Both the position numbers and the translations under genes were made by a program. 52,964 nt of DNA from Butyrivibrio sp. (GTDB lineage: Bacteria; Bacillota; Clostridia; Lachnospirales; Lachnospiraceae), in the NCBI RefSeq assembly GCF_017635265.1, contig NZ_JAGBLU010000076.1:1-52964 (forward strand), in the 5' to 3' direction. Position 1 is the first letter of the stretch. Each line of letters begins with the position of its first letter. Positions 1 to 52,964 of this stretch are shown here, one piece after another. The notes below the pieces were generated by a model, which made no database searches, was not told where the DNA came from, and saw only the letters and a program-made list of their open reading frames with translations.

Positions 1-215
1 CCATTAGAGACCTGCATGGCCTTCGTAGACGTTTTTGCCTGTAATACCTGTGAAGAAACCTGCTTAAAGCTGTACAGTACAGGTTTCTTTTTCTTTCCGG
101 TCTGTTTGGTAGGCTTGCATATTCCTATGGTTCCTACATGATTGCCATAGGCATCGTATAGTTTTTTCCTGTAATGCGTTGTATTGCCGCTTACGGAAAC
201 TTCCCATCCATTCAC
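1..215 (-). CDS. Partial small conserved protein (N-terminal 71 residues; runs off the window)
   Basis: Reading the minus strand from a GTG at 215-213 gives an open frame to the window edge with no stop. AGGAGG lies seven bases before the GTG, so the start is well supported. The product begins MNGWEVSVSGNTTHYRKK and continues LYDAYGNHVGTIG, then a Lys-rich segment (TGKKKKP) and a Gln/Ser/Lys-rich helix-like stretch. It has no signal peptide or membrane segment. I believe similar short proteins occur near DUF6033 genes in Lachnospiraceae, and one lies 2.6 kb away here, but that is memory and not a search. The ATG frame overlapping it from 252 lacks a ribosome site and looks like a shadow. Function unknown. 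Confidence 0.6.
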   Translation of the reverse strand, partial: MNGWEVSVSGNTTHYRKKLYDAYGNHVGTIGICKPTKQTGKKKKPVLYSFKQVSSQVLQAKTSTKAMQVSN

Positions 216-271
216 ATAACCACCTCCTGTCCACGTTCACAAAATGAGCCATTAACTACGTCCCCCCAGGG

Positions 272-1525
272 TCACATCCACTTGATTATCCCGGTCCAGA
301 AATCAATTCCGCTGTACTTCTCTATCTTAATGACTCCATCATTATCTGCTATAGTCTTGGCACTTACCCATCCGATGTCACTGCCACCGCCCATACCGGG
401 AAACTTGTAGTAACCTCCTACGGTAAAGTAAATATCTTTTTCCTCATTCAAAATTTCCGGGCACCGGCGCTTAAGCTCTGTACAATCGATGAAAATAAAC
501 TCATCATCATAAGTAACAATAGACTCATCACGATCATATGCAAGAATCTCCATTTTTTCCTCACTGTAAATACCCGAAATGTCCATAGGATTATACCTTG
601 CATAAGATACGTTTTTGATTCCTACTATCATTGATATAACAAGAACTATAGACAAAAACATACCTGCCGCAATAAGCCTCCTGTTATACTTCCTATGCTC
701 TGTTATTCTTCTTAGTCTTTTCTTTAGAACCTTATAGTTATCGTCCCAGGAAAATGACAATCCGCTTTTGGCACCATATATTCCTCTTATTCCTGATAGT
801 CTTTTAGCATTATCCAAAAGAACCTCGCCGTACTCTATCGCTCCTATATCATTTCGCTGCATCGTTACAGCATCACAGACATCTTCAAGATCCCTTTTTA
901 AATATCTTTCACCGATATGTAAAAAAACATTGGGCCATAACAGTATTCGAATGGCCTCCCATAATAGCTGAATCCACAGGTGTCCCAGCATTATGTGAGT
1001 TTCTTCGTGTTTAATAACTGTCTGTATTTGAGTTTTTTCCAATCTGTTTGAAATAACAATGACCGGCCTAATACACCCTGTACAGAAGGATGAGACGTCT
1101 CCATCAATAACCTTTATGCTAAATTTTGACATATCCTCTTTATAGTCATCAAGTTTTCGTACCAGTCTGTGCAGCTTTCTCCTTCGAATAATGAGCCAGA
1201 TTGCAAGACTGATTCCTATAAGAATATATATCAGAGAAATAATCTGCCACTTGACACAAAGTGCATACCACCAGTAAAAGAGCTTTACACCAAGCTTTGT
1301 TTCCACGTAAAAGTGCAGTTTCCCACAAAATAAACAAGGAATCATCAGCGCCCATAAAGCAGCTTTCCCAAATATGGACTTGGAAAGCAAAGTACTCCTG
1401 AGCAACATGATGATCCCTATAACGATCACTGACATAAGCGCACAAAAACCAAGTATGGTCGCATAATATACGCATACGAAATGTAAAAACTCATATAGAC
1501 CATGCAAAAACTCTTGAAACGACAT
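272..1525 (-). CDS. BlaR1/MecR1-like M56 family membrane metallopeptidase
   Basis: A 417-residue membrane protein with four hydrophobic segments (about 20-43, 54-68, 93-113 and 283-305). The zinc motif HEETH is at residues 173-177, followed by an acidic patch (LEDVCDAV, about 213-220) that fits the third ligand region of M56 peptidases. In this family such proteins sense a signal outside the cell and cleave a BlaI-type repressor. The preceding gene encodes exactly such a repressor, 61 bases upstream on the same strand. GGAGG lies seven bases before the ATG. The outer C-terminal region is only about 110 residues and has no penicillin-binding signature (no SxxK or KTG context), so a beta-lactam signal is not supported. 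The inducer is unknown. Confidence 0.85.
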   Translation of the reverse strand: MSFQEFLHGLYEFLHFVCVYYATILGFCALMSVIVIGIIMLLRSTLLSKSIFGKAALWALMIPCLFCGKLHFYVETKLGVKLFYWWYALCVKWQIISLIYILIGISLAIWLIIRRRKLHRLVRKLDDYKEDMSKFSIKVIDGDVSSFCTGCIRPVIVISNRLEKTQIQTVIKHEETHIMLGHLWIQLLWEAIRILLWPNVFLHIGERYLKRDLEDVCDAVTMQRNDIGAIEYGEVLLDNAKRLSGIRGIYGAKSGLSFSWDDNYKVLKKRLRRITEHRKYNRRLIAAGMFLSIVLVISMIVGIKNVSYARYNPMDISGIYSEEKMEILAYDRDESIVTYDDEFIFIDCTELKRRCPEILNEEKDIYFTVGGYYKFPGMGGGSDIGWVSAKTIADNDGVIKIEKYSGIDFWTGIIKWM

Positions 1526-1586
1526 TCCCTGTCCTCCATAAGCTCATCCGTGAGCACATATCTGATGTCCCTGGTAAATTCCGGTT

Positions 1587-1979
1587 TTACTGTTTCTTAG
1601 ATTTCTTTATAATAGCTTCCAGCTCTGCAATCTGTTCTTTAGTAAGCTTCTCATTTTCCAAAAAAGCAAATGCAGCTCCGGCAGTATTACCTCCAAAGTA
1701 GCTATTGGCAAAGGCCTTGCTCTTTTCACGTCTGAGTTCATCTCTCCCTTTTGTTGCGGTATAGTGATAAACCCTACTGTCGTGCGGATCAACTGTATAT
1801 GAAAGAAGTCCTTTTTTGCAAAGCCTGTTGATCAGAACCCTTACCATCCTCTGCGTCATGCTGGAAGACCCGGGAAGTCTTTCTGTTATCTCTGATGAAG
1901 TAAGATCGTGATCACAATTCCATAAAGTCTCCATAATAAGCCATTCACTCTCACTTGGAAGCATCTCTTCTCTTGGCAT
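1587..1979 (-). CDS. BlaI/MecI-family transcriptional repressor
   Basis: A 130-residue winged-helix protein. The N-terminal part (PSESEWLIMETLWNCDHDLTSSEI) matches the BlaI/MecI DNA-binding domain. The wing follows (KKGLLSYTVDPHDSRVYHYTA), then a Lys/Glu-rich helical dimerisation tail. The frame can be extended to 2024, but GGGAGG lies six bases before the ATG at 1979, so I start there and the product begins MPREEMLPSE. It would repress its own operon with the downstream M56 peptidase, which in known pairs inactivates the repressor by proteolysis. GCAAAT-type inverted repeats upstream are candidate operators. Confidence 0.87.
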   Translation of the reverse strand: MPREEMLPSESEWLIMETLWNCDHDLTSSEITERLPGSSSMTQRMVRVLINRLCKKGLLSYTVDPHDSRVYHYTATKGRDELRREKSKAFANSYFGGNTAGAAFAFLENEKLTKEQIAELEAIIKKSKKQ

Positions 1980-2104
1980 AATGTACCTCCCGCATGTCTT
2001 AATATGATATACTGATTGCTTCACTTCGTTTTCGCAATCATTCGAAATCCGGCATATTTGCTTACTTTTTCATGATTATTCGTGCCATAAAGTCACAACG
2101 ATTA

Positions 2105-2118
2105 GCAAATAAATTTGC
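2105..2118. promoter_or_regulatory. Candidate operator of the BlaI-like repressor
   Basis: GCAAAT-AA-ATTTGC is a perfect 6-2-6 inverted repeat about 125 bases upstream of the repressor start. Related half sites occur on both sides, at 2052-2061 and 2179-2186. BlaI-type repressors bind short dyads in their own promoters. The sequence differs from the staphylococcal TACA/TGTA operator, so this assignment is inference. Confidence 0.35.
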
Positions 2119-2335
2119 AGGCATTATGAACTTTTGACACCTATATAATATCACAAATAACAAACATTAATTATAAACGCAAATTAGTAAACCTTTTAGA
2201 TTTATGCCTTTATATCAACGACAGGTATATTCATCCTTACAATTCATTTATCGGTTAATGTTCGTTAATAGTTAATAGGTGTTATTATTTTTTTCACTTT
2301 TTTCTGACATATGGAGCTATCTTTTTTTAATAGCA

Positions 2336-2367
2336 ATGGAGCAGAAGAAGTTACTCTCCTGCTCCAT
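2336..2367. repeat. Inverted repeat (9-bp arms)
   Basis: Arms ATGGAGCAG (2336-2344) and CTGCTCCAT (2359-2367) flank a 14-base loop just downstream of the small broken gene on the minus strand. The stem would fold in RNA, but no U-run follows on the minus strand (TTGCTATTAAAA). It is therefore not a textbook terminator, although it sits where one is expected. Confidence 0.5.
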
Positions 2368-2380
2368 ATGATTTATAAAA

Positions 2381-2640
2381 TCACGCCTCTTTCTGCACTT
2401 CCTTTACATCATCTATTGCCTTATCTACATCCCCAAGGAGCTTTTCCCATTCTTCATCGGTAAGCTCTCCAAGGTCCTTATCTCCACTTTGCGAAGTAAA
2501 AAGGGCTGCAGTCTCTTTCAGCATTTTTAGAAGAACTGAAGCATCAAACCTTTCACCGGTATGTACCTTCCATTAATATCCGGCAGATCCCTCGCGTTTA
2601 TTATATCGACAGTAACATTGAAGTCACTCGGCCTTTGCAC
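2381..2640 (-). pseudogene. Small conserved gene downstream of the DUF6033 gene, broken by a one-base frameshift
   Basis: Two overlapping minus-strand frames join into one sensible protein. The first starts at a GTG (2640-2638) directly after the neighbour's TAA and reads VQRPSDFNVTVDIINARD, then LPDINGRYIP. The second reads GERFDASVLLKMLKETAAL and ends with an acidic helix closing at KEVQKEA and a stop at 2381. The change of frame falls at the CCGGTGAAAGG stretch near 2553-2563, where one base appears to be missing. The total of 260 bases is one short of 87 codons. Both halves keep good codon structure, so either the break is recent or it is a sequencing error. No known domain was recognised. 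It would have been co-transcribed with the DUF6033 gene. Confidence 0.6.
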
Positions 2641-3519
2641 TTATCCTTTAAAATCTACTCTTGTTCCAACGTTTCTTTCTGTATCAGTCATAACCGTCGA
2701 AGCTGCGTTATTATAGGAATAAATCTGAACCTTTGAAAGCAGCTCATCCAAAGAATTGGCTTCAATCATGTCATACTCTTCTTCGTATATGTCATTATTT
2801 GTCTTATCTTCGGTTTTTTCAGCTTTATTTTCTCTAGCCTTTTCTATGCGCTCTTCCTGAGCTTTCTTTGAAGCCTCTTTCTTTTCCTTGATCTTTTGCT
2901 GTTTCTTTTCAGCAGCCTTTTTCTCGATTCGTTTCTTCTGAAGATCTGAGGATTTGGTTATAGTGGCAAAAAAGCTCTCTTTTCCATTGGAATCTACGCT
3001 CATTCCGAAATTCTTAATACCGGAACCACTGCTTGTTAGTCCCATTTTTGCCTGCACCATCTTACTTTGTGACGATGCAATGATTCCTTCATATTTCTTT
3101 CTGAAGGACTCATCCGTAGCCATTCTCTCAAGCTTCTCTTCATCAATGAGCACCACCATTTTGTTGGCATTACCGTAGGCTGCAGCATTCTGTTGAACCT
3201 GCGCCTTCATATCCTTGCTGACGGTAATAAACTCCATGCCATGGAACTTGGACTGAAGCTTTGAAAGATAATCTTTGGCTTTATCTGACAGCTGTACGTC
3301 GCCTATGGTCATTCCATATTCTGTCTTTGATGGCACCAGAGAGCTCTTGGTATCTATAGGAGTCCATCCCTTTGTTTCAACCTTCGCTGTGTCTTTTGCT
3401 ATGCCGGATGATTCACTCTTTGTTGTGGTCTTTGCTTTTGATGCGCTTTCCTTAACGCTCCCGGTGTTATATGAATTTCCAGCCTGCTGATACGCTGCTA
3501 TTCCGTATAAACCCGACAT
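2641..3519 (-). CDS. DUF6033-like protein
   Basis: A soluble protein of about 292 residues that starts MSGLYGIAAYQQAGNSYN. GGAGG lies seven bases before the ATG at 3519. The longer frame from 3555 would include this ribosome site and is rejected. The middle part (IGDVQLSDKAKDYLSKLQ, then EFITVSKDMKAQVQQNAAAY and MVVLIDEEKLERMATDE) is globular. A Lys/Glu/Ala-rich coiled-coil stretch follows (about 190-240), and the C-terminus is acidic. I recognise the pattern as the DUF6033 family of Lachnospiraceae, from memory. No signal peptide. Role unknown. A perfect sigma-28-type -10 box upstream suggests it may belong to the motility regulon. Confidence 0.7.
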   Translation of the reverse strand: MSGLYGIAAYQQAGNSYNTGSVKESASKAKTTTKSESSGIAKDTAKVETKGWTPIDTKSSLVPSKTEYGMTIGDVQLSDKAKDYLSKLQSKFHGMEFITVSKDMKAQVQQNAAAYGNANKMVVLIDEEKLERMATDESFRKKYEGIIASSQSKMVQAKMGLTSSGSGIKNFGMSVDSNGKESFFATITKSSDLQKKRIEKKAAEKKQQKIKEKKEASKKAQEERIEKARENKAEKTEDKTNNDIYEEEYDMIEANSLDELLSKVQIYSYNNAASTVMTDTERNVGTRVDFKG

Positions 3520-3573
3520 TTCTACACCTCCTTGTGTTTTCAAAAAAAGATCCAATTACAGTTTTCATTTTAT

Positions 3574-3600
3574 TTATCGGCTTGCCGTAATAATATATTA
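3574..3600 (-). promoter_or_regulatory. Candidate sigma-28 (SigD/FliA-type) promoter of the DUF6033 gene
   Basis: On the minus strand GCCGATAA (3581-3574) matches the sigma-28 -10 consensus at all eight positions. Exactly 15 bases upstream is TAAT (3600-3597), against the consensus TAAA. The site lies 55 bases before the start codon. The perfect -10 box and correct spacing make chance less likely, but the -35 half is weak. Confidence 0.5.
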
Positions 3601-3662
3601 ACCCTTTACAAAAAAATTTTACTCTGCTAAATAATACTAATGTCATGAATAGCCTATAAAAT

Positions 3663-3697
3663 GACAAAAAATAAGACCCACATTGTGAGCCTTATTT
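3663..3697 (-). terminator. Intrinsic terminator of the decayed minus-strand gene
   Basis: On the minus strand AAATAAGGCTCACA pairs with TGTGGGTCTTATTT (14 pairs including two G-U, one-base loop), followed by a run of six T. It sits 35 bases after the stop of the fragment at 3732, which indicates that the fragment was once the end of a real transcription unit. Confidence 0.75.
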
Positions 3698-3731
3698 CAA
3701 TTCCCATTTAACTTCAGATAATGAATATTGC

Positions 3732-3941
3732 TTATTCTTCAGCACCAACATTTTCATCTACAAAAAGCTTAATGCAATTATGAATCATTTCTTCATCATA
3801 ATCCTGCAGTATTCCGGATGCCATCCAATATGCATAATCACCATCAACGAATGAACCCATTCCTTCAAGATTTTCTCCATATCTAAATTCAATATCATTG
3901 ATATTGCCTGCGATGTCGAATATAATAGACAGGAAAAAGCG
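3732..3941 (-). pseudogene. C-terminal remnant of an unidentified gene
   Basis: An open frame of 69 codons on the minus strand with no usable start codon; an in-frame TAG lies at 3944-3942. It reads IIFDIAGNINDIEFRYG, then YAYWMASGILQDYDEEM and ends DENVGAEE. The composition is protein-like and the frame is followed by a strong terminator, so I read it as the surviving 3' end of a deleted gene. Its 5' side overlaps the ribosome-site region of the plus-strand gene at 3964, so the rearrangement point is probably near 3940. No family recognised. Confidence 0.45.
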
Positions 3942-3963
3942 CTATTTACGGGGGAAAAGAAAA

Positions 3964-5697
3964 ATGAAGAAAAAGAACAACAGATTTATTCAAATCGCGG
4001 GCTGTATTCTCATGCTCGCCATTGGAGCATTTTTGATGTCAGATGTCGGTACGCTCATCAATAAAAACTCCGGCAACCTGGAAGACTATAATTATGCACT
4101 TTCCGGTAATAACTATGAAGACATTGAAGATGGATATTATCAGGTTACTATAGACGCAGCATTTGAGTGCTTTGCCACTGAAGGAAACAGCCAGAGTCCA
4201 TCAAGCTGGTACTACGCAGTTTGGCTGGATGATGATTCAATTGCTGTTTTAACCACAGATGACAAACAAACTGCAACACAACTTGACAGAATCTGTGATG
4301 AAACATGGGCTTACTTAAATTATGAAAAAGATAGCTTTACTTCTCAGCCCTGCATTCTTGATGTATGTGCTTCAGGGCTTATAGAAAATAGTGATCTGGC
4401 AATTATGTACAAACAGGGCCTTGAAAACATAGGCATTACAGATGAAAATTTCAAGATCAGGTATTCAATGATCAGTACCAAGCCTGTTTCTGACCTTCTT
4501 TCCACTGTTATTGTTGGTGCACTGATTTTCCTTGCAGGCATCGTATGTCTGATTGTCATATTAGGTTTAATTGCAAAGGAAAAAAAGAACAAGCTTAATG
4601 GTTTTGATACTCCAGTCATGGAAGGGGCTGATATGGGGCAATATATGACTCCAATGGTAACAAAGACCGAAGCCAAAAAAAGAATCAATAGTCCAATAAT
4701 CAAGAATAACTACACTTCTACGAAAAATAAAGGAGTTTTTTGCTTAATAGCTGCCATTATTTGTATCGCCATTCCCAGCGGACTGTTTTTATATAATCAG
4801 TACTATTCCGCTTCAAAGAGCAGCTCATTAGAGCGTTATGACTTGGCGGATTTTGATGGTTTATCTACTGCCGATGATAATGATGCCGCCGAACTTATTA
4901 TAACGGAAGTTCCTTCGCTGATTTATTCATACAATAATATCAATTATTATCTTGTAGAAAATGAATATAGCTTCATCGCTATAATGGACAGTAAACAGTT
5001 TATTGAGGCCGAAACAGCTGTAAAAGATGCCGGAAGTTTCAAACTAATTGGTTATCTTGAATCTCCATCTACTGAAATAAAAGGAAAACTTATAGATTAT
5101 TTATCAATGGATTTGGATGATTATGATGCAACTTTCGGAAAATACATGTTACATGTTCAAAGTGATTATAACGGAAGTGGTTTTCCTATAGAAAAGATAG
5201 AAACAAGCGCCGTATTTTGTGGTATGATTGCTCTTTTCCTTCTATTCTTTGGAATTGATTTTTTGATAAAGGCAGGACTGATTCTTAAGAAATTAAGTTA
5301 CTTGTCAGATGCATCCTATTCACAGATGGAAAAAGAGCTTGAGGCAGCAAGTGTCCGCAAATATCCTCAGAATCTGTATCTTACTGAGAATTACATTGTG
5401 CTTCTTCATTCATTCTCTCCATTTAAGGATAGCAGCAATAAAGCAAGCGATAGTTTGTTTATCAACTATAATGATATAACCTGGATGTATCCAAGTAATG
5501 TGACTCAGTATGGAAGGCCTGTCAACATAGGTGTGACCGTGTACAACAAGACCTTGGGACCTGTATCAATACTCTCTCTTCCTACCAATGAATCAAACCA
5601 GAATATGATTCAGGAAATATTCGATATAATAAGCCAAAAGAATCCTGGTATTTTGTTTGGCTACAACGAAGAAAATCAACAAAAAATCGGAGCTTAA
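3964..5697 (+). CDS. Four-helix membrane protein of unknown function with two similar halves
   Basis: I start at the ATG at 3964 (MKKKNNRFIQIAG), which has GGGGG nine bases upstream; the frame from 3898 has no such site. The product has about 577 residues. Each half has a membrane helix, an extracytoplasmic domain of about 150 residues and a second helix. The helices are near 9-27, 178-202, 257-278 and 420-444. The outer domains share the pattern of a Tyr/Asp-rich strand region and AVLTTDDKQ/AIMDSKQ-like segments, suggesting internal duplication. The C-terminal cytosolic part (NLYLTENYIVLLHSF, then FINYNDITWMYP) resembles a PH-like fold in my reading only. It is a single-gene unit ending at a bidirectional terminator. 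Function unknown. Confidence 0.75.
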   Translation: MKKKNNRFIQIAGCILMLAIGAFLMSDVGTLINKNSGNLEDYNYALSGNNYEDIEDGYYQVTIDAAFECFATEGNSQSPSSWYYAVWLDDDSIAVLTTDDKQTATQLDRICDETWAYLNYEKDSFTSQPCILDVCASGLIENSDLAIMYKQGLENIGITDENFKIRYSMISTKPVSDLLSTVIVGALIFLAGIVCLIVILGLIAKEKKNKLNGFDTPVMEGADMGQYMTPMVTKTEAKKRINSPIIKNNYTSTKNKGVFCLIAAIICIAIPSGLFLYNQYYSASKSSSLERYDLADFDGLSTADDNDAAELIITEVPSLIYSYNNINYYLVENEYSFIAIMDSKQFIEAETAVKDAGSFKLIGYLESPSTEIKGKLIDYLSMDLDDYDATFGKYMLHVQSDYNGSGFPIEKIETSAVFCGMIALFLLFFGIDFLIKAGLILKKLSYLSDASYSQMEKELEAASVRKYPQNLYLTENYIVLLHSFSPFKDSSNKASDSLFINYNDITWMYPSNVTQYGRPVNIGVTVYNKTLGPVSILSLPTNESNQNMIQEIFDIISQKNPGILFGYNEENQQKIGA

Positions 5698-5711
5698 TAG
5701 CTCCGATTTTT
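5682..5711. terminator. Bidirectional intrinsic terminator
   Basis: AAAATCGGAGCT and AGCTCCGATTTT form a perfect 12-bp stem with a four-base loop, flanked by A and T runs on the two sides. It overlaps the last codons of the plus-strand membrane protein gene and also serves the convergent sortase gene. Confidence 0.85.
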
Positions 5712-5717
5712 ACGTTT

Positions 5718-6722
5718 TCATTCAACTTTAACTGCAAACATCACAAAATAAAGATCATCCTTTTGGGTACAGGTTGAAAGAGTGATTATTTTGTCATCCA
5801 CATCAGGCTCAATTCCTGTGTCTATATATGTCTTATACTCTATCGTGTCTAAAAACTCTCGCATTCTGGAAGTGTCATCTCCGCATACATCATATATATA
5901 CGAATCTTTCGGTACATCCATAAATGCGAACATAAGATATCTGCCGGTTCCTTCAGGAGTTATAATCTGAAAATACTTATGTTCATCATTATCCAAAAAA
6001 GAAATATCTTCCTTGTAAGCCTTTAACGCTCCAAACATTGTTCTATCCTTCATGTTATGACCATAAATAATAGTGTTGGAGTCAGTAAAATCTGATGATG
6101 ACCTGTAATCAAGGAAAATCGAACCTGTCTCTGAATCGTTTCCTTCGCTGTCTTTAAGAGCGTATTTGGAATTATCAGATGCCTGCATTAGCGGATAGCT
6201 GATAAGGTCATCTTCAAATCTTATCCATCCTACGGCGTCCTGATGTGAGTCAATAAAGTCAAGATATTCAATATTACCATCATTACTGACTGCATCTTTA
6301 TTATCACCTGCTGAAAGATCCGCCTCTTTAACATCTTCACTCGTTCCTTCAATTGACTTATCTGACGAGCTTTCTTTTGTTGCTGTAACTGTAGAAGTTT
6401 TTTCAGATGCTTCGCTTGGTGCATTGGCATCCTCTATTTTAACTACTTCTTCTACAATCCTGCTCCCATCCGAAGGATCTGCAGTTTCCGAAATCCTTTC
6501 ATCTGCGTTACCGCTATTTACTCCTGGCCTTATAAAAGTCCTGACCGAAACCAATGCAACTATAAGCACTAAAACGATAGCAAGAACAGTTTTATAATTC
6601 TTAAAAATACTCTTAAAAAAACTAACCATAAAAATAAGTATTATTTCAAAAATTATCAGAACAGGAGCAATTCTCTTATGTTTACTGTTAAAAATCTTAA
6701 TTTTATTTAATAAACTATGCAT
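5718..6722 (-). CDS. Class B sortase-like protein lacking the usual arginine after the catalytic cysteine
   Basis: A 334-residue protein with two N-terminal hydrophobic segments (about 18-38 and 44-63), a Ser/Glu/Asp-rich linker (70-150) and a class B sortase domain (about 152-334). The catalytic His lies in IIYGHNM (His222) and the Cys in TLSTC (Cys318). Active sortases also need an Arg a few residues after the Cys, on the next strand. Here the protein ends 16 residues after Cys318 (TQKDDLYFVMFAVKVE) with no Arg at all; Tyr or Leu takes the aligned place. I checked the reading on the DNA and see no frameshift. It has its own promoter and sits alone, with no adjacent sorting-signal substrate. 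Either it uses another residue, is weakly active, or acts as a binding protein. Confidence 0.85.
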   Translation of the reverse strand: MHSLLNKIKIFNSKHKRIAPVLIIFEIILIFMVSFFKSIFKNYKTVLAIVLVLIVALVSVRTFIRPGVNSGNADERISETADPSDGSRIVEEVVKIEDANAPSEASEKTSTVTATKESSSDKSIEGTSEDVKEADLSAGDNKDAVSNDGNIEYLDFIDSHQDAVGWIRFEDDLISYPLMQASDNSKYALKDSEGNDSETGSIFLDYRSSSDFTDSNTIIYGHNMKDRTMFGALKAYKEDISFLDNDEHKYFQIITPEGTGRYLMFAFMDVPKDSYIYDVCGDDTSRMREFLDTIEYKTYIDTGIEPDVDDKIITLSTCTQKDDLYFVMFAVKVE

Positions 6723-6767
6723 TACTTTTTGATTCCTATCATTCAGATTAAAAACATATACCGAATG

Positions 6768-6796
6768 ATTTTAGCCACAAAGAAGTGTAGAGTCAA
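6768..6796 (-). promoter_or_regulatory. Sigma-A-type promoter of the sortase gene
   Basis: On the minus strand TTGACT (6796-6791), 17 bases, then TAAAAT (6773-6768). Each box matches consensus at five of six positions. It lies about 45 bases before the sortase start and just after the M20 peptidase gene. Confidence 0.6.
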
Positions 6797-6803
6797 TACA
6801 TTT

Positions 6804-8264
6804 TTATAACTTTGCCACAGCTTTCTCAGGTATCGGACAATTATATCCATCCTTTGTTCTTTCTTTAAACTCGGATAGCGCATTTTTTATAAGCTCTTCA
6901 TCTTCAAAAAGATCTATAGCTGTAGCTGCAAGAACTTTTCCGGCATGGACTGCAGCTTTATGCCCTATAGAAGAACCGCCGCAAGCCACGTTTTGCCAGC
7001 TGTGTCCCGGACACCCGTTAGGCCAGGATGCCACATGTATCTGAACCGTAGGGCAGTTATAGCTCACATCTCCCACATCTGTAGAAGCCGCTTCAAAGGC
7101 ATTTCCGGTAAAATGCGGAAGCAAAAAATCATTCATATATGATTCATTTTCTTTTCTCAGCTTTAAAGCCACTTCTGCATAACTTTCATCGAAATCAGAG
7201 CCGATACCGGGTGTTTTTTCTCTGGATTCATAGGTGCCTGCGATCTCTTTAGCGGTCAAAAGCTCATCCTCAGTATGCTGCGGCACTCCCAATTCTTCAA
7301 AATTAGAGTATGCCACTTTTTCCAACGTCCTGTTAGTGACAGTATCCGACATACCATCTATGAATGTTCTCTCATAAGACGTTTCCGTCATTAGTGCTGC
7401 GCCTTTTGCTATATCATCCACTCTCTTTTGAAGTTCAAGAGCTTCTTTTACATGATTTGAGCGTACCATATATAATACCTCAGCCCTGGACTGCACCACA
7501 TTGGGGCTCACTCCTCCGGCATCTGTAATGGCATAATGAACCCTTGCCTTATCACTCATATGCTCTCTTAGAAACTGCACTCCGATATTCATAAGCTCAA
7601 CTGCATCAAGAGCACTTCTTCCTTTATCGGGAGAAGCTGATGCATGAGAAGAAATTCCCTTAAAAGTATATTTTACCTGAATGCATGAGTTTGAAGAACC
7701 TGTCACAACCTCGTTACAATCAGCCGGATGCCATGTAAGTGCTGCATCAAGCTTATTCCAATAACCATCCCTTGCAAAAAAAGCTTTGGAAGCACAGCCC
7801 TCTTCGCCGGGGCAGCCGTATAGAATAACCGTTCCTTTATGATGTGACTCTTCAAGATACTTCTTTATTCCCAAAGCCGCAGCCATGGCTCCTGCACCTA
7901 AAAGGTTGTGACCGCATCCATGAGCTGAACTTTTAGAAGTGATACTGTTTTCCAGTTTTTTAACATCCAGATGTTCTTTTTTGTACACGTCACATTTAGG
8001 AATACCGGATAGCGCATCATATTCAGCAAGCACTCCTATCACAGGCTTTCCACTACCAAAAGAGGCCATAAAGGCCGTAGCGATACCGCTTATGCCTTTT
8101 CTGACCTCAAAACCTTCTTTTTCCATTATGCTGCAATACAATTCGCAGGATTTATATTCATCCAGGGACAGTTCCGCATAGTCCCATATTTTATCTGAAA
8201 CTTCTACTATCAGACTTTCTTTATCTTCAATCTCTTTTATTGCAATTTCTTTATTCTTGTCCAT
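6804..8264 (-). CDS. M20-family amidohydrolase (AbgB-like aminoacylase/dipeptidase)
   Basis: A 486-residue metal-dependent amidohydrolase. Family motifs are SAHGCGHNLLGAG (metal-binding His), GCPGEEGCASKAFF (catalytic Glu pair), WHPAD, and an inserted dimerisation domain beginning near SSNSCIQVKYTFKGISSHA. The pattern best fits AbgB-like peptidases, which cleave N-acyl or p-aminobenzoyl-glutamate-type amides. I start at the ATG at 8264 (MDKNKEIAIK), 22 bases after the ABC ATPase gene. The frame extended to 8429 would overlap that gene and has no homology. It is the last gene of the polar amino-acid transport operon, so it probably releases amino acids from an imported amide or acyl conjugate. 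No signal peptide; cytoplasmic. Confidence 0.87.
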   Translation of the reverse strand: MDKNKEIAIKEIEDKESLIVEVSDKIWDYAELSLDEYKSCELYCSIMEKEGFEVRKGISGIATAFMASFGSGKPVIGVLAEYDALSGIPKCDVYKKEHLDVKKLENSITSKSSAHGCGHNLLGAGAMAAALGIKKYLEESHHKGTVILYGCPGEEGCASKAFFARDGYWNKLDAALTWHPADCNEVVTGSSNSCIQVKYTFKGISSHASASPDKGRSALDAVELMNIGVQFLREHMSDKARVHYAITDAGGVSPNVVQSRAEVLYMVRSNHVKEALELQKRVDDIAKGAALMTETSYERTFIDGMSDTVTNRTLEKVAYSNFEELGVPQHTEDELLTAKEIAGTYESREKTPGIGSDFDESYAEVALKLRKENESYMNDFLLPHFTGNAFEAASTDVGDVSYNCPTVQIHVASWPNGCPGHSWQNVACGGSSIGHKAAVHAGKVLAATAIDLFEDEELIKNALSEFKERTKDGYNCPIPEKAVAKL

Positions 8265-8286
8265 GTATATTTTCACCCGTAGTTTG

Positions 8287-9063
8287 TCATAAAACCTTGC
8301 TGAAAAACTCCTGAAGTCTGGGATGCTTTGGGTGTTCAAATACTTCTGCAGGAGTTCCCTGCTCAAGAAGCTTACCATCAGCCATAAACAATACTCTGTT
8401 TCCCACTTCTTTGGCAAATCCCATTTCATGTGTAACTACAACCATGGTCATCCCTTCAGACGCAAGCTGCTTCATTACGTCAAGAACCTCTCCTACCATT
8501 TCCGGATCAAGAGCTGAGGTCGGCTCATCAAAAAGCATAACCTCCGGTTCCATCATAAGAGCTCTTACTATAGCAATACGCTGCTTTTGTCCACCCGAAA
8601 GCTGAATAGGATAAGCATCTGCCCTATCTTCAAGACCAACTCTTTTTAGAAGTTCAATCGCTTTTTTTCTTGCATCTTCTTCAGGAAGCTTTTTTACCTT
8701 AACAGGAGCAAGTATCATATTTTCCATAATGGTCATATGAGGAAAAAGATTAAAATGCTGGAAAACCATCCCCATCTTCTGTCTGTGAATATCCACATTT
8801 ACCTTTATCCACTTGCCATTTTCGTCTTTATACTTTTTTCTGGTTATATCAACATCATCAAAAATGATCGCACCACCTGTTGGTTCTTCTAACAGATTAA
8901 GAGAACGAAGGAATGTGGATTTGCCGCTTCCCGATGGTCCTATTACAACCATCACGTCGCCTTTATCTATATCTACCGTAATACCATCAAGTGCCTTAAT
9001 TGCCCCACCATTATAGTGTTTTTCAAGGTCAATTACCTGTATAAGTTTATCTCTTGTCTCCAC
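8287..9063 (-). CDS. Polar amino-acid ABC transporter ATP-binding protein (GlnQ/HisP type)
   Basis: A 258-residue ABC ATPase with Walker [11 protein letters not shown]-loop [10 protein letters not shown], signature [15 protein letters not shown], Walker [13 protein letters not shown] and switch His in VVTHEMGFA. The [10 protein letters not shown] and [12 protein letters not shown] signatures are typical of the polar amino-acid subfamily. A short charged insertion ([19 protein letters not shown]) lies before the Q-loop, as in several clostridial relatives. It overlaps the permease gene by 17 bases, so the two are translationally coupled. Confidence 0.93.
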
Positions 9064-9835
9064 GGCTCATTCTCCTTTCAAAATATGCTATAAGCTTACT
9101 TGTAGGGAAGCACAGACAGAAATAAATTGCTGTTGCAACAAGCAATGGCTCAATAATAATGAATGTGGCTCCTCTGACAGCGTTAACTGCCGACATAATA
9201 TCCTGAACACCGATTGTATAGGTAATAGCTGACTCCTTTATAATTACTACAAATTCATTGGCAATAGCAGGAAGGATATTTTTAATAGCCTGTGGCAAAA
9301 TAATATATCTCATGTTTTGGAACTGGCTCATTCCAAGTGATCTTGCAGCCTCTGACTGTCCGTCGTCAATTGACTGAATTCCCGATCTCATGATTTCGCA
9401 CAAATATGCGCCTGAGTTCATGCCAAGAGCAACTACACCGGGGAAAAATCTTTCAAACTTAATAAATCCCAAAAAAGTAAAGCTTGGAAGCGTAATAATT
9501 GAACCGAAAACACCGTAATAGATTATTGCAACCTGAACAATAACAGGTGTTGAACGCAAAATCTCAACATAAGCCGTTGCAATAAAACTTAAAGGGTTGA
9601 ACTTACTTACAGCAACAAGTGCTCCCTTTTCTTTTTGGTGTCCATCCTTATCAAGTCCAAGGAATGCCAAGGGATAAAATCTCGACATCCTCATTGATGA
9701 TAAAATAAGTGCCAAAACAAAACCAATAGCCACTGTAAATATTGAAAGCATTACAGTGACTACCATACCTTGCCAAAACAAGCTCCCATAAGGAGCAATC
9801 TTTGTAAAATTCTCAGCTTTAATAAAACTATCCAT
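9047..9835 (-). CDS. Polar amino-acid ABC transporter permease (HisM/GlnP type)
   Basis: A 262-residue inner-membrane permease with about five helices. The family N-terminal pattern ([23 protein letters not shown]) and the EAA-loop region ([34 protein letters not shown]) are both clear. It lies between the binding-protein and ATPase genes on the same strand. The 124-base gap to the binding-protein gene contains a long hairpin, which probably lowers its expression relative to the binding protein. Confidence 0.92.
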
Positions 9836-9876
9836 ATCCGTCCTTATTTATATACTATGATTTAATCTTCCAAAGT

Positions 9877-9951
9877 GATAACAGGGATCAAAGGTCATTC
9901 ACCCACTGTCCAAAAAACCTGACGTGAGTGCTTTCCTCTGCCCCTGTTATC
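9877..9951 (-). other. Intercistronic RNA hairpin between binding-protein and permease genes
   Basis: GATAACAGGG (9877-9886) pairs with CCCTGTTATC (9942-9951). Inside it CACTCAC pairs with GTGGGTG. On the minus strand no U-run follows the outer stem. In transporter operons such structures commonly protect the upstream binding-protein mRNA or cause partial termination. Confidence 0.6.
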
Positions 9952-9959
9952 GTATTTTA

Positions 9960-10865
9960 TCAGTTATCAAGGAGACCTTCGATGATCTCACCGCTTGCCT
10001 GCTCATTTGCAGTTGCTATGAACTCATCCATCTTGCCACTGTCAATTGCACTCTTTATTGCCTCATTAACAGCTTCCTTAAGAGCATCATTTCCCTTTGA
10101 AATACCAATTGCAGATCCTTCTGCTTCTTCATAAGGAACATCAAGTACTACACAAAGATCTGGGTAGTTTTTAGCATAGCTCTCGGCAACTGCTGTCTCA
10201 ATATATGCACCATCAAGCTTTCCGGCAATAAGCTCAGCAACAATATCTGTGACCTTTGTAAGCTGAATAATATCAGCATCAGGGCTGTTTGCCTGTGCAA
10301 GATCAACCTGAATTGAACCTGTCTGAGCAGCAACCTCAAGTCCTGCTACATTCAGATCTTCAAGTGTTGTAAACTTATCCTTGTTAGCCTGAGTGCAAAC
10401 AAATGACTGTCCGCCCTCATAATATATGTCAGAGAAATCCATGATTGATTCACGCTTTGGATCAGGAGAAAGACCTGCAACCCCAAGATCAACAGCCTTT
10501 GTCTGAAGCTCCATAAGTACACCGTCAAAATCAACCGGTACTACTTCAAGCTCAAGTCCAAGATAATCAGCAATATACTGTGCAAGAGCAATGTCAAATC
10601 CTGCAAGCTGAGGCGTTCCGCTCTCATCAACAGCATAGAACTCATATGGAGCAAAATCAGGAGATGTTGCAACTGTAAGTTTTCCAGCTGTCACTGTAGA
10701 AATTTCTGCCTTGGCTGTTTCAGCACTTTCAACTGCTCCGGTAGCTTCAGCAGTACTCTCTGTCTGCTCCTGTGACTCAGAAGCCTTCTCATTGGAAGAA
10801 CCGCATCCAACAGCAAGGATTGTCATCATAGACGCCATAACTAAAGAAATAATTTTCTTTTTCAT
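9960..10865 (-). CDS. Polar amino-acid ABC transporter substrate-binding lipoprotein
   Basis: A 301-residue lipoprotein. The signal peptide ends in the lipobox LAVGC, followed by a Ser/Glu/Ala-rich linker to about residue 55. The SBP_bac_3 fold then begins at KLTVATSPDFAPYEFYAVDE, with AGFDIALAQYIADYLGLELEVVPVDFDGVL and AAQTGSIQVDLAQ. These are typical of polar amino-acid binding proteins; the exact ligand cannot be read from sequence. GGAGG lies upstream of the ATG. It is first in the operon with permease, ATPase and M20 amidohydrolase. Confidence 0.93.
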   Translation of the reverse strand: MKKKIISLVMASMMTILAVGCGSSNEKASESQEQTESTAEATGAVESAETAKAEISTVTAGKLTVATSPDFAPYEFYAVDESGTPQLAGFDIALAQYIADYLGLELEVVPVDFDGVLMELQTKAVDLGVAGLSPDPKRESIMDFSDIYYEGGQSFVCTQANKDKFTTLEDLNVAGLEVAAQTGSIQVDLAQANSPDADIIQLTKVTDIVAELIAGKLDGAYIETAVAESYAKNYPDLCVVLDVPYEEAEGSAIGISKGNDALKEAVNEAIKSAIDSGKMDEFIATANEQASGEIIEGLLDN

Positions 10866-10951
10866 AATTTTTACCTCCTACATGCATATATACTATCTAA
10901 ATATGCATTTTGATAACCATTTTTGTATTTTTATGCATCAATTATGAATAA

Positions 10952-10980
10952 ATAATAATACACTTGATGTTTTTTATCAA
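10952..10980 (-). promoter_or_regulatory. Sigma-A-type promoter of the amino-acid transport operon
   Basis: On the minus strand TTGATA (10980-10975), 17 bases, then TATTAT (10957-10952), each five of six to consensus. It leaves a leader of about 80 bases before the binding-protein start. Confidence 0.55.
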
Positions 10981-10997
10981 CACTTTTTTGATTATTT

Positions 10998-11699
10998 TTA
11001 ATTAGATGGTAAAAAATCTTCCAATTTAAACTCTTTTCCTGTTCTGTCCTCGTAGATCTCATCAAAGCTCTTTCCCTGATCCTTGGGATCAAGGTCTACA
11101 TTTTGGGCATGGCTCTTCCAGGGGCTGTCATCTGACAAAAACTGATATGCTATGTTATGCTGGAGCCATTCATAAGCCATATCCTCCGCAGTTCTGAAGG
11201 ACTCCATGTCACTTCCATGAACCTCATGCTCGCTTTTTAGTGCCTCGCATATAATGGTAATATCTTCAGTATTGGTAATCTTGTAGGAATCATATATCTT
11301 CCAATTATCTGTAGTATATACTGCGGTAAAATCCTCTCCGTCATAAGTAAAAAGATAATTTTTTCCGTTTCCATCTGCATCCCTTAAGTTAATATCCAAA
11401 GGTTCATTAAGGATTCCACTCTTTTGCTCTTTTTCAGAAAAATCCGCATCCTCATTAGAAATATTTTCTGTATCGGTATCCGTGCTTTGAGCATCTTCGT
11501 ATGAATATCCAGAATCAGAGCTATCATTATTTGAACCTTCATTATCTGATTCTTCATCATTTGATTCTTTCGCAGCTTCATTAATCCATTCGACACTTAA
11601 TCCAAAATCCGAATTATCATCAGAAGATGCTTGCAAGCCGCAGCCCCCAAGAGCTAATGTCATTATTATATTTAAAACAAGTAATCTTTTTCTATTCAT
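10998..11699 (-). CDS. Lipoprotein of unknown function
   Basis: A 233-residue predicted lipoprotein: MNRKRLLVLNIIMTLALGGC gives a lipobox cysteine at residue 20. An acidic, Ser/Asp/Asn-rich low-complexity linker runs to about residue 95. The C-terminal domain contains NYLFTYDGEDFTAVYTTDNW and DMAYEWLQHNIAYQFL, which I do not recognise. No Shine-Dalgarno is visible. TATAAT lies only nine bases before the ATG, so the message may be nearly leaderless if that box is used. It shares an intergenic region with the divergent PrsW-like gene. Confidence 0.75.
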   Translation of the reverse strand: MNRKRLLVLNIIMTLALGGCGLQASSDDNSDFGLSVEWINEAAKESNDEESDNEGSNNDSSDSGYSYEDAQSTDTDTENISNEDADFSEKEQKSGILNEPLDINLRDADGNGKNYLFTYDGEDFTAVYTTDNWKIYDSYKITNTEDITIICEALKSEHEVHGSDMESFRTAEDMAYEWLQHNIAYQFLSDDSPWKSHAQNVDLDPKDQGKSFDEIYEDRTGKEFKLEDFLPSN

Positions 11700-11810
11700 A
11701 CCAATGATTATACCCTATATTTAGTTGACATTTTAGCTTGAATATAATAATTTATCATAGTGATTATTTTAACAATATTCATATGAAAAAAGTAAAAGGG
11801 GAAAAATTAA

Positions 11811-12755
11811 ATGTCAACACTAGCTTTACTTGCAGTACTTCCTGCAATCGTTTTGCTCGTTGTTATCTACAGAGCCGATAACATCGAAAAAGAGCCATTT
11901 TCACTTATGGCTAAAGTCTTTGGTCTTGGTGCTTTAACAACCATCAGCGCCATGATATTAGAAGAAATCGGATTATATATCCTGTCATTTTTCTTCTATG
12001 AACCAAATGGTCTCTATACATTCTTTGAAATGTTCTGCGTTGTGGCACTTGCAGAAGAGGCCGGAAAATACTTTGTACTTAAGAAAGCAACATGGAAAAA
12101 CAAAGAATTTAACTTCTCATTTGATGGAATTGTTTACTCTGTCTGTGCTTCACTTGGTTTCGCAACACTTGAAAATATCCTGTACGTATTTCAGGGTGGT
12201 TTTTCAACTGCCATTATGCGTGCCATCACAGCTGTTCCGGGACATTGCATTTTCGGCATTTTCATGGGTATCTACTACGGAATTGCCAAGGGATGTGAGC
12301 TTAGAGGCGATGAAGAAGGCAAAAATCTCAACTTAAAGAAAGCTCTTCTCGTTCCTATCTTCCTTCACGGTTTTTATGATTTTAGCTGTTCCTTTGATTA
12401 CGATGGAATGTTCCTTGTATTCATTCTTCTGGAAATCTTCATGACAGTTAATGCCATTAAGATGGTTAAAAAGATGTCTAAAGCGGACAAGCCACTTTCA
12501 CCGTATATGGAAATGATGGCTGCTCAGATGGTATCACCGGCAAATGTAACAGCTGATATGACTGCATCTTCAAACACAAATGCAGCCCAGTCACAAGTAA
12601 CTGTTACACCGGTTCAGGCAGCCCCTGTAGCAGACGCTGCTCAGAAAGCTCCAACATCTTCCGAAGCATCAAATACTAATACTTCAGACGTTCCTCCCGT
12701 AAATCCAAATCCTGTATTTACAGCTGAGAGCATTGATCCGTCAATCAATTCATAA
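11811..12755 (+). CDS. PrsW-like intramembrane metalloprotease
   Basis: A 314-residue multi-helix membrane protein. The family's metal motifs are present: EE at residues 82-83 in ALAEEAGKY, the histidine in ITAVPGHCIFGIFMG, and the histidine in LHGFYDFS. In Bacillus, PrsW performs site-1 cleavage of the anti-sigma factor RsiW; other family members have other or unknown targets, and no sigma/anti-sigma pair is adjacent here. The last 80 residues form a Thr/Ala/Pro/Asn-rich tail outside the membrane core, longer than in the Bacillus protein. AAAGGGG lies about seven bases before the ATG. Confidence 0.85.
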   Translation: MSTLALLAVLPAIVLLVVIYRADNIEKEPFSLMAKVFGLGALTTISAMILEEIGLYILSFFFYEPNGLYTFFEMFCVVALAEEAGKYFVLKKATWKNKEFNFSFDGIVYSVCASLGFATLENILYVFQGGFSTAIMRAITAVPGHCIFGIFMGIYYGIAKGCELRGDEEGKNLNLKKALLVPIFLHGFYDFSCSFDYDGMFLVFILLEIFMTVNAIKMVKKMSKADKPLSPYMEMMAAQMVSPANVTADMTASSNTNAAQSQVTVTPVQAAPVADAAQKAPTSSEASNTNTSDVPPVNPNPVFTAESIDPSINS

Positions 12756-12760
12756 CATAA

Positions 12761-12801
12761 AAAAGCTTGTTACATCTAAATCATAGATGTAACAAGCTTT
12801 T
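12761..12801. terminator. Bidirectional intrinsic terminator
   Basis: A perfect 17-bp stem (AAAAGCTTGTTACATCT with its complement) and a seven-base loop lie between the convergent PrsW-like and EAL-HDOD genes. Confidence 0.85.
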
Positions 12802-12818
12802 ATCATTTATCCACTAAA

Positions 12819-14045
12819 TCATGTAACCGGAATCAGGTCTCTGTACCACCTAAGGGCTGACAGATACGCTTCATAGACTTCGTCCATTTTTATACCGTCA
12901 ACAACCATTATTCTTGAAACCTCAGTCCAATCAGCATCCTCATACTTTTTTACAAAGTTTAGGACTTTGGCATAATCTCCTTCACCATCAAGAAGTGCTG
13001 CCTTAACATTTTTCGGTACTACAACCATATCAAGGGCTTCCTGCATAGTTTTCTCAAGCATAATATCAAGCGCTGAAAAAAGCCCCATAATAAAGAGTTC
13101 CGGTGCCTGCATAGCAAGCTCAAAGGATTCCGCCAAATTTTCGGCAAACTTTGCTCTTATCATAACAAGCCTTGTTATCTCAGATGGTTTATCTGAACAC
13201 AACTCCTTGGTTACAGCTGTGTTTATCCATCTTTTTAATTCCTTTTGTCCCATCATCGCTGCGGCATGTCTGATAGATGTAATTTCAGAATTAAGAGCCA
13301 TTCTGTTTACTATTTCCAAAAGGGAAATTACAAGAGCCGGGTCTTTTCCGATTACATCAGCTGCATCAGTCAGATCAAAATCAGGATTATTTACCACATT
13401 TAAAAGCTCAATATAGTTAACCTTCAAAGGACTTACTTCAGTCTCTGACTCTTTTACGGGCATCCTGAAAAAACTACCCTCATAAAGGTCGTATCCGCCA
13501 TCCTTTTTAAGTTCATCATACTCTTCCTGAGTATCAACATTAACCGCACAAAGTTTTATATTGGGATAAACAGAACTAAAATAAATCTTTGCCTTGGAAA
13601 TATCTATTTTGGAATGATTTAAAAGAATGTAATCACATCTGCTAAGAATTTCTCTGTAAGGCTCAAAACTTGTAATCGGAAGTTTTCTGATTGCAAGTTT
13701 GTACCCCTGTTCCTTTAGCTCTTTTACCCTTCGGATATACTGTTCCTCCGGAAGAATGGTATTATCCATCAAAAGAACTACCTTACCTGCTGGCACGGTA
13801 CACTGAAGAGAAATCTCAGAGAAAATAGAAAACTGATTTATGGGAACAAAAACTTCCTTACCTCCCGATAATGTTGCAACGCCCATGCTGCTGACAACTT
13901 CAAGCTCATGAACTGTACCGGCCCCGTCAAATCTGGCACCGGCCTCCATCTCAGGATTAAGGAAGTGATTCTCTTTTCTGGCAAAAACAGAATAGGCACA
14001 AACAGACATTTTATCGTCGAACAAAGGAATTAATGTAGCTAGCAT
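12819..14045 (-). CDS. EAL-HDOD domain protein with a degenerate EAL domain
   Basis: A 408-residue cytosolic protein. The N-terminal 200 residues have the fold pattern of EAL phosphodiesterases as found in YuxH-type proteins, but the EAL motif and its metal ligands are missing (VLLMDNTILPEEQ is in the expected place), so it is unlikely to cleave cyclic di-GMP. The C-terminal HDOD domain is clear: NVVNNPDFDLTDAADVIG, then SLLEIVNRMAL and RHAAAMMGQKELKRWI. Such proteins usually act as signalling scaffolds. It is a single gene with AAAGGAG before the ATG. Its position near two chemotaxis receptors is suggestive only. Confidence 0.85.
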   Translation of the reverse strand: MLATLIPLFDDKMSVCAYSVFARKENHFLNPEMEAGARFDGAGTVHELEVVSSMGVATLSGGKEVFVPINQFSIFSEISLQCTVPAGKVVLLMDNTILPEEQYIRRVKELKEQGYKLAIRKLPITSFEPYREILSRCDYILLNHSKIDISKAKIYFSSVYPNIKLCAVNVDTQEEYDELKKDGGYDLYEGSFFRMPVKESETEVSPLKVNYIELLNVVNNPDFDLTDAADVIGKDPALVISLLEIVNRMALNSEITSIRHAAAMMGQKELKRWINTAVTKELCSDKPSEITRLVMIRAKFAENLAESFELAMQAPELFIMGLFSALDIMLEKTMQEALDMVVVPKNVKAALLDGEGDYAKVLNFVKKYEDADWTEVSRIMVVDGIKMDEVYEAYLSALRWYRDLIPVT

Positions 14046-14145
14046 TATCCGCTCCTTTCACGTACGCATAAACAATCTCCCACCTAATATTGTACTCCAG
14101 AATATTGATTAAACCAACTATTTTTTTATAGTTTTACGTGTATCA

Positions 14146-15060
14146 TTATTCAAATGTAGTTTTATCAATAATGAATCTTGGTCTCCCCTTAACTTCATCA
14201 TAAATCTTGGAAATGTAAAAACCTATGACACCAAGTCCCATCATAATAACTGATGAAGTAAAGCACTGCAGAATTATAACTGTAGTAAATCCTGCCCTGG
14301 CATTGCCAAGGAAGTACTGTACAAGAGCCTCAACACTAAAGAATACTCCTACAGCAAAAACCAAAAATCCCAAAAGAGTTACAATCTGCATGGGAGCAGA
14401 TGTGAAAGACGTAATATTGGTTACAGCGTACTTTATAAGTGATCTGGTGCTCCACTTGGAGACTCCCGCCTCCCTCTCTCTGACATCATATTCAACTTCA
14501 GTACTCTTAAATCCTATCCATGAAGAGAGCGCTCTAAAGAAGGCATTTTTTTCATTCATATTAAGAAGTACATTTACAGCCTTCCTGTCCAGAAGTTTAA
14601 AATCTGATGCTCTGGACATATCGAACCCAACCGCATCGCTCATGATTGCATAAAAGCTTTTGGCAGCAAATTTATGAAAAGCGCTTTCTGTTCCACGGCT
14701 TGTTTTTACACCTTCCACAATTTCATATCCCTTCTCCCAAAGTCTGTACATTTCCACAATTTTTTCCGGTGGATGCTGAAGGTCACAGTCAATAACCACG
14801 CAACAGTCACCGCTTGCCTGTGACAATCCTGCAAAAACAGCTGACTCTTTTCCGAAATTTCTGGAAAAGCAAACCCCCTTCACATTCCTGTTCCCGGCAG
14901 CAGACTCCTCTATAATTTCCCAGGTTCTGTCCTTAGAACCGTCATTTACAAATAAAAGCTCATGTTCAATATTGGCATCGTTTAGTATCCCGTCGATGGT
15001 TGCAACGGTCTTGGGTATAATTTCTTCTTCATTGTAAGCCGGTATTATTACTGAAAGCAC
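14146..15060 (-). CDS. Family 2 glycosyltransferase (DPM1/GtrB-like, with two C-terminal membrane helices)
   Basis: Clear GT2 motifs: SVIIPAYNEEE, FVNDGSKDRTWE and VVIDCDLQHPPE (the DxD region). QxxRW-type residues are replaced by the EREAGVSKWS pattern typical of the bactoprenol glucosyltransferase subgroup. Two membrane helices lie near residues 225-255 and 260-290. It probably transfers a sugar from a nucleotide donor to undecaprenyl phosphate for envelope glycosylation. The frame can start at an ATG at 15078 without a ribosome site. I prefer the GTG at 15060, with GAGG seven bases upstream, giving the usual MLSVIIPAYNEE beginning. No acceptor-side polymer genes are adjacent. Confidence 0.87.
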   Translation of the reverse strand: MLSVIIPAYNEEEIIPKTVATIDGILNDANIEHELLFVNDGSKDRTWEIIEESAAGNRNVKGVCFSRNFGKESAVFAGLSQASGDCCVVIDCDLQHPPEKIVEMYRLWEKGYEIVEGVKTSRGTESAFHKFAAKSFYAIMSDAVGFDMSRASDFKLLDRKAVNVLLNMNEKNAFFRALSSWIGFKSTEVEYDVREREAGVSKWSTRSLIKYAVTNITSFTSAPMQIVTLLGFLVFAVGVFFSVEALVQYFLGNARAGFTTVIILQCFTSSVIMMGLGVIGFYISKIYDEVKGRPRFIIDKTTFE

Positions 15061-15167
15061 TCTAAAATCCTCACACATTGTATATTTTTGGCTATCTTTT
15101 TTCCGGAGTGTATTATATCATAATTATGAGGGCAATTCTATAAAACTACAGAATAGGGGGATTAAAT

Positions 15168-16316
15168 ATGGCTCAGAATGAAATGCTGGCTATGATTCTT
15201 GCCGGTGGTCGTGGAAGCAGGCTAAAAGACCTTACTACCAAAGTAGCCAAGCCGGCAGTCTATTATGGCGGTAAATACCGTATCATTGACTTTCCGCTCA
15301 GCAACTGTGCCAACAGTGGCATTGACGTTGTTGGCGTCCTTACTCAATATGAATCAGTTCTTTTAAACAGTTATGTCGCTCAGGACGGCCGCTGGGGTCT
15401 TGACTCCAAGGACAGTGGCGTATACGTGCTTACGCCGCGTGAAAAGGCCGATGAAGGTCTTGACGTCTACAGAGGCACTGCAGATGCCATATCTCAGAAT
15501 ATTGATTTTATCGATACTTATAATCCGGAATATCTTCTTATTCTCTCCGGAGATCACATTTACAAAATGAATTACGCCAAAATGCTTGCATACCATAAAG
15601 AGATGAATGCAGACGCAACTATCGCGGTTCGCGGTGTTCCCATGAAGGAAGCAAGCCGTTTTGGAATCATGAATACCGACGGTAAAGGGCGCATTGTTGA
15701 ATTTGAAGAAAAGCCTGCAAAGCCAAAAAGTAATCTGGCATCCATGGGTATTTACATTTTCAGCTGGAAGCTTCTTAGAAAAATGCTTGTTGAAGATATG
15801 AAGAATCCAAATTCCGATCACGACTTCGGAAAAGACATTATTCCAAAGATGCTCTCCGATCACAGAGGTCTTTTCGCTTACGAATTCAGCGGTTATTGGA
15901 AAGATGTCGGAACAATTGATTCACTCTGGGAAGCAAATATGGATCTTTTGGATCCTAAGAACGAGCTCAATCTCAATGACTCGTCATGGCTCATTTATAC
16001 AGAGGATATTTCTACTCTTCCACAATATATCGGTAAGGAAGCCAAGGTTAAAAAAGCTTACATAACCCAGGGCGTACAGGTTGAAGGTTCTGTTTCAAAT
16101 TCAGTTCTTTTCACAGGTGCTGTAGTAAAAAAAGGTGCCAAGGTCATCGACAGCGTACTAATGCCGGGAGCTGTAGTTGAAGATGGCGCTACAGTCACAA
16201 GAGCTCTTGTTGCCGAAAACATCAAAATCGGCAAAAAAGCCAAGGTTGGCTCAAAGACCAGTGAAAACATTACTTTGGTGGCAAAAAATGTGAAGGGAGG
16301 TAACAATAATGGCTAA
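15168..16316 (+). CDS. glgC: Glucose-1-phosphate adenylyltransferase, catalytic subunit
   Basis: 382 residues, normal length for Glg[15 protein letters not shown] is the nucleotide-binding loop, followed by [36 protein letters not shown] and EFEEKPAKP (sugar-phosphate site). A C-terminal left-handed beta-helix region begins near [13 protein letters not shown]. It makes ADP-glucose for glycogen synthesis. It overlaps glgD by eight bases; in Firmicutes GlgC and GlgD form a heterotetramer. AGGGGG lies eight bases before the ATG. Confidence 0.96.
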
Positions 16317-17424
16317 GGCATTTGGAATTATATCCTCCGCAGACAATACCATATACGTTGATGGTCTTCAGGACTACAGACCTATTGGCTCATTCTCGTT
16401 TTTAGGAAGATTTCGTGTCATAGATTTTCCTATTTCAAATATGAGCAATTCAGACATCAACAGGATACAGGTTTATCTCAACTCAAAACCAAGATCTCTG
16501 TGTGAGCACATAGGATCCGGAAGACATTACAATATCAACAGTAAAAGGGGTAAAATCCAGCTTCTGTTCTCTGAAAACACCTCTGCCCGCTCCATCTATA
16601 ACAACGATATCTCTGCTTATAAAGCAAATATTGATTACATTCAGCGCATGCATGAGGATTACGTGATTGTAGCTCCAAGCTACATGGTATACAAAGAAGA
16701 CTATAGGCAGTTCCTTGAAAGCCACATCGCTTCAGGTGCTGAAATCACAGTTCTCTACCATAAAGTAGAAAACGCAAGAGACTATTTCAAAGGTTGTCAC
16801 ACCGTTGCTCTGAATAAACAAAAAGGTGTACAGGCCATTGAAAAAAATCTCGGTACAGCCAACAACAAGAATATCCTGATGGATACTTATTGTATGAAAA
16901 AAGAAACCTTTGTAGAACTTGTACAGGATGCCAGCTGGATGTCCTCCATCTACACTCTTCCCGATATAATCAATCTCTACTGCAAGCAGATGGATGTCAG
17001 AGCATATCAGCACAAAGGATACTTTGCAAGCCTTACCAGTTTGGACGACTACTACCATGCTTCCATGGAACTTCTTGATTACAATACGGCAAGTGACCTG
17101 TTCAAAGCTGAATGGCCTATATATACCAGAACAACGGATTCCTGTCCTACACAGTACTTTGAAACAGCCAAGGTCACAAATTCCTTTGTCAGCAACGGAT
17201 GTCTTATTGAAGGCACAGTAGAAAACTCCATAATCGGCCGTGGTGCAATAATCGGAAAAGGCGTTACGATCAAAAACTCAATCATCATGGCATACGCAGA
17301 AATATCAGATGACATCAGAATTGAAAACGCTGTGGTTGATAAGTGGGCCAAGATAATAAATGCAAAAAATATAGTAGGTACAGAGCTTGAACCTCAATAC
17401 ATAAAACGGCGCGACATCTTATAA
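16309..17424 (+). CDS. glgD: Glucose-1-phosphate adenylyltransferase, GlgD subunit
   Basis: 371 residues, homologous to GlgC but without the catalytic GGRGSRL loop (the N-terminus reads [41 protein letters not shown]) and without the LSGDH motif. This is the recognised GlgD pattern: a non-catalytic subunit that raises GlgC activity. The C-terminal beta-helix is intact ([21 protein letters not shown] in shorter repeats). Its start overlaps the end of glgC, with GGAGG inside the glgC 3' end, so translation is coupled. Other glycogen genes are not in the window. Confidence 0.95.
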
Positions 17425-17433
17425 TATTCCAAC

Positions 17434-17465
17434 AAAAAAGAACTCCGGTCAGGAGTTCTTTTTTT
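17434..17465. terminator. Bidirectional intrinsic terminator
   Basis: AAAAAAGAACTCC, a five-base loop, and GGAGTTCTTTTTT follow glgD and face the convergent chemotaxis receptor gene. Confidence 0.88.
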
Positions 17466-17474
17466 AGTTACACA

Positions 17475-19544
17475 TTATTTAAGTTTAAACTTCCCAACAA
17501 TTTCTCCGAGAGTACCTGCTATTTCTTCCTGCTTGCTCGACATATCATTTACATTGGATACCACGTCAGCTGCAGCCATAACAGAATCATTTACTCTGCT
17601 GGAGAGATCTGCTGTATCCTGTGTGGATTCGGCAATATTCTGGATGGCCTTGGATACCTCTTCCATAGATGCTCTGATATTTTCAACCATTCCGGCAATT
17701 TTTTCCGATGAATCGCCAAAGGAACCTGCATCATCACCGTACTGTTTTGCCATATTAACGAATTTATCATAATCCGGAGTAACCGTCTCTTTTATAAAAG
17801 TAAGGAGTTCTCCTGAAGAATTTGAAAGAGTTCCAAATGCCTCCTGCACTCCGTCGATTGTCTCACGGATCTGCTCAACAGCTTCTGATGTACTGCTGGC
17901 AAGTTTGTTGATTTCAGAAGCAACAACCGCAAATCCTTTACCTGCATCCCCTGCTCTTGCAGCTTCAATACTGGCATTTAGCGACAATAGATTTATCTGA
18001 TCGGCAATTTCAGCAATCGTATCGGCAAGTGTTCCGATCTGAGCAACAACTTTTGCCTTCTCATTGGCATCAGCAAGATCTGCTTCTCTCTGCTCTGCAA
18101 TATTGATTGCATTATCATATGCAATTCTGCTTTGCTGCTCGATTTCTCTTGCCTTCTTCTTGATTTCAACAGCGTCTTCACTTGTTTTTTCGGTTTCAGC
18201 TGCCAGCTGATGAACTGAGGCATTAACTTCCTCAACAGAAGCATTTACCTCTTCTGTAGCTGCACCGGAAGACATCATAGCATCGTTTACACCAGACATA
18301 TTATTCTGAATACTGTTAAACTGTCCGGACAATTCGTTTGCCATATTGGCAAGACCTGAAGAAGTCTCGCTAACTCTTACAGAGCCGTCTGATATCTTGG
18401 TAATAACGTCTCTGTTGTTTTCAAACATATTATTCAGAGAGTCACTCATCTGTCCGAGTTCATCACCTCTGTTGGATTTAATCTTATCTACAGTAAAATC
18501 TCCACTTGCCAGGACATTTGCAAACTGCTTAACACTATTGATACTCTTTGCAATACTCATTACAAAGATTGTGATTATAACAGCACTTACAATAAGTGCG
18601 ATTATCATAATGACTATAAGAACATTTGTCGCATTCTTGGAAGGAGCCTCTATTTCCTCAAGATTCATCCTTATAATCATTTTCCAGTTCACATCAGGAA
18701 TATTCATATAAGTCAGAAGAATAGTCTTACCGTTTTCATGCATTACACCCATACTTGGTGTATCAGAAGAATTACCAAGTATCATCTGTCCTGCAGCTGC
18801 TACATTTGCATCAGGATCTTCAGTCATCTTCACACCATCCATGACTTTCTGTGAATCATCAGTGTAAAGATATGTTCCATCGGATGATAAAAGGATTGCG
18901 CGTCCTGTAGAGCCAATCCTGATAGTTGAAACCATTTCTGAAATATCCGTAAGTTCCATATCCACAGTCACACATCCAACGTATGTACTTCCGTCATAAA
19001 TTGGAGCAGAACAGCTGGACATGATCTTGCCTGTTGTAGGATCATAATATGGATCTGTGATAACAGCCTGTCCCTGCCCCAGAGCCTTAGCGTTTAAATA
19101 ATATTCCTGGTTAAAATAATCATATTCAGCATTGCTGTAATCCCAGGTTTCTACAATTTCTGATCCTTCCTTATACCAATATGGTCCTATATATTTTTCA
19201 GCAGGATCAAAAGTATTGGGTTCAAACCAAACTCCCGAACCAAGTATTGAATCATTATTACTAATGATTTTTGATAATGTCCCCCTGTAGTTGTCCATTT
19301 CTACAAAGCGATATGATGTGGAAACCATCTCTGCTATATTAACTGCCGTTGTTCTTATGATTTCCAGCTTACCATCAAGACTGTTAACATTGGCAGTGAC
19401 GTTATTATTCATAGCCTCCGTATTAGCTGTCTGAAGATTTGTGGAAAGTTCCTGTGACGCGATGTACGTAAGAACGATCATTGCCACCGCCATAACAGGC
19501 AATATGCAGATTAACATTTTTACTTTTAGACTCATTTTCTTCAT
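17475..19544 (-). CDS. Methyl-accepting chemotaxis protein with extracellular dCache-type domain
   Basis: About 689 residues from the ATG at 19544, which has AGAGG seven bases upstream; the frame from 19601 is longer but lacks a site. Order: short cytoplasmic start, membrane helix (about 8-28), periplasmic double-Cache-like domain (about 30-290) including [16 protein letters not shown] and [12 protein letters not shown], second helix (about 305-330), HAMP, then the signalling domain. The tip is [20 protein letters not shown] (about 518-537). The amino-acid-binding RxWY signature of many dCache receptors is absent ([12 protein letters not shown] in that place), so the ligand is unclear. No other che gene is nearby. 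Confidence 0.93.
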
Positions 19545-19703
19545 AGACACACCTCTTAAAATTGCTGTTCGCAATTCCCTCAAAATAGTATAAAAGTACA
19601 CTAAATTCCACTTATATTTTACATTATAAAGTTGTCTGATATTATAAAAAAAAGATAAAAAAGCTCGTCATTCTTTATCTTTTTTTTATATCTTTTTATA
19701 ACG

Positions 19704-19731
19704 TAAATATGTTAATTCGCATTGCCTATAT
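19704..19731 (+). promoter_or_regulatory. Possible sigma-28-type promoter of the second chemotaxis receptor
   Basis: TAAA (19704-19707), 16 bases, then GCCTATAT (19724-19731), seven of eight to the Bacillus SigD -10 box GCCGATAT. The spacing is one base longer than usual. It lies about 70 bases before the start. Receptor genes are often in this regulon. Confidence 0.35.
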
Positions 19732-19801
19732 GTTAAAATCTTTTTAGAGTCGGAATATATTAATATCTTTTACTACTACATATTTAGGAAAGGAATAAAT
19801 T

Positions 19802-21271
19802 ATGAATCCTGATCAGTACAAAAGAGCCAACAATAACTCATTTTATGTATGCGTAATAATAATAATAATCTGTGGAATGGTCATGACAATTAACAGCATT
19901 CTGCAAAACGGAATGTCTCAGTGGAGACTTTATACTTTACTTACGGTCATTACAGGCGGTGCTTTGATTTTTATTGGCAATTTTAAATATCCATCTGTAA
20001 AACTTGGATCAATACTTATAATGGCGGGATCAACACTTTTCTATTTCATCCTATTAATTGCTGAAGCAAATATCATCTACTTTGCATTTGGTCTGCCTAT
20101 ACTTTTTTGCAGCATTATCTATTTAAACACACGTCTTTGTAAAGCGGGCATCGGAGCCATAATTATATCGTTTATAATATCTGCCATTAAATCCTATGTT
20201 GTAAACGGAACATTTAATACCGATTATATTCCCGCAGGTATTACTCTTGGTCTGGCTTTTATAGCATGTCTTGCCACCGTTACAATGCTCACCAAATTTA
20301 ACGATGAGAACAATGCAAAGATAACAGAAAACGCCGAAAAATCCCTTGAAACAGGAAATGCCATGGCAGAAATCGCCAATACAATAACTGATTTGTTTAA
20401 CGATTCTCAGGATGACATGATATCGCTCCAAAACATCATCGAAACACAGCAGGAAGGAATGCGCAATATAGCATCCAGCATGGAAAGCACAGCAAATGCT
20501 GTAACAAGGCAGGCTGAAAGAGTTCAGGAAATTCAGGAAGAAACCAATACAACTGAACAGCACCGGAAAGACATGACTGTTGCATCCGAAAGTGCTCAGG
20601 AAGCTGTAAAAGATGGTGTTAAAGTCATTGAAGATCTGAAGACAAAATCAGAGGATGTTTCAAGACAAAGTCAGGTTACTGTTGATGCTACACAGGCTGT
20701 CATCAATAAAGTCGAAGAAGTTCAAAAGATTGTCGGCTCCATTATGTCCATTTCAAAACAGACAAATCTGCTCGCCCTAAATGCAAGTATTGAGGCGGCA
20801 AGAGCAGGCGAAGCAGGTAAAGGTTTTGCAGTTGTTGCCAATGACGTAAGAGAACTGGCTGATGAAACAAACACAGCCTCAACGAAAATAACCAATATCA
20901 TTAACGAACTTAATGAAGATGTTCAAAAAGCTATGGCAAGTATTGATGATACTGTAGCGTCTGTTTCTGAACAAAATGCAATGATAGAGTCAGTTGGAGA
21001 TAACTTCAACAGCATAAACGAAAATGTCACCGAAATGCTCTCACGCTTTGCTGAAATCGGCGAAGGAATGAAGCAGATTGCATCTTCTACAACTGAAATC
21101 AATGACAGCATCTCAAATCTTTCAGCAACCAGCCAGGAAGTTGCATCACTATCCAACGAAGGTGCACGATCCTCAGATCAGGCCGTTGAAAAGTTTGATG
21201 CCTTTAAAAATACCCTTGGACAGATTTTCCAGCAGGCTAATAAGCTGAAAAATATGCAGACACCGGAATAA
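19802..21271 (+). CDS. Methyl-accepting chemotaxis protein with six-helix N-terminal membrane domain, no HAMP
   Basis: 489 residues. The first 165 hold six closely spaced membrane helices (near 14-33, 44-60, 68-88, 92-108, 114-133 and 144-163) with no sizeable extracellular domain. A signalling domain follows directly, with tip [20 protein letters not shown] near 318-337 and methylation-helix patterns on both sides. There is no HAMP. Such receptors may sense membrane-linked or intracellular cues; that is inference. AAAGGA lies eight bases before the ATG. It is divergent from the dCache receptor gene and the two signalling domains differ clearly. Confidence 0.92.
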
Positions 21272-21294
21272 TCTTCAACAATTTTTATCACTAT

Positions 21295-21331
21295 AAAAGG
21301 CTTAGCATTTCACAAATTTGCTAAGCCTTTT
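21295..21331. terminator. Bidirectional intrinsic terminator
   Basis: AAAAGGCTTAGCA (21295-21307) and TGCTAAGCCTTTT (21319-21331) form a 13-bp stem between the convergent receptor and lipoprotein genes. Confidence 0.87.
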
Positions 21332-21333
21332 TA

Positions 21334-22119
21334 CTATTCTGATTTTTCACTTGAAGCTGTACTTGATGAGCCTTCCGATGATCCGGAGGTACTCTCCAAA
21401 GTTGTGGCTGTTTCAGTAGCTATCTGCGTATCAGAAGAAGTTGATTCATCATATGAAGAAACATTCGTTACATACCAGCTGTCAGTTTCGGTATTCTTCT
21501 CAAGCTTAAGAGTTATAGCATATGTTTCAGGAGAAGCCTCTTCAATAAGTTTCTCATAGACATCAATAATCTTGGTAATCATGTCATTGTATATGTAGGC
21601 TTCTACTTCTTCTTCAGTTTTTTCCTCATACATAGCTACAATCTGCTCTTCATTTTCAGCATAGTACACTTCAGCCTCTTGTTCTATCATCTCAAGGGCC
21701 TCTGCGTTATCTATTACATCTATCGGAAAAGAGGTATCTATCATAGCTACAACCGTTCCGGTTCCATCCTTATTGACTGTAACTTCGGATATTTTATAAT
21801 CAACAATCATATCAGAAAACAAAGAACAAAAAGCCTCAACTCTCGCTAACGTTTCATCATCTACCTCACTACTGACAAAGCCGTCCATAAAATTCTGTTT
21901 TAGATACTCGCTGTCAAAAGTCTTAACAAATTCACCTTCAGATACTTCGGCGCTCGCATATTTTTCTATGTCTTCATTGGTGCCATTTTTTACTATAGAG
22001 AGAAACTTATCAGCTGTGTCAGAAATTGCTGTTTTATCTGCTGAAGTACATCCTGTAAGTATTGAAACTGATAATAATGCAGAAGCTACGGATGTAAGTA
22101 CTTTTTTTATTGTATTCAT
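21334..22119 (-). CDS. Lipoprotein of unknown function (DUF5105-like size and layout)
   Basis: About 261 residues from the ATG at 22119 (MNTIKKVLTSVASALLS). The lipobox is ILTGC. The body is an alpha/beta domain rich in Glu, with repeated segments such as KFLSIVKNGTNEDIEKYAS and TKIIDVYEKLIEEASPETYA. The last 30 residues are a Ser/Thr/Glu low-complexity tail. The layout is that of small clostridial lipoproteins with NTF2-like bodies, but I cannot name the family with confidence. The TTG at 22131 is an alternative start; neither has a good ribosome site. A small hairpin AGGTCT-N4-AGACCT lies just upstream of the start. Confidence 0.78.
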   Translation of the reverse strand: MNTIKKVLTSVASALLSVSILTGCTSADKTAISDTADKFLSIVKNGTNEDIEKYASAEVSEGEFVKTFDSEYLKQNFMDGFVSSEVDDETLARVEAFCSLFSDMIVDYKISEVTVNKDGTGTVVAMIDTSFPIDVIDNAEALEMIEQEAEVYYAENEEQIVAMYEEKTEEEVEAYIYNDMITKIIDVYEKLIEEASPETYAITLKLEKNTETDSWYVTNVSSYDESTSSDTQIATETATTLESTSGSSEGSSSTASSEKSE

Positions 22120-22167
22120 TATATGTAACAAGGTCTAAACAGACCTGTCATCGTCCTTTCAAAAAAT

Positions 22168-22182
22168 ATTACAATTTTTGTA
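22168..22182. promoter_or_regulatory. Inverted repeat upstream of the lipoprotein gene, possible operator
   Basis: TTACAA-TTT-TTGTAA, a perfect 6-3-6 dyad, lies about 50 bases upstream of the lipoprotein start. No regulator can be assigned from sequence. Confidence 0.3.
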
Positions 22183-22296
22183 ACACAAGAGATAGTATAG
22201 CACAAAATGGTAAAATATCCAAAGACTATCGCAATTACAACTATTTAGTGTTAAAATATAGATTATAATATCACTTATTTAAAGGAGGTTTTCTTA

Positions 22297-22548
22297 ATGA
22301 GAGTTCTTTTTGGTTCAGGAATTGTTAAAGAAGTATGCTCTGCTGAAGTTAAGCCACTGGACTTCGGAGATGGGCAGATCAGCGGAACAGAAATAGACTT
22401 CTTACTTACAACCGGTGACAATCTGAAATATATTTACAGTCAGAATGTTCCTATTGAAGAATCAGGTCAAAGAGCTTTGGATTTTATTAAGACGTTGTAT
22501 AACGAAGGTAAAGCTGATTTTACTCATGAGCCTGTAGAGATGCTTTGA
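22297..22548 (+). CDS. Small conserved hypothetical protein
   Basis: 83 residues, MRVLFGSGIVKEVCSAEVKP at the start and a short helical C-terminus (RALDFIKTLYNEGKADFT). AAAGGAGG lies upstream of the ATG at ideal distance, and a strong hairpin follows, so it is a real single-gene unit. It has no membrane segment or signal peptide and I do not recognise the family. Confidence 0.7.
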   Translation: MRVLFGSGIVKEVCSAEVKPLDFGDGQISGTEIDFLLTTGDNLKYIYSQNVPIEESGQRALDFIKTLYNEGKADFTHEPVEML

Positions 22549-22565
22549 TAAATACAGATAAAGAT

Positions 22566-22603
22566 TTAAAGGTCCTATGCCGATGTGGGCACAGGACCTT
22601 TAA
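22566..22603 (+). terminator. Hairpin terminator after the 83-residue protein gene
   Basis: TTAAAGGTCCT and AGGACCTTTAA pair over 11 bp, with an inner TGCC/GGGCA stem. The following bases (CTTTGTTGTTC) are only partly T-rich, so termination may be incomplete. Confidence 0.65.
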
Positions 22604-22646
22604 CTTTGTTGTTCTTCCATGGTATTCTCCATTTAATTGGTGAAGA

Positions 22647-22820
22647 TTATCTCTTTCCAAGACAACCCTGGTTTTTTAGCTCTATAAGCAGATCAAAAAC
22701 AACCCCCAGAGGTAATCCGGTAATATGGGCAACCTTTTCAGGATCAGGATAATATTCATTCTCACAATCCTTTCTAATGCAGTCCATAACTTCCATTCTG
22801 GCATCACATGTAGCTGTCAT
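22647..22820 (-). CDS. Small protein with helix-turn-helix-like pattern
   Basis: 57 residues from the ATG at 22820 (MTATCDARMEVMDCIRKD). AAAGGAGG lies about ten bases upstream; the ATG at 22841 overlaps that site and is rejected. PDPEKVAHITGLPLGVVFDLLIELKNQGCL reads like a small winged-helix or HTH module, and three cysteines are present. Function unknown; it could be a small DNA-binding regulator. Confidence 0.6.
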   Translation of the reverse strand: MTATCDARMEVMDCIRKDCENEYYPDPEKVAHITGLPLGVVFDLLIELKNQGCLGKR

Positions 22821-22897
22821 ACACGTATTTCCTCCTTTCATAAATAGTTAGATAATTTGAAACCAGATTTCATCTGGCTTTCTATTATTATATCGTA

Positions 22898-22933
22898 AAA
22901 TAGGCACAAAAGTTAACACTTTTGTGCCTATTT
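22898..22933 (-). terminator. Terminator at the end of the opp operon
   Basis: A perfect 16-bp inverted repeat (AAATAGGCACAAAAGT with its complement) around TAAC lies 16 bases after the stop of the last gene of the peptide-transport operon, followed by a short T run on the minus strand. Confidence 0.75.
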
Positions 22934-22949
22934 AATGAAAAGTTTATTT

Positions 22950-23204
22950 TTATAAACCAAGAAGGAACCAAGCGAGTAAGACAATAAGGAGTAAAACTCC
23001 AAGTGCTATTGGCATAATAACAAGCCATGCAGAAACAATCATCGCAAAAAGGTCTCCCTTTTCAAGATTATCTCCTACCCTGTAAGCCTTTCTGTCATCC
23101 TCAGGATTGTAATACTCATCAGCATAAATATCAGGCTCTTCATTACTATTTCTATTTTCTTTTCTGGCCTTGAATATTCTGTCTACTTTTCTATTCCAAC
23201 CCAT
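22950..23204 (-). CDS. Small membrane protein at the end of the opp operon
   Basis: 84 residues. The N-terminal 50 are charged and cytosolic in character (NRKVDRIFKARKENRNSNEE, then acidic and Tyr-rich). They are followed by one long or two short hydrophobic segments (about 52-82, AMIVSAWLVIMPIALGVLLL) reaching the C-terminus. GAGGG lies six bases before the ATG, and it starts 11 bases after the OppF gene, before the operon terminator. It is therefore co-expressed with the transporter and may be an accessory or regulatory subunit. No family recognised. Confidence 0.75.
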   Translation of the reverse strand: MGWNRKVDRIFKARKENRNSNEEPDIYADEYYNPEDDRKAYRVGDNLEKGDLFAMIVSAWLVIMPIALGVLLLIVLLAWFLLGL

Positions 23205-23215
23205 AATAATCCCTC

Positions 23216-24736
23216 TTAAACAAGCTTATGATGACAAGCAACAAAATGGTTAGGCGCAATTTCTTCCCACTCAGGAACTACATGTTCACAAATTTCTGTA
23301 CAGTACTTACATCTTGTATGGAACTTACATCCTTTAGGAGGATTAACAGGGCTTGGTATATCACCCTCTAGCACAACCAGATCCTTCTTGCTGTCAGTTG
23401 TAGGTATTGACTCAAGAAGTGCCCTAGTGTATGGATGCGCAGGTGAAGCAAATATATCATCAGATGACGCAAGCTCTACAAGATTACCTAAATACATAAC
23501 ACCGATTCTGTCTGAAATATATTTTACAACAGAAAGATCATGTGTAATAAACAGGTATGTAAGGTTCTTTTTCTCCTTAAGCTCCTGTAAAAGGTTAAGG
23601 ATCTGTGACTGAATAGAAACGTCAAGAGCTGAAACAGCCTCATCGCACACTACAAACTTAGGATTAACTGCAAGGCTTCTGGCGATACCGATACGCTGTC
23701 TCTGTCCACCTGAGAACTGATGAGCAAATCTGTGTACAAAGTATCCTGCAAGTCCGCAATCTTCCATGATCTTAATTACTTCATCCTGCATACGCTCATT
23801 GTTGCCCTTGCAGAACTTATGAGCCATAAGTCCCTCACCGATAAGTGATGCAACAGTCATTCTGGGATTAAGTGATGAATACGGATCCTGGAAAATGTAC
23901 TGGAGCTGATTTCTGATAAGACGAACTTCATTGTAAGAAAGTCTTGCAAGATCAATTCCTTCATCACGTTTCTCTTCATGCTTGGCAAAATCAGGGTTAC
24001 TTCTGTAATCTGCACGAAGAGCTTCTATTCTCTTATCTATCTCAGCTATTGAAGCCTTATCTGCATCAATAGTATTCTTAATAAGATCTGCTTTAGCCTG
24101 AAGTGAAGCTAGCTTATTCTTTTCTTTATCTGTTGCTTTATCGGCTTTTTTATTAACTACATACTCAAGCTCATCAGCATTAAGCTTTGCAGTTTTATGC
24201 TTCTCAATGTCCTTGTTGAGCTTTTCACATGCTGCATATCTCTCAGTATAGATTTTCTCAACAGGTGCAAGATCATCAGCAACAATAAAACCACCAATAA
24301 GATTAACTATATTGAGATAAGAATCTTCTGCTGTTTTTTTCTTGGCTGTAAGGTCTGTATGAAGGTGAAGCTTCTTATCATCCGGAGCTTCATCATATTC
24401 TTTTTTAGCCTTATCATACTCAGCCTGATGCTCATTCATCTTCTTTCTGAGCTTTGTAAGGTTTGTAACTGTCTTTTTGACATATTTAGGAGCAAGCTCA
24501 TCAAGTGATGCTCCATAATACATTGTCTTTCCACCGGTCTGGCGATAGAGCTGTAAAAGTGTTCGTCCAAATGTAGATTTACCACATCCTGACTCGCCAA
24601 CAAGGCCAAGTGTCTCGCCTTCATAGATATCAAGTGAGATACCATCATTGGCTTTTACATACATTCCCTTTTTGGCAACAGAGAAATACTGTTTTAAGTT
24701 TGTAATTTTTAGAAGGACTTTATCATTTTGTGGCAT
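23216..24736 (-). CDS. oppF: Oligopeptide ABC transporter ATPase OppF with a long helical insertion
   Basis: About 506 residues from the ATG at 24736 (AAAGGAGG six bases upstream); usual OppF has about 310-330. Walker A GESGCGKST is at 47-55, but the Q-loop (YIFQDPYSSLNP) is only at about 280-291, whereas about 45 residues normally separate them. The extra 185 residues (about 80-265) are Lys/Glu/Asp/Ala-rich and predicted helical, with a coiled-coil look (TKLRKKMNEHQAEYDKAKKE; DKRIEALRADY). The signature FSGGQRQRIG (341-350), the Walker B region and the OppF C-terminal zinc-like Cys segment (CKFHTRCKYCTEICEH) are intact. It overlaps oppD by 14 bases. The insertion faces the cytosol. Confidence 0.93.
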   Translation of the reverse strand: MPQNDKVLLKITNLKQYFSVAKKGMYVKANDGISLDIYEGETLGLVGESGCGKSTFGRTLLQLYRQTGGKTMYYGASLDELAPKYVKKTVTNLTKLRKKMNEHQAEYDKAKKEYDEAPDDKKLHLHTDLTAKKKTAEDSYLNIVNLIGGFIVADDLAPVEKIYTERYAACEKLNKDIEKHKTAKLNADELEYVVNKKADKATDKEKNKLASLQAKADLIKNTIDADKASIAEIDKRIEALRADYRSNPDFAKHEEKRDEGIDLARLSYNEVRLIRNQLQYIFQDPYSSLNPRMTVASLIGEGLMAHKFCKGNNERMQDEVIKIMEDCGLAGYFVHRFAHQFSGGQRQRIGIARSLAVNPKFVVCDEAVSALDVSIQSQILNLLQELKEKKNLTYLFITHDLSVVKYISDRIGVMYLGNLVELASSDDIFASPAHPYTRALLESIPTTDSKKDLVVLEGDIPSPVNPPKGCKFHTRCKYCTEICEHVVPEWEEIAPNHFVACHHKLV

Positions 24737-25715
24737 GACGATCCTCCTTTCTTGCATAGAAGCATCTTACCTGCTGGCCTTCACGAACCTTAATAAGTGG
24801 TGGTTCTTCATTGAGGCACTTCTCTGTTGCATATTTACAACGAGGTGCAAACTTACATCCCTTTGGAAGCTTAAGCGGGTGAGGTACTGCGCCCGGTATA
24901 GCATCAAGCTTCTGGTTTGAAGGTGTATCAAGTCTTGGAATTGATATCATAAGTCCTTCAGTATATGGATGTGAGAACTCTGATACGTGGAAGATTGTCT
25001 CTGCGTCTGTAAGCTCAACAACCTGTCCGCAGTACATAACTGCAACCGTATCAGCAATCTGTCTAATTACACCAAGATCGTGTGTAATGAAGATAATTGA
25101 TGTATTATACTCACTCTTAAGATCATTCATGAGCTTAAGGATCTGGGCCTGAATTGTAACATCAAGAGCTGTTGTAGGTTCATCAGCAATAAGAAGCTTG
25201 GGCTTGCAGGCGAGAGCCATGGCAATCATAACTCTCTGTCTCATACCACCTGAAAGCTGGTGTGGATACTGCTTTGCTACGATGTGAGGATTAGGAATCT
25301 TAACATCTGCAAGCATCTCTACAACCTTTGCAGCTGCTTCTTTTTTATTCATACCCTGGTGGATAATGAAAGGCTCACTTACCTGTCTTTCTATAGTGAA
25401 GACAGGATTAAGGCTTGTCATAGGCTCCTGGAAAATGACAGAAATATCATTACCACGAACCTTGTACATTTCTTTTTCCGAAAGCTTCGTGAGATCTCTG
25501 CCATCAAACATGATCTCACCGCTATCTATATATCCGTTGCCGTCAAGGAGCTGCAAGATACTCATTGCAGATACGCTCTTTCCGGAACCGGACTCTCCTA
25601 CTACGCCAATGGTCTTTCCTTCATCAACTGAGTAAGAAACGCCATTAACTGCTTTAACTATTCCCTTTTTTGTCCTAAAAAAGGTATGTAAATCTTTTAA
25701 TTCTAATAAAGCCAT
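24723..25715 (-). CDS. oppD: Oligopeptide ABC transporter ATPase OppD
   Basis: 330 residues, normal length. Walker [10 protein letters not shown]-loop [12 protein letters not shown], signature [15 protein letters not shown], Walker [14 protein letters not shown], switch His ITHDLGVI, and the C-terminal oligopeptide-type Cys segment [14 protein letters not shown]. Walker A to Q-loop spacing is ordinary, so the insertion seen in OppF is specific to that subunit. It starts 13 bases after oppC, with GGGAG seven bases before the ATG. Confidence 0.95.
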
Positions 25716-25728
25716 CTCTTACACTCCC

Positions 25729-27828
25729 TTACTTATCACGGTCAGATTTTGGATCCATTACATCTCGCAGTGTATCACCTACGATATTGATACATATACA
25801 GGTAACTGCAAGGAAAATAGATGTAAATACCCACTGCCACCAGTAATTCTTGATAATAGTTGAATTGTTCGAACCACTCAGCATGTTACCCCATGTAGGT
25901 CTTGGATATGTAACACCAAATCCAAGGTAACTAAGTGATGACTCTGTAAGCATACATGTCGCAAAATCAAGTGTAAGTGTAACGAAGATGATTGAAACAA
26001 TATTGGGAAGGATGTGTCTGAAAGCGATTCTTCCTTCCTTAACACCCATAGCCTTGGCAGCTGTAACATATTCATTCTCACGTGCTACAAGAACCTGTCC
26101 TCTAACCATTCTGGCAAGTCCTGTCCATGTAAGAACACCAAGGATGCACATGAGAATAAATATCTTCTTATTCTCAGAAATATCCATCTGTGCCATAACA
26201 GCAGACAAAATAAGTGCAAACGGTAGGAACGGTATAGCTGCAAAAACTTCTGCTATACGCATGAGAACAATATCTACAGTTCCTCCAAAATATCCTGATA
26301 AACAACCGACTACAATACCAATAATAGTTGAAATGATAACTGCCACAGCACCGATAGTCATGGTCATCTTTCCACCCTGGATAATACGCTGGAATATATC
26401 AGCGCCATATCCGTCTGTTCCAAAAAGATAACCCTTAAGTCCCCATTTTCCAACAAGAGAACCATTTGAATCTACAGCATAACTCTGGAAAGCTCCGGCA
26501 AATACCTTTGCAGTCTTTCCATCAACTTTTGTAGGGACATCTGTCTGTTTAAGTGTTGAGCCTCCCCATGAAAGCACTCTTCCCTCTGATGTAAGCGCAG
26601 TATAGTGATATGTTCCTGCTTCTATCTGAACTATTGTTTCACCATCATGAAGAGCTGGCATTGCAACTGAATCAGATGGGAAATTTCCGGCAAAAAAGAG
26701 ACTTCCGTCACTAAGCATTCCGCAAAGATGATTGTTTGTAGCATAAATTGAAACAATCTTTCTCTTTCCAAGGAACTTTTTAGAAGACTTACCTGCCTCA
26801 TTTATATTGGAACGATACTGATCATAAAGTCCTCTTTTTCCTGTGTAGATTGAAGTTCCAGCATCTGTAATACCAACTATATAGTTAAGAGTAAAATCTA
26901 TATCTGTAAGATCATCTTTGTCAACAAAGCTGCTGATGTTCTGATATGCATTGGCATTACCCCAGATATAGAGCTTGCCATCATTCATAAGAATTGCTGT
27001 GCACTGATATCCGCAAACAAGTTTTTTGATATTAGCAACATCAATAGTTCCATTTACAAGCTCATCTGGCATAGGAATGATGTTTTCACCTGCTGATGCT
27101 GCAGTAGATGCAGCAACATCTGTTTCATCAGAACTCTCCGATACTTCTTCATCTGCTGATTCTTCACCTTCTACAGACTCAGCATCTTCAGTTGTAGCTC
27201 CTGCTTCTTCAAGAATAGCCTGATCTTCTTCACTTACTGATTCCTCAGCTTCTTCAAGCTGCTCAAGGACTTCCTTATCAGTTGTGATGTACTGACCATG
27301 CTTATTGGAACCCCATCCGTAAACCTTACCGGATTCGCTGATTGCAATTATATGATCTATACCTGCTGCAACATAGCAAATTGTGTCATTCTCAACAGCT
27401 TCGGGAATATCACTAATATCGATTCCTGTTGTTCCAAGCTGTGTAGCTCCCCAAACATATACATCTCCTGAATTGGAAAGACCTACTGAAAAACTACCAT
27501 AGCTGTCGATCATCTTTATATCATTTTTCAGTCCTGAAGGAACCTTCATCATACTCATTGTAGGAGCTACGTTTTTCTGAGTAACCTCTGTATATGAGTC
27601 ATAATAGTTAGGCATGAACAGTGGCCCGAAGAAAACCAAAAGGAACATTAAGATAACTACGATCATAGCTCCAACTGCAAGTCTTCTCTCAAGGAAGTTC
27701 CTTACTATCTGCCCTATAGGACTTACTACTTCTTCTACATCAATGGAGTCTGCAAGGTCTCTGCTTCCTCCAAAAAATACTCTGCGAACCCAGCCGCTCA
27801 AACGGCCAAAAAAATTCTTTTTCTTCAT
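25729..27828 (-). CDS. oppC: Oligopeptide ABC transporter permease OppC with an inserted RCC1-like beta-propeller
   Basis: 699 residues, against about 300 for usual OppC. The OppC N-terminal helix lies at about 50-71. The OppC signature YLFGTDGYGADIFQRIIQGG is at about 467-486, followed by the five-helix permease core with the EAA loop (EYVTAAKAMGVKEGRIAFRHILPN). Between them (about 104-470) are seven RCC1-type repeats near 104-132, 150-180, 267-297, 308-338, 358-386, 399-428 and 440-470. Examples are GDVYVWGATQLG, GKVYGWGSNKHGQ, GKLYIWGNANA and GRVLSWGGST. An acidic Glu/Ser/Ala linker (184-246) separates repeats 2 and 3. By OppC topology the domain faces outside. The frame is continuous, with AAGGAG ten bases before the ATG. 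Peptide import permease is certain; the role of the propeller is unknown. Confidence 0.93.
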   Translation of the reverse strand: MKKKNFFGRLSGWVRRVFFGGSRDLADSIDVEEVVSPIGQIVRNFLERRLAVGAMIVVILMFLLVFFGPLFMPNYYDSYTEVTQKNVAPTMSMMKVPSGLKNDIKMIDSYGSFSVGLSNSGDVYVWGATQLGTTGIDISDIPEAVENDTICYVAAGIDHIIAISESGKVYGWGSNKHGQYITTDKEVLEQLEEAEESVSEEDQAILEEAGATTEDAESVEGEESADEEVSESSDETDVAASTAASAGENIIPMPDELVNGTIDVANIKKLVCGYQCTAILMNDGKLYIWGNANAYQNISSFVDKDDLTDIDFTLNYIVGITDAGTSIYTGKRGLYDQYRSNINEAGKSSKKFLGKRKIVSIYATNNHLCGMLSDGSLFFAGNFPSDSVAMPALHDGETIVQIEAGTYHYTALTSEGRVLSWGGSTLKQTDVPTKVDGKTAKVFAGAFQSYAVDSNGSLVGKWGLKGYLFGTDGYGADIFQRIIQGGKMTMTIGAVAVIISTIIGIVVGCLSGYFGGTVDIVLMRIAEVFAAIPFLPFALILSAVMAQMDISENKKIFILMCILGVLTWTGLARMVRGQVLVARENEYVTAAKAMGVKEGRIAFRHILPNIVSIIFVTLTLDFATCMLTESSLSYLGFGVTYPRPTWGNMLSGSNNSTIIKNYWWQWVFTSIFLAVTCICINIVGDTLRDVMDPKSDRDK

Positions 27829-27842
27829 ATTCTCACTACTCC

Positions 27843-28895
27843 TTAGGCGCTTACTCTGACTCTTGGGTCAACAAGTCCATATACAATATCAATTATCAGG
27901 TTGCCTATGAGAGAAATAGCAACATAGAAAAGCTGCATAAGAATAACCACATCGAAATCCTGTGTTCGCAGTGATGATATCATAAGCTTACCCATTCCAT
28001 TTATGCCAAATGTAGTTTCAAAAATAAGTGAACCACCAAAGATACCAAGAAACCATCCAACTACCAAAGTAACAATTGGGATAAGTGCATTTCTCCAGGC
28101 GTGAGAATATATAACTGCCTTTTCTGTAACGCCTTTAGCTCTTGCAGTTCTGATACAGTCAAGTGACAGAGCATCGATCATAGAAGCTCTAACATATCTT
28201 GTCATTGAACCAAGGGAGCAGAAAGTCATTGTAATAAGAGGAAGTGCCATATAATACATTCTGTCAACAAACCACTTCCAACCTGTATAGTTACTTCCTG
28301 GAGTCTTCATTCCACTGGGAGGGAATATTCCAAGAAGGGAACAGAATATCCATACAAAAAGAATTGCTGTTACAAAAGTAGGAAGTGAATAACCTATAAT
28401 AGTAATAACCTGCATGGCCTGATCACCTTTACTTCCCTTATGCACGGCACAGACAATTCCTAACGGAATTGTTATTCCAAGAGCTAGTATAGTTGCAAAT
28501 ATATTTATAAATATGGTGTTTTTCATAGGTTCTTTAACAACATTAACAACGTCATCCTTAAGCTCATATGAATAGCCAAAGTCACCCTGTAAAAGACCTG
28601 AATATTTGCCATAATAGTTGGGCATCAACCCTACCCAACGAAGATATCTGACTGCCATATTATTGGTATCTGTTCCATATTGTCGCTGATACTCCAAATA
28701 CATTTCATCAAACATCTTATCTTTCTCTTCATCAGAAGCATTACGCAGACGTGTCTTCTGTGCTGCCATATCAGCTTTAGCATCTGTATATGCTCTGTTA
28801 TTGGGAACAAGATTATATATGAGGAATAATAAAAACGACAAAACTACAAGTACAACTAACATGTAGCCTATTCTTTTAAGTACATACTTTCCCAT
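27843..28895 (-). CDS. oppB: Oligopeptide ABC transporter permease OppB
   Basis: 350 residues. The N-terminal helix MGKYVLKRIGYMLVVLVVLS is typical of OppB/DppB. A loop of about 85 residues follows, then the permease core with the EAA loop (DCIRTARAKGVTEKAVIYSHAWRN) and the C-terminal VYGLVDPRVRV ending. The first outer loop is slightly longer and more charged than in E. coli OppB (DAKADMAAQKTRLRNASDEE), but there is no propeller. AGGAGG lies before the ATG. It starts about 210 bases after oppA, with a strong hairpin between. Confidence 0.94.
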   Translation of the reverse strand: MGKYVLKRIGYMLVVLVVLSFLLFLIYNLVPNNRAYTDAKADMAAQKTRLRNASDEEKDKMFDEMYLEYQRQYGTDTNNMAVRYLRWVGLMPNYYGKYSGLLQGDFGYSYELKDDVVNVVKEPMKNTIFINIFATILALGITIPLGIVCAVHKGSKGDQAMQVITIIGYSLPTFVTAILFVWIFCSLLGIFPPSGMKTPGSNYTGWKWFVDRMYYMALPLITMTFCSLGSMTRYVRASMIDALSLDCIRTARAKGVTEKAVIYSHAWRNALIPIVTLVVGWFLGIFGGSLIFETTFGINGMGKLMISSLRTQDFDVVILMQLFYVAISLIGNLIIDIVYGLVDPRVRVSA

Positions 28896-29014
28896 AGTCT
28901 AAACCTCCTAAAAAATTCTATATATAAACCATCTGTAATCAATTTGCAGATAGGAGTATTCAAATTCAAACAACAAATAATCTATATAGCGAAAACAATC
29001 TTTAAACCGACAAT

Positions 29015-29052
29015 AATCCACGGTTATGGTTCCATTCCCATAACCGTGGATT
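29015..29052 (-). other. Intercistronic hairpin between oppA and oppB
   Basis: AATCCACGGTTATGG and CCATAACCGTGGATT form a perfect 15-bp stem with an eight-base loop, about 50 bases after the oppA stop. On the minus strand no U-run follows. This fits partial termination or protection of the oppA message, giving binding protein in excess over the permease. Confidence 0.75.
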
Positions 29053-29104
29053 GTCAGTCAGTTACCTATATTAACATAATCCTACCGAAACTTCTAGTAG
29101 AAAA

Positions 29105-31396
29105 TTAGTTCCAATAAATATCTGCCTCGTCCTTGATATACCAGTTAGAGTTATCATCGTACATACCGGGATTAATTGTTGCATAGAATGCATCGTCATA
29201 TACAGCAGATGTAAATCCTGTTGCAAAGTTAAAGCATGTGTACATAGGTGTACCGCTGTAGTAACCATAAACCTGCTGCTGATAGAATTCATCAAGCATA
29301 GGACCGAAGTCACCGGTTGTCTTCTGAACTGCAAAGCCTGCTGCTGCAATATTGTCATTCTGCTCAAATCCGGTTACAAGAAGATCTGAGAACTCGTTGT
29401 CAACAGTACCGTACCAGTTAAGTACGAGTGGCATGTAATAATCACCGTCAATCTCTACAGTCTTGTATGCGCCGTCAATAGACTGATAGTTCTTGTCGTT
29501 TTCTGTAGCATACTCGCCTGAAATTTTCTTATAACGAACGCCTTCTGTGTACTCGCCACCTTCTGCATTGTATACCCAGCCATCGTTCTCGAGGACTTCG
29601 ATAGCTGAATCAACAGAAGTATCATATGTGTTAAGAAGCATTCCCTGATCTACAGCTGCCTTGTACATCCAAGATCCTGTGTAGTAAGGTCCGTCAACAA
29701 CTCCGCCGTAACCACCTGTGAAATCCTTAGCAAATGTTGCTCTGTCCATGCAGTATGCAACAGCCTGACGAACAGCTGTATACTGAGCTGGGCCATAGTC
29801 ACATCTGAATCCAAGCTTACCGTAGCCTGCTCTTGAATAATGTGTATAAGCATAAGCTCCGTTTGAACCATCTGCAAGTGCTACAGCTTCATCTGTTGCT
29901 GAACCACCTGTAATACCTGAAAGAAGATCGATTCCACCTGACTTGAAGTCCTCAAGCTGTGTCTCTGCAATAACTTTCTTAAATACAATCTTCTCAATAG
30001 AAGGCTGTACTCCTTCATAATTGCCTTTGAAGTATTCATTCTTTACAAGCACAGCAGACTTATCACTTGCATCAAATGACTTAACTACATATGGACCTGA
30101 ATATGGATATGTTTCATCAGCATTATTTGCTGAATCTGTAATATGAGAAGCCATTACGTAACTATCACCATTCTTTGCATAGAAATCTCCTGTGATGTAT
30201 ACGCCTTCTCCATCATCAGCTATATCGCAATCACCAAACCAAACTTCCTTAGCATATGGTCTGAAGTAATCAAACTGAAGATAAGCAATAGAATAGAAAT
30301 AAGGAAGATACTGCGCATCAATAGTTATTGAAAGTGTGTAGTCATCAATAAGTCGAAGACCGCTCATAACCTTTGAAGCTCCATCGACACCATCGTTTGT
30401 GCCATCATAAGCTGCAAATGCTTCATAGCCTGCTTCATATAAAAGTCCCTTATGATCCTTTCCTGCTGCTTCTGCTGCAACAGGTGTTGAGAATGCCAAT
30501 GGGAAATAGAAGTAGTTTTTAGCTGTTACAGCTGATCCGTCAGAGAACTTAAGATCATCTTTAATCTTGACAGTATATGTCTTTGAACCATCCTCATTGT
30601 CTGTTTCTTCGAAACTGTCAACTACGGTATCATTTATCTGATAAGCACCCTCTTTGTTCATAGCAACCATTTCAAGTCCATTGGTAAGCTTCTGAATATC
30701 AAGGTCAGATGCTCCGGGATTTGTGCCACCGAAAGCTGCATATCTGAATTTACCTGAAAGATCTGTTGTATCACCGAGGATAATTGAGTTATCTTCCTTT
30801 TCAGATGTCCAGTCAATAACAGCGTAGCATGGCTGCCAATATGGGTTTGTAGGATGCTCTTCTACGCCCTTGATCTGTGTGTTGTAAACATCATAGTACT
30901 CATTGGAGTAAAGAGGAATCTCAGGAAGCATATAGTTCCAACGTGTAATGAAATACTTCCACCACTCAGCATATACTTCATCTTCTGTAGCGAAGTCTGT
31001 TCCTTCTGTAGATGTGTTATAAACCATAGCCATTGAAAGGAAATCAAGACCAAGTTCATAAGTCTCTCCATCTACATTAAGATAAGCAAGACCTGTTTCC
31101 TCATCCTCTGTTACGTCAGCGATTGAGATCTGCTTGCCAAACTTGTCGTAAAGTGAAATGTAATCAGCATTCTCACCATACTCTTTTCCGTTCAGTTCCT
31201 GAACTGATGATGGAAGATCAGCAGTTGAAACAACTTCTTCTGATTCTTCTGTTTCTGTCTCTGCAGCTGCTTCTGTAGAAGCTTCTTCAGTAGCCTGAGG
31301 AGCTGCAGGTGTCTCTGTAGCTGTATTACCGCAAGCTGTTAATGAACCGGCTACCATAGATAAAGCTAAAAGAGACGCAAGTGTCTTTTTTTTCAT
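29105..31396 (-). CDS. oppA: Oligopeptide ABC transporter substrate-binding lipoprotein OppA
   Basis: 763 residues, clearly longer than usual OppA (about 540-600). Signal peptide with lipobox LTAC, then a Thr/Glu/Ala-rich linker to about 60. An N-terminal region (about 60-210, including LYDKFGKQISIADVTEDEE and EWWKYFITRWNYMLPEIPLYS) precedes and interrupts the SBP_bac_5 fold, which is recognised by LKFSDGSAVTAKNYFY, YPYSGPYVVKSFD and AVRQAVAYCMDRATFAKDF. GGGAGG lies before the ATG. It binds peptides outside the cell and delivers them to OppBC. The extra N-terminal sequence could contact the outer domain of OppC; this is inference. Confidence 0.93.
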   Translation of the reverse strand: MKKKTLASLLALSMVAGSLTACGNTATETPAAPQATEEASTEAAAETETEESEEVVSTADLPSSVQELNGKEYGENADYISLYDKFGKQISIADVTEDEETGLAYLNVDGETYELGLDFLSMAMVYNTSTEGTDFATEDEVYAEWWKYFITRWNYMLPEIPLYSNEYYDVYNTQIKGVEEHPTNPYWQPCYAVIDWTSEKEDNSIILGDTTDLSGKFRYAAFGGTNPGASDLDIQKLTNGLEMVAMNKEGAYQINDTVVDSFEETDNEDGSKTYTVKIKDDLKFSDGSAVTAKNYFYFPLAFSTPVAAEAAGKDHKGLLYEAGYEAFAAYDGTNDGVDGASKVMSGLRLIDDYTLSITIDAQYLPYFYSIAYLQFDYFRPYAKEVWFGDCDIADDGEGVYITGDFYAKNGDSYVMASHITDSANNADETYPYSGPYVVKSFDASDKSAVLVKNEYFKGNYEGVQPSIEKIVFKKVIAETQLEDFKSGGIDLLSGITGGSATDEAVALADGSNGAYAYTHYSRAGYGKLGFRCDYGPAQYTAVRQAVAYCMDRATFAKDFTGGYGGVVDGPYYTGSWMYKAAVDQGMLLNTYDTSVDSAIEVLENDGWVYNAEGGEYTEGVRYKKISGEYATENDKNYQSIDGAYKTVEIDGDYYMPLVLNWYGTVDNEFSDLLVTGFEQNDNIAAAGFAVQKTTGDFGPMLDEFYQQQVYGYYSGTPMYTCFNFATGFTSAVYDDAFYATINPGMYDDNSNWYIKDEADIYWN

Positions 31397-31594
31397 ATTT
31401 CTACCTCCCGCAAAATTTATATGTAAACGCGCAGTGTTTTTCTGACACGTACATATGTCTTTACATAATTTACAATTTTAAATCGGTAAAACCAATATTG
31501 CAACATAAGTTTTCAGATACCGGCTTATTAAAAATCTATTTCTTCATATAATAAAAAGTTATCGAACCTTTCTCTTTGTATTAATGAAGGATTA

Positions 31595-33268
31595 TCAGAC
31601 TTTCTCTCTCATATTTTTTGCAAGTTCATCTATTGTGCCATCTTTAAATGGGCTCTTAAGTCCAACCTCGGCCAGCTCATTTTCATAGAAATCTCTGGTT
31701 GAAAGCTTACAAAGCTGTAAATAGTGATTCCAGGCATCCTTAAAGTCCTTGTCCATCCATACCTTGAACTGCATTGCAACAACGCTTGCAAGAACGTAAT
31801 CAATATAATAGAAAGGATTCCAGAAAATATGTCCCTGTTTCTGCCAGAATCCGCCTTCGTCAAAGAACTCATCCCCATCAAAGTCAAGCCATGGTCTGTA
31901 TGTCTTTTCAAGCTCTTTCCAAACCTGCTTTCTCTCTAAAGGAGTCATCTCGGGCTTGTCATAAACAATGTGCTGGAACTCATCTACCATACATCCGTAA
32001 GGAATAAATGTGATTGAATCCTGCAGATGCATCTTGAGATAATCATCTGATCTGTCACCAAAGAACTTATCCATCCAGCCGTATGTGAAGTACTCCATTG
32101 ACATAGAATGGATCTCAGCTGTTTCCATAGTAAGATCATTATTTTCAGGAGTCTCGTCATTTCTGGTCACATAACCCTGAAAGGCGTGTCCGCACTCGTG
32201 AGTTATAACATCTACATCTCCGCTTGTTCCGTTGAAATTAGCAAAAATAAACGGAGCTTTATATTTAGGAAGGAAGTCCATATAACCGCCGGCTTTCTTG
32301 GTCTTTCTTCCAAGGACATCAAAGAGCTCGTTTTCCATCATAAAATCAAAAAACTCTTTTGTCTCAGGTGAAAGCTCTGAGTACATTTCCTGTCCTGCCT
32401 TCATGATTTCTTCAGGTGTTCCGACAGGTGCAGGATTGCCATTTTTAAAGAAAACGTCATTATCATAGTACTTAAGATTTTCTACGCCAATCTGAGCTTT
32501 TCTCTTCTCCTGAATCTCACAAACAAATGGTACAAATGACTCTTTTATCTGCTTTCTGAAATTCTCAACCTCAGCTCTTCTGTATGCATTTCTCTGCATG
32601 CGGTTATAGCCAAGTTCTACGTAATTTTCATATCCAAGCTTTTTAGCCTGCTCAGTCCTGTTTTTTACAAGCTTATCATAGATATCATCAATCTCATCGG
32701 TAACAGAAAGGAAATACTCTGAAAGAGCCTTCCATGCACGCTTTCTGGTGTCTCTGTTCTCATCTGTGAGCTTTTTACGAAGAAGTGAAATATTGTACTC
32801 TTCACCGTCAAACGGAATCTTTGCAGAAGCAATTACCTTATCATACTTACTGATAAGTGCATTTTCTTCCTGCATAAGAGGAAGGATCTCTTCACTGATA
32901 GAGTTGTTGGCAAGTTCTATGTTCTTGAAAAAGATCTTGTTAATCTTCTCTTCAAGAAATTCACGATACGGAGATTCAAATAAAACCTTTTTGTACTGAT
33001 TCTCATAATTGGAAATCAGTGGCATTACTTCATCTGCATAGTCATTCTCTTTTGAGTAATACTCATCGCTTGTATCAATATTGTGCCTGAACACCGCCAA
33101 AGTAAGCTCTGTAAAATAGTCAGCTCTGAAATCTCTGTATTTTTGATGGAGCTGCAGCTGTTCTTCGCCACTTTTTGCATTCTTACTGTCTTCTATAAGT
33201 TTTTCATAAAAAGCCTTAATATCATCCATATCCGGACGCTTATACGGCATCTGCGATAATTTCATCAT
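31595..33268 (-). CDS. M3-family oligoendopeptidase
   Basis: 557 residues, cytosolic, no signal peptide. The zinc motif HECGH lies in DVITHECGHAFQGYVTR, with the downstream glutamate in METAEIHSMSMEYFT, as in M3 thimet-type oligopeptidases. Length and pattern fit the shorter oligoendopeptidase subgroup rather than classical PepF. It would cut imported oligopeptides. It lies about 200 bases upstream of oppA on the same strand, with its own promoter, so import and hydrolysis genes are adjacent. The start at 33268 or the next codon (MM) cannot be separated. Confidence 0.93.
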   Translation of the reverse strand: MMKLSQMPYKRPDMDDIKAFYEKLIEDSKNAKSGEEQLQLHQKYRDFRADYFTELTLAVFRHNIDTSDEYYSKENDYADEVMPLISNYENQYKKVLFESPYREFLEEKINKIFFKNIELANNSISEEILPLMQEENALISKYDKVIASAKIPFDGEEYNISLLRKKLTDENRDTRKRAWKALSEYFLSVTDEIDDIYDKLVKNRTEQAKKLGYENYVELGYNRMQRNAYRRAEVENFRKQIKESFVPFVCEIQEKRKAQIGVENLKYYDNDVFFKNGNPAPVGTPEEIMKAGQEMYSELSPETKEFFDFMMENELFDVLGRKTKKAGGYMDFLPKYKAPFIFANFNGTSGDVDVITHECGHAFQGYVTRNDETPENNDLTMETAEIHSMSMEYFTYGWMDKFFGDRSDDYLKMHLQDSITFIPYGCMVDEFQHIVYDKPEMTPLERKQVWKELEKTYRPWLDFDGDEFFDEGGFWQKQGHIFWNPFYYIDYVLASVVAMQFKVWMDKDFKDAWNHYLQLCKLSTRDFYENELAEVGLKSPFKDGTIDELAKNMREKV

Positions 33269-33324
33269 TTATGTAAACCTGCTTTCTGAACTAATTATTA
33301 AATTTTTATAAATTACATTTTTTC

Positions 33325-33353
33325 ATTATACTTTATACATGTCAATTTAGCAA
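33325..33353 (-). promoter_or_regulatory. Sigma-A-type promoter of the oligoendopeptidase gene
   Basis: On the minus strand TTGCTA (33353-33348), 17 bases, then a perfect TATAAT (33330-33325), about 57 bases before the start codon. Confidence 0.6.
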
Positions 33354-33492
33354 TAGAAAGCGTTGAATTGTTAAAATATATCAATCCAATCTATCGACCT
33401 ATGGGTGTAAAATTAATCTATTGCCGATATCACGTATTCTTATATACTATAATATTATGTTAACAAGTTAATGTGATAAATTGCTAAAGACC

Positions 33493-33542
33493 AAAAAAAT
33501 AGTATTCTGGCTTAAGCAAAATGCTTAGCCAAAATACTATTC
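33493..33542 (-). terminator. Intrinsic terminator of the chvE-mmsAB operon
   Basis: On the minus strand AATAGTATTTTGGCTAAGC pairs with GCTTAAGCCAGAATACTATT (one mismatch and a small bulge), followed by TTTTTTT. Confidence 0.85.
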
Positions 33543-33592
33543 CTAATCTACACAGTGACTTTAATTATACTGTTTTCAAGCTTTATCTTTTA

Positions 33593-34783
33593 TCAGTTCT
33601 TTACGATCATCTTGCCGCCACGCTTAGATACTACATCAAAGATAACAGCCGCCAAAAGGACAACACCTTTTACAACCTTCTGCATGTTGGCATCCACACC
33701 CATAAGTGACATGCCAAGGTTTATAACACCCATAAGAACCGCACCAACAATAACCCCCGGAACTGTTCCGATTCCGCCGTAAGCAGATGCTCCGCCTATA
33801 AAGCAGGAACCGATAGCATCCATCTCATAGTTCTGACCGTAAGTCGGCTGAGCGGATGTAAGTCGTGCAATTGTTACCATTCCGGCAAGAGCTGCCAAAA
33901 AGCCCATATTGGTATATGCAAGGAAATATACTCTGTTTGTATCAATACCGGAAAGCTTTGTAGCCTTTTCATTTCCGCCAACTGCGTAGAAATAACGTCC
34001 AACTGTTGTATTACTTGTGATGTAGCCATATATGATAACAACCACAAGAACCCATATAAGAACTGTAGGAATGCCTTTATGCTGAGCAAGCTTATATGCA
34101 AAAGCAATTATTACTCCCGCAAGAATAACAATCTTACCTCCAAAGGCAAAAACGCTCTCAAGTTCATAGCCGTTTTGTTTTTTCTTTATCCTACTGAGAA
34201 TCTGTAAAAGAACAAGTGCTGATGCTGCCAGAATACCGCCGAATAAACATGTGAGATTTAAGCTGCCGTTCCCGATAAAATCATGTATATAACAATCTGC
34301 TCCGCCACCAAATAAGTTTACAAAGGTTGTCTGATCCTTGATAGAAACTGTAAGACCATTAAGTACTACGTTTGAAAGTCCTCTAAAAGCAAGCATTCCT
34401 GCCAGTGTAACTATGAAAGGAGGTATTCTTACAAACGCGATCCAGAATCCCTGAAAGGCTCCTATTGCTGTTCCGATAAGGATCATTACGATAATTGTAA
34501 GCCATACCGGAGCCCCTACATTTACCATCAAAAGAGCTCCTATTGCTCCTACAAAGCATACCACCGATCCAACCGACAGATCGATGTTTCCACCCGTTAA
34601 AATGCAAAGAAGCATACCTGTAGCAAGTATAAATACATATGCATTCTGTGAAATCAGGTTACTTACGTTCATGGGAAGAAGAATAGCTCCTCCTGTCCTC
34701 CATGAAAAAAACGCTACTACTATAATCAAGACTATTATCATGGTGTTTTTTTTCAAAAACCCCAGTACATTCTCCTTGTTCAT
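33593..34783 (-). CDS. mmsB: Multiple-monosaccharide ABC transporter permease (MmsB/GguB-like)
   Basis: 396 residues with about ten membrane helices. The sugar-permease signatures ILTGGNIDLSVGS, PPFIVTLAGMLAFRGLSNVV and YAVGGNEKATKLSGIDTNRV are present. The insertion after helix 5 (VSIKDQTTFVNLFGGG) and the overall length favour the MmsB/GguB group over RbsC or XylH. AGGAGG lies before the ATG. Last gene of the operon. Confidence 0.9.
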   Translation of the reverse strand: MNKENVLGFLKKNTMIIVLIIVVAFFSWRTGGAILLPMNVSNLISQNAYVFILATGMLLCILTGGNIDLSVGSVVCFVGAIGALLMVNVGAPVWLTIIVMILIGTAIGAFQGFWIAFVRIPPFIVTLAGMLAFRGLSNVVLNGLTVSIKDQTTFVNLFGGGADCYIHDFIGNGSLNLTCLFGGILAASALVLLQILSRIKKKQNGYELESVFAFGGKIVILAGVIIAFAYKLAQHKGIPTVLIWVLVVVIIYGYITSNTTVGRYFYAVGGNEKATKLSGIDTNRVYFLAYTNMGFLAALAGMVTIARLTSAQPTYGQNYEMDAIGSCFIGGASAYGGIGTVPGVIVGAVLMGVINLGMSLMGVDANMQKVVKGVVLLAAVIFDVVSKRGGKMIVKN

Positions 34784-34884
34784 ATCTTTCCTCCTATAAC
34801 ACCAGTTTATTATCCTACTAAGGCTGACCGGATGCAGATACCGTAACTGACCAAAATATGGCCGTAAACGCTAGTCATCTCCTA

Positions 34885-36417
34885 TTAGCCTGCTGTCTGC
34901 AATATTTTAGCCATTATTTTTTCCTGTGTAGCTTCCCCGGCATCAAGTTCACCGACAATCTTTCCTTCATTCATGACATATATTCTGTCTGACATTCCAA
35001 GAACCTCGGGAAGTTCCGAAGAAATAAGTATTACAGATTTTCCCTCTGCAACAAGCTGATTTATAATGCAGTAAATTTCATATTTTGCTCCCACATCGAT
35101 TCCTCTTGTAGGCTCATCAAGTATTAGAATATCCGGATTCGTGAACATCCATTTTGCCAAAAGAACTTTCTGCTGATTACCTCCGCTCAAATTGCCCACA
35201 TGCTGCTCAACAGAAGGTGCTTTTGTTTTCAGTTTTTCCTTATACTCTACGGCAACAGAATACTCTTTATGTTTATCGATTACCGTTCTTTTACTTACCG
35301 CCTCAAGATTGGCAACTGTAGTATTGATTTTTATAGGATTGGAAAGAATAAGTCCATTGCCCTTTCTGTCCTCTGTCACATAGGCAAGTCCGTGTCTGAT
35401 GGCGCTCTTTACCGTATCAAGCTTTACTTCTTTTCCGTTTATAAAGATCTGTCCCGTGATGTTTTCACCATAGCTCTTCCCGAAAATACTCATGGCAAGT
35501 TCGGTTCGACCTGCTCCCATAAGCCCGGAAATACCTAAAACTTCACCTTTTCTTACATTAATATTTACGTTATCCACAACTTTTCTGTCTTTATATAAAG
35601 GATGGTAAACATTCCAGTTCTTAACTTCCATGCTGATTTCACCGATATGTGACTCTCTTTTGGGGAATCTGTCTGAGATTTCACGTCCAACCATTCCCTT
35701 GATTATTCTGCTCTCAGAGAAATCATCTTTTCCCTTTGTAAGAGTCTCGATAGTAGCACCGTCTCTGATAACCGTAATCTTATCAGCTACGTAAGACACT
35801 TCGTTTAGCTTATGTGAAATAATAATGGAAGTAAGACCACGTTCTTCTTTTAGCCTTAGCAAAAGATCAAGCAGCGCTCTGGAATCTGTCTCATTTAAGG
35901 ACGAAGTGGGTTCATCCAAAATAAGAAGCCTTGCTCTTTTTGACAGGGCTTTAGCTATTTCAACAAGCTGCTGTTTACCAACACCAATATCCTTTATCAA
36001 TGTCTGGGTACTTTCACGCAGACCAACTATATCCAAATATCTTCTAGCCTGTTTATTGGTTTCATTCCAGTCAATCTTAAATTTTTTCCCTCTTTCATTG
36101 CCCAAAAACATATTCTCGGCAATAGTCATATAGGGAATCAGTGCGAGTTCCTGATGAATAATTACTATTCCCTTCTCCTCACTATCCTTTATGGCTCCGA
36201 ACTTGCATACCTCACCGTCATAAACAATATCACCCTCATAAGAACCATATGGATAAACACCACTAAGCACATTCATCAGTGTGGATTTTCCGGCGCCGTT
36301 TTCTCCAACAAGCGCATGAATCTCACCATTTACAACTTTTAAATTTACGTTGTCCAATGCTTTCACACCAGGAAAGGTCTTGGTGATATTTTTCATTTCC
36401 AATAATATCTTTTCCAA
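34885..36417 (-). CDS. mmsA: Multiple-monosaccharide ABC transporter ATPase, two ABC domains (MmsA/GguA-like)
   Basis: 510 residues with two ABC modules, as in all sugar ATPases of the CUT2 class. Module 1 has Walker [10 protein letters not shown], Walker [14 protein letters not shown] and [13 protein letters not shown]; module 2 has the signature [14 protein letters not shown] and [13 protein letters not shown]. It starts with a TTG at 36417, with AGGAGGAGGGG just upstream; the next in-frame ATG seven codons later has no site and would cut into the conserved start. It energises import by MmsB of sugars bound by the ChvE-like protein. Confidence 0.92.
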
Positions 36418-36501
36418 TATTGCCCCTCCTCCTTTTTAATCTGATTAAGCCGTATTCTCAAACAGGCTCCGAAATTAAAGTCAAATGCTTTTTTCTTAAT
36501 A

Positions 36502-36528
36502 TAAGGCGGGCCATAAAGACCCGCCTTA
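36502..36528 (-). other. Intercistronic hairpin between the ChvE-like and MmsA genes
   Basis: TAAGGCGGG and CCCGCCTTA pair over nine G+C-rich base pairs directly after the binding-protein stop. No U-run follows on the minus strand. Likely role: mRNA protection or partial termination favouring the binding protein. Confidence 0.65.
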
Positions 36529-36541
36529 AGCTTAAATTTAA

Positions 36542-37696
36542 TTACTTAAGATCGTCTTCAGAGTAGTAACCTGAGTCAATTAAGAGTTCTTTATAGTTGC
36601 TTGCATCAGCAAATACAGGTTCGCAAAGGAATGAAGGAATAACGCCTGTTCCGTTGTCATATGTTGATGTATCGTTAACAGGAGCTTCTGAGCCCTTCAT
36701 GATAGCATCAACCATCTCTACAGTCTTAGCCGCAAGTGTACGTGTATCCTTAAAGATTGACATTGACTGCTTGCCTGCGATCATGTTCTTAACGTTTGCA
36801 ACGTCACAGTCCTGACCTGTAATGATTGGCCAATCACCTGTGTAGTTTGCTTCAAGAGAGTTTGTAACACCAAGAGCTGTTGAATCGTTTGAGCAAAGAA
36901 CTGCATCAAGCTTTGTTCCGTTTGCATAGTTGGCAGAAATAATGGCATCCATTCTTGACTGAGCATTTTCTGTTGACCAGTTTGCTGTAGCAACGTTATC
37001 GAAGTCCTTCTGACCTGACTGAACTACGAGCTTGCCTTCGTCGATGTACTTGTTAAGTACGTCCATAGCGCCGCCGTAGAAGAATCTTGCATTGTTATCA
37101 CCGGGATCACCTGTGAAGATTTCAATATTAAACGGTCCTGCAGCATTATCAAGATCAAGCTGATCTCTGATGTACTCGCCCTGCTTTGTTCCAACCATGT
37201 AGTTATCAAATGTTGCATAATATGAAACGGCATCCGAGTTCATGATAAGACGGTCATAAGCAATAACCGAGATACCTGCCTCCTTGGCCTGTGCAAGAAC
37301 TGTTCCAAGGGAATCACCATCGATAGATGCAATTACAAGAACCTGAGCTCCTGAGCTTATCATGTTCTCAATCTGAGAAACCTGAGTTGCGATATCATTT
37401 GATGCATACTGAAGGTCTACTTCATAGCCTGCTGCCTTAAGCTGTTCTTCCATGTTGGCGCCATCCTGATTCCATCTCTGAAGATCCTTGGTTGGCATTG
37501 CAACACCGACCTTACCGCCACCCGCTGCAGTAGTATCTGCAGGTGTCTCTGTTGCTGTCTGTGTTTCTGTTTTCGTCTCGGTCTGAGCTGCACTGTTGTC
37601 AGTCTGTGTTCCGGCAGGCGCTGAGCTCCCACATCCAACCATAAGTGATGCTGCCATAGCCATTGAAAGAACTGCACTTAATAGTTTTTTCTTCAT
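36542..37696 (-). CDS. chvE: Multiple-monosaccharide substrate-binding lipoprotein (ChvE-like)
   Basis: 384 residues from the ATG at 37696, with GGGAGG seven bases upstream. Lipobox LMVGC, then a Thr/Glu-rich linker to about 65. The periplasmic-binding fold begins KVGVAMPTKDLQRWNQDGAN, a signature of ChvE/XylF-type sugar-binding proteins, and continues with IASIDGDSLGTVLAQAKEAG, VIAYDRLIMNSDAV and ITGQDCDVANVKNMIAGKQ. It binds pyranose sugars outside the cell for MmsA-MmsB. It has its own promoter region, preceded by direct repeats. Confidence 0.93.
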   Translation of the reverse strand: MKKKLLSAVLSMAMAASLMVGCGSSAPAGTQTDNSAAQTETKTETQTATETPADTTAAGGGKVGVAMPTKDLQRWNQDGANMEEQLKAAGYEVDLQYASNDIATQVSQIENMISSGAQVLVIASIDGDSLGTVLAQAKEAGISVIAYDRLIMNSDAVSYYATFDNYMVGTKQGEYIRDQLDLDNAAGPFNIEIFTGDPGDNNARFFYGGAMDVLNKYIDEGKLVVQSGQKDFDNVATANWSTENAQSRMDAIISANYANGTKLDAVLCSNDSTALGVTNSLEANYTGDWPIITGQDCDVANVKNMIAGKQSMSIFKDTRTLAAKTVEMVDAIMKGSEAPVNDTSTYDNGTGVIPSFLCEPVFADASNYKELLIDSGYYSEDDLK

Positions 37697-37762
37697 TTCT
37701 TTTCCTCCCACAATAGTTTGTTAGTATTATTTGCAGAATGTTATCTGCTCTTTACGAAAGTC

Positions 37763-37805
37763 ATTCTAGCATCTGACAAGCAGGAGTAACTTACGATTTC
37801 TAGCA
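37763..37805. promoter_or_regulatory. Direct repeats upstream of the ChvE operon, candidate YesN-type activator sites
   Basis: TTCTAGCA occurs at 37764-37771 and again at 37798-37805, 34 bases apart in the same orientation, about 70-110 bases upstream of the chvE start. No good -35 box is visible nearby, which fits an activator-dependent promoter. AraC-type regulators such as the adjacent YesN-like protein bind direct repeats. Assignment is inference. Confidence 0.35.
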
Positions 37806-37828
37806 CATTTTTATTATTAAATTTTCGT

Positions 37829-37866
37829 AAAAAAAACTGTGCTAGCATTTTTTTGCAAGCACAGCT
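37829..37866 (-). terminator. Intrinsic terminator of the sensor-kinase-regulator operon
   Basis: On the minus strand CTGTGCT and AGCACAG form a stem after the lipoprotein stop, followed by TTTTTTTT. It separates the sensory operon from the ChvE operon. Confidence 0.8.
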
Positions 37867-37893
37867 TTATATTTTCAAAATATTGCTATTTCC

Positions 37894-38961
37894 TTATTCA
37901 GGCATCTTTGAAGGAACATTTAAGTAGACATCTTCCTTTAAATGAAATCCACTCTTTATTATGACTTCGTCTATATTATCTTCCGTCACGCTGACAGGCT
38001 CTATCTTTAAATATGGTATCTCTTTTTCTCCGTCCACATAGACAGATAATTCATCCTCCGAAAGAACTTCTTCATTTGCCAGTTTAACTGCGGACTCGGC
38101 AGCCTTCTGGGCCAGCTTCTCTATCGGTTTATACACCGTCATAAGCTGAGTACCTTCAACAATCCTCTGGCAAGCCTCAAGATCTGCATCCTGCCCTACA
38201 ACCATTTTTTTCCCGGCAAGTCTCTTTTCAGAAAGAGCATGGACTACCTTGCTGGCAAGATCATCATTGCCACACATAATGGCATCTGCACGGTTTACCA
38301 GATCCATGTGATCATAAATATACTCACCTGCAAGTTCTGCCCTCCATCCATCGGCATGAAATACATCAAGAACCATGTTGGTATTTTCTTCCATTACCTT
38401 GCCAAAACCATTTTCAACCATTGGAACATTAAGATCTGTGGGAGAGCCGCACAACATAAGCACTTTACCCCCAATAAGACCTTTTTTCACAAGAGCTTCT
38501 CCCATCATTTCCCCGACTTTTTCATTGTCAAAAGAGATGTACAGATCGGCATCAGCTCCACTGATAGGTCTGTCATAGGCAATCACCTTGATTCCCTCTT
38601 CCCTTGCTTTATTTACGCTATCCAAAATAGCTTCGGAATCAATAGTGATAATGACAATGACATCCATGTTCTTTTTTATAAAATATTCAATCTGCTGCTT
38701 TTGCCGATTCGGATCACCGTTGGCATTCTGGACATTCACTTCTGCCCCAAGCTCTTTTGCAGTAGATACGAAAACATCCCGATCCCTTTGCCATCTCTCT
38801 ATGACGAAAGAATCAAAACACATCCCGATCTGAACTTTTCCCGTTTCATCGTCAGCTTTATAGTCTTCACTCCCGGCTTTGTCCCCACACCCACTTGTAA
38901 AACAAACCAGCATTAAACTTATCAGTAAACAGCCAAGTAGATTTTTGTATTTTTTCCCCAT
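37894..38961 (-). CDS. Second sugar-binding lipoprotein (XylF/RbsB-like), in the sensory operon
   Basis: 355 residues from the ATG at 38961 (AAGG eight bases upstream). Lipobox FTSGC. Periplasmic-binding fold with QIGMCFDSFVIERWQRDRDVF, VIVIITIDSEAILDSVNKAREEG, VIAYDRPISGADADLYISFDNEKVG and VVGQDADLEACQRIVEGTQ. It resembles XylF-type proteins but diverges from the ChvE-like protein next door. It lies 15 bases after the response-regulator gene and before a terminator, so it belongs to the regulatory operon. It may widen the sugar range of the transporter or present sugar to the kinase complex. Confidence 0.9.
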   Translation of the reverse strand: MGKKYKNLLGCLLISLMLVCFTSGCGDKAGSEDYKADDETGKVQIGMCFDSFVIERWQRDRDVFVSTAKELGAEVNVQNANGDPNRQKQQIEYFIKKNMDVIVIITIDSEAILDSVNKAREEGIKVIAYDRPISGADADLYISFDNEKVGEMMGEALVKKGLIGGKVLMLCGSPTDLNVPMVENGFGKVMEENTNMVLDVFHADGWRAELAGEYIYDHMDLVNRADAIMCGNDDLASKVVHALSEKRLAGKKMVVGQDADLEACQRIVEGTQLMTVYKPIEKLAQKAAESAVKLANEEVLSEDELSVYVDGEKEIPYLKIEPVSVTEDNIDEVIIKSGFHLKEDVYLNVPSKMPE

Positions 38962-38976
38962 CGCAAATACCTTCAA

Positions 38977-40572
38977 TCAGAATTTATCTTTATATTCAGT
39001 CGGCGTAACTCCCACGTTTTTCTTAAAACTCCTGCTAAAATAATTCGGATCTGTATATCCACAGGAAATGCAAATTTCCTTAATGGATAGATCTGTATCT
39101 TCCAATAGCTTTTTGGCCTTATCAATTCGGATATTGGTAAGATACTCAATGAAATTAAGCCCATTTTCTTCCTTGAATATCTTACTGAAATAATAAGGTG
39201 AAATATTGACCACCCTTGAAACATCATCCAGCGATATGTCCTTATGGAAATTGTCATTGATGTAATTAAGGGCTGTTTTCATAATGTTATTGGAGCGCTC
39301 TTCTCTCTTGCTTATAACATTCTGACAGGCAGCTGACATTTTATCCATAAACCATTTTTTTATTTTTTCAGGGGATTCAAGCTCCATAATCTCAGGAAGA
39401 TAGTTATTTCTTCCGGAGTAATGATATGTCTGACCGCCGTTCTGATAAGCCAAATGTTCAGCGTAAAGCGAAAACTCCAGCACTTTAAGTCTCATGGACA
39501 TCAGATCTCCGTCACTTGCTCTTTGGCACATCCAGTCTGCATATTTCTCGGCATATACACATGTCGCATTCTGATCGCCTTTAGACACTGCATCAAACAT
39601 TGGCTTTTCCAGATCCTTGGGATAATCATCTTCATATCCGCAGCTGATAGTAAGGTCATCAACGTGCGCAACAGAACCGGTAGTTGCTATCAGCGCATTT
39701 AATGCTTCCTTGTAAGACTCCGCAAGCTCTCTAAGAGGCTTTACTCCGCCAATTCCAACCCTAAAGCTTATTTCTGTCTTTTTCCTTAGAAACCTTGCCA
39801 TTTCCCTCGCCCTGTCAATGAGCTCGGTTCTTTCGTTATAATCAAGGCTCTCCTTTTTAAGAGGTAAAAGAACTGCTATTTTATTGGCCATTACATTTCC
39901 AATCTTGCAGTCAAAGAAAGTTCTTACTCCTTCTCTTATTTCCTGATACTTCCCTGATATTTTTACGGAGCTTCCCACAGCGTTGGTCATGTGATTACCT
40001 TCCTGAGAATCTCCGCAGACTATCGCCAGCATACAGCCATAGTTCTCCTCTATGCCAAGTATTGTCCGGTAACTGTCTATGTCCTCTTCAAAATGTTCCT
40101 GAAGAAGAATGTCATAAATAAGCCCGTTTTCAATAATAGGCTCTACAGTCTCCAGCTTTTCTTTTATCAAAAGCTCATTGCTTCGCTTTTCTCTTTCAGA
40201 GTCAATCTGCTCCATGGCCTTTTTCAGAACGGTTATCACCTTCATTTTTTCCATGGGCTTTGTAATATACTCAAGAACTCCCAGCTTTATTGCCTCTTTT
40301 GCATAGTCGAACTTATCATAGGCAGACATAACGATAAATACGGTGTTTGTGCAAAAGCGCTTCATTTCCCTAATGGCATCGATGCCATTTATCCCCGGCA
40401 TATGTATATCAATTACCGCAATATCCGGTCTGAAGTTCTCCGCCAGTTCTATTACCTTACGGCCTGTTTTGGCGTACTCCACCTGGCAAAGTGAGCCAAA
40501 CTCTTTTTCAATTATGAATTTCATAGAGTCGATGACAATTCCTTCGTCATCAGCAATCATCACTCTGTACAT
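38977..40572 (-). CDS. YesN-like response regulator with AraC-type DNA-binding domain
   Basis: 531 residues from the ATG at 40572 (GAGGGAG six bases upstream). The receiver domain begins MYRVMIADDEGIVIDSM, with the phospho-acceptor Asp55 in IDIHMPG and the conserved Lys in YITKPMEKM. A middle region of about 290 residues follows. A C-terminal AraC double-HTH ends the protein (NFHKDISLDDVSRVVNISPY; EENGLNFIEYLTNIRIDKA; EICISCGYTDPNYFSRSFK). It overlaps the kinase gene by 23 bases. Likely target: the adjacent ChvE operon. Confidence 0.94.
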   Translation of the reverse strand: MYRVMIADDEGIVIDSMKFIIEKEFGSLCQVEYAKTGRKVIELAENFRPDIAVIDIHMPGINGIDAIREMKRFCTNTVFIVMSAYDKFDYAKEAIKLGVLEYITKPMEKMKVITVLKKAMEQIDSEREKRSNELLIKEKLETVEPIIENGLIYDILLQEHFEEDIDSYRTILGIEENYGCMLAIVCGDSQEGNHMTNAVGSSVKISGKYQEIREGVRTFFDCKIGNVMANKIAVLLPLKKESLDYNERTELIDRAREMARFLRKKTEISFRVGIGGVKPLRELAESYKEALNALIATTGSVAHVDDLTISCGYEDDYPKDLEKPMFDAVSKGDQNATCVYAEKYADWMCQRASDGDLMSMRLKVLEFSLYAEHLAYQNGGQTYHYSGRNNYLPEIMELESPEKIKKWFMDKMSAACQNVISKREERSNNIMKTALNYINDNFHKDISLDDVSRVVNISPYYFSKIFKEENGLNFIEYLTNIRIDKAKKLLEDTDLSIKEICISCGYTDPNYFSRSFKKNVGVTPTEYKDKF

Positions 40573-42049
40573 CTTTTGCTCCCTCAAAAGGTATTGAAAC
40601 TATAACCTCACAGCCACAGCCTTCTCCCTTGCTTAATATCTGCATAACCTCTTCACGCCCTGCAAACAGACGCAGTCTTGAAATAACATTGTCCATTCCT
40701 ATTCCATTATTATCATATGCATTTTCATCACTGACATAACTTCCTGCCAGTATTTTCTCTATATTTTCTTTACTGATGCCCTTTCCGTTATCCTTAACGC
40801 TAAGACATATACATTTATCCTGCCTGTAGACCTTTAATACAATCTTCCCGTCTCCTGCCATCTCTCTGATTCCATGATTTACCGCATTCTCAACGATAGG
40901 CTGCAGTATCATACTGGGCATCTTGTAATTTAAAAGTCTTTCATCTATCTGCTTTTCATAGCCTATGTCCCCGGAAAAGCGAACATTTAAAATATGAATA
41001 TAGTTGTCAACCAGCGTAACTTCTTCTCTTACGGTAACAAGGTCTTTTTGATTTTTTACATTATATCTGAAAAAATCAGCAACAGTCTGAACATATTCAT
41101 AGGTTCTGTCCGCTCCCTCCATCATGGCAAGCTGTGCTCCCGCATTTAAGGTATTAAAAAGAAAATGCGGATTGATCTGTGCCTGCAGATATTTAAGCTG
41201 CGCATCCTTAAGATGGGCTTCCATCATCAGTTCTTTTTCCTGCATGTATCTCTCATTGGCCATGCTTATCTTCAGCTGCTCGATATAGTCTTTTATACTA
41301 ATGATCATCTTGTTGAAAGCACCTGTAACTATTCCAACCTCATCACTGTAGGATACAGAAGGAAGTGATACATCAAAGTTTCCTTCAGCAATCTCATTGG
41401 CCGAATCCGAAAGGTTTTTAAGTGGCATTATCATGGCTCTTACAAAGCTGGTAATTATAATGACGTTACCTATCATTACAAAGGTCATAACCGCAACACC
41501 GATGATTTCAAAGGTTCTAAAGGTCCTTATAAGTGCTATAAACTCCTCTGAATTAATGACAAACAGTTCCAGATTAAGGCTTGTAATATAGCTTTGAATA
41601 TCCTCGTAAAGTTCTGTCGAATCCTCATAGTAAGTGCGATACTTTTCGACATTTCTGCCTCTTTTTGACTCGATAGTCTGCTCTACCTTCTCCAAGTAGT
41701 TTTCTGACATATACTTGATATTTCGTTCCATTCTGTTAAAAGAAAAATCGGTGACTTTATCACCAAGTTCATCTGTCAGCTCTCCGTATTCCTGGGCGTT
41801 TATATAATAATTTTCCAGAGAGTCGCTGGTTTTGGAGCTTAAATACTCAGTCATGGAATCCTGAACTTTATTAAGAGCTGTTGACAGTTCATTCAAAGAT
41901 CTGTTTCCCTCATATACCATCTCCATATCCTTTGACATGCTGTTTATTCCAAAGATCAAAAATAAATTAACCATGAAGATAATAAGATTTGCCAGAACAC
42001 AGGCGCTTATAATCTTGGTCTGAAGGGGGCTGTTCAGGAACTTATTCAT
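40550..42049 (-). CDS. YesM/LytS-like sensor histidine kinase
   Basis: 499 residues. Membrane helices lie near 14-34 and 172-195 around an outer helical domain of about 135 residues. A HAMP domain follows (about 195-250), then the His_kinase motif AQINPHFLFNTLNAGAQL with its phospho-acceptor His, and the ATPase domain with PIVENAVNHGIRE (N box), VKDNGKGIS and NGIGMDNVISRL. Translation starts inside the end of the sensor gene (GGAGG six bases upstream), overlapping it by eight bases. The outer domain would contact the anchored binding protein encoded upstream. Confidence 0.94.
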   Translation of the reverse strand: MNKFLNSPLQTKIISACVLANLIIFMVNLFLIFGINSMSKDMEMVYEGNRSLNELSTALNKVQDSMTEYLSSKTSDSLENYYINAQEYGELTDELGDKVTDFSFNRMERNIKYMSENYLEKVEQTIESKRGRNVEKYRTYYEDSTELYEDIQSYITSLNLELFVINSEEFIALIRTFRTFEIIGVAVMTFVMIGNVIIITSFVRAMIMPLKNLSDSANEIAEGNFDVSLPSVSYSDEVGIVTGAFNKMIISIKDYIEQLKISMANERYMQEKELMMEAHLKDAQLKYLQAQINPHFLFNTLNAGAQLAMMEGADRTYEYVQTVADFFRYNVKNQKDLVTVREEVTLVDNYIHILNVRFSGDIGYEKQIDERLLNYKMPSMILQPIVENAVNHGIREMAGDGKIVLKVYRQDKCICLSVKDNGKGISKENIEKILAGSYVSDENAYDNNGIGMDNVISRLRLFAGREEVMQILSKGEGCGCEVIVSIPFEGAKDVQSDDC

Positions 42050-43127
42050 CCTCAGCCTCCTTTTTCAGGAACTTCTCGACATTGTTTTTATCTATGAGAG
42101 TTACATCGGCAAGATAGTACTCACTGGTGTTTCCAAACTCATAATAGTCCAAAAGCGCCGATACGCTGTACTCTCCAAGCTGCCTTGTATCGATTGAAAC
42201 CGTGGCATAAACTCCCCCTCTGTCTATTGCTTCAACAATTTCTTTGGAATCGTAATATCCCAGCACATTAACTTCGCCGACTTTATTAAAATCAACAACT
42301 GCCTGATAAGCACAGGTAGTGTTAAGTTCATTCAGACACACAATTACATCAGGAACATCTTCTTTTAAAAATATATCCCTGATTGATTCCTCTGCTGAAA
42401 AAGCATTGGTATTATTAACTGCGATTATTGAAATATCAAACTCTGCGTCTGTAACGTTTTCTTCACTTATCGTATCCTGAATTGCCGAGATAATGATATT
42501 CTGCCCGGCGTTCTTGGTATCAGCATCAGCAAGTATCGCCACCTGAACCTTACCGGTCTGAACACTGTTTTCATCGCCCAAAATCTTTTCACGCCTGGTA
42601 TCTTTAATAATATTTATGATCTGCCCCGCATACATCTTGCCAACGCTATATCCTCCAATTCCGACAAAGCTCAGCCTGTCGGAATGAGTGTTGTCTCCAT
42701 AGAGAGTTACAACCGGGATTCCATTTTTTACTGCATCATTAATAAGAGCTGTCATGGAACTTGATTCATCTGCATAAACCATAATTCCGTCAACTCTGGA
42801 TGCTGTGGCAATCTTCATAAGTTCCTCGCAGGAATAATCCTTTGACAGATCCATTCCCAAAAGATCTACATATATATCAGATTCTTTGGCTTTATCAAGG
42901 GCACCTTCATAAACTGACCGCCAAAAGTCCGATTTATAATTATCTGTTATCATCACAAAGTACTTGTCATAACTTTTGGCTTCCGTCTGTTTGGCAAGTC
43001 CCAATCTGTAAAAACTGAAGTACAAAGTCCCCCATATCAAAGTCAAAAAGGTGAATACCAATGTAAGCACTAATATCAGGTATTGCCTGCTTATTCTTTT
43101 TGAATATAAATCATTATGTTCTTCCAT
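42042..43127 (-). CDS. Membrane-anchored periplasmic sugar-binding sensor protein (XylFII-like)
   Basis: About 361 residues from the ATG at 43127; the frame from 43211 runs through a terminator and is rejected. One N-terminal helix (about 13-37, QYLILVLTLVFTFLTLIWG) is not followed by a lipobox. A sugar-binding fold follows: YFVMITDNYKSDFWRSVYEGAL, MVYADESSSMTALINDAVKNG, VGIGGYSVGKMYAGQII. There are no ABC genes in its own operon; kinase, regulator and a second binding protein follow with overlaps. The order matches the XylFII-LytS-YesN three-component sugar systems of clostridia. The leader after the upstream terminator is only about 37 bases and no Shine-Dalgarno is visible. Confidence 0.87.
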   Translation of the reverse strand: MEEHNDLYSKRISRQYLILVLTLVFTFLTLIWGTLYFSFYRLGLAKQTEAKSYDKYFVMITDNYKSDFWRSVYEGALDKAKESDIYVDLLGMDLSKDYSCEELMKIATASRVDGIMVYADESSSMTALINDAVKNGIPVVTLYGDNTHSDRLSFVGIGGYSVGKMYAGQIINIIKDTRREKILGDENSVQTGKVQVAILADADTKNAGQNIIISAIQDTISEENVTDAEFDISIIAVNNTNAFSAEESIRDIFLKEDVPDVIVCLNELNTTCAYQAVVDFNKVGEVNVLGYYDSKEIVEAIDRGGVYATVSIDTRQLGEYSVSALLDYYEFGNTSEYYLADVTLIDKNNVEKFLKKEAEDE

Positions 43128-43156
43128 AATGATGATTTTATCAGATGGTCTATAGC

Positions 43157-43209
43157 AAAAAAAGTGGATTTTATTGTCATCAAATTCAAAAAATGACAAT
43201 AAAATCCAC
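43157..43209 (-). terminator. Intrinsic terminator after the HD-GYP gene
   Basis: A perfect 16-bp inverted repeat (GTGGATTTTATTGTCA and its complement at 43194-43209) with a 14-base loop, followed by TTTTTTT on the minus strand. Confidence 0.87.
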
Positions 43210-43257
43210 ATTATAAGATACGACCTTTTAGCTTAGATAACAGGCTATTAAAGTTTA

Positions 43258-44352
43258 TTACGCATAAAGTGCTTTATTATTTCCGGGTGAAAAAATTGAC
43301 GTAAATGTCGCCCCTCTGTCTTTATGATTCACATCACCGGATATATTCTTGTCAATTATTTCTGCTGCTATTTTACCAATTTCAGGATCAAACTGGCTGC
43401 CGCAGTTTCTGAGAATCTCTTCTCTTGCCTCTAAAGGAGATAACTGCCTTCTATAAGATCTGTTCGATGTCATGGCATCGTAGGCATCAGCAACGCAAAT
43501 AATTCTGGGGATAAGCGGTATCTCCTGTCCTTTTAATCCATCAGGATAGCCCTTTCCGTCATATCTCTCATGATGCCATCTGGCGCCATATGAAATAAGC
43601 GGAATCTCTGTTATTGACGACAATATCTCATGACCGATTATAGGATGCTGTCTTATGGCTGCCATCTCTTTTTCATTGAGTTCACCAGGCTTACGAAGTA
43701 CTGTGTCAGATACTCCAATCTTGCCTATGTCATGCAGCAAACCTGCCTGATAGATAATCTCAAGCATCTTGTCATCATATCCCATGGCCTCCGCAATTTC
43801 GCATGCGTATTCAGCAACTCTCACCGAATGCCCATTTGTATACGTATCCTTGGCATCAATTGCAGATGAAAGAGATTTAATGATCTGTTTGGTATAAATC
43901 ACAAGTTTTTTATGTTCTTCAGCCAATGAATCTCTGTATGAATACATCTTGGTAATAAGATAGTCATTGATATACTGACTGTTAAGTACGTTATCAATTC
44001 TCCTGTTTAACACTTCCTGTGATAAAGGCTTTCTGATAACATCAGAAGCACCGATAGTCAAAAAGAATGCTTCCTTGGCAGAATCTTCAGGAATGAGAAT
44101 AACCACAGGGGTATTTTCCAATACCGGATCAGACTTAAGCCGTGAAAACAGTGCAAAATAGTCGTTCCCCGGAAAATCAAGGTCCAAAAGTATCAGCGAT
44201 GGACGAAGTCTCGACTTTAGGAGCGCTAAAGCTTCCCTTTCTGATTTCACAAAAACACAGTTCCTGTCCGCACTTATTAAATTGCGAATATTTTCCTGTT
44301 CAATTACATTAGAAGATATGCATAGCAATATCTGTGTGTCTTTTGAAAACAT
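43258..44352 (-). CDS. Response regulator with HD-GYP domain (cyclic di-GMP phosphodiesterase-like)
   Basis: 364 residues. Receiver domain (about 1-125) with the Asp in LILLDLDFPG and Lys in VIRKPLS. The HD-GYP domain follows: TNGHSVRVAEYACEIAEAMG, LLHDIGKIGVSD (HD), RQHPIIGHEI, WHHERYDGKGYPDGLKG (GYP) and ADAYDAMTSNRSYR. All metal-ligand motifs are present, so it should be active. No partner kinase is adjacent. Single-gene unit with its own terminator. Confidence 0.93.
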   Translation of the reverse strand: MFSKDTQILLCISSNVIEQENIRNLISADRNCVFVKSEREALALLKSRLRPSLILLDLDFPGNDYFALFSRLKSDPVLENTPVVILIPEDSAKEAFFLTIGASDVIRKPLSQEVLNRRIDNVLNSQYINDYLITKMYSYRDSLAEEHKKLVIYTKQIIKSLSSAIDAKDTYTNGHSVRVAEYACEIAEAMGYDDKMLEIIYQAGLLHDIGKIGVSDTVLRKPGELNEKEMAAIRQHPIIGHEILSSITEIPLISYGARWHHERYDGKGYPDGLKGQEIPLIPRIICVADAYDAMTSNRSYRRQLSPLEAREEILRNCGSQFDPEIGKIAAEIIDKNISGDVNHKDRGATFTSIFSPGNNKALYA

Positions 44353-44539
44353 TTCTTCCCTTCAACAAATCTTTTTCTAATACTTAGAAATCTCCCTAAA
44401 AACGCAGATTTAAATATAGCAAAATACCTGTGAACAAATCAACAATATAATTGTGAAAAAAGTTCGAATTTTTCTATATTCTTATGTATCAATATAATTA
44501 TTTATGCTCACAAAATAAAGGCAGGACAAACTATTCCAC

Positions 44540-44567
44540 TTGCTTCTTATCAACCATTATGTATAAT
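44540..44567 (+). promoter_or_regulatory. Sigma-A-type promoter of the lrgAB-like operon
   Basis: TTGCTT (44540-44545), 16 bases, then a perfect TATAAT (44562-44567), 37 bases before the start codon. Confidence 0.6.
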
Positions 44568-44603
44568 AGGAAAGTACTTTTTTACAACACAGAGGAAAAA
44601 TCA

Positions 44604-44966
44604 ATGAAGTATTTGAAACAGTTTCTAATTATTCTGGCAATCTCTCTTTTGGGAGAGGTCTTAAAAACTATTCTTCCATTGCCAATACCGGCCAGCATTT
44701 ACGGAATGGTCTTTATGTTTATCTTTCTTCTCACAGGAATTTTAAAGCTCGATCAGGTTAAAGAGACAGGTAAATTTCTCATAGAAATCATGCCCGTTTT
44801 ATTTATCCCTGCCGGCGTTGGTCTTATGTCATCATGGGATGTACTTAAGCCGGTTCTCATTCCCGTATCGGTAATAACCGTAATAACAATCTTTACAGTA
44901 ATGGCTGCCACCGGATTAATATCGCAGATTATCATTCGCAGGGATAAAAGGAAGGAAACACTATGA
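44604..44966 (+). CDS. lrgA: LrgA/CidA-family holin-like membrane protein
   Basis: 120 residues with four membrane helices. LLGEVLKTILPLPIPASIYGM and VLFIPAGVGLMSSWDVLKP are typical of the CidA/LrgA family. I start at the ATG at 44604, with GAGG eight bases upstream; the frame from 44484 runs through the promoter. Family members act with LrgB in controlling murein hydrolase export and, in some bacteria, pyruvate transport. It overlaps lrgB by four bases (ATGA). CidA versus LrgA cannot be decided. Confidence 0.87.
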   Translation: MKYLKQFLIILAISLLGEVLKTILPLPIPASIYGMVFMFIFLLTGILKLDQVKETGKFLIEIMPVLFIPAGVGLMSSWDVLKPVLIPVSVITVITIFTVMAATGLISQIIIRRDKRKETL

Positions 44967-45655
44967 GCGAGTTCATGCAAAACAGCGCCTACGCTGGCGT
45001 AACTATCAGCCTTATTTCCTATGCTCTTGGAAATACCTTGAAAAAGAAGACGGGTATCGGACTTTTCAATCCGCTTCTTATATCAATAATTGTGACAATG
45101 CTTTTTTTACTGGGATGCAGAATTGATTATGAAACCTACAATGAAGGAGCCAAATATTTAAGCTGGCTACTTACACCTGCAACAGTTTGCCTCTCCATTC
45201 CATTATATGAAGAATGGGAGCTTCTGAAAAATAACGCAAAAGCTGTGATAATCGGCATATTTTCAGGTGTTATGACAAGCCTTGTTACAGTATTTGCACT
45301 TGCCAAGCTCATGGGACTTTCTCACGAAAGCTATGTAACCCTACTTCCAAAGTCCATCACTACAGCCATTGGTATGGGTGTTTCTGAGGAACTTGGAGGC
45401 TACGTAACCATTACTGTAGCAGTCATCGTAATCACCGGCGTTTTAGGAAATATCCTTGCTGAACTTATTTTTAAAATGTTCAGAATACACGAGCCTATCT
45501 CCAAGGGACTTGCTCTTGGCACAGCTGCCCACGCCATTGGAACCGCCAAAGCCATGGAAATCGGCGAAGTGGAAGGCGCCATGAGTTCCCTCTCAATCGC
45601 TGTAGCCGGTATTCTCACTGTAGTGCTTGCATCAGTATTTGCAGGGCTTATTTGA
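44963..45655 (+). CDS. lrgB: LrgB/CidB-family membrane protein
   Basis: 230 residues with about six or seven helices. The conserved segment LLPKSITTAIGMGVSEELGG and the C-terminal GLALGTAAHAIGTAKAMEIGEVEGAMS are both diagnostic of LrgB. Its start overlaps the lrgA stop (ATGA), so the two are coupled. No LytSR regulator of the lrg type is adjacent. Confidence 0.93.
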   Translation: MSEFMQNSAYAGVTISLISYALGNTLKKKTGIGLFNPLLISIIVTMLFLLGCRIDYETYNEGAKYLSWLLTPATVCLSIPLYEEWELLKNNAKAVIIGIFSGVMTSLVTVFALAKLMGLSHESYVTLLPKSITTAIGMGVSEELGGYVTITVAVIVITGVLGNILAELIFKMFRIHEPISKGLALGTAAHAIGTAKAMEIGEVEGAMSSLSIAVAGILTVVLASVFAGLI

Positions 45656-45754
45656 CACTTGCCCTATTTTAACGCCAAGTACATAGGTGTGATCTTATCT
45701 GGAATGGAGTTTGATCACGTCTTTGATTGGATAATAGAACTGCAGCTTCTATCT

Positions 45755-46633
45755 TTACAGGTCAAATATACTCATCTGTGAATATTTTTCAGGCAGTTCA
45801 TTCATAAACTTAAAGCAATCTTCGGGCCTTGACAATATGTCGTTGGCTTTGCAGGTTTTTTGAAATAATTCTTCCAATTCTTTGGCTCTGGGACTCGGCA
45901 ATTCATACGCATTTCCATAGCTCTTGATGTAGCGTTCTTTCATTCCGGGAAAATGCCTGTCAAGAGCAGCAAAATAGTATTCTCTGTCGCCCTCCCTAAG
46001 CGTCAATCCCATACCAAAATTAATAATGCCTTTTACTCCTACCTTGATGCATTCATTCAAAATAGACATAATATTTTCTTCAGTATCATTGATGAATGGC
46101 AGGATTGGTGTCAACCACACAACTGTCGAAATGCCCCTATTCTGCATTTCTTTCAAAACTTCTAACCGCCGTTTGGTAATGCAGACATTAGGTTCCAATA
46201 TTCTGCACAGGTCATCATCCCAGGTTGTTAGTGTCATCTGAACCACACACTTTGCAGAGCGGTTTATATCATCCAGCAAATCGATATCCCGAAGGATACG
46301 ATCCGATTTTGTCTGTATCGCAACTCCGAAACCGTATTGTAATATGATTTCAAGGCACTTCCTTGTAAGTTGTAACTCTTCTTCACAATGCATATACGGA
46401 TCAGACATTGATCCGGTTCCAATCATTTTCTTTTTTCTTTTTGAACGAAGGGCAGATTCCAATAGCTCCGGTGCATTCTGCTTAACCTCAACATCTTCAA
46501 AAGGATGCTTAAACTGATAGCACCGGCTGCGACTGTCACAATAAATGCAGCCGTGGGAACATCCTCTGTAAATATTCATTCCTAAATGACCTCCGTTGCC
46601 GGTCAGTATCCCTTTAGCATCAACAAAATGCAT
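45755..46633 (-). CDS. Radical SAM protein (SPL-like family)
   Basis: About 292 residues from the ATG at 46633, with GGGAG about eight bases upstream. The radical SAM cysteines are in RGCSHGCIYCDSRSRCYQF (CxxxCxxC). GTGSMSDPYMHCEEE, IQTKSDRILRDIDLL and QMTLTTWDDDLCRILEPN match the SPL-like (spore photoproduct lyase-related) family, common as an accessory gene in Firmicutes. It ends EKYSQMSIFDL. The reaction is unknown; DNA or RNA repair is often suggested by family name only. Confidence 0.9.
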   Translation of the reverse strand: MHFVDAKGILTGNGGHLGMNIYRGCSHGCIYCDSRSRCYQFKHPFEDVEVKQNAPELLESALRSKRKKKMIGTGSMSDPYMHCEEELQLTRKCLEIILQYGFGVAIQTKSDRILRDIDLLDDINRSAKCVVQMTLTTWDDDLCRILEPNVCITKRRLEVLKEMQNRGISTVVWLTPILPFINDTEENIMSILNECIKVGVKGIINFGMGLTLREGDREYYFAALDRHFPGMKERYIKSYGNAYELPSPRAKELEELFQKTCKANDILSRPEDCFKFMNELPEKYSQMSIFDL

Positions 46634-46734
46634 GTTTTCTGCTCCCATTCGATGATCTCAGATAAGTTTACTGTTTCTTGATAATAGCTTGCTAAATATC
46701 TACCACATAATTATATCTATGTATTTAACTGATT

Positions 46735-47022
46735 TCAAAGCAAATGCTCCCTGATCAGTCTCTCTGCAACAGAAGTATTGAGCGCATAGCTCGATGATTC
46801 ATAAGTTAGTATAAGCCTTTGTCCGGGAATTATATTGTTTCTGGTGTATAGGTCAATTTTTCTAATGGCCTTCTCGACATATTCGATGTCATCCATTCTT
46901 CCCTCGTGCTCCCAATAGACTTCTTCAAATGTCTTTTTACTTAATAATGTGAAATCGGGATAGACAATTCCATATCCCTTTAATCTCAGTGGACATTCAT
47001 ACTTATACTCAATACCCATCAC
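46735..47022 (-). pseudogene. Truncated copy of the PD-(D/E)XK-like protein gene (C-terminal 95 residues)
   Basis: The frame (GIEYKYECPLRLKGYGIVYP, EEVYWEHEGRMDD, NNIIPGQRLILTYES) matches the C-terminal 94 residues of the 267-residue protein at 51819-52622, at roughly 60-65 percent identity by eye. Similarity begins exactly at GIEYKYECP; before it there is only GTG-ATG, no ribosome site and an in-frame stop. The conserved SEKLIADTL part of the nuclease core is missing, so it should be inactive. It is a remnant left by a rearrangement at about 47020, next to the plus-strand gene. Confidence 0.7.
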
Positions 47023-47025
47023 TAC

Positions 47026-47370
47026 ATGAAAACTTTACAGGCAGCTTCTATTTCTGAAGACAATTACTTTAACAATCTACTGGGAAATGACATCGTAAAG
47101 ATTGCTAAAGATATTAGAGACGCACACGGCAAGGATGCGGAAACCGGTGATATGACTACTCCCGTTGATGATATCCTTGACTCAATTGAAGAGTTAAAGA
47201 CTGCCGACAATGCAACGCAGGCCCAAATGGTCATGTATAGCAAACTCTTCAAAATCAATTTTACCAAGATGGATTCCTATGAGTTTAAGACCTTTACCGA
47301 CATCCTGCAAAGATACTCAGATCTTTGTAAACCGGTAAAGGGAAATGGACGCGGCAAGAGAAAAAGGTAG
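47026..47370 (+). CDS. Hypothetical protein, possibly 5'-truncated
   Basis: 114 residues, MKTLQAASISEDNYFNNLLG at the start, a helical middle (DDILDSIEELKTADNATQAQ; MDSYEFKTFTDILQRYSDL) and a basic end (KGNGRGKRKR). No ribosome site precedes the ATG. The frame stays open for 14 more codons upstream, into the remnant on the other strand, so the gene may have lost its true start in the same rearrangement. No family recognised. Confidence 0.5.
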   Translation: MKTLQAASISEDNYFNNLLGNDIVKIAKDIRDAHGKDAETGDMTTPVDDILDSIEELKTADNATQAQMVMYSKLFKINFTKMDSYEFKTFTDILQRYSDLCKPVKGNGRGKRKR

Positions 47371-47485
47371 TACAAAGTCTATAGATTTTTCCAGATACCG
47401 GTCGCAATCTCTTTTCATATAGTAAAAGTGCACTCGTACCTACTATTACGTAAAGTACAAGCGCACACTAATTTTCTATTGATTA

Positions 47486-47929
47486 TTATACATTCATAAC
47501 AAGTTCAATTTCATCTTCATCCTCAACTCCCGTAGCGGAAAAACCAATACTTTCATATAGTGCTTTAGCTATGTGATTTTTTTTATTGCAGGTTAATGCA
47601 ATTCTACAAGTATCAGCGAATGGTTTTGTCTTTATATACGCGATGACTTGATTAAGCGCAGCTCTACCATAACCATTCCCCTGCTGAGATTCATCAATCA
47701 TCATATGCCAAATATCATACTCCGGTATATCAAAATCATATATCACCATGACATACCCAATCATCTTTTCATCAGCATATATCCCAAAGGGCTGGCATTG
47801 ATTTCTATATACATAAGCCTGTGCTAAACTTCGTATTGGATGAGAAACGTACTCCTCTTGTCCTTTAGCTAACTTGAGATTAAATGCATCTACAAAATTC
47901 TCCTCATTAATTACCTTCAAACTAATCAT
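47486..47929 (-). CDS. GNAT acetyltransferase, BltD-like
   Basis: 147 residues. Acetyl-CoA loop in MMIDESQQGNGYGRAAL, followed by NKKNHIAKALYESIGFSATG; N-terminal CQPFGIYADEKMIGYVM. The layout resembles the spermidine acetyltransferase BltD group, but the substrate cannot be assigned. GGAGG lies before the ATG. Upstream on the same strand are a promoter, a 21-codon leader frame and a terminator, so the gene appears to be controlled by attenuation. Confidence 0.87.
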   Translation of the reverse strand: MISLKVINEENFVDAFNLKLAKGQEEYVSHPIRSLAQAYVYRNQCQPFGIYADEKMIGYVMVIYDFDIPEYDIWHMMIDESQQGNGYGRAALNQVIAYIKTKPFADTCRIALTCNKKNHIAKALYESIGFSATGVEDEDEIELVMNV

Positions 47930-48011
47930 AGTTTTCCTCCATAAATATTCTAGTTAACTGATTCCTTTAAGCTTGTATGAATATCTACGAAAGCCATGAC
48001 TCTTTTTCAAT

Positions 48012-48038
48012 AAAAAAGCCGTGGCAAAAGTCCACGGC
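48012..48038 (-). terminator. Terminator in the leader of the GNAT gene (attenuator)
   Basis: On the minus strand GCCGTGG, a seven-base loop, CCACGGC and TTTTTT. It lies 16 bases after the leader-peptide stop and about 80 bases before the GNAT start, so it stands between promoter and gene. A CCTCGG inside the leader frame can pair at five of six positions with the first arm (CCGTGG), a possible alternative fold. Confidence 0.7.
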
Positions 48039-48054
48039 ATCTAATCATAATAAA

Positions 48055-48120
48055 TTAAACAAAAATCACCGAGGTCTTCATGAGATATTCAGATAAAATA
48101 TTCATTCTAGTTATCATCAT
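48055..48120 (-). CDS. Leader peptide (21 residues) upstream of the GNAT gene
   Basis: ATG at 48120-48118, stop TAA at 48057-48055. It begins MMITRMNILSEYL and ends MKTSVIFV. AGGAGG lies nine bases upstream, as strong as any ribosome site in the window, although the product is tiny. It is followed at once by a terminator hairpin and then the GNAT gene. The order promoter, strong ribosome site, short frame, terminator and resistance-type gene is that of antibiotic-inducible attenuators. The IFV near its end recalls the stalling region of ErmC-type leaders, but this is weak. Confidence 0.55.
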   Translation of the reverse strand: MMITRMNILSEYLMKTSVIFV

Positions 48121-48152
48121 AATGAAGCACCTCCTCTCTCAATAATGAAAGT

Positions 48153-48179
48153 TTATTACAACAATTACAAAGCTGTCAA
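48153..48179 (-). promoter_or_regulatory. Promoter of the leader-GNAT unit
   Basis: On the minus strand a perfect TTGACA (48179-48174), 15 bases, then TAATAA (48158-48153). Spacing is short, but TTGTTG three bases earlier gives 18. It lies about 33 bases before the leader start. Confidence 0.45.
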
Positions 48180-48222
48180 CAAAATACTTTCCGGTTCTGT
48201 AAAAAGTTTTAATACCCACTCC

Positions 48223-48726
48223 TTACATAGCGGAATATATTTTCTCAATAACCGGAGCTTTATATTCAATGTATTTATCAATATCCTCCGGATACAAGGA
48301 CGCAGCCTCCATCTTAATTTTACTGTATTCATCTACAGCCTCTGGATGTACTCTGAGATAATCCCTGAATGCCAGATGCCTTTTCAATTCCAAAGACTCC
48401 TCGGGGCACACATATAAATGATGTTTCTGTAAATGCTCTTTACCTTCATATGCAAATGCCTCTCTTCCAGGTATTCCAAGATTACCTTCATGAATGTAGC
48501 CAATATTTTTCAAAGCTAATATCGCATCATTAATTCTTTCTTTTGTTACTACAACATCGATATCTATAATTGGCTTAGCAGCCAATCCTTTAACCGATGT
48601 ACTGCCGACATGCTCAATAGAAATAGCAAGCTCTCCGAGTGCCTGGCTAAGTTCAGTTTTTATGACAATAAAGTCCTGCTTCCACTTTTCATCATATGGA
48701 AGTACAACAACATGTTTTGTTCTCAT
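48223..48726 (-). CDS. GrpB family protein (nucleotidyltransferase-like)
   Basis: 167 residues. VVVLPYDEKWKQDF, SIEHVGSTSVKGLAAKPIIDIDVVV and HLYVCPEESLELKRHLAFRDYLRVHP are diagnostic of GrpB. The family has a nucleotidyltransferase fold with the GSTS...DID motif; despite its name it is unrelated to GrpE, and its substrates are mostly unknown. It starts four bases after the isochorismatase-like gene, with GGAG about ten bases upstream. Confidence 0.92.
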   Translation of the reverse strand: MRTKHVVVLPYDEKWKQDFIVIKTELSQALGELAISIEHVGSTSVKGLAAKPIIDIDVVVTKERINDAILALKNIGYIHEGNLGIPGREAFAYEGKEHLQKHHLYVCPEESLELKRHLAFRDYLRVHPEAVDEYSKIKMEAASLYPEDIDKYIEYKAPVIEKIYSAM

Positions 48727-48730
48727 TAAG

Positions 48731-49255
48731 CTATTTCTCCATCATTTTAATTGCATCATCCAATGAAATACAGTCAGCAAATCTCTTTGGCCACATCATT
48801 TCATTGTAATATTTATAAGTCGTTTCGCCATCCATATAATCATTATCAAACGTAGAGTTTGTTCCCTTTGGAATGATTACTCTGTATCCTCTTTCAAAAG
48901 CTGATTTCACAGAGGCATCAATACAAAAGTTAGTCTGAAGCCCCACAATCATAAGTACCTTGTCTTTCTGTTCATCAAGATACGTAGCAAGATCTTTATT
49001 TCCGAAACAACTGTTAATCTCTTTTACAAAAATCTTCTCCCCAGCTTCCGGAGCAACTTGATCAGCTATCTCAAAATCTACATCACCAATAGAAAATCCT
49101 GTCCCGGGACCATCATTATGTTGAACATAAATAACCTCAACGCCGTTCTTCCTTGCAGCATCAATGATACTTATCACATTCTTTAAGAAGCCAGCAAAAT
49201 CATATAATCTTTCGTCCGTAATTCCCTTTTGTATATCTATTACAATGAGCTTCAC
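48731..49255 (-). CDS. Isochorismatase-like cysteine hydrolase
   Basis: 174 residues from a GTG at 49255, with GGAGG eight bases upstream; the TTG at 49276 lies before that site and is rejected. The triad is visible: Asp in KLIVIDIQKG, Lys in KIFVKEINSCFGN and Cys in IVGLQTNFCIDASVK. The cis-peptide region precedes the cysteine. Such enzymes hydrolyse isochorismate, nicotinamide or other amides; the substrate is not clear. It is in an operon with the GNAT at 49309 and GrpB. Confidence 0.9.
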   Translation of the reverse strand: MKLIVIDIQKGITDERLYDFAGFLKNVISIIDAARKNGVEVIYVQHNDGPGTGFSIGDVDFEIADQVAPEAGEKIFVKEINSCFGNKDLATYLDEQKDKVLMIVGLQTNFCIDASVKSAFERGYRVIIPKGTNSTFDNDYMDGETTYKYYNEMMWPKRFADCISLDDAIKMMEK

Positions 49256-49308
49256 CTGATATTCCTCCAAGTCCAATCAATAATTACTATTGTACAATAT
49301 GCTGTAAT

Positions 49309-49722
49309 TTATAGTTCTTTCGTATAGTAATATCTAGCTCCGGTGTATGGATATTCTTGCAACGAGAATACCTCTTTATAACCAAGTTTCGAATAAAATC
49401 CAGGTGCTTGGAAGGAAAATGTATCAACAAAGGAATATTTACAGCCTCTCTTAATTGCCTCATTTTCAGCAGTTGCAATCAGTTCTTTTCCCACGCCATG
49501 TCCGCGAAGTCTTTCCGAAACAAATAGATAATGTATACATAACCAATTGCCAAAAATATCTGCTGTAAGGCCTGCTTGCTTATTTCCATTTTCATCCTCA
49601 AGATAAATTCCTAATGGTACATCCTCTGACTTCTCTCGCTTGCTAAGATTGTAATCTTTTAGCATTTTATAGATTTCTGCTATATCTTTTTCATTACCAT
49701 CATTAGCAATACGAAACTCCAT
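49309..49722 (-). CDS. GNAT acetyltransferase
   Basis: 137 residues. Acetyl-CoA loop in VSERLRGHGVGKELIATAENEA, then FYSKLGYKEVFSLQEYP. GGGAGG lies before the ATG. It is first of a three-gene unit with the isochorismatase-like and GrpB genes (53-base and 4-base gaps). No clear homology to the GNAT at 47486 beyond the fold. Substrate unknown. Confidence 0.88.
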   Translation of the reverse strand: MEFRIANDGNEKDIAEIYKMLKDYNLSKREKSEDVPLGIYLEDENGNKQAGLTADIFGNWLCIHYLFVSERLRGHGVGKELIATAENEAIKRGCKYSFVDTFSFQAPGFYSKLGYKEVFSLQEYPYTGARYYYTKEL

Positions 49723-49927
49723 AGTCTACCTCCCTAGTTGTATCTACCTTTACGTTGATATGATGTTTTGCTTCATGAAGTTTGGACAATAAACATACAG
49801 TCTCCACATGCGCTACTACCGCTATTAATTTAAACATACTGCGTAGATACTGGGCCCAGGTATGTTCACCCCTTTTTACATAGTTTGGAGTGAAGGGGTT
49901 AAGAAATAGCGGACAAATAAAGCCCAT

Positions 49928-50905
49928 TTACCCCATGATTTTTCTTAACTCTTCAGGAAGAACAGCGATAATAGCATCTTTGTTTTTTCCTTCAATATAA
50001 TAGGGCTTTAACTGGCTTTTATCATATTTCTTAATACTATCATCAGCAGTTGCTGTAATGAGCAGATCAGTAAAATACCTCTCCCAGCTAAAGAACTCCT
50101 TGCTTTCAATATACTTCTCCGGCTCAGCTAATATAGCATCCAAATCCTTTATTCCAATTACTCCCGACTTAAGAATTAGCCATTCGAATGACTCAGGGAA
50201 ATAAAGCATTACATCTTTTCTGCTCTTTGCTATAGTAGTCACCTTGGCAACATAAGCGCCAAAGGCTGCTCCATCAGCAATTACAATCACTTTCTTATTT
50301 TCTTCGGCATCCTCAATTCTACCTACAAACTGTGAGTTTCCTTCTACACTCACACACTCACCTTGCTTACACGCCTTAGAAAAGAACTGATATCCAGACT
50401 TTGAATCTTCTACTAACAACAAAACTTCTTTATCCAATGCCTCATTTGAATCATTATAAATTCTGTAAAACTCATGGTAGACTTGCTCTGGATAGTGATA
50501 TTTACCTGTTGTTCTTATGCCATAAATTTCCTGAACACTATATGGTAAATTATACAGAGGCTGTCTTGTAATCAAGACAAAATAATTCGAAGAAGCCTGT
50601 ACCAACTCCGCAAAATCTTTGGAATAAATAAATTGATAATCTTCATCGATAAATACTATACTATCTTGATAAGCTTCCAAAATAGTCTTCCAAAGACCTG
50701 CATCTCCACCAAATACCACACATGGAACATCTGACTGCAGACTAATGCCACTTTCTTTTCCAAATCTTGAATGTGTCCCCAAAAGGTCCAAAAGTGTAGT
50801 CTTTCCAGATGCGCTATCCCCTTGAATAACAGTAATATTCCTCTTTATATCAAATTCGTATTTTAGCCTCTTTGATTCAACAACTACATGATGTTTATTC
50901 TTCAT
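49928..50905 (-). CDS. P-loop NTPase of unknown function, partner of the DUF4869 protein
   Basis: 325 residues. Walker A GDSASGKTT is at 29-37, the Walker B-like strand SIVFIDEDY at 82-90 and a sensor-like strand YFVLITRQP follows. The second half contains VLLLVEDSKSGYQFFSKAC and KKVIVIADGAAFGAYVAKV, which faintly recall a TOPRIM-type core (acidic residue after a hydrophobic strand, then an Asp-Gly turn), but I cannot confirm it. No ABC signature. It starts 21 bases after the DUF4869 gene on the same strand, so the two form a module. It might act in stress or phage response; that is speculation. Confidence 0.72.
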   Translation of the reverse strand: MKNKHHVVVESKRLKYEFDIKRNITVIQGDSASGKTTLLDLLGTHSRFGKESGISLQSDVPCVVFGGDAGLWKTILEAYQDSIVFIDEDYQFIYSKDFAELVQASSNYFVLITRQPLYNLPYSVQEIYGIRTTGKYHYPEQVYHEFYRIYNDSNEALDKEVLLLVEDSKSGYQFFSKACKQGECVSVEGNSQFVGRIEDAEENKKVIVIADGAAFGAYVAKVTTIAKSRKDVMLYFPESFEWLILKSGVIGIKDLDAILAEPEKYIESKEFFSWERYFTDLLITATADDSIKKYDKSQLKPYYIEGKNKDAIIAVLPEELRKIMG

Positions 50906-50926
50906 ATGTATAATACTTCCTGGTCA

Positions 50927-51364
50927 TCAAACATATTTTAATGCTTCATGCATATAATCCTTGGCATTTGTTACCTTGATATTCTCATTAAGAATTTCGA
51001 TTTCTATATCGCCGCAATCATCAAAAGGCATGTAATATCTAAGATTTACGGTAATATCTTCTCTTCTTCCAATCTCTATAAGCCATTTTGCACAGTTCTC
51101 GCCGCAGCTTGTGGCATTGAAAACCAGATCCGGTCTTTTATAAATGCAAATAAGAGTCTGCAATCCACCTGAAAGTTTCTCTGGTGGAATTGGTCCCAAA
51201 ACATCACTTTCTATCAGCTGCCCTCCCTTATAATGTGACTTATCAATATCTGTCATCATCTCTTCCACAAAAGGGTCTGCCAGCCATTCTTCATCATAAT
51301 TAAATCTAAACCATGATGGTCCATGCATTACATCTTCTTTTTCACCAAAATATATTCTCAGCAT
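50927..51364 (-). CDS. DUF4869 domain protein
   Basis: 145 residues. MLRIYFGEKEDVMHGPSWF, DEEWLADPFVEEMMTDIDKS, VLGPIPPEKLSGGLQTLICI and FNATSCGENCAKWLIEIGR match my memory of DUF4869. AGGTGA lies seven bases before the ATG. It precedes the P-loop NTPase by 21 bases. Role unknown; no membrane segment. The conserved CGENCAKW cysteines might bind a metal or nucleotide (inference). Confidence 0.8.
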   Translation of the reverse strand: MLRIYFGEKEDVMHGPSWFRFNYDEEWLADPFVEEMMTDIDKSHYKGGQLIESDVLGPIPPEKLSGGLQTLICIYKRPDLVFNATSCGENCAKWLIEIGRREDITVNLRYYMPFDDCGDIEIEILNENIKVTNAKDYMHEALKYV

Positions 51365-51415
51365 ATTTGTTCACCTGATAAATGAAGTCTCTTTATTTCC
51401 GTATATCTTATGATA

Positions 51416-51755
51416 TTATAGCATCATTTCTCCTATCATCGAAACTATATCATTTTTACACATGTCCAAAATGGTTGTTGCCCCAAATGCAACAACCACT
51501 AATCTCAGCATATATTTAATTTGTTGAAAATCAGTTTCATAACCGGAGAATGTTACATCAGCATTTAAAAACTTTTTATCAATGTATTTATCCACTGATA
51601 TATGTCCCTTGGTCCCAAGTACTGTCATATAAGAACATAGTACATTATCGATCCGATGTATAAATGCAATCTGAGATTTTTTCTTTAAGGATTTCTGATG
51701 CTCTGTCAAAAATCCAAGGTTTTAAATGTATATCTGGGCTTACAAGTACTTTCAT
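51416..51755 (-). pseudogene. Broken metallophosphoesterase gene fused to an unidentified 3' end
   Basis: From the ATG at 51755 (GGAAGG upstream) the frame reads MKVLVSPDIHLKPWIFDR and then ASEILKEKISDCIYTSDR before a stop. This is the start of a calcineurin-like phosphoesterase (the DIH metal motif), but the remaining metal sites are absent. An overlapping second frame then runs to a stop at 51416 (GHISVDKYIDKKFLNADVTF; MLRLVVVAFGATTILDMC) and does not look like phosphoesterase. I read the stretch as the remains of two genes joined by deletion. Confidence 0.5.
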
Positions 51756-51818
51756 TGTTTTATTGTTCCTTCCAACATTCGTTTATTACTAAAAGGCCAA
51801 CATGCTTTTCTCTAAGTA

Positions 51819-52622
51819 TTATAGCAAGAAATTATCAATCATTTTCTTTATGGTTCTATCATTAAGCACTATGTTTGATGTCTCAAAGGTAAGCATTAGT
51901 CTATCCCCGGGTATTATTCCATTATAAATATATGAATTAATCTTCCTTACTGCTTTTTCGGAGTATTTAGGATCATCCATTTTTCCATCATGCTCCCAAT
52001 ATACTTCTTTTCCTGTCTTGCGACTGAGAATTGTAAAGTCCGGATACACCACCCCATAGCCTTTTAAGACAATAGGGCATTCATATTTGTATTCAATTCC
52101 CAAATCGAATAAAGTATCTGCGATCAGCTTTTCTGACTTTGATCTTACCCTCTCTCCTTTTTTGGTATATATTTCAGGTGCACCTTCCTCAAACTCTTTC
52201 CCTGTATATGGGATTGCTTTCCAATCAGCCACTTTCTGCACCCATGTCTTTTCAACAGGTGTAACCAGAGCCTGCCTATTGACGTTCATATTGGTATAGA
52301 TAAGTTCAAGCTCATCTTCCGAATACTCTTTACTAATGATCTGGATTTGCTTAAGTCTCCTATCTACCAGCTTTTTCATCTTCTGGTCATAAGACTTTTG
52401 AGCCAGTCTTCTAACAAGAGGCATATCCTCTTTCTTTAGGTATTCTCCTTGTTTTTGATACTTACCATCCTTTTCTTTGCAATGCATGTACTGAATATGT
52501 TTGCCGGATGATGTTATCCTAAGATTGCCTTCAGGCACTTCAACAAGTCTTTTATCTACACCCTGTTTGATTGTCTTTAGTCTTTTCTCTTCTGCAATTA
52601 AGTATTTCTTTAGTCCTATCAT
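51819..52622 (-). CDS. PD-(D/E)XK nuclease-like protein
   Basis: 267 residues. The N-terminal 140 are basic and helical (coiled-coil-like, AQKSYDQKMKKLVDRRLKQ). The C-terminal domain has the order of a PD-(D/E)XK fold: Glu164 in RSKSEKLIADTL, Asp195 in VVYPDFTIL, and Glu206 in KEVYWEHDGKMDD (E-x-x-x-E-H instead of E-x-K). Similar domains occur in phage and mobile-element proteins of Firmicutes. AAGGAG lies before the ATG and a tandem repeat array directly precedes that. A truncated paralogue is at 46735-47022. Confidence 0.75.
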   Translation of the reverse strand: MIGLKKYLIAEEKRLKTIKQGVDKRLVEVPEGNLRITSSGKHIQYMHCKEKDGKYQKQGEYLKKEDMPLVRRLAQKSYDQKMKKLVDRRLKQIQIISKEYSEDELELIYTNMNVNRQALVTPVEKTWVQKVADWKAIPYTGKEFEEGAPEIYTKKGERVRSKSEKLIADTLFDLGIEYKYECPIVLKGYGVVYPDFTILSRKTGKEVYWEHDGKMDDPKYSEKAVRKINSYIYNGIIPGDRLMLTFETSNIVLNDRTIKKMIDNFLL

Positions 52623-52641
52623 TTTTTATTTCTCCTTTTTG

Positions 52642-52733
52642 TTTTTTACTTGTTTCTTTTTTTACTTGTTTCCTTTTTTTATTTGTTTCTTTTTTTATTT
52701 GTTTCTTTTTTTATTTGTTTCTTTTTTTACTTG
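52642..52733 (-). repeat. 16-bp tandem repeat in the 5' leader of the nuclease-like gene
   Basis: Five full units and one partial unit of a 16-17-base purine-rich repeat. Read on the plus strand a unit is TTTCTTTTTTTATTTG, with C/T variation at one position and one unit one base longer. On the minus strand the array ends about ten bases before the ribosome site of the gene at 52622. Such arrays change copy number by slippage. Confidence 0.85.
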
Positions 52734-52836
52734 TTGTTTCTATTGCTTATTTTTTCTTTTACTTTCTGTTTTTTCACCAGTCATACTGCCACTATGCAGC
52801 CATCAGCCAATATAGGCATTGCAATTATCAATAAAG

Positions 52837-52964
52837 TGAACCCCATGTCAAGGACACACGCATTATTTTTTGGCAGTATTTATTGCCAATGCTGATGGTA
52901 GTTGATTGGTTACCTTATAGTGATAGTATTCATTTGGTGCCATACCTTGTAGCTGCACCTGATA
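52837..52964 (-). mobile_element. End of an IS3-family-like insertion sequence (truncated by the window)
   Basis: The outer end appears to begin at 52837 with TGAACCCCATGTCAAGGACA, a TG-starting terminus of the kind found at IS3-type ends just after the transposase stop. The transposase C-terminus lies 26 bases inside. The other terminus and the target duplication are outside the window, so the boundary is tentative. Confidence 0.5.
52863..52964 (-). CDS. IS3-family transposase OrfB, C-terminal 33 residues (partial)
   Basis: The minus strand is open from the window edge to a TAA at 52865-52863. It reads YQVQLQGMAPNEYYHYK and ends ALAINTAKK. The RxQxxLxGMxPxEY pattern is the usual C-terminal signature of IS3-group OrfB integrases. 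The catalytic DDE core lies outside the window. Confidence 0.55.
   Translation of the reverse strand, partial: YQVQLQGMAPNEYYHYKVTNQLPSALAINTAKK

Follow-up and report, generated by a model that had tools for sequence, protein, structure and literature searches.

In the 52,964 nucleotides of Butyrivibrio sp. DNA analysed here (the window), the OppC permease subunit of a predicted peptide importer has a large repeat domain of the RCC1 type inserted into it. With moderate confidence we read the system as a type I ABC importer, OppABCDF, in which OppC carries a seven-bladed RCC1-type propeller in the extracellular loop between TM1 and TM2, and in which this propeller holds or orients OppA at the mouth of the channel. 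How binding proteins find type I importers, stay on them and release their cargo into them is a standing question. A large extracellular domain that has become part of one permease subunit and has persisted in many families of a single phylum would be a natural, testable form of OppA capture among gut and rumen bacteria, and the propeller a domain handle on the question of a binding protein that cycles freely versus one that remains bound.

The oppC gene is a single frame of 699 codons with an ATG start, which fills positions 25729 to 27828 (stop codon included) on the minus strand; the plus-strand frame has stops. All features of the protein described below are likewise on the minus strand. 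Pfam places OppC_N at residues 36-89 (27562-27723; E 2.6e-9, 37.2 bits, cut-off 23.9), with TM1 at about residues 50-68 by hydropathy, and BPD_transp_1 at residues 504-694 (25747-26319; E 1.1e-30, 107.2 bits, cut-off 26.4). The latter is the permease core and contains an EAA-type coupling segment, so named by eye, in which E586, A591 and G595 are invariant and A590 is nearly invariant. In an alignment of the window protein with 67 of 76 full-length OppC, BPD_transp_1 was matched by all 68 RCC1-OppC proteins and OppC_N by 67 of them (E<=1e-4). The best NCBIfam model was Opp4C (E 6.6e-86; best stretch 466-694, 288 bits), under its cut-off of 350. The other 24 models shown for the window OppC were likewise under their cut-offs, i. 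e. no NCBIfam OppC equivalog was reached.

The insert of about 380 residues (about 85-463) lies between TM1 and the start of the core, LFGTD. Ahead of the repeats stands a conserved linker (residues 76-101; 27526-27603), in which repeat register suggests the strand that would close blade 7. The RCC1-type repeat domain follows (residues 102-463; 26440-27525), delimited by Pfam, a repeat model, alignment and a profile search. At the junction WGLKGYLFGTD (residues 462-472; 26413-26445) the last repeat continues into the permease core, and the pattern W-G-[LMFI]-x-G-x3-GTD recurs in 72 of 80 named loci. A sequence search against the PDB paired the core with solved OppC/DppC over residues about 442-695, and the insert with UVR8, RCC1, HERC2 and BLIP-II. 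Thus the identity of the protein as OppC, its RCC1 repeats and their placement between TM1 and LFGTD, all proposed in a sequence-only reading, are upheld by Pfam and PDB sequence matches. No hydrophobic segment was found inside residues 96-463 (highest 19-residue mean 1.05, vs 2.95 for TM1), and with standard OppC topology the propeller loop is predicted to lie outside the cell.

The five-gene set, OppC_N plus BPD_transp_1 and the paired ATPases are shared with the Opp/Dpp importers (E. coli DppABCDF and OppBC, M. tuberculosis OppABCD). In contrast to the roughly 380 residues inserted here, and to the enlarged OppF described below, the solved OppC/DppC of these systems are 287-302 aa long and have no such domain, in line with the earlier assumption of a normal OppC of about 300 residues. 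OppC and RCC1 are both known families. The claim that no importer of such build has been reported still holds among the top-listed entries of the full-text searches aimed at the fusion, a scope outside which most subscription papers and all bioRxiv preprints lie; nor is an RCC1-OppC fusion described in the passages of PMC12136057, PMC3150292, PMC10928387 and PMC3534369 that were retrieved.

RCC1_2 matched the window OppC at E 2.6e-31 (107 bits, cut-off 22), with five stretches at E<=1, and the RCC1 model at 38 bits (cut-off 21.7); both were matched by 68 of 68 RCC1-OppC (E<=1e-4). The whole-domain RCC1-like model PF25390 reached E 7.6e-35 and 121.3 bits, under its own cut-off of 150. The repeat signature is that of RCC1, UVR8 and BLIP-II, and a profile search led to UVR8 at E 1.3e-58 and to BLIP-II at E 1.3e-36. 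These matches and the Pfam E-values rule out a chance repeat. Unlike the protein studied here, none of the 39 PDB sequences listed in this set is, by name, an ABC transporter.

The repeat unit is roughly [VI]xxI..G..H..AL..dG.vy.WG....(V/I)P..L. Seven repeats had been counted from sequence, and register against relatives supports seven blades, ending near residues 127, 173, 290, about 330, 381, 422 and 463; in the window protein itself only five are clear, both by Pfam and by a home-made repeat model, and the two that end at about 330 and 381 are degenerate. The inter-repeat gaps of 116 and 132 residues correspond to an acidic low-complexity loop (residues about 184-250; 27079-27279) and to the degenerate blades 4 and 5. 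Among 93 RCC1-OppC, the window protein included, 67 had five repeat hits, 14 had six and 10 had exactly seven, while one had four and one had ten. All ten proteins with exactly seven hits fall within the 18 rows from locus L144 upward, mostly distant ones, with a spacing of 34-53 residues. When aligned to distant relatives, the two weak blades fall between the third and sixth window blades, and the acidic loop becomes an addition between blades 2 and 3. This loop is long in Butyrivibrio proteins and mostly gapped in the other aligned ones (conservation 0.11).

The linker is at least as conserved as the propeller itself (residues 76-95: 0.66, vs 0.64 and 0.57 in two propeller parts), and P89 and P97 are invariant in the alignment of 68. 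Since a first VPxxL stands before blade 1 and none follows the last WG, the simplest reading is that blade 7 is completed by the N-terminal strand. Register, spacing, this VPxxL strand and the last WG together point to a closed seven-bladed ring. A variant was seen at L159:5684-8311, where an RCC1-OppC of 876 aa has an enlarged repeat region: about 540 residues with 10 repeat hits, which may form two propellers.

In the window, oppC is part of a compact minus-strand operon in the order peptidase M3 gene, OppA, OppB, OppC, OppD, OppF. The peptidase, upstream at 31595-33268, belongs to family M3 and is oligoendopeptidase F-like (PepF; PF01432, E 1.2e-27). OppA (29105-31396), the proposed partner of the propeller, is a family-5 binding protein of 763 aa (SBP_bac_5, E 3.4e-32) with a lipobox recognised by eye. 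OppB (27843-28895; 350 aa; Opp4B, E 2.5e-68, under cut-off) has a long segment after TM1 which, by eye, lies at the position of the DppB scoop motif. The ATPases are OppD (24723-25715; PRK09473 OppD, E 5.4e-119, under cut-off) and OppF (23216-24757; 513 aa), the latter assigned from its ORF, Pfam and NCBIfam. The five-gene Opp set would make this a peptide importer, and the peptidase M3 neighbour is suggestive of peptide import. Downstream of oppF, on the same strand, a gene that looks lipoprotein-like by eye (21334-22131) has no Pfam match; its homologues lie behind the operon in L068, L069 and L071, and L070 and L074 have weaker ones on the opposite strand.

The named loci are the best 80 of 315 relatives, a number that may include some plain OppC. 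An uncut OppC of 600-740 aa was found in 76 of the 80 and an uncut OppB in 78; OppB or OppD adjoins RCC1-OppC in all 80, and both do in 77. All five opp genes are present in 64 (uncut plus-strand frames, OppC >600 aa, OppA >690 aa). Homologues of the peptidase M3 occur in 16 of the 80, in L103 and L117 located beyond oppF. The N-terminal region of OppA, about 170 residues ahead of the family-5 part, is conserved among 50 aligned OppA, and no Pfam model other than SBP_bac_5 was over its cut-off in OppA. The idea that this extension is an obligate partner of the propeller is not supported: OppA has 496-753 aa in 14 more distant RCC1 loci, with 10 of 15 OppA at 598-667 aa, and by length the extension is absent from many distant RCC1 operons.

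The full protein recurs at 85-93% identity in 7 of 60 congeners, and an eighth congener has a 48% relative over residues 255-695. A search for further RCC1-OppC and their taxonomic spread, proposed with the sequence-only reading, found carriers in the same order, the same class and other classes of the phylum. In the order, 22 of 392 genomes have one match across the propeller and junction profile, plus 2 in which it is split or extended. The insert-plus-junction profile was matched by 17 of 391 genomes of the class (one only from profile position 77 on) and by 9 of 299 in the phylum sample, 7 of them in other classes; the three samples overlap a little. The best 80 of 315 include Butyrivibrio proteoclasticus P18 and Acetatifactor muris DSM 23669, and among named carriers those closest to the window are Butyrivibrio. 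The recurrence of the fusion in congeners, in order genomes and in 80 loci beside oppB or oppD excludes an assembly chimera. No relative was among 19 pattern matches in viral contigs, and plasmids gave no match at E 1e-60.

A tree was made from the permease cores alone of 41 RCC1-OppC and 40 others, by a quick search without bootstrap. In it a single branch (SH-aLRT 98) separates all 41 RCC1 rows from every other row. The RCC1 rows, recognised by the length of the insert and the number of [WFY]G rather than by Pfam, comprise the window protein, all 18 from L144 upward and 22 drawn at random from the remainder. Left out were five OppC hits without a recognisable core start, three of 20 added loci without a core, second copies of three rows already present, and L138, whose gene is split. 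With a single clade in this sample, the fusion appears to have arisen once, long ago, and to have been retained since, i. e. to mark an old Opp subfamily; no loss of the propeller was seen within the clade among the 41 sampled. The window's own genome also has plain OppC of 352 and 372 aa. In L138 (8030-9981), from a metagenome genome, OppC is broken into two frames (148 and 418 aa), which may reflect a frameshift or a pseudogene.

In a second group of 17 OppC (L011, L012, L014, L016-L026, L028-L030), the site of the propeller is taken by an unrelated insert of about 250 aa. Fifteen are from the same genus, whereas L011 and L014 are from the same order. The fifteen (L012, L016-L026, L028-L030) have 552-579 aa, and their insert is repeat-like by eye. 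In the insert of five that were scanned, L012, L016 and L022 among them, no RCC1 model matched and no Pfam cut-off was passed. On the core tree these proteins are placed apart from the RCC1 clade, and the family-5 binding proteins of the three operons examined have 758-847 aa. Thus the loop is a recurrent site for large extracellular additions.

Which partner the propeller might have was approached through evolutionary rates. Partial correlations of distances among the 64 complete operons were 0.93 for OppB with the OppC core and 0.86 for OppD with OppF, so that pairs expected to touch were recovered. The propeller gave 0.65 with OppA, 0.13 with OppB and 0.05 with its own core. A branch test used one tree of 58 operons (the 64 minus near-identical ones), of whose 113 branches 23 were too short and 90 were kept; a single fixed topology is a simplification, since trees built separately for the six parts disagree (RF 0.42-0.69). 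Here OppB-core reached 0.61, OppD-OppF 0.72, OppA-propeller 0.55 (p 2.5e-8; p-values over branches assume that these are independent and serve as a guide only), OppB-propeller 0.32, OppA-OppB 0.29 and propeller-core 0.07. With the 5, 10 and 20 longest branches removed, OppA-propeller stayed at 0.44, 0.50 and 0.50, and at 200 columns per part it was 0.50. OppB-propeller was 0.30-0.41 without long branches (0.41 vs 0.44 for OppA with five dropped) and 0.35 when subsampled, and OppB-core came down to 0.33-0.37 once long branches were removed. The C-terminal half of the propeller (roughly blades 4-7) gave 0.45-0.59 with four pieces of OppA and the N-terminal half 0.33-0.44, with a split-half value of 0.51 for the propeller; none of the four OppA pieces stood out.

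With fewer controls the coupling of the propeller to its own core is not small: the raw distance correlation is 0.70, and the two propeller halves give 0.42 and 0.60 with the core when only OppD and OppF are controlled. Overall, partial correlations with the propeller were 0.44-0.65 for OppA in the larger sets, 0.07-0.41 for OppB and 0.05-0.27 for the own core. The rate of the propeller tracks OppA more than its own membrane core, which is suggestive of OppA as a partner, though covariation is not contact. The domain had been taken for a docking or gating platform for OppA, peptides, the cell wall or a partner protein; of these, covariation favours OppA, with OppB next.

Two known systems show what such an element could do. 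In E. coli DppB, according to passages of PMC12136057, the TM1-TM2 periplasmic region has a scoop motif that enters the cleft of DppA and is proposed to seal the cavity. The propeller would occupy the corresponding extracytoplasmic TM1-TM2 loop, yet in the OppC partner and with about 380 residues instead of about 30. The permease subunit MalF of MalFGK2 likewise has a large extracytoplasmic region, MalF-P2, which according to passages of PMC3150292 contacts the binding protein, a contact that for OppA we infer. MalF-P2 comprises MalF residues 91-271 and sits in another loop than the OppC propeller. The fold differs as well, MalF-P2 not being an RCC1 propeller.

A possible mechanism is that the propeller sits beside the channel mouth, opposite the scoop segment of OppB, where throughout the cycle it keeps the lipoprotein OppA in place or orients it. 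Release of peptide into the outward-facing cavity could thereby become faster or better sealed. The propeller would then work like MalF-P2, as an arm in permanent contact with the binding protein, with another fold and in another loop. A site that is the counterpart of the scoop, the MalF-P2 precedent, the conserved linker and the covariation with OppA and OppB make an OppA platform the most economical reading; against it counts that plain OppC functions without a propeller.

The spacing between Walker A and the QDP of the Q-loop in OppF is 236 residues, vs 49-56 in ATPases of non-RCC1 loci, which means that about 180 charged, coiled-coil-like residues are inserted. OppF has at least 400 aa in 73 of 86 RCC1 loci, vs none of seven OppF from other operons. 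In passages of PMC12136057, E. coli DppC is partnered with DppF; with the same pairing, the additions to OppC and OppF would share one half of the transporter. Tentatively, the system could thus be a distinct class of importer, in which OppA is held by the OppC propeller instead of docking afresh in each cycle, and in which OppF carries a cytosolic coiled-coil-like arm on the same half-transporter, so that extracellular loading might be relayed or sensed across the membrane.

Alternatively, the propeller could be a second receptor, whose central face binds peptides and passes them to OppA or to the channel, widening the range to long peptides. BLIP-II and UVR8, its relatives by sequence, have propellers that bind other proteins, and positions in the loop after the AG of each repeat (F113, D158/H159, Y274/Q275, F312, H408/Y409, F447/Q448/Y450) are among the most conserved residues other than glycine and tryptophan. 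The peptidase M3 homologues in 16 of 80 loci would also fit. However, RCC1 repeats in general have a His in this loop, as the UVR8 alignments also show, so that part of the conservation signal is structural; moreover, a second receptor would not by itself explain the covariation with OppA. We regard a second receptor as improbable.

Somewhat less probable still is a passive role as spacer or stability domain, in which the propeller would have no specific partner and its covariation with OppA would reflect a shared extracellular evolutionary pressure. The unrelated insert at the same site would be in line with this. As a control for shared extracellular life we used MltG, an unrelated protein that acts outside the cell and has a near-full-length match in 39 of the 58 genomes. 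In these, the compartment effect was 0.25 for propeller-MltG (p 0.05) and 0.23 for OppA-MltG, but OppA-propeller reached 0.54 (p 9e-6), about twice the control; OppB-propeller was 0.21 and propeller-core 0.27 (p 0.04). In an incomplete set of 23 of the 39 genomes, left by a motif filter, propeller-MltG was 0.44 vs 0.42 for propeller-OppA. Part of the OppA-propeller signal may thus be due to the compartment, and the claim is kept moderate. A passive spacer also sits poorly with a clade in which none of 41 members sampled has lost it.

Least probable is an anchor to the cell wall, a surface polymer or a surface protein, which would fix the place of the importer rather than aid transport: extracellular propellers are often binding modules and many of the 80 named loci come from rumen or gut samples, but no recurrent accessory gene was recognised in the loci, where oppABDF, pepF and one lipoprotein gene were sought, and the strongest covariation is with OppA.

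RCC1 repeats were also met outside OppC. Near a contig end of the same genome as the window (G000, contig C122:80-472; L032, L036) lies another RCC1-repeat protein, and a frame on contig C4 of G485, at about 26450-61411, is reported as 29,380 aa, an extraordinary length, and contains RCC1 repeats.
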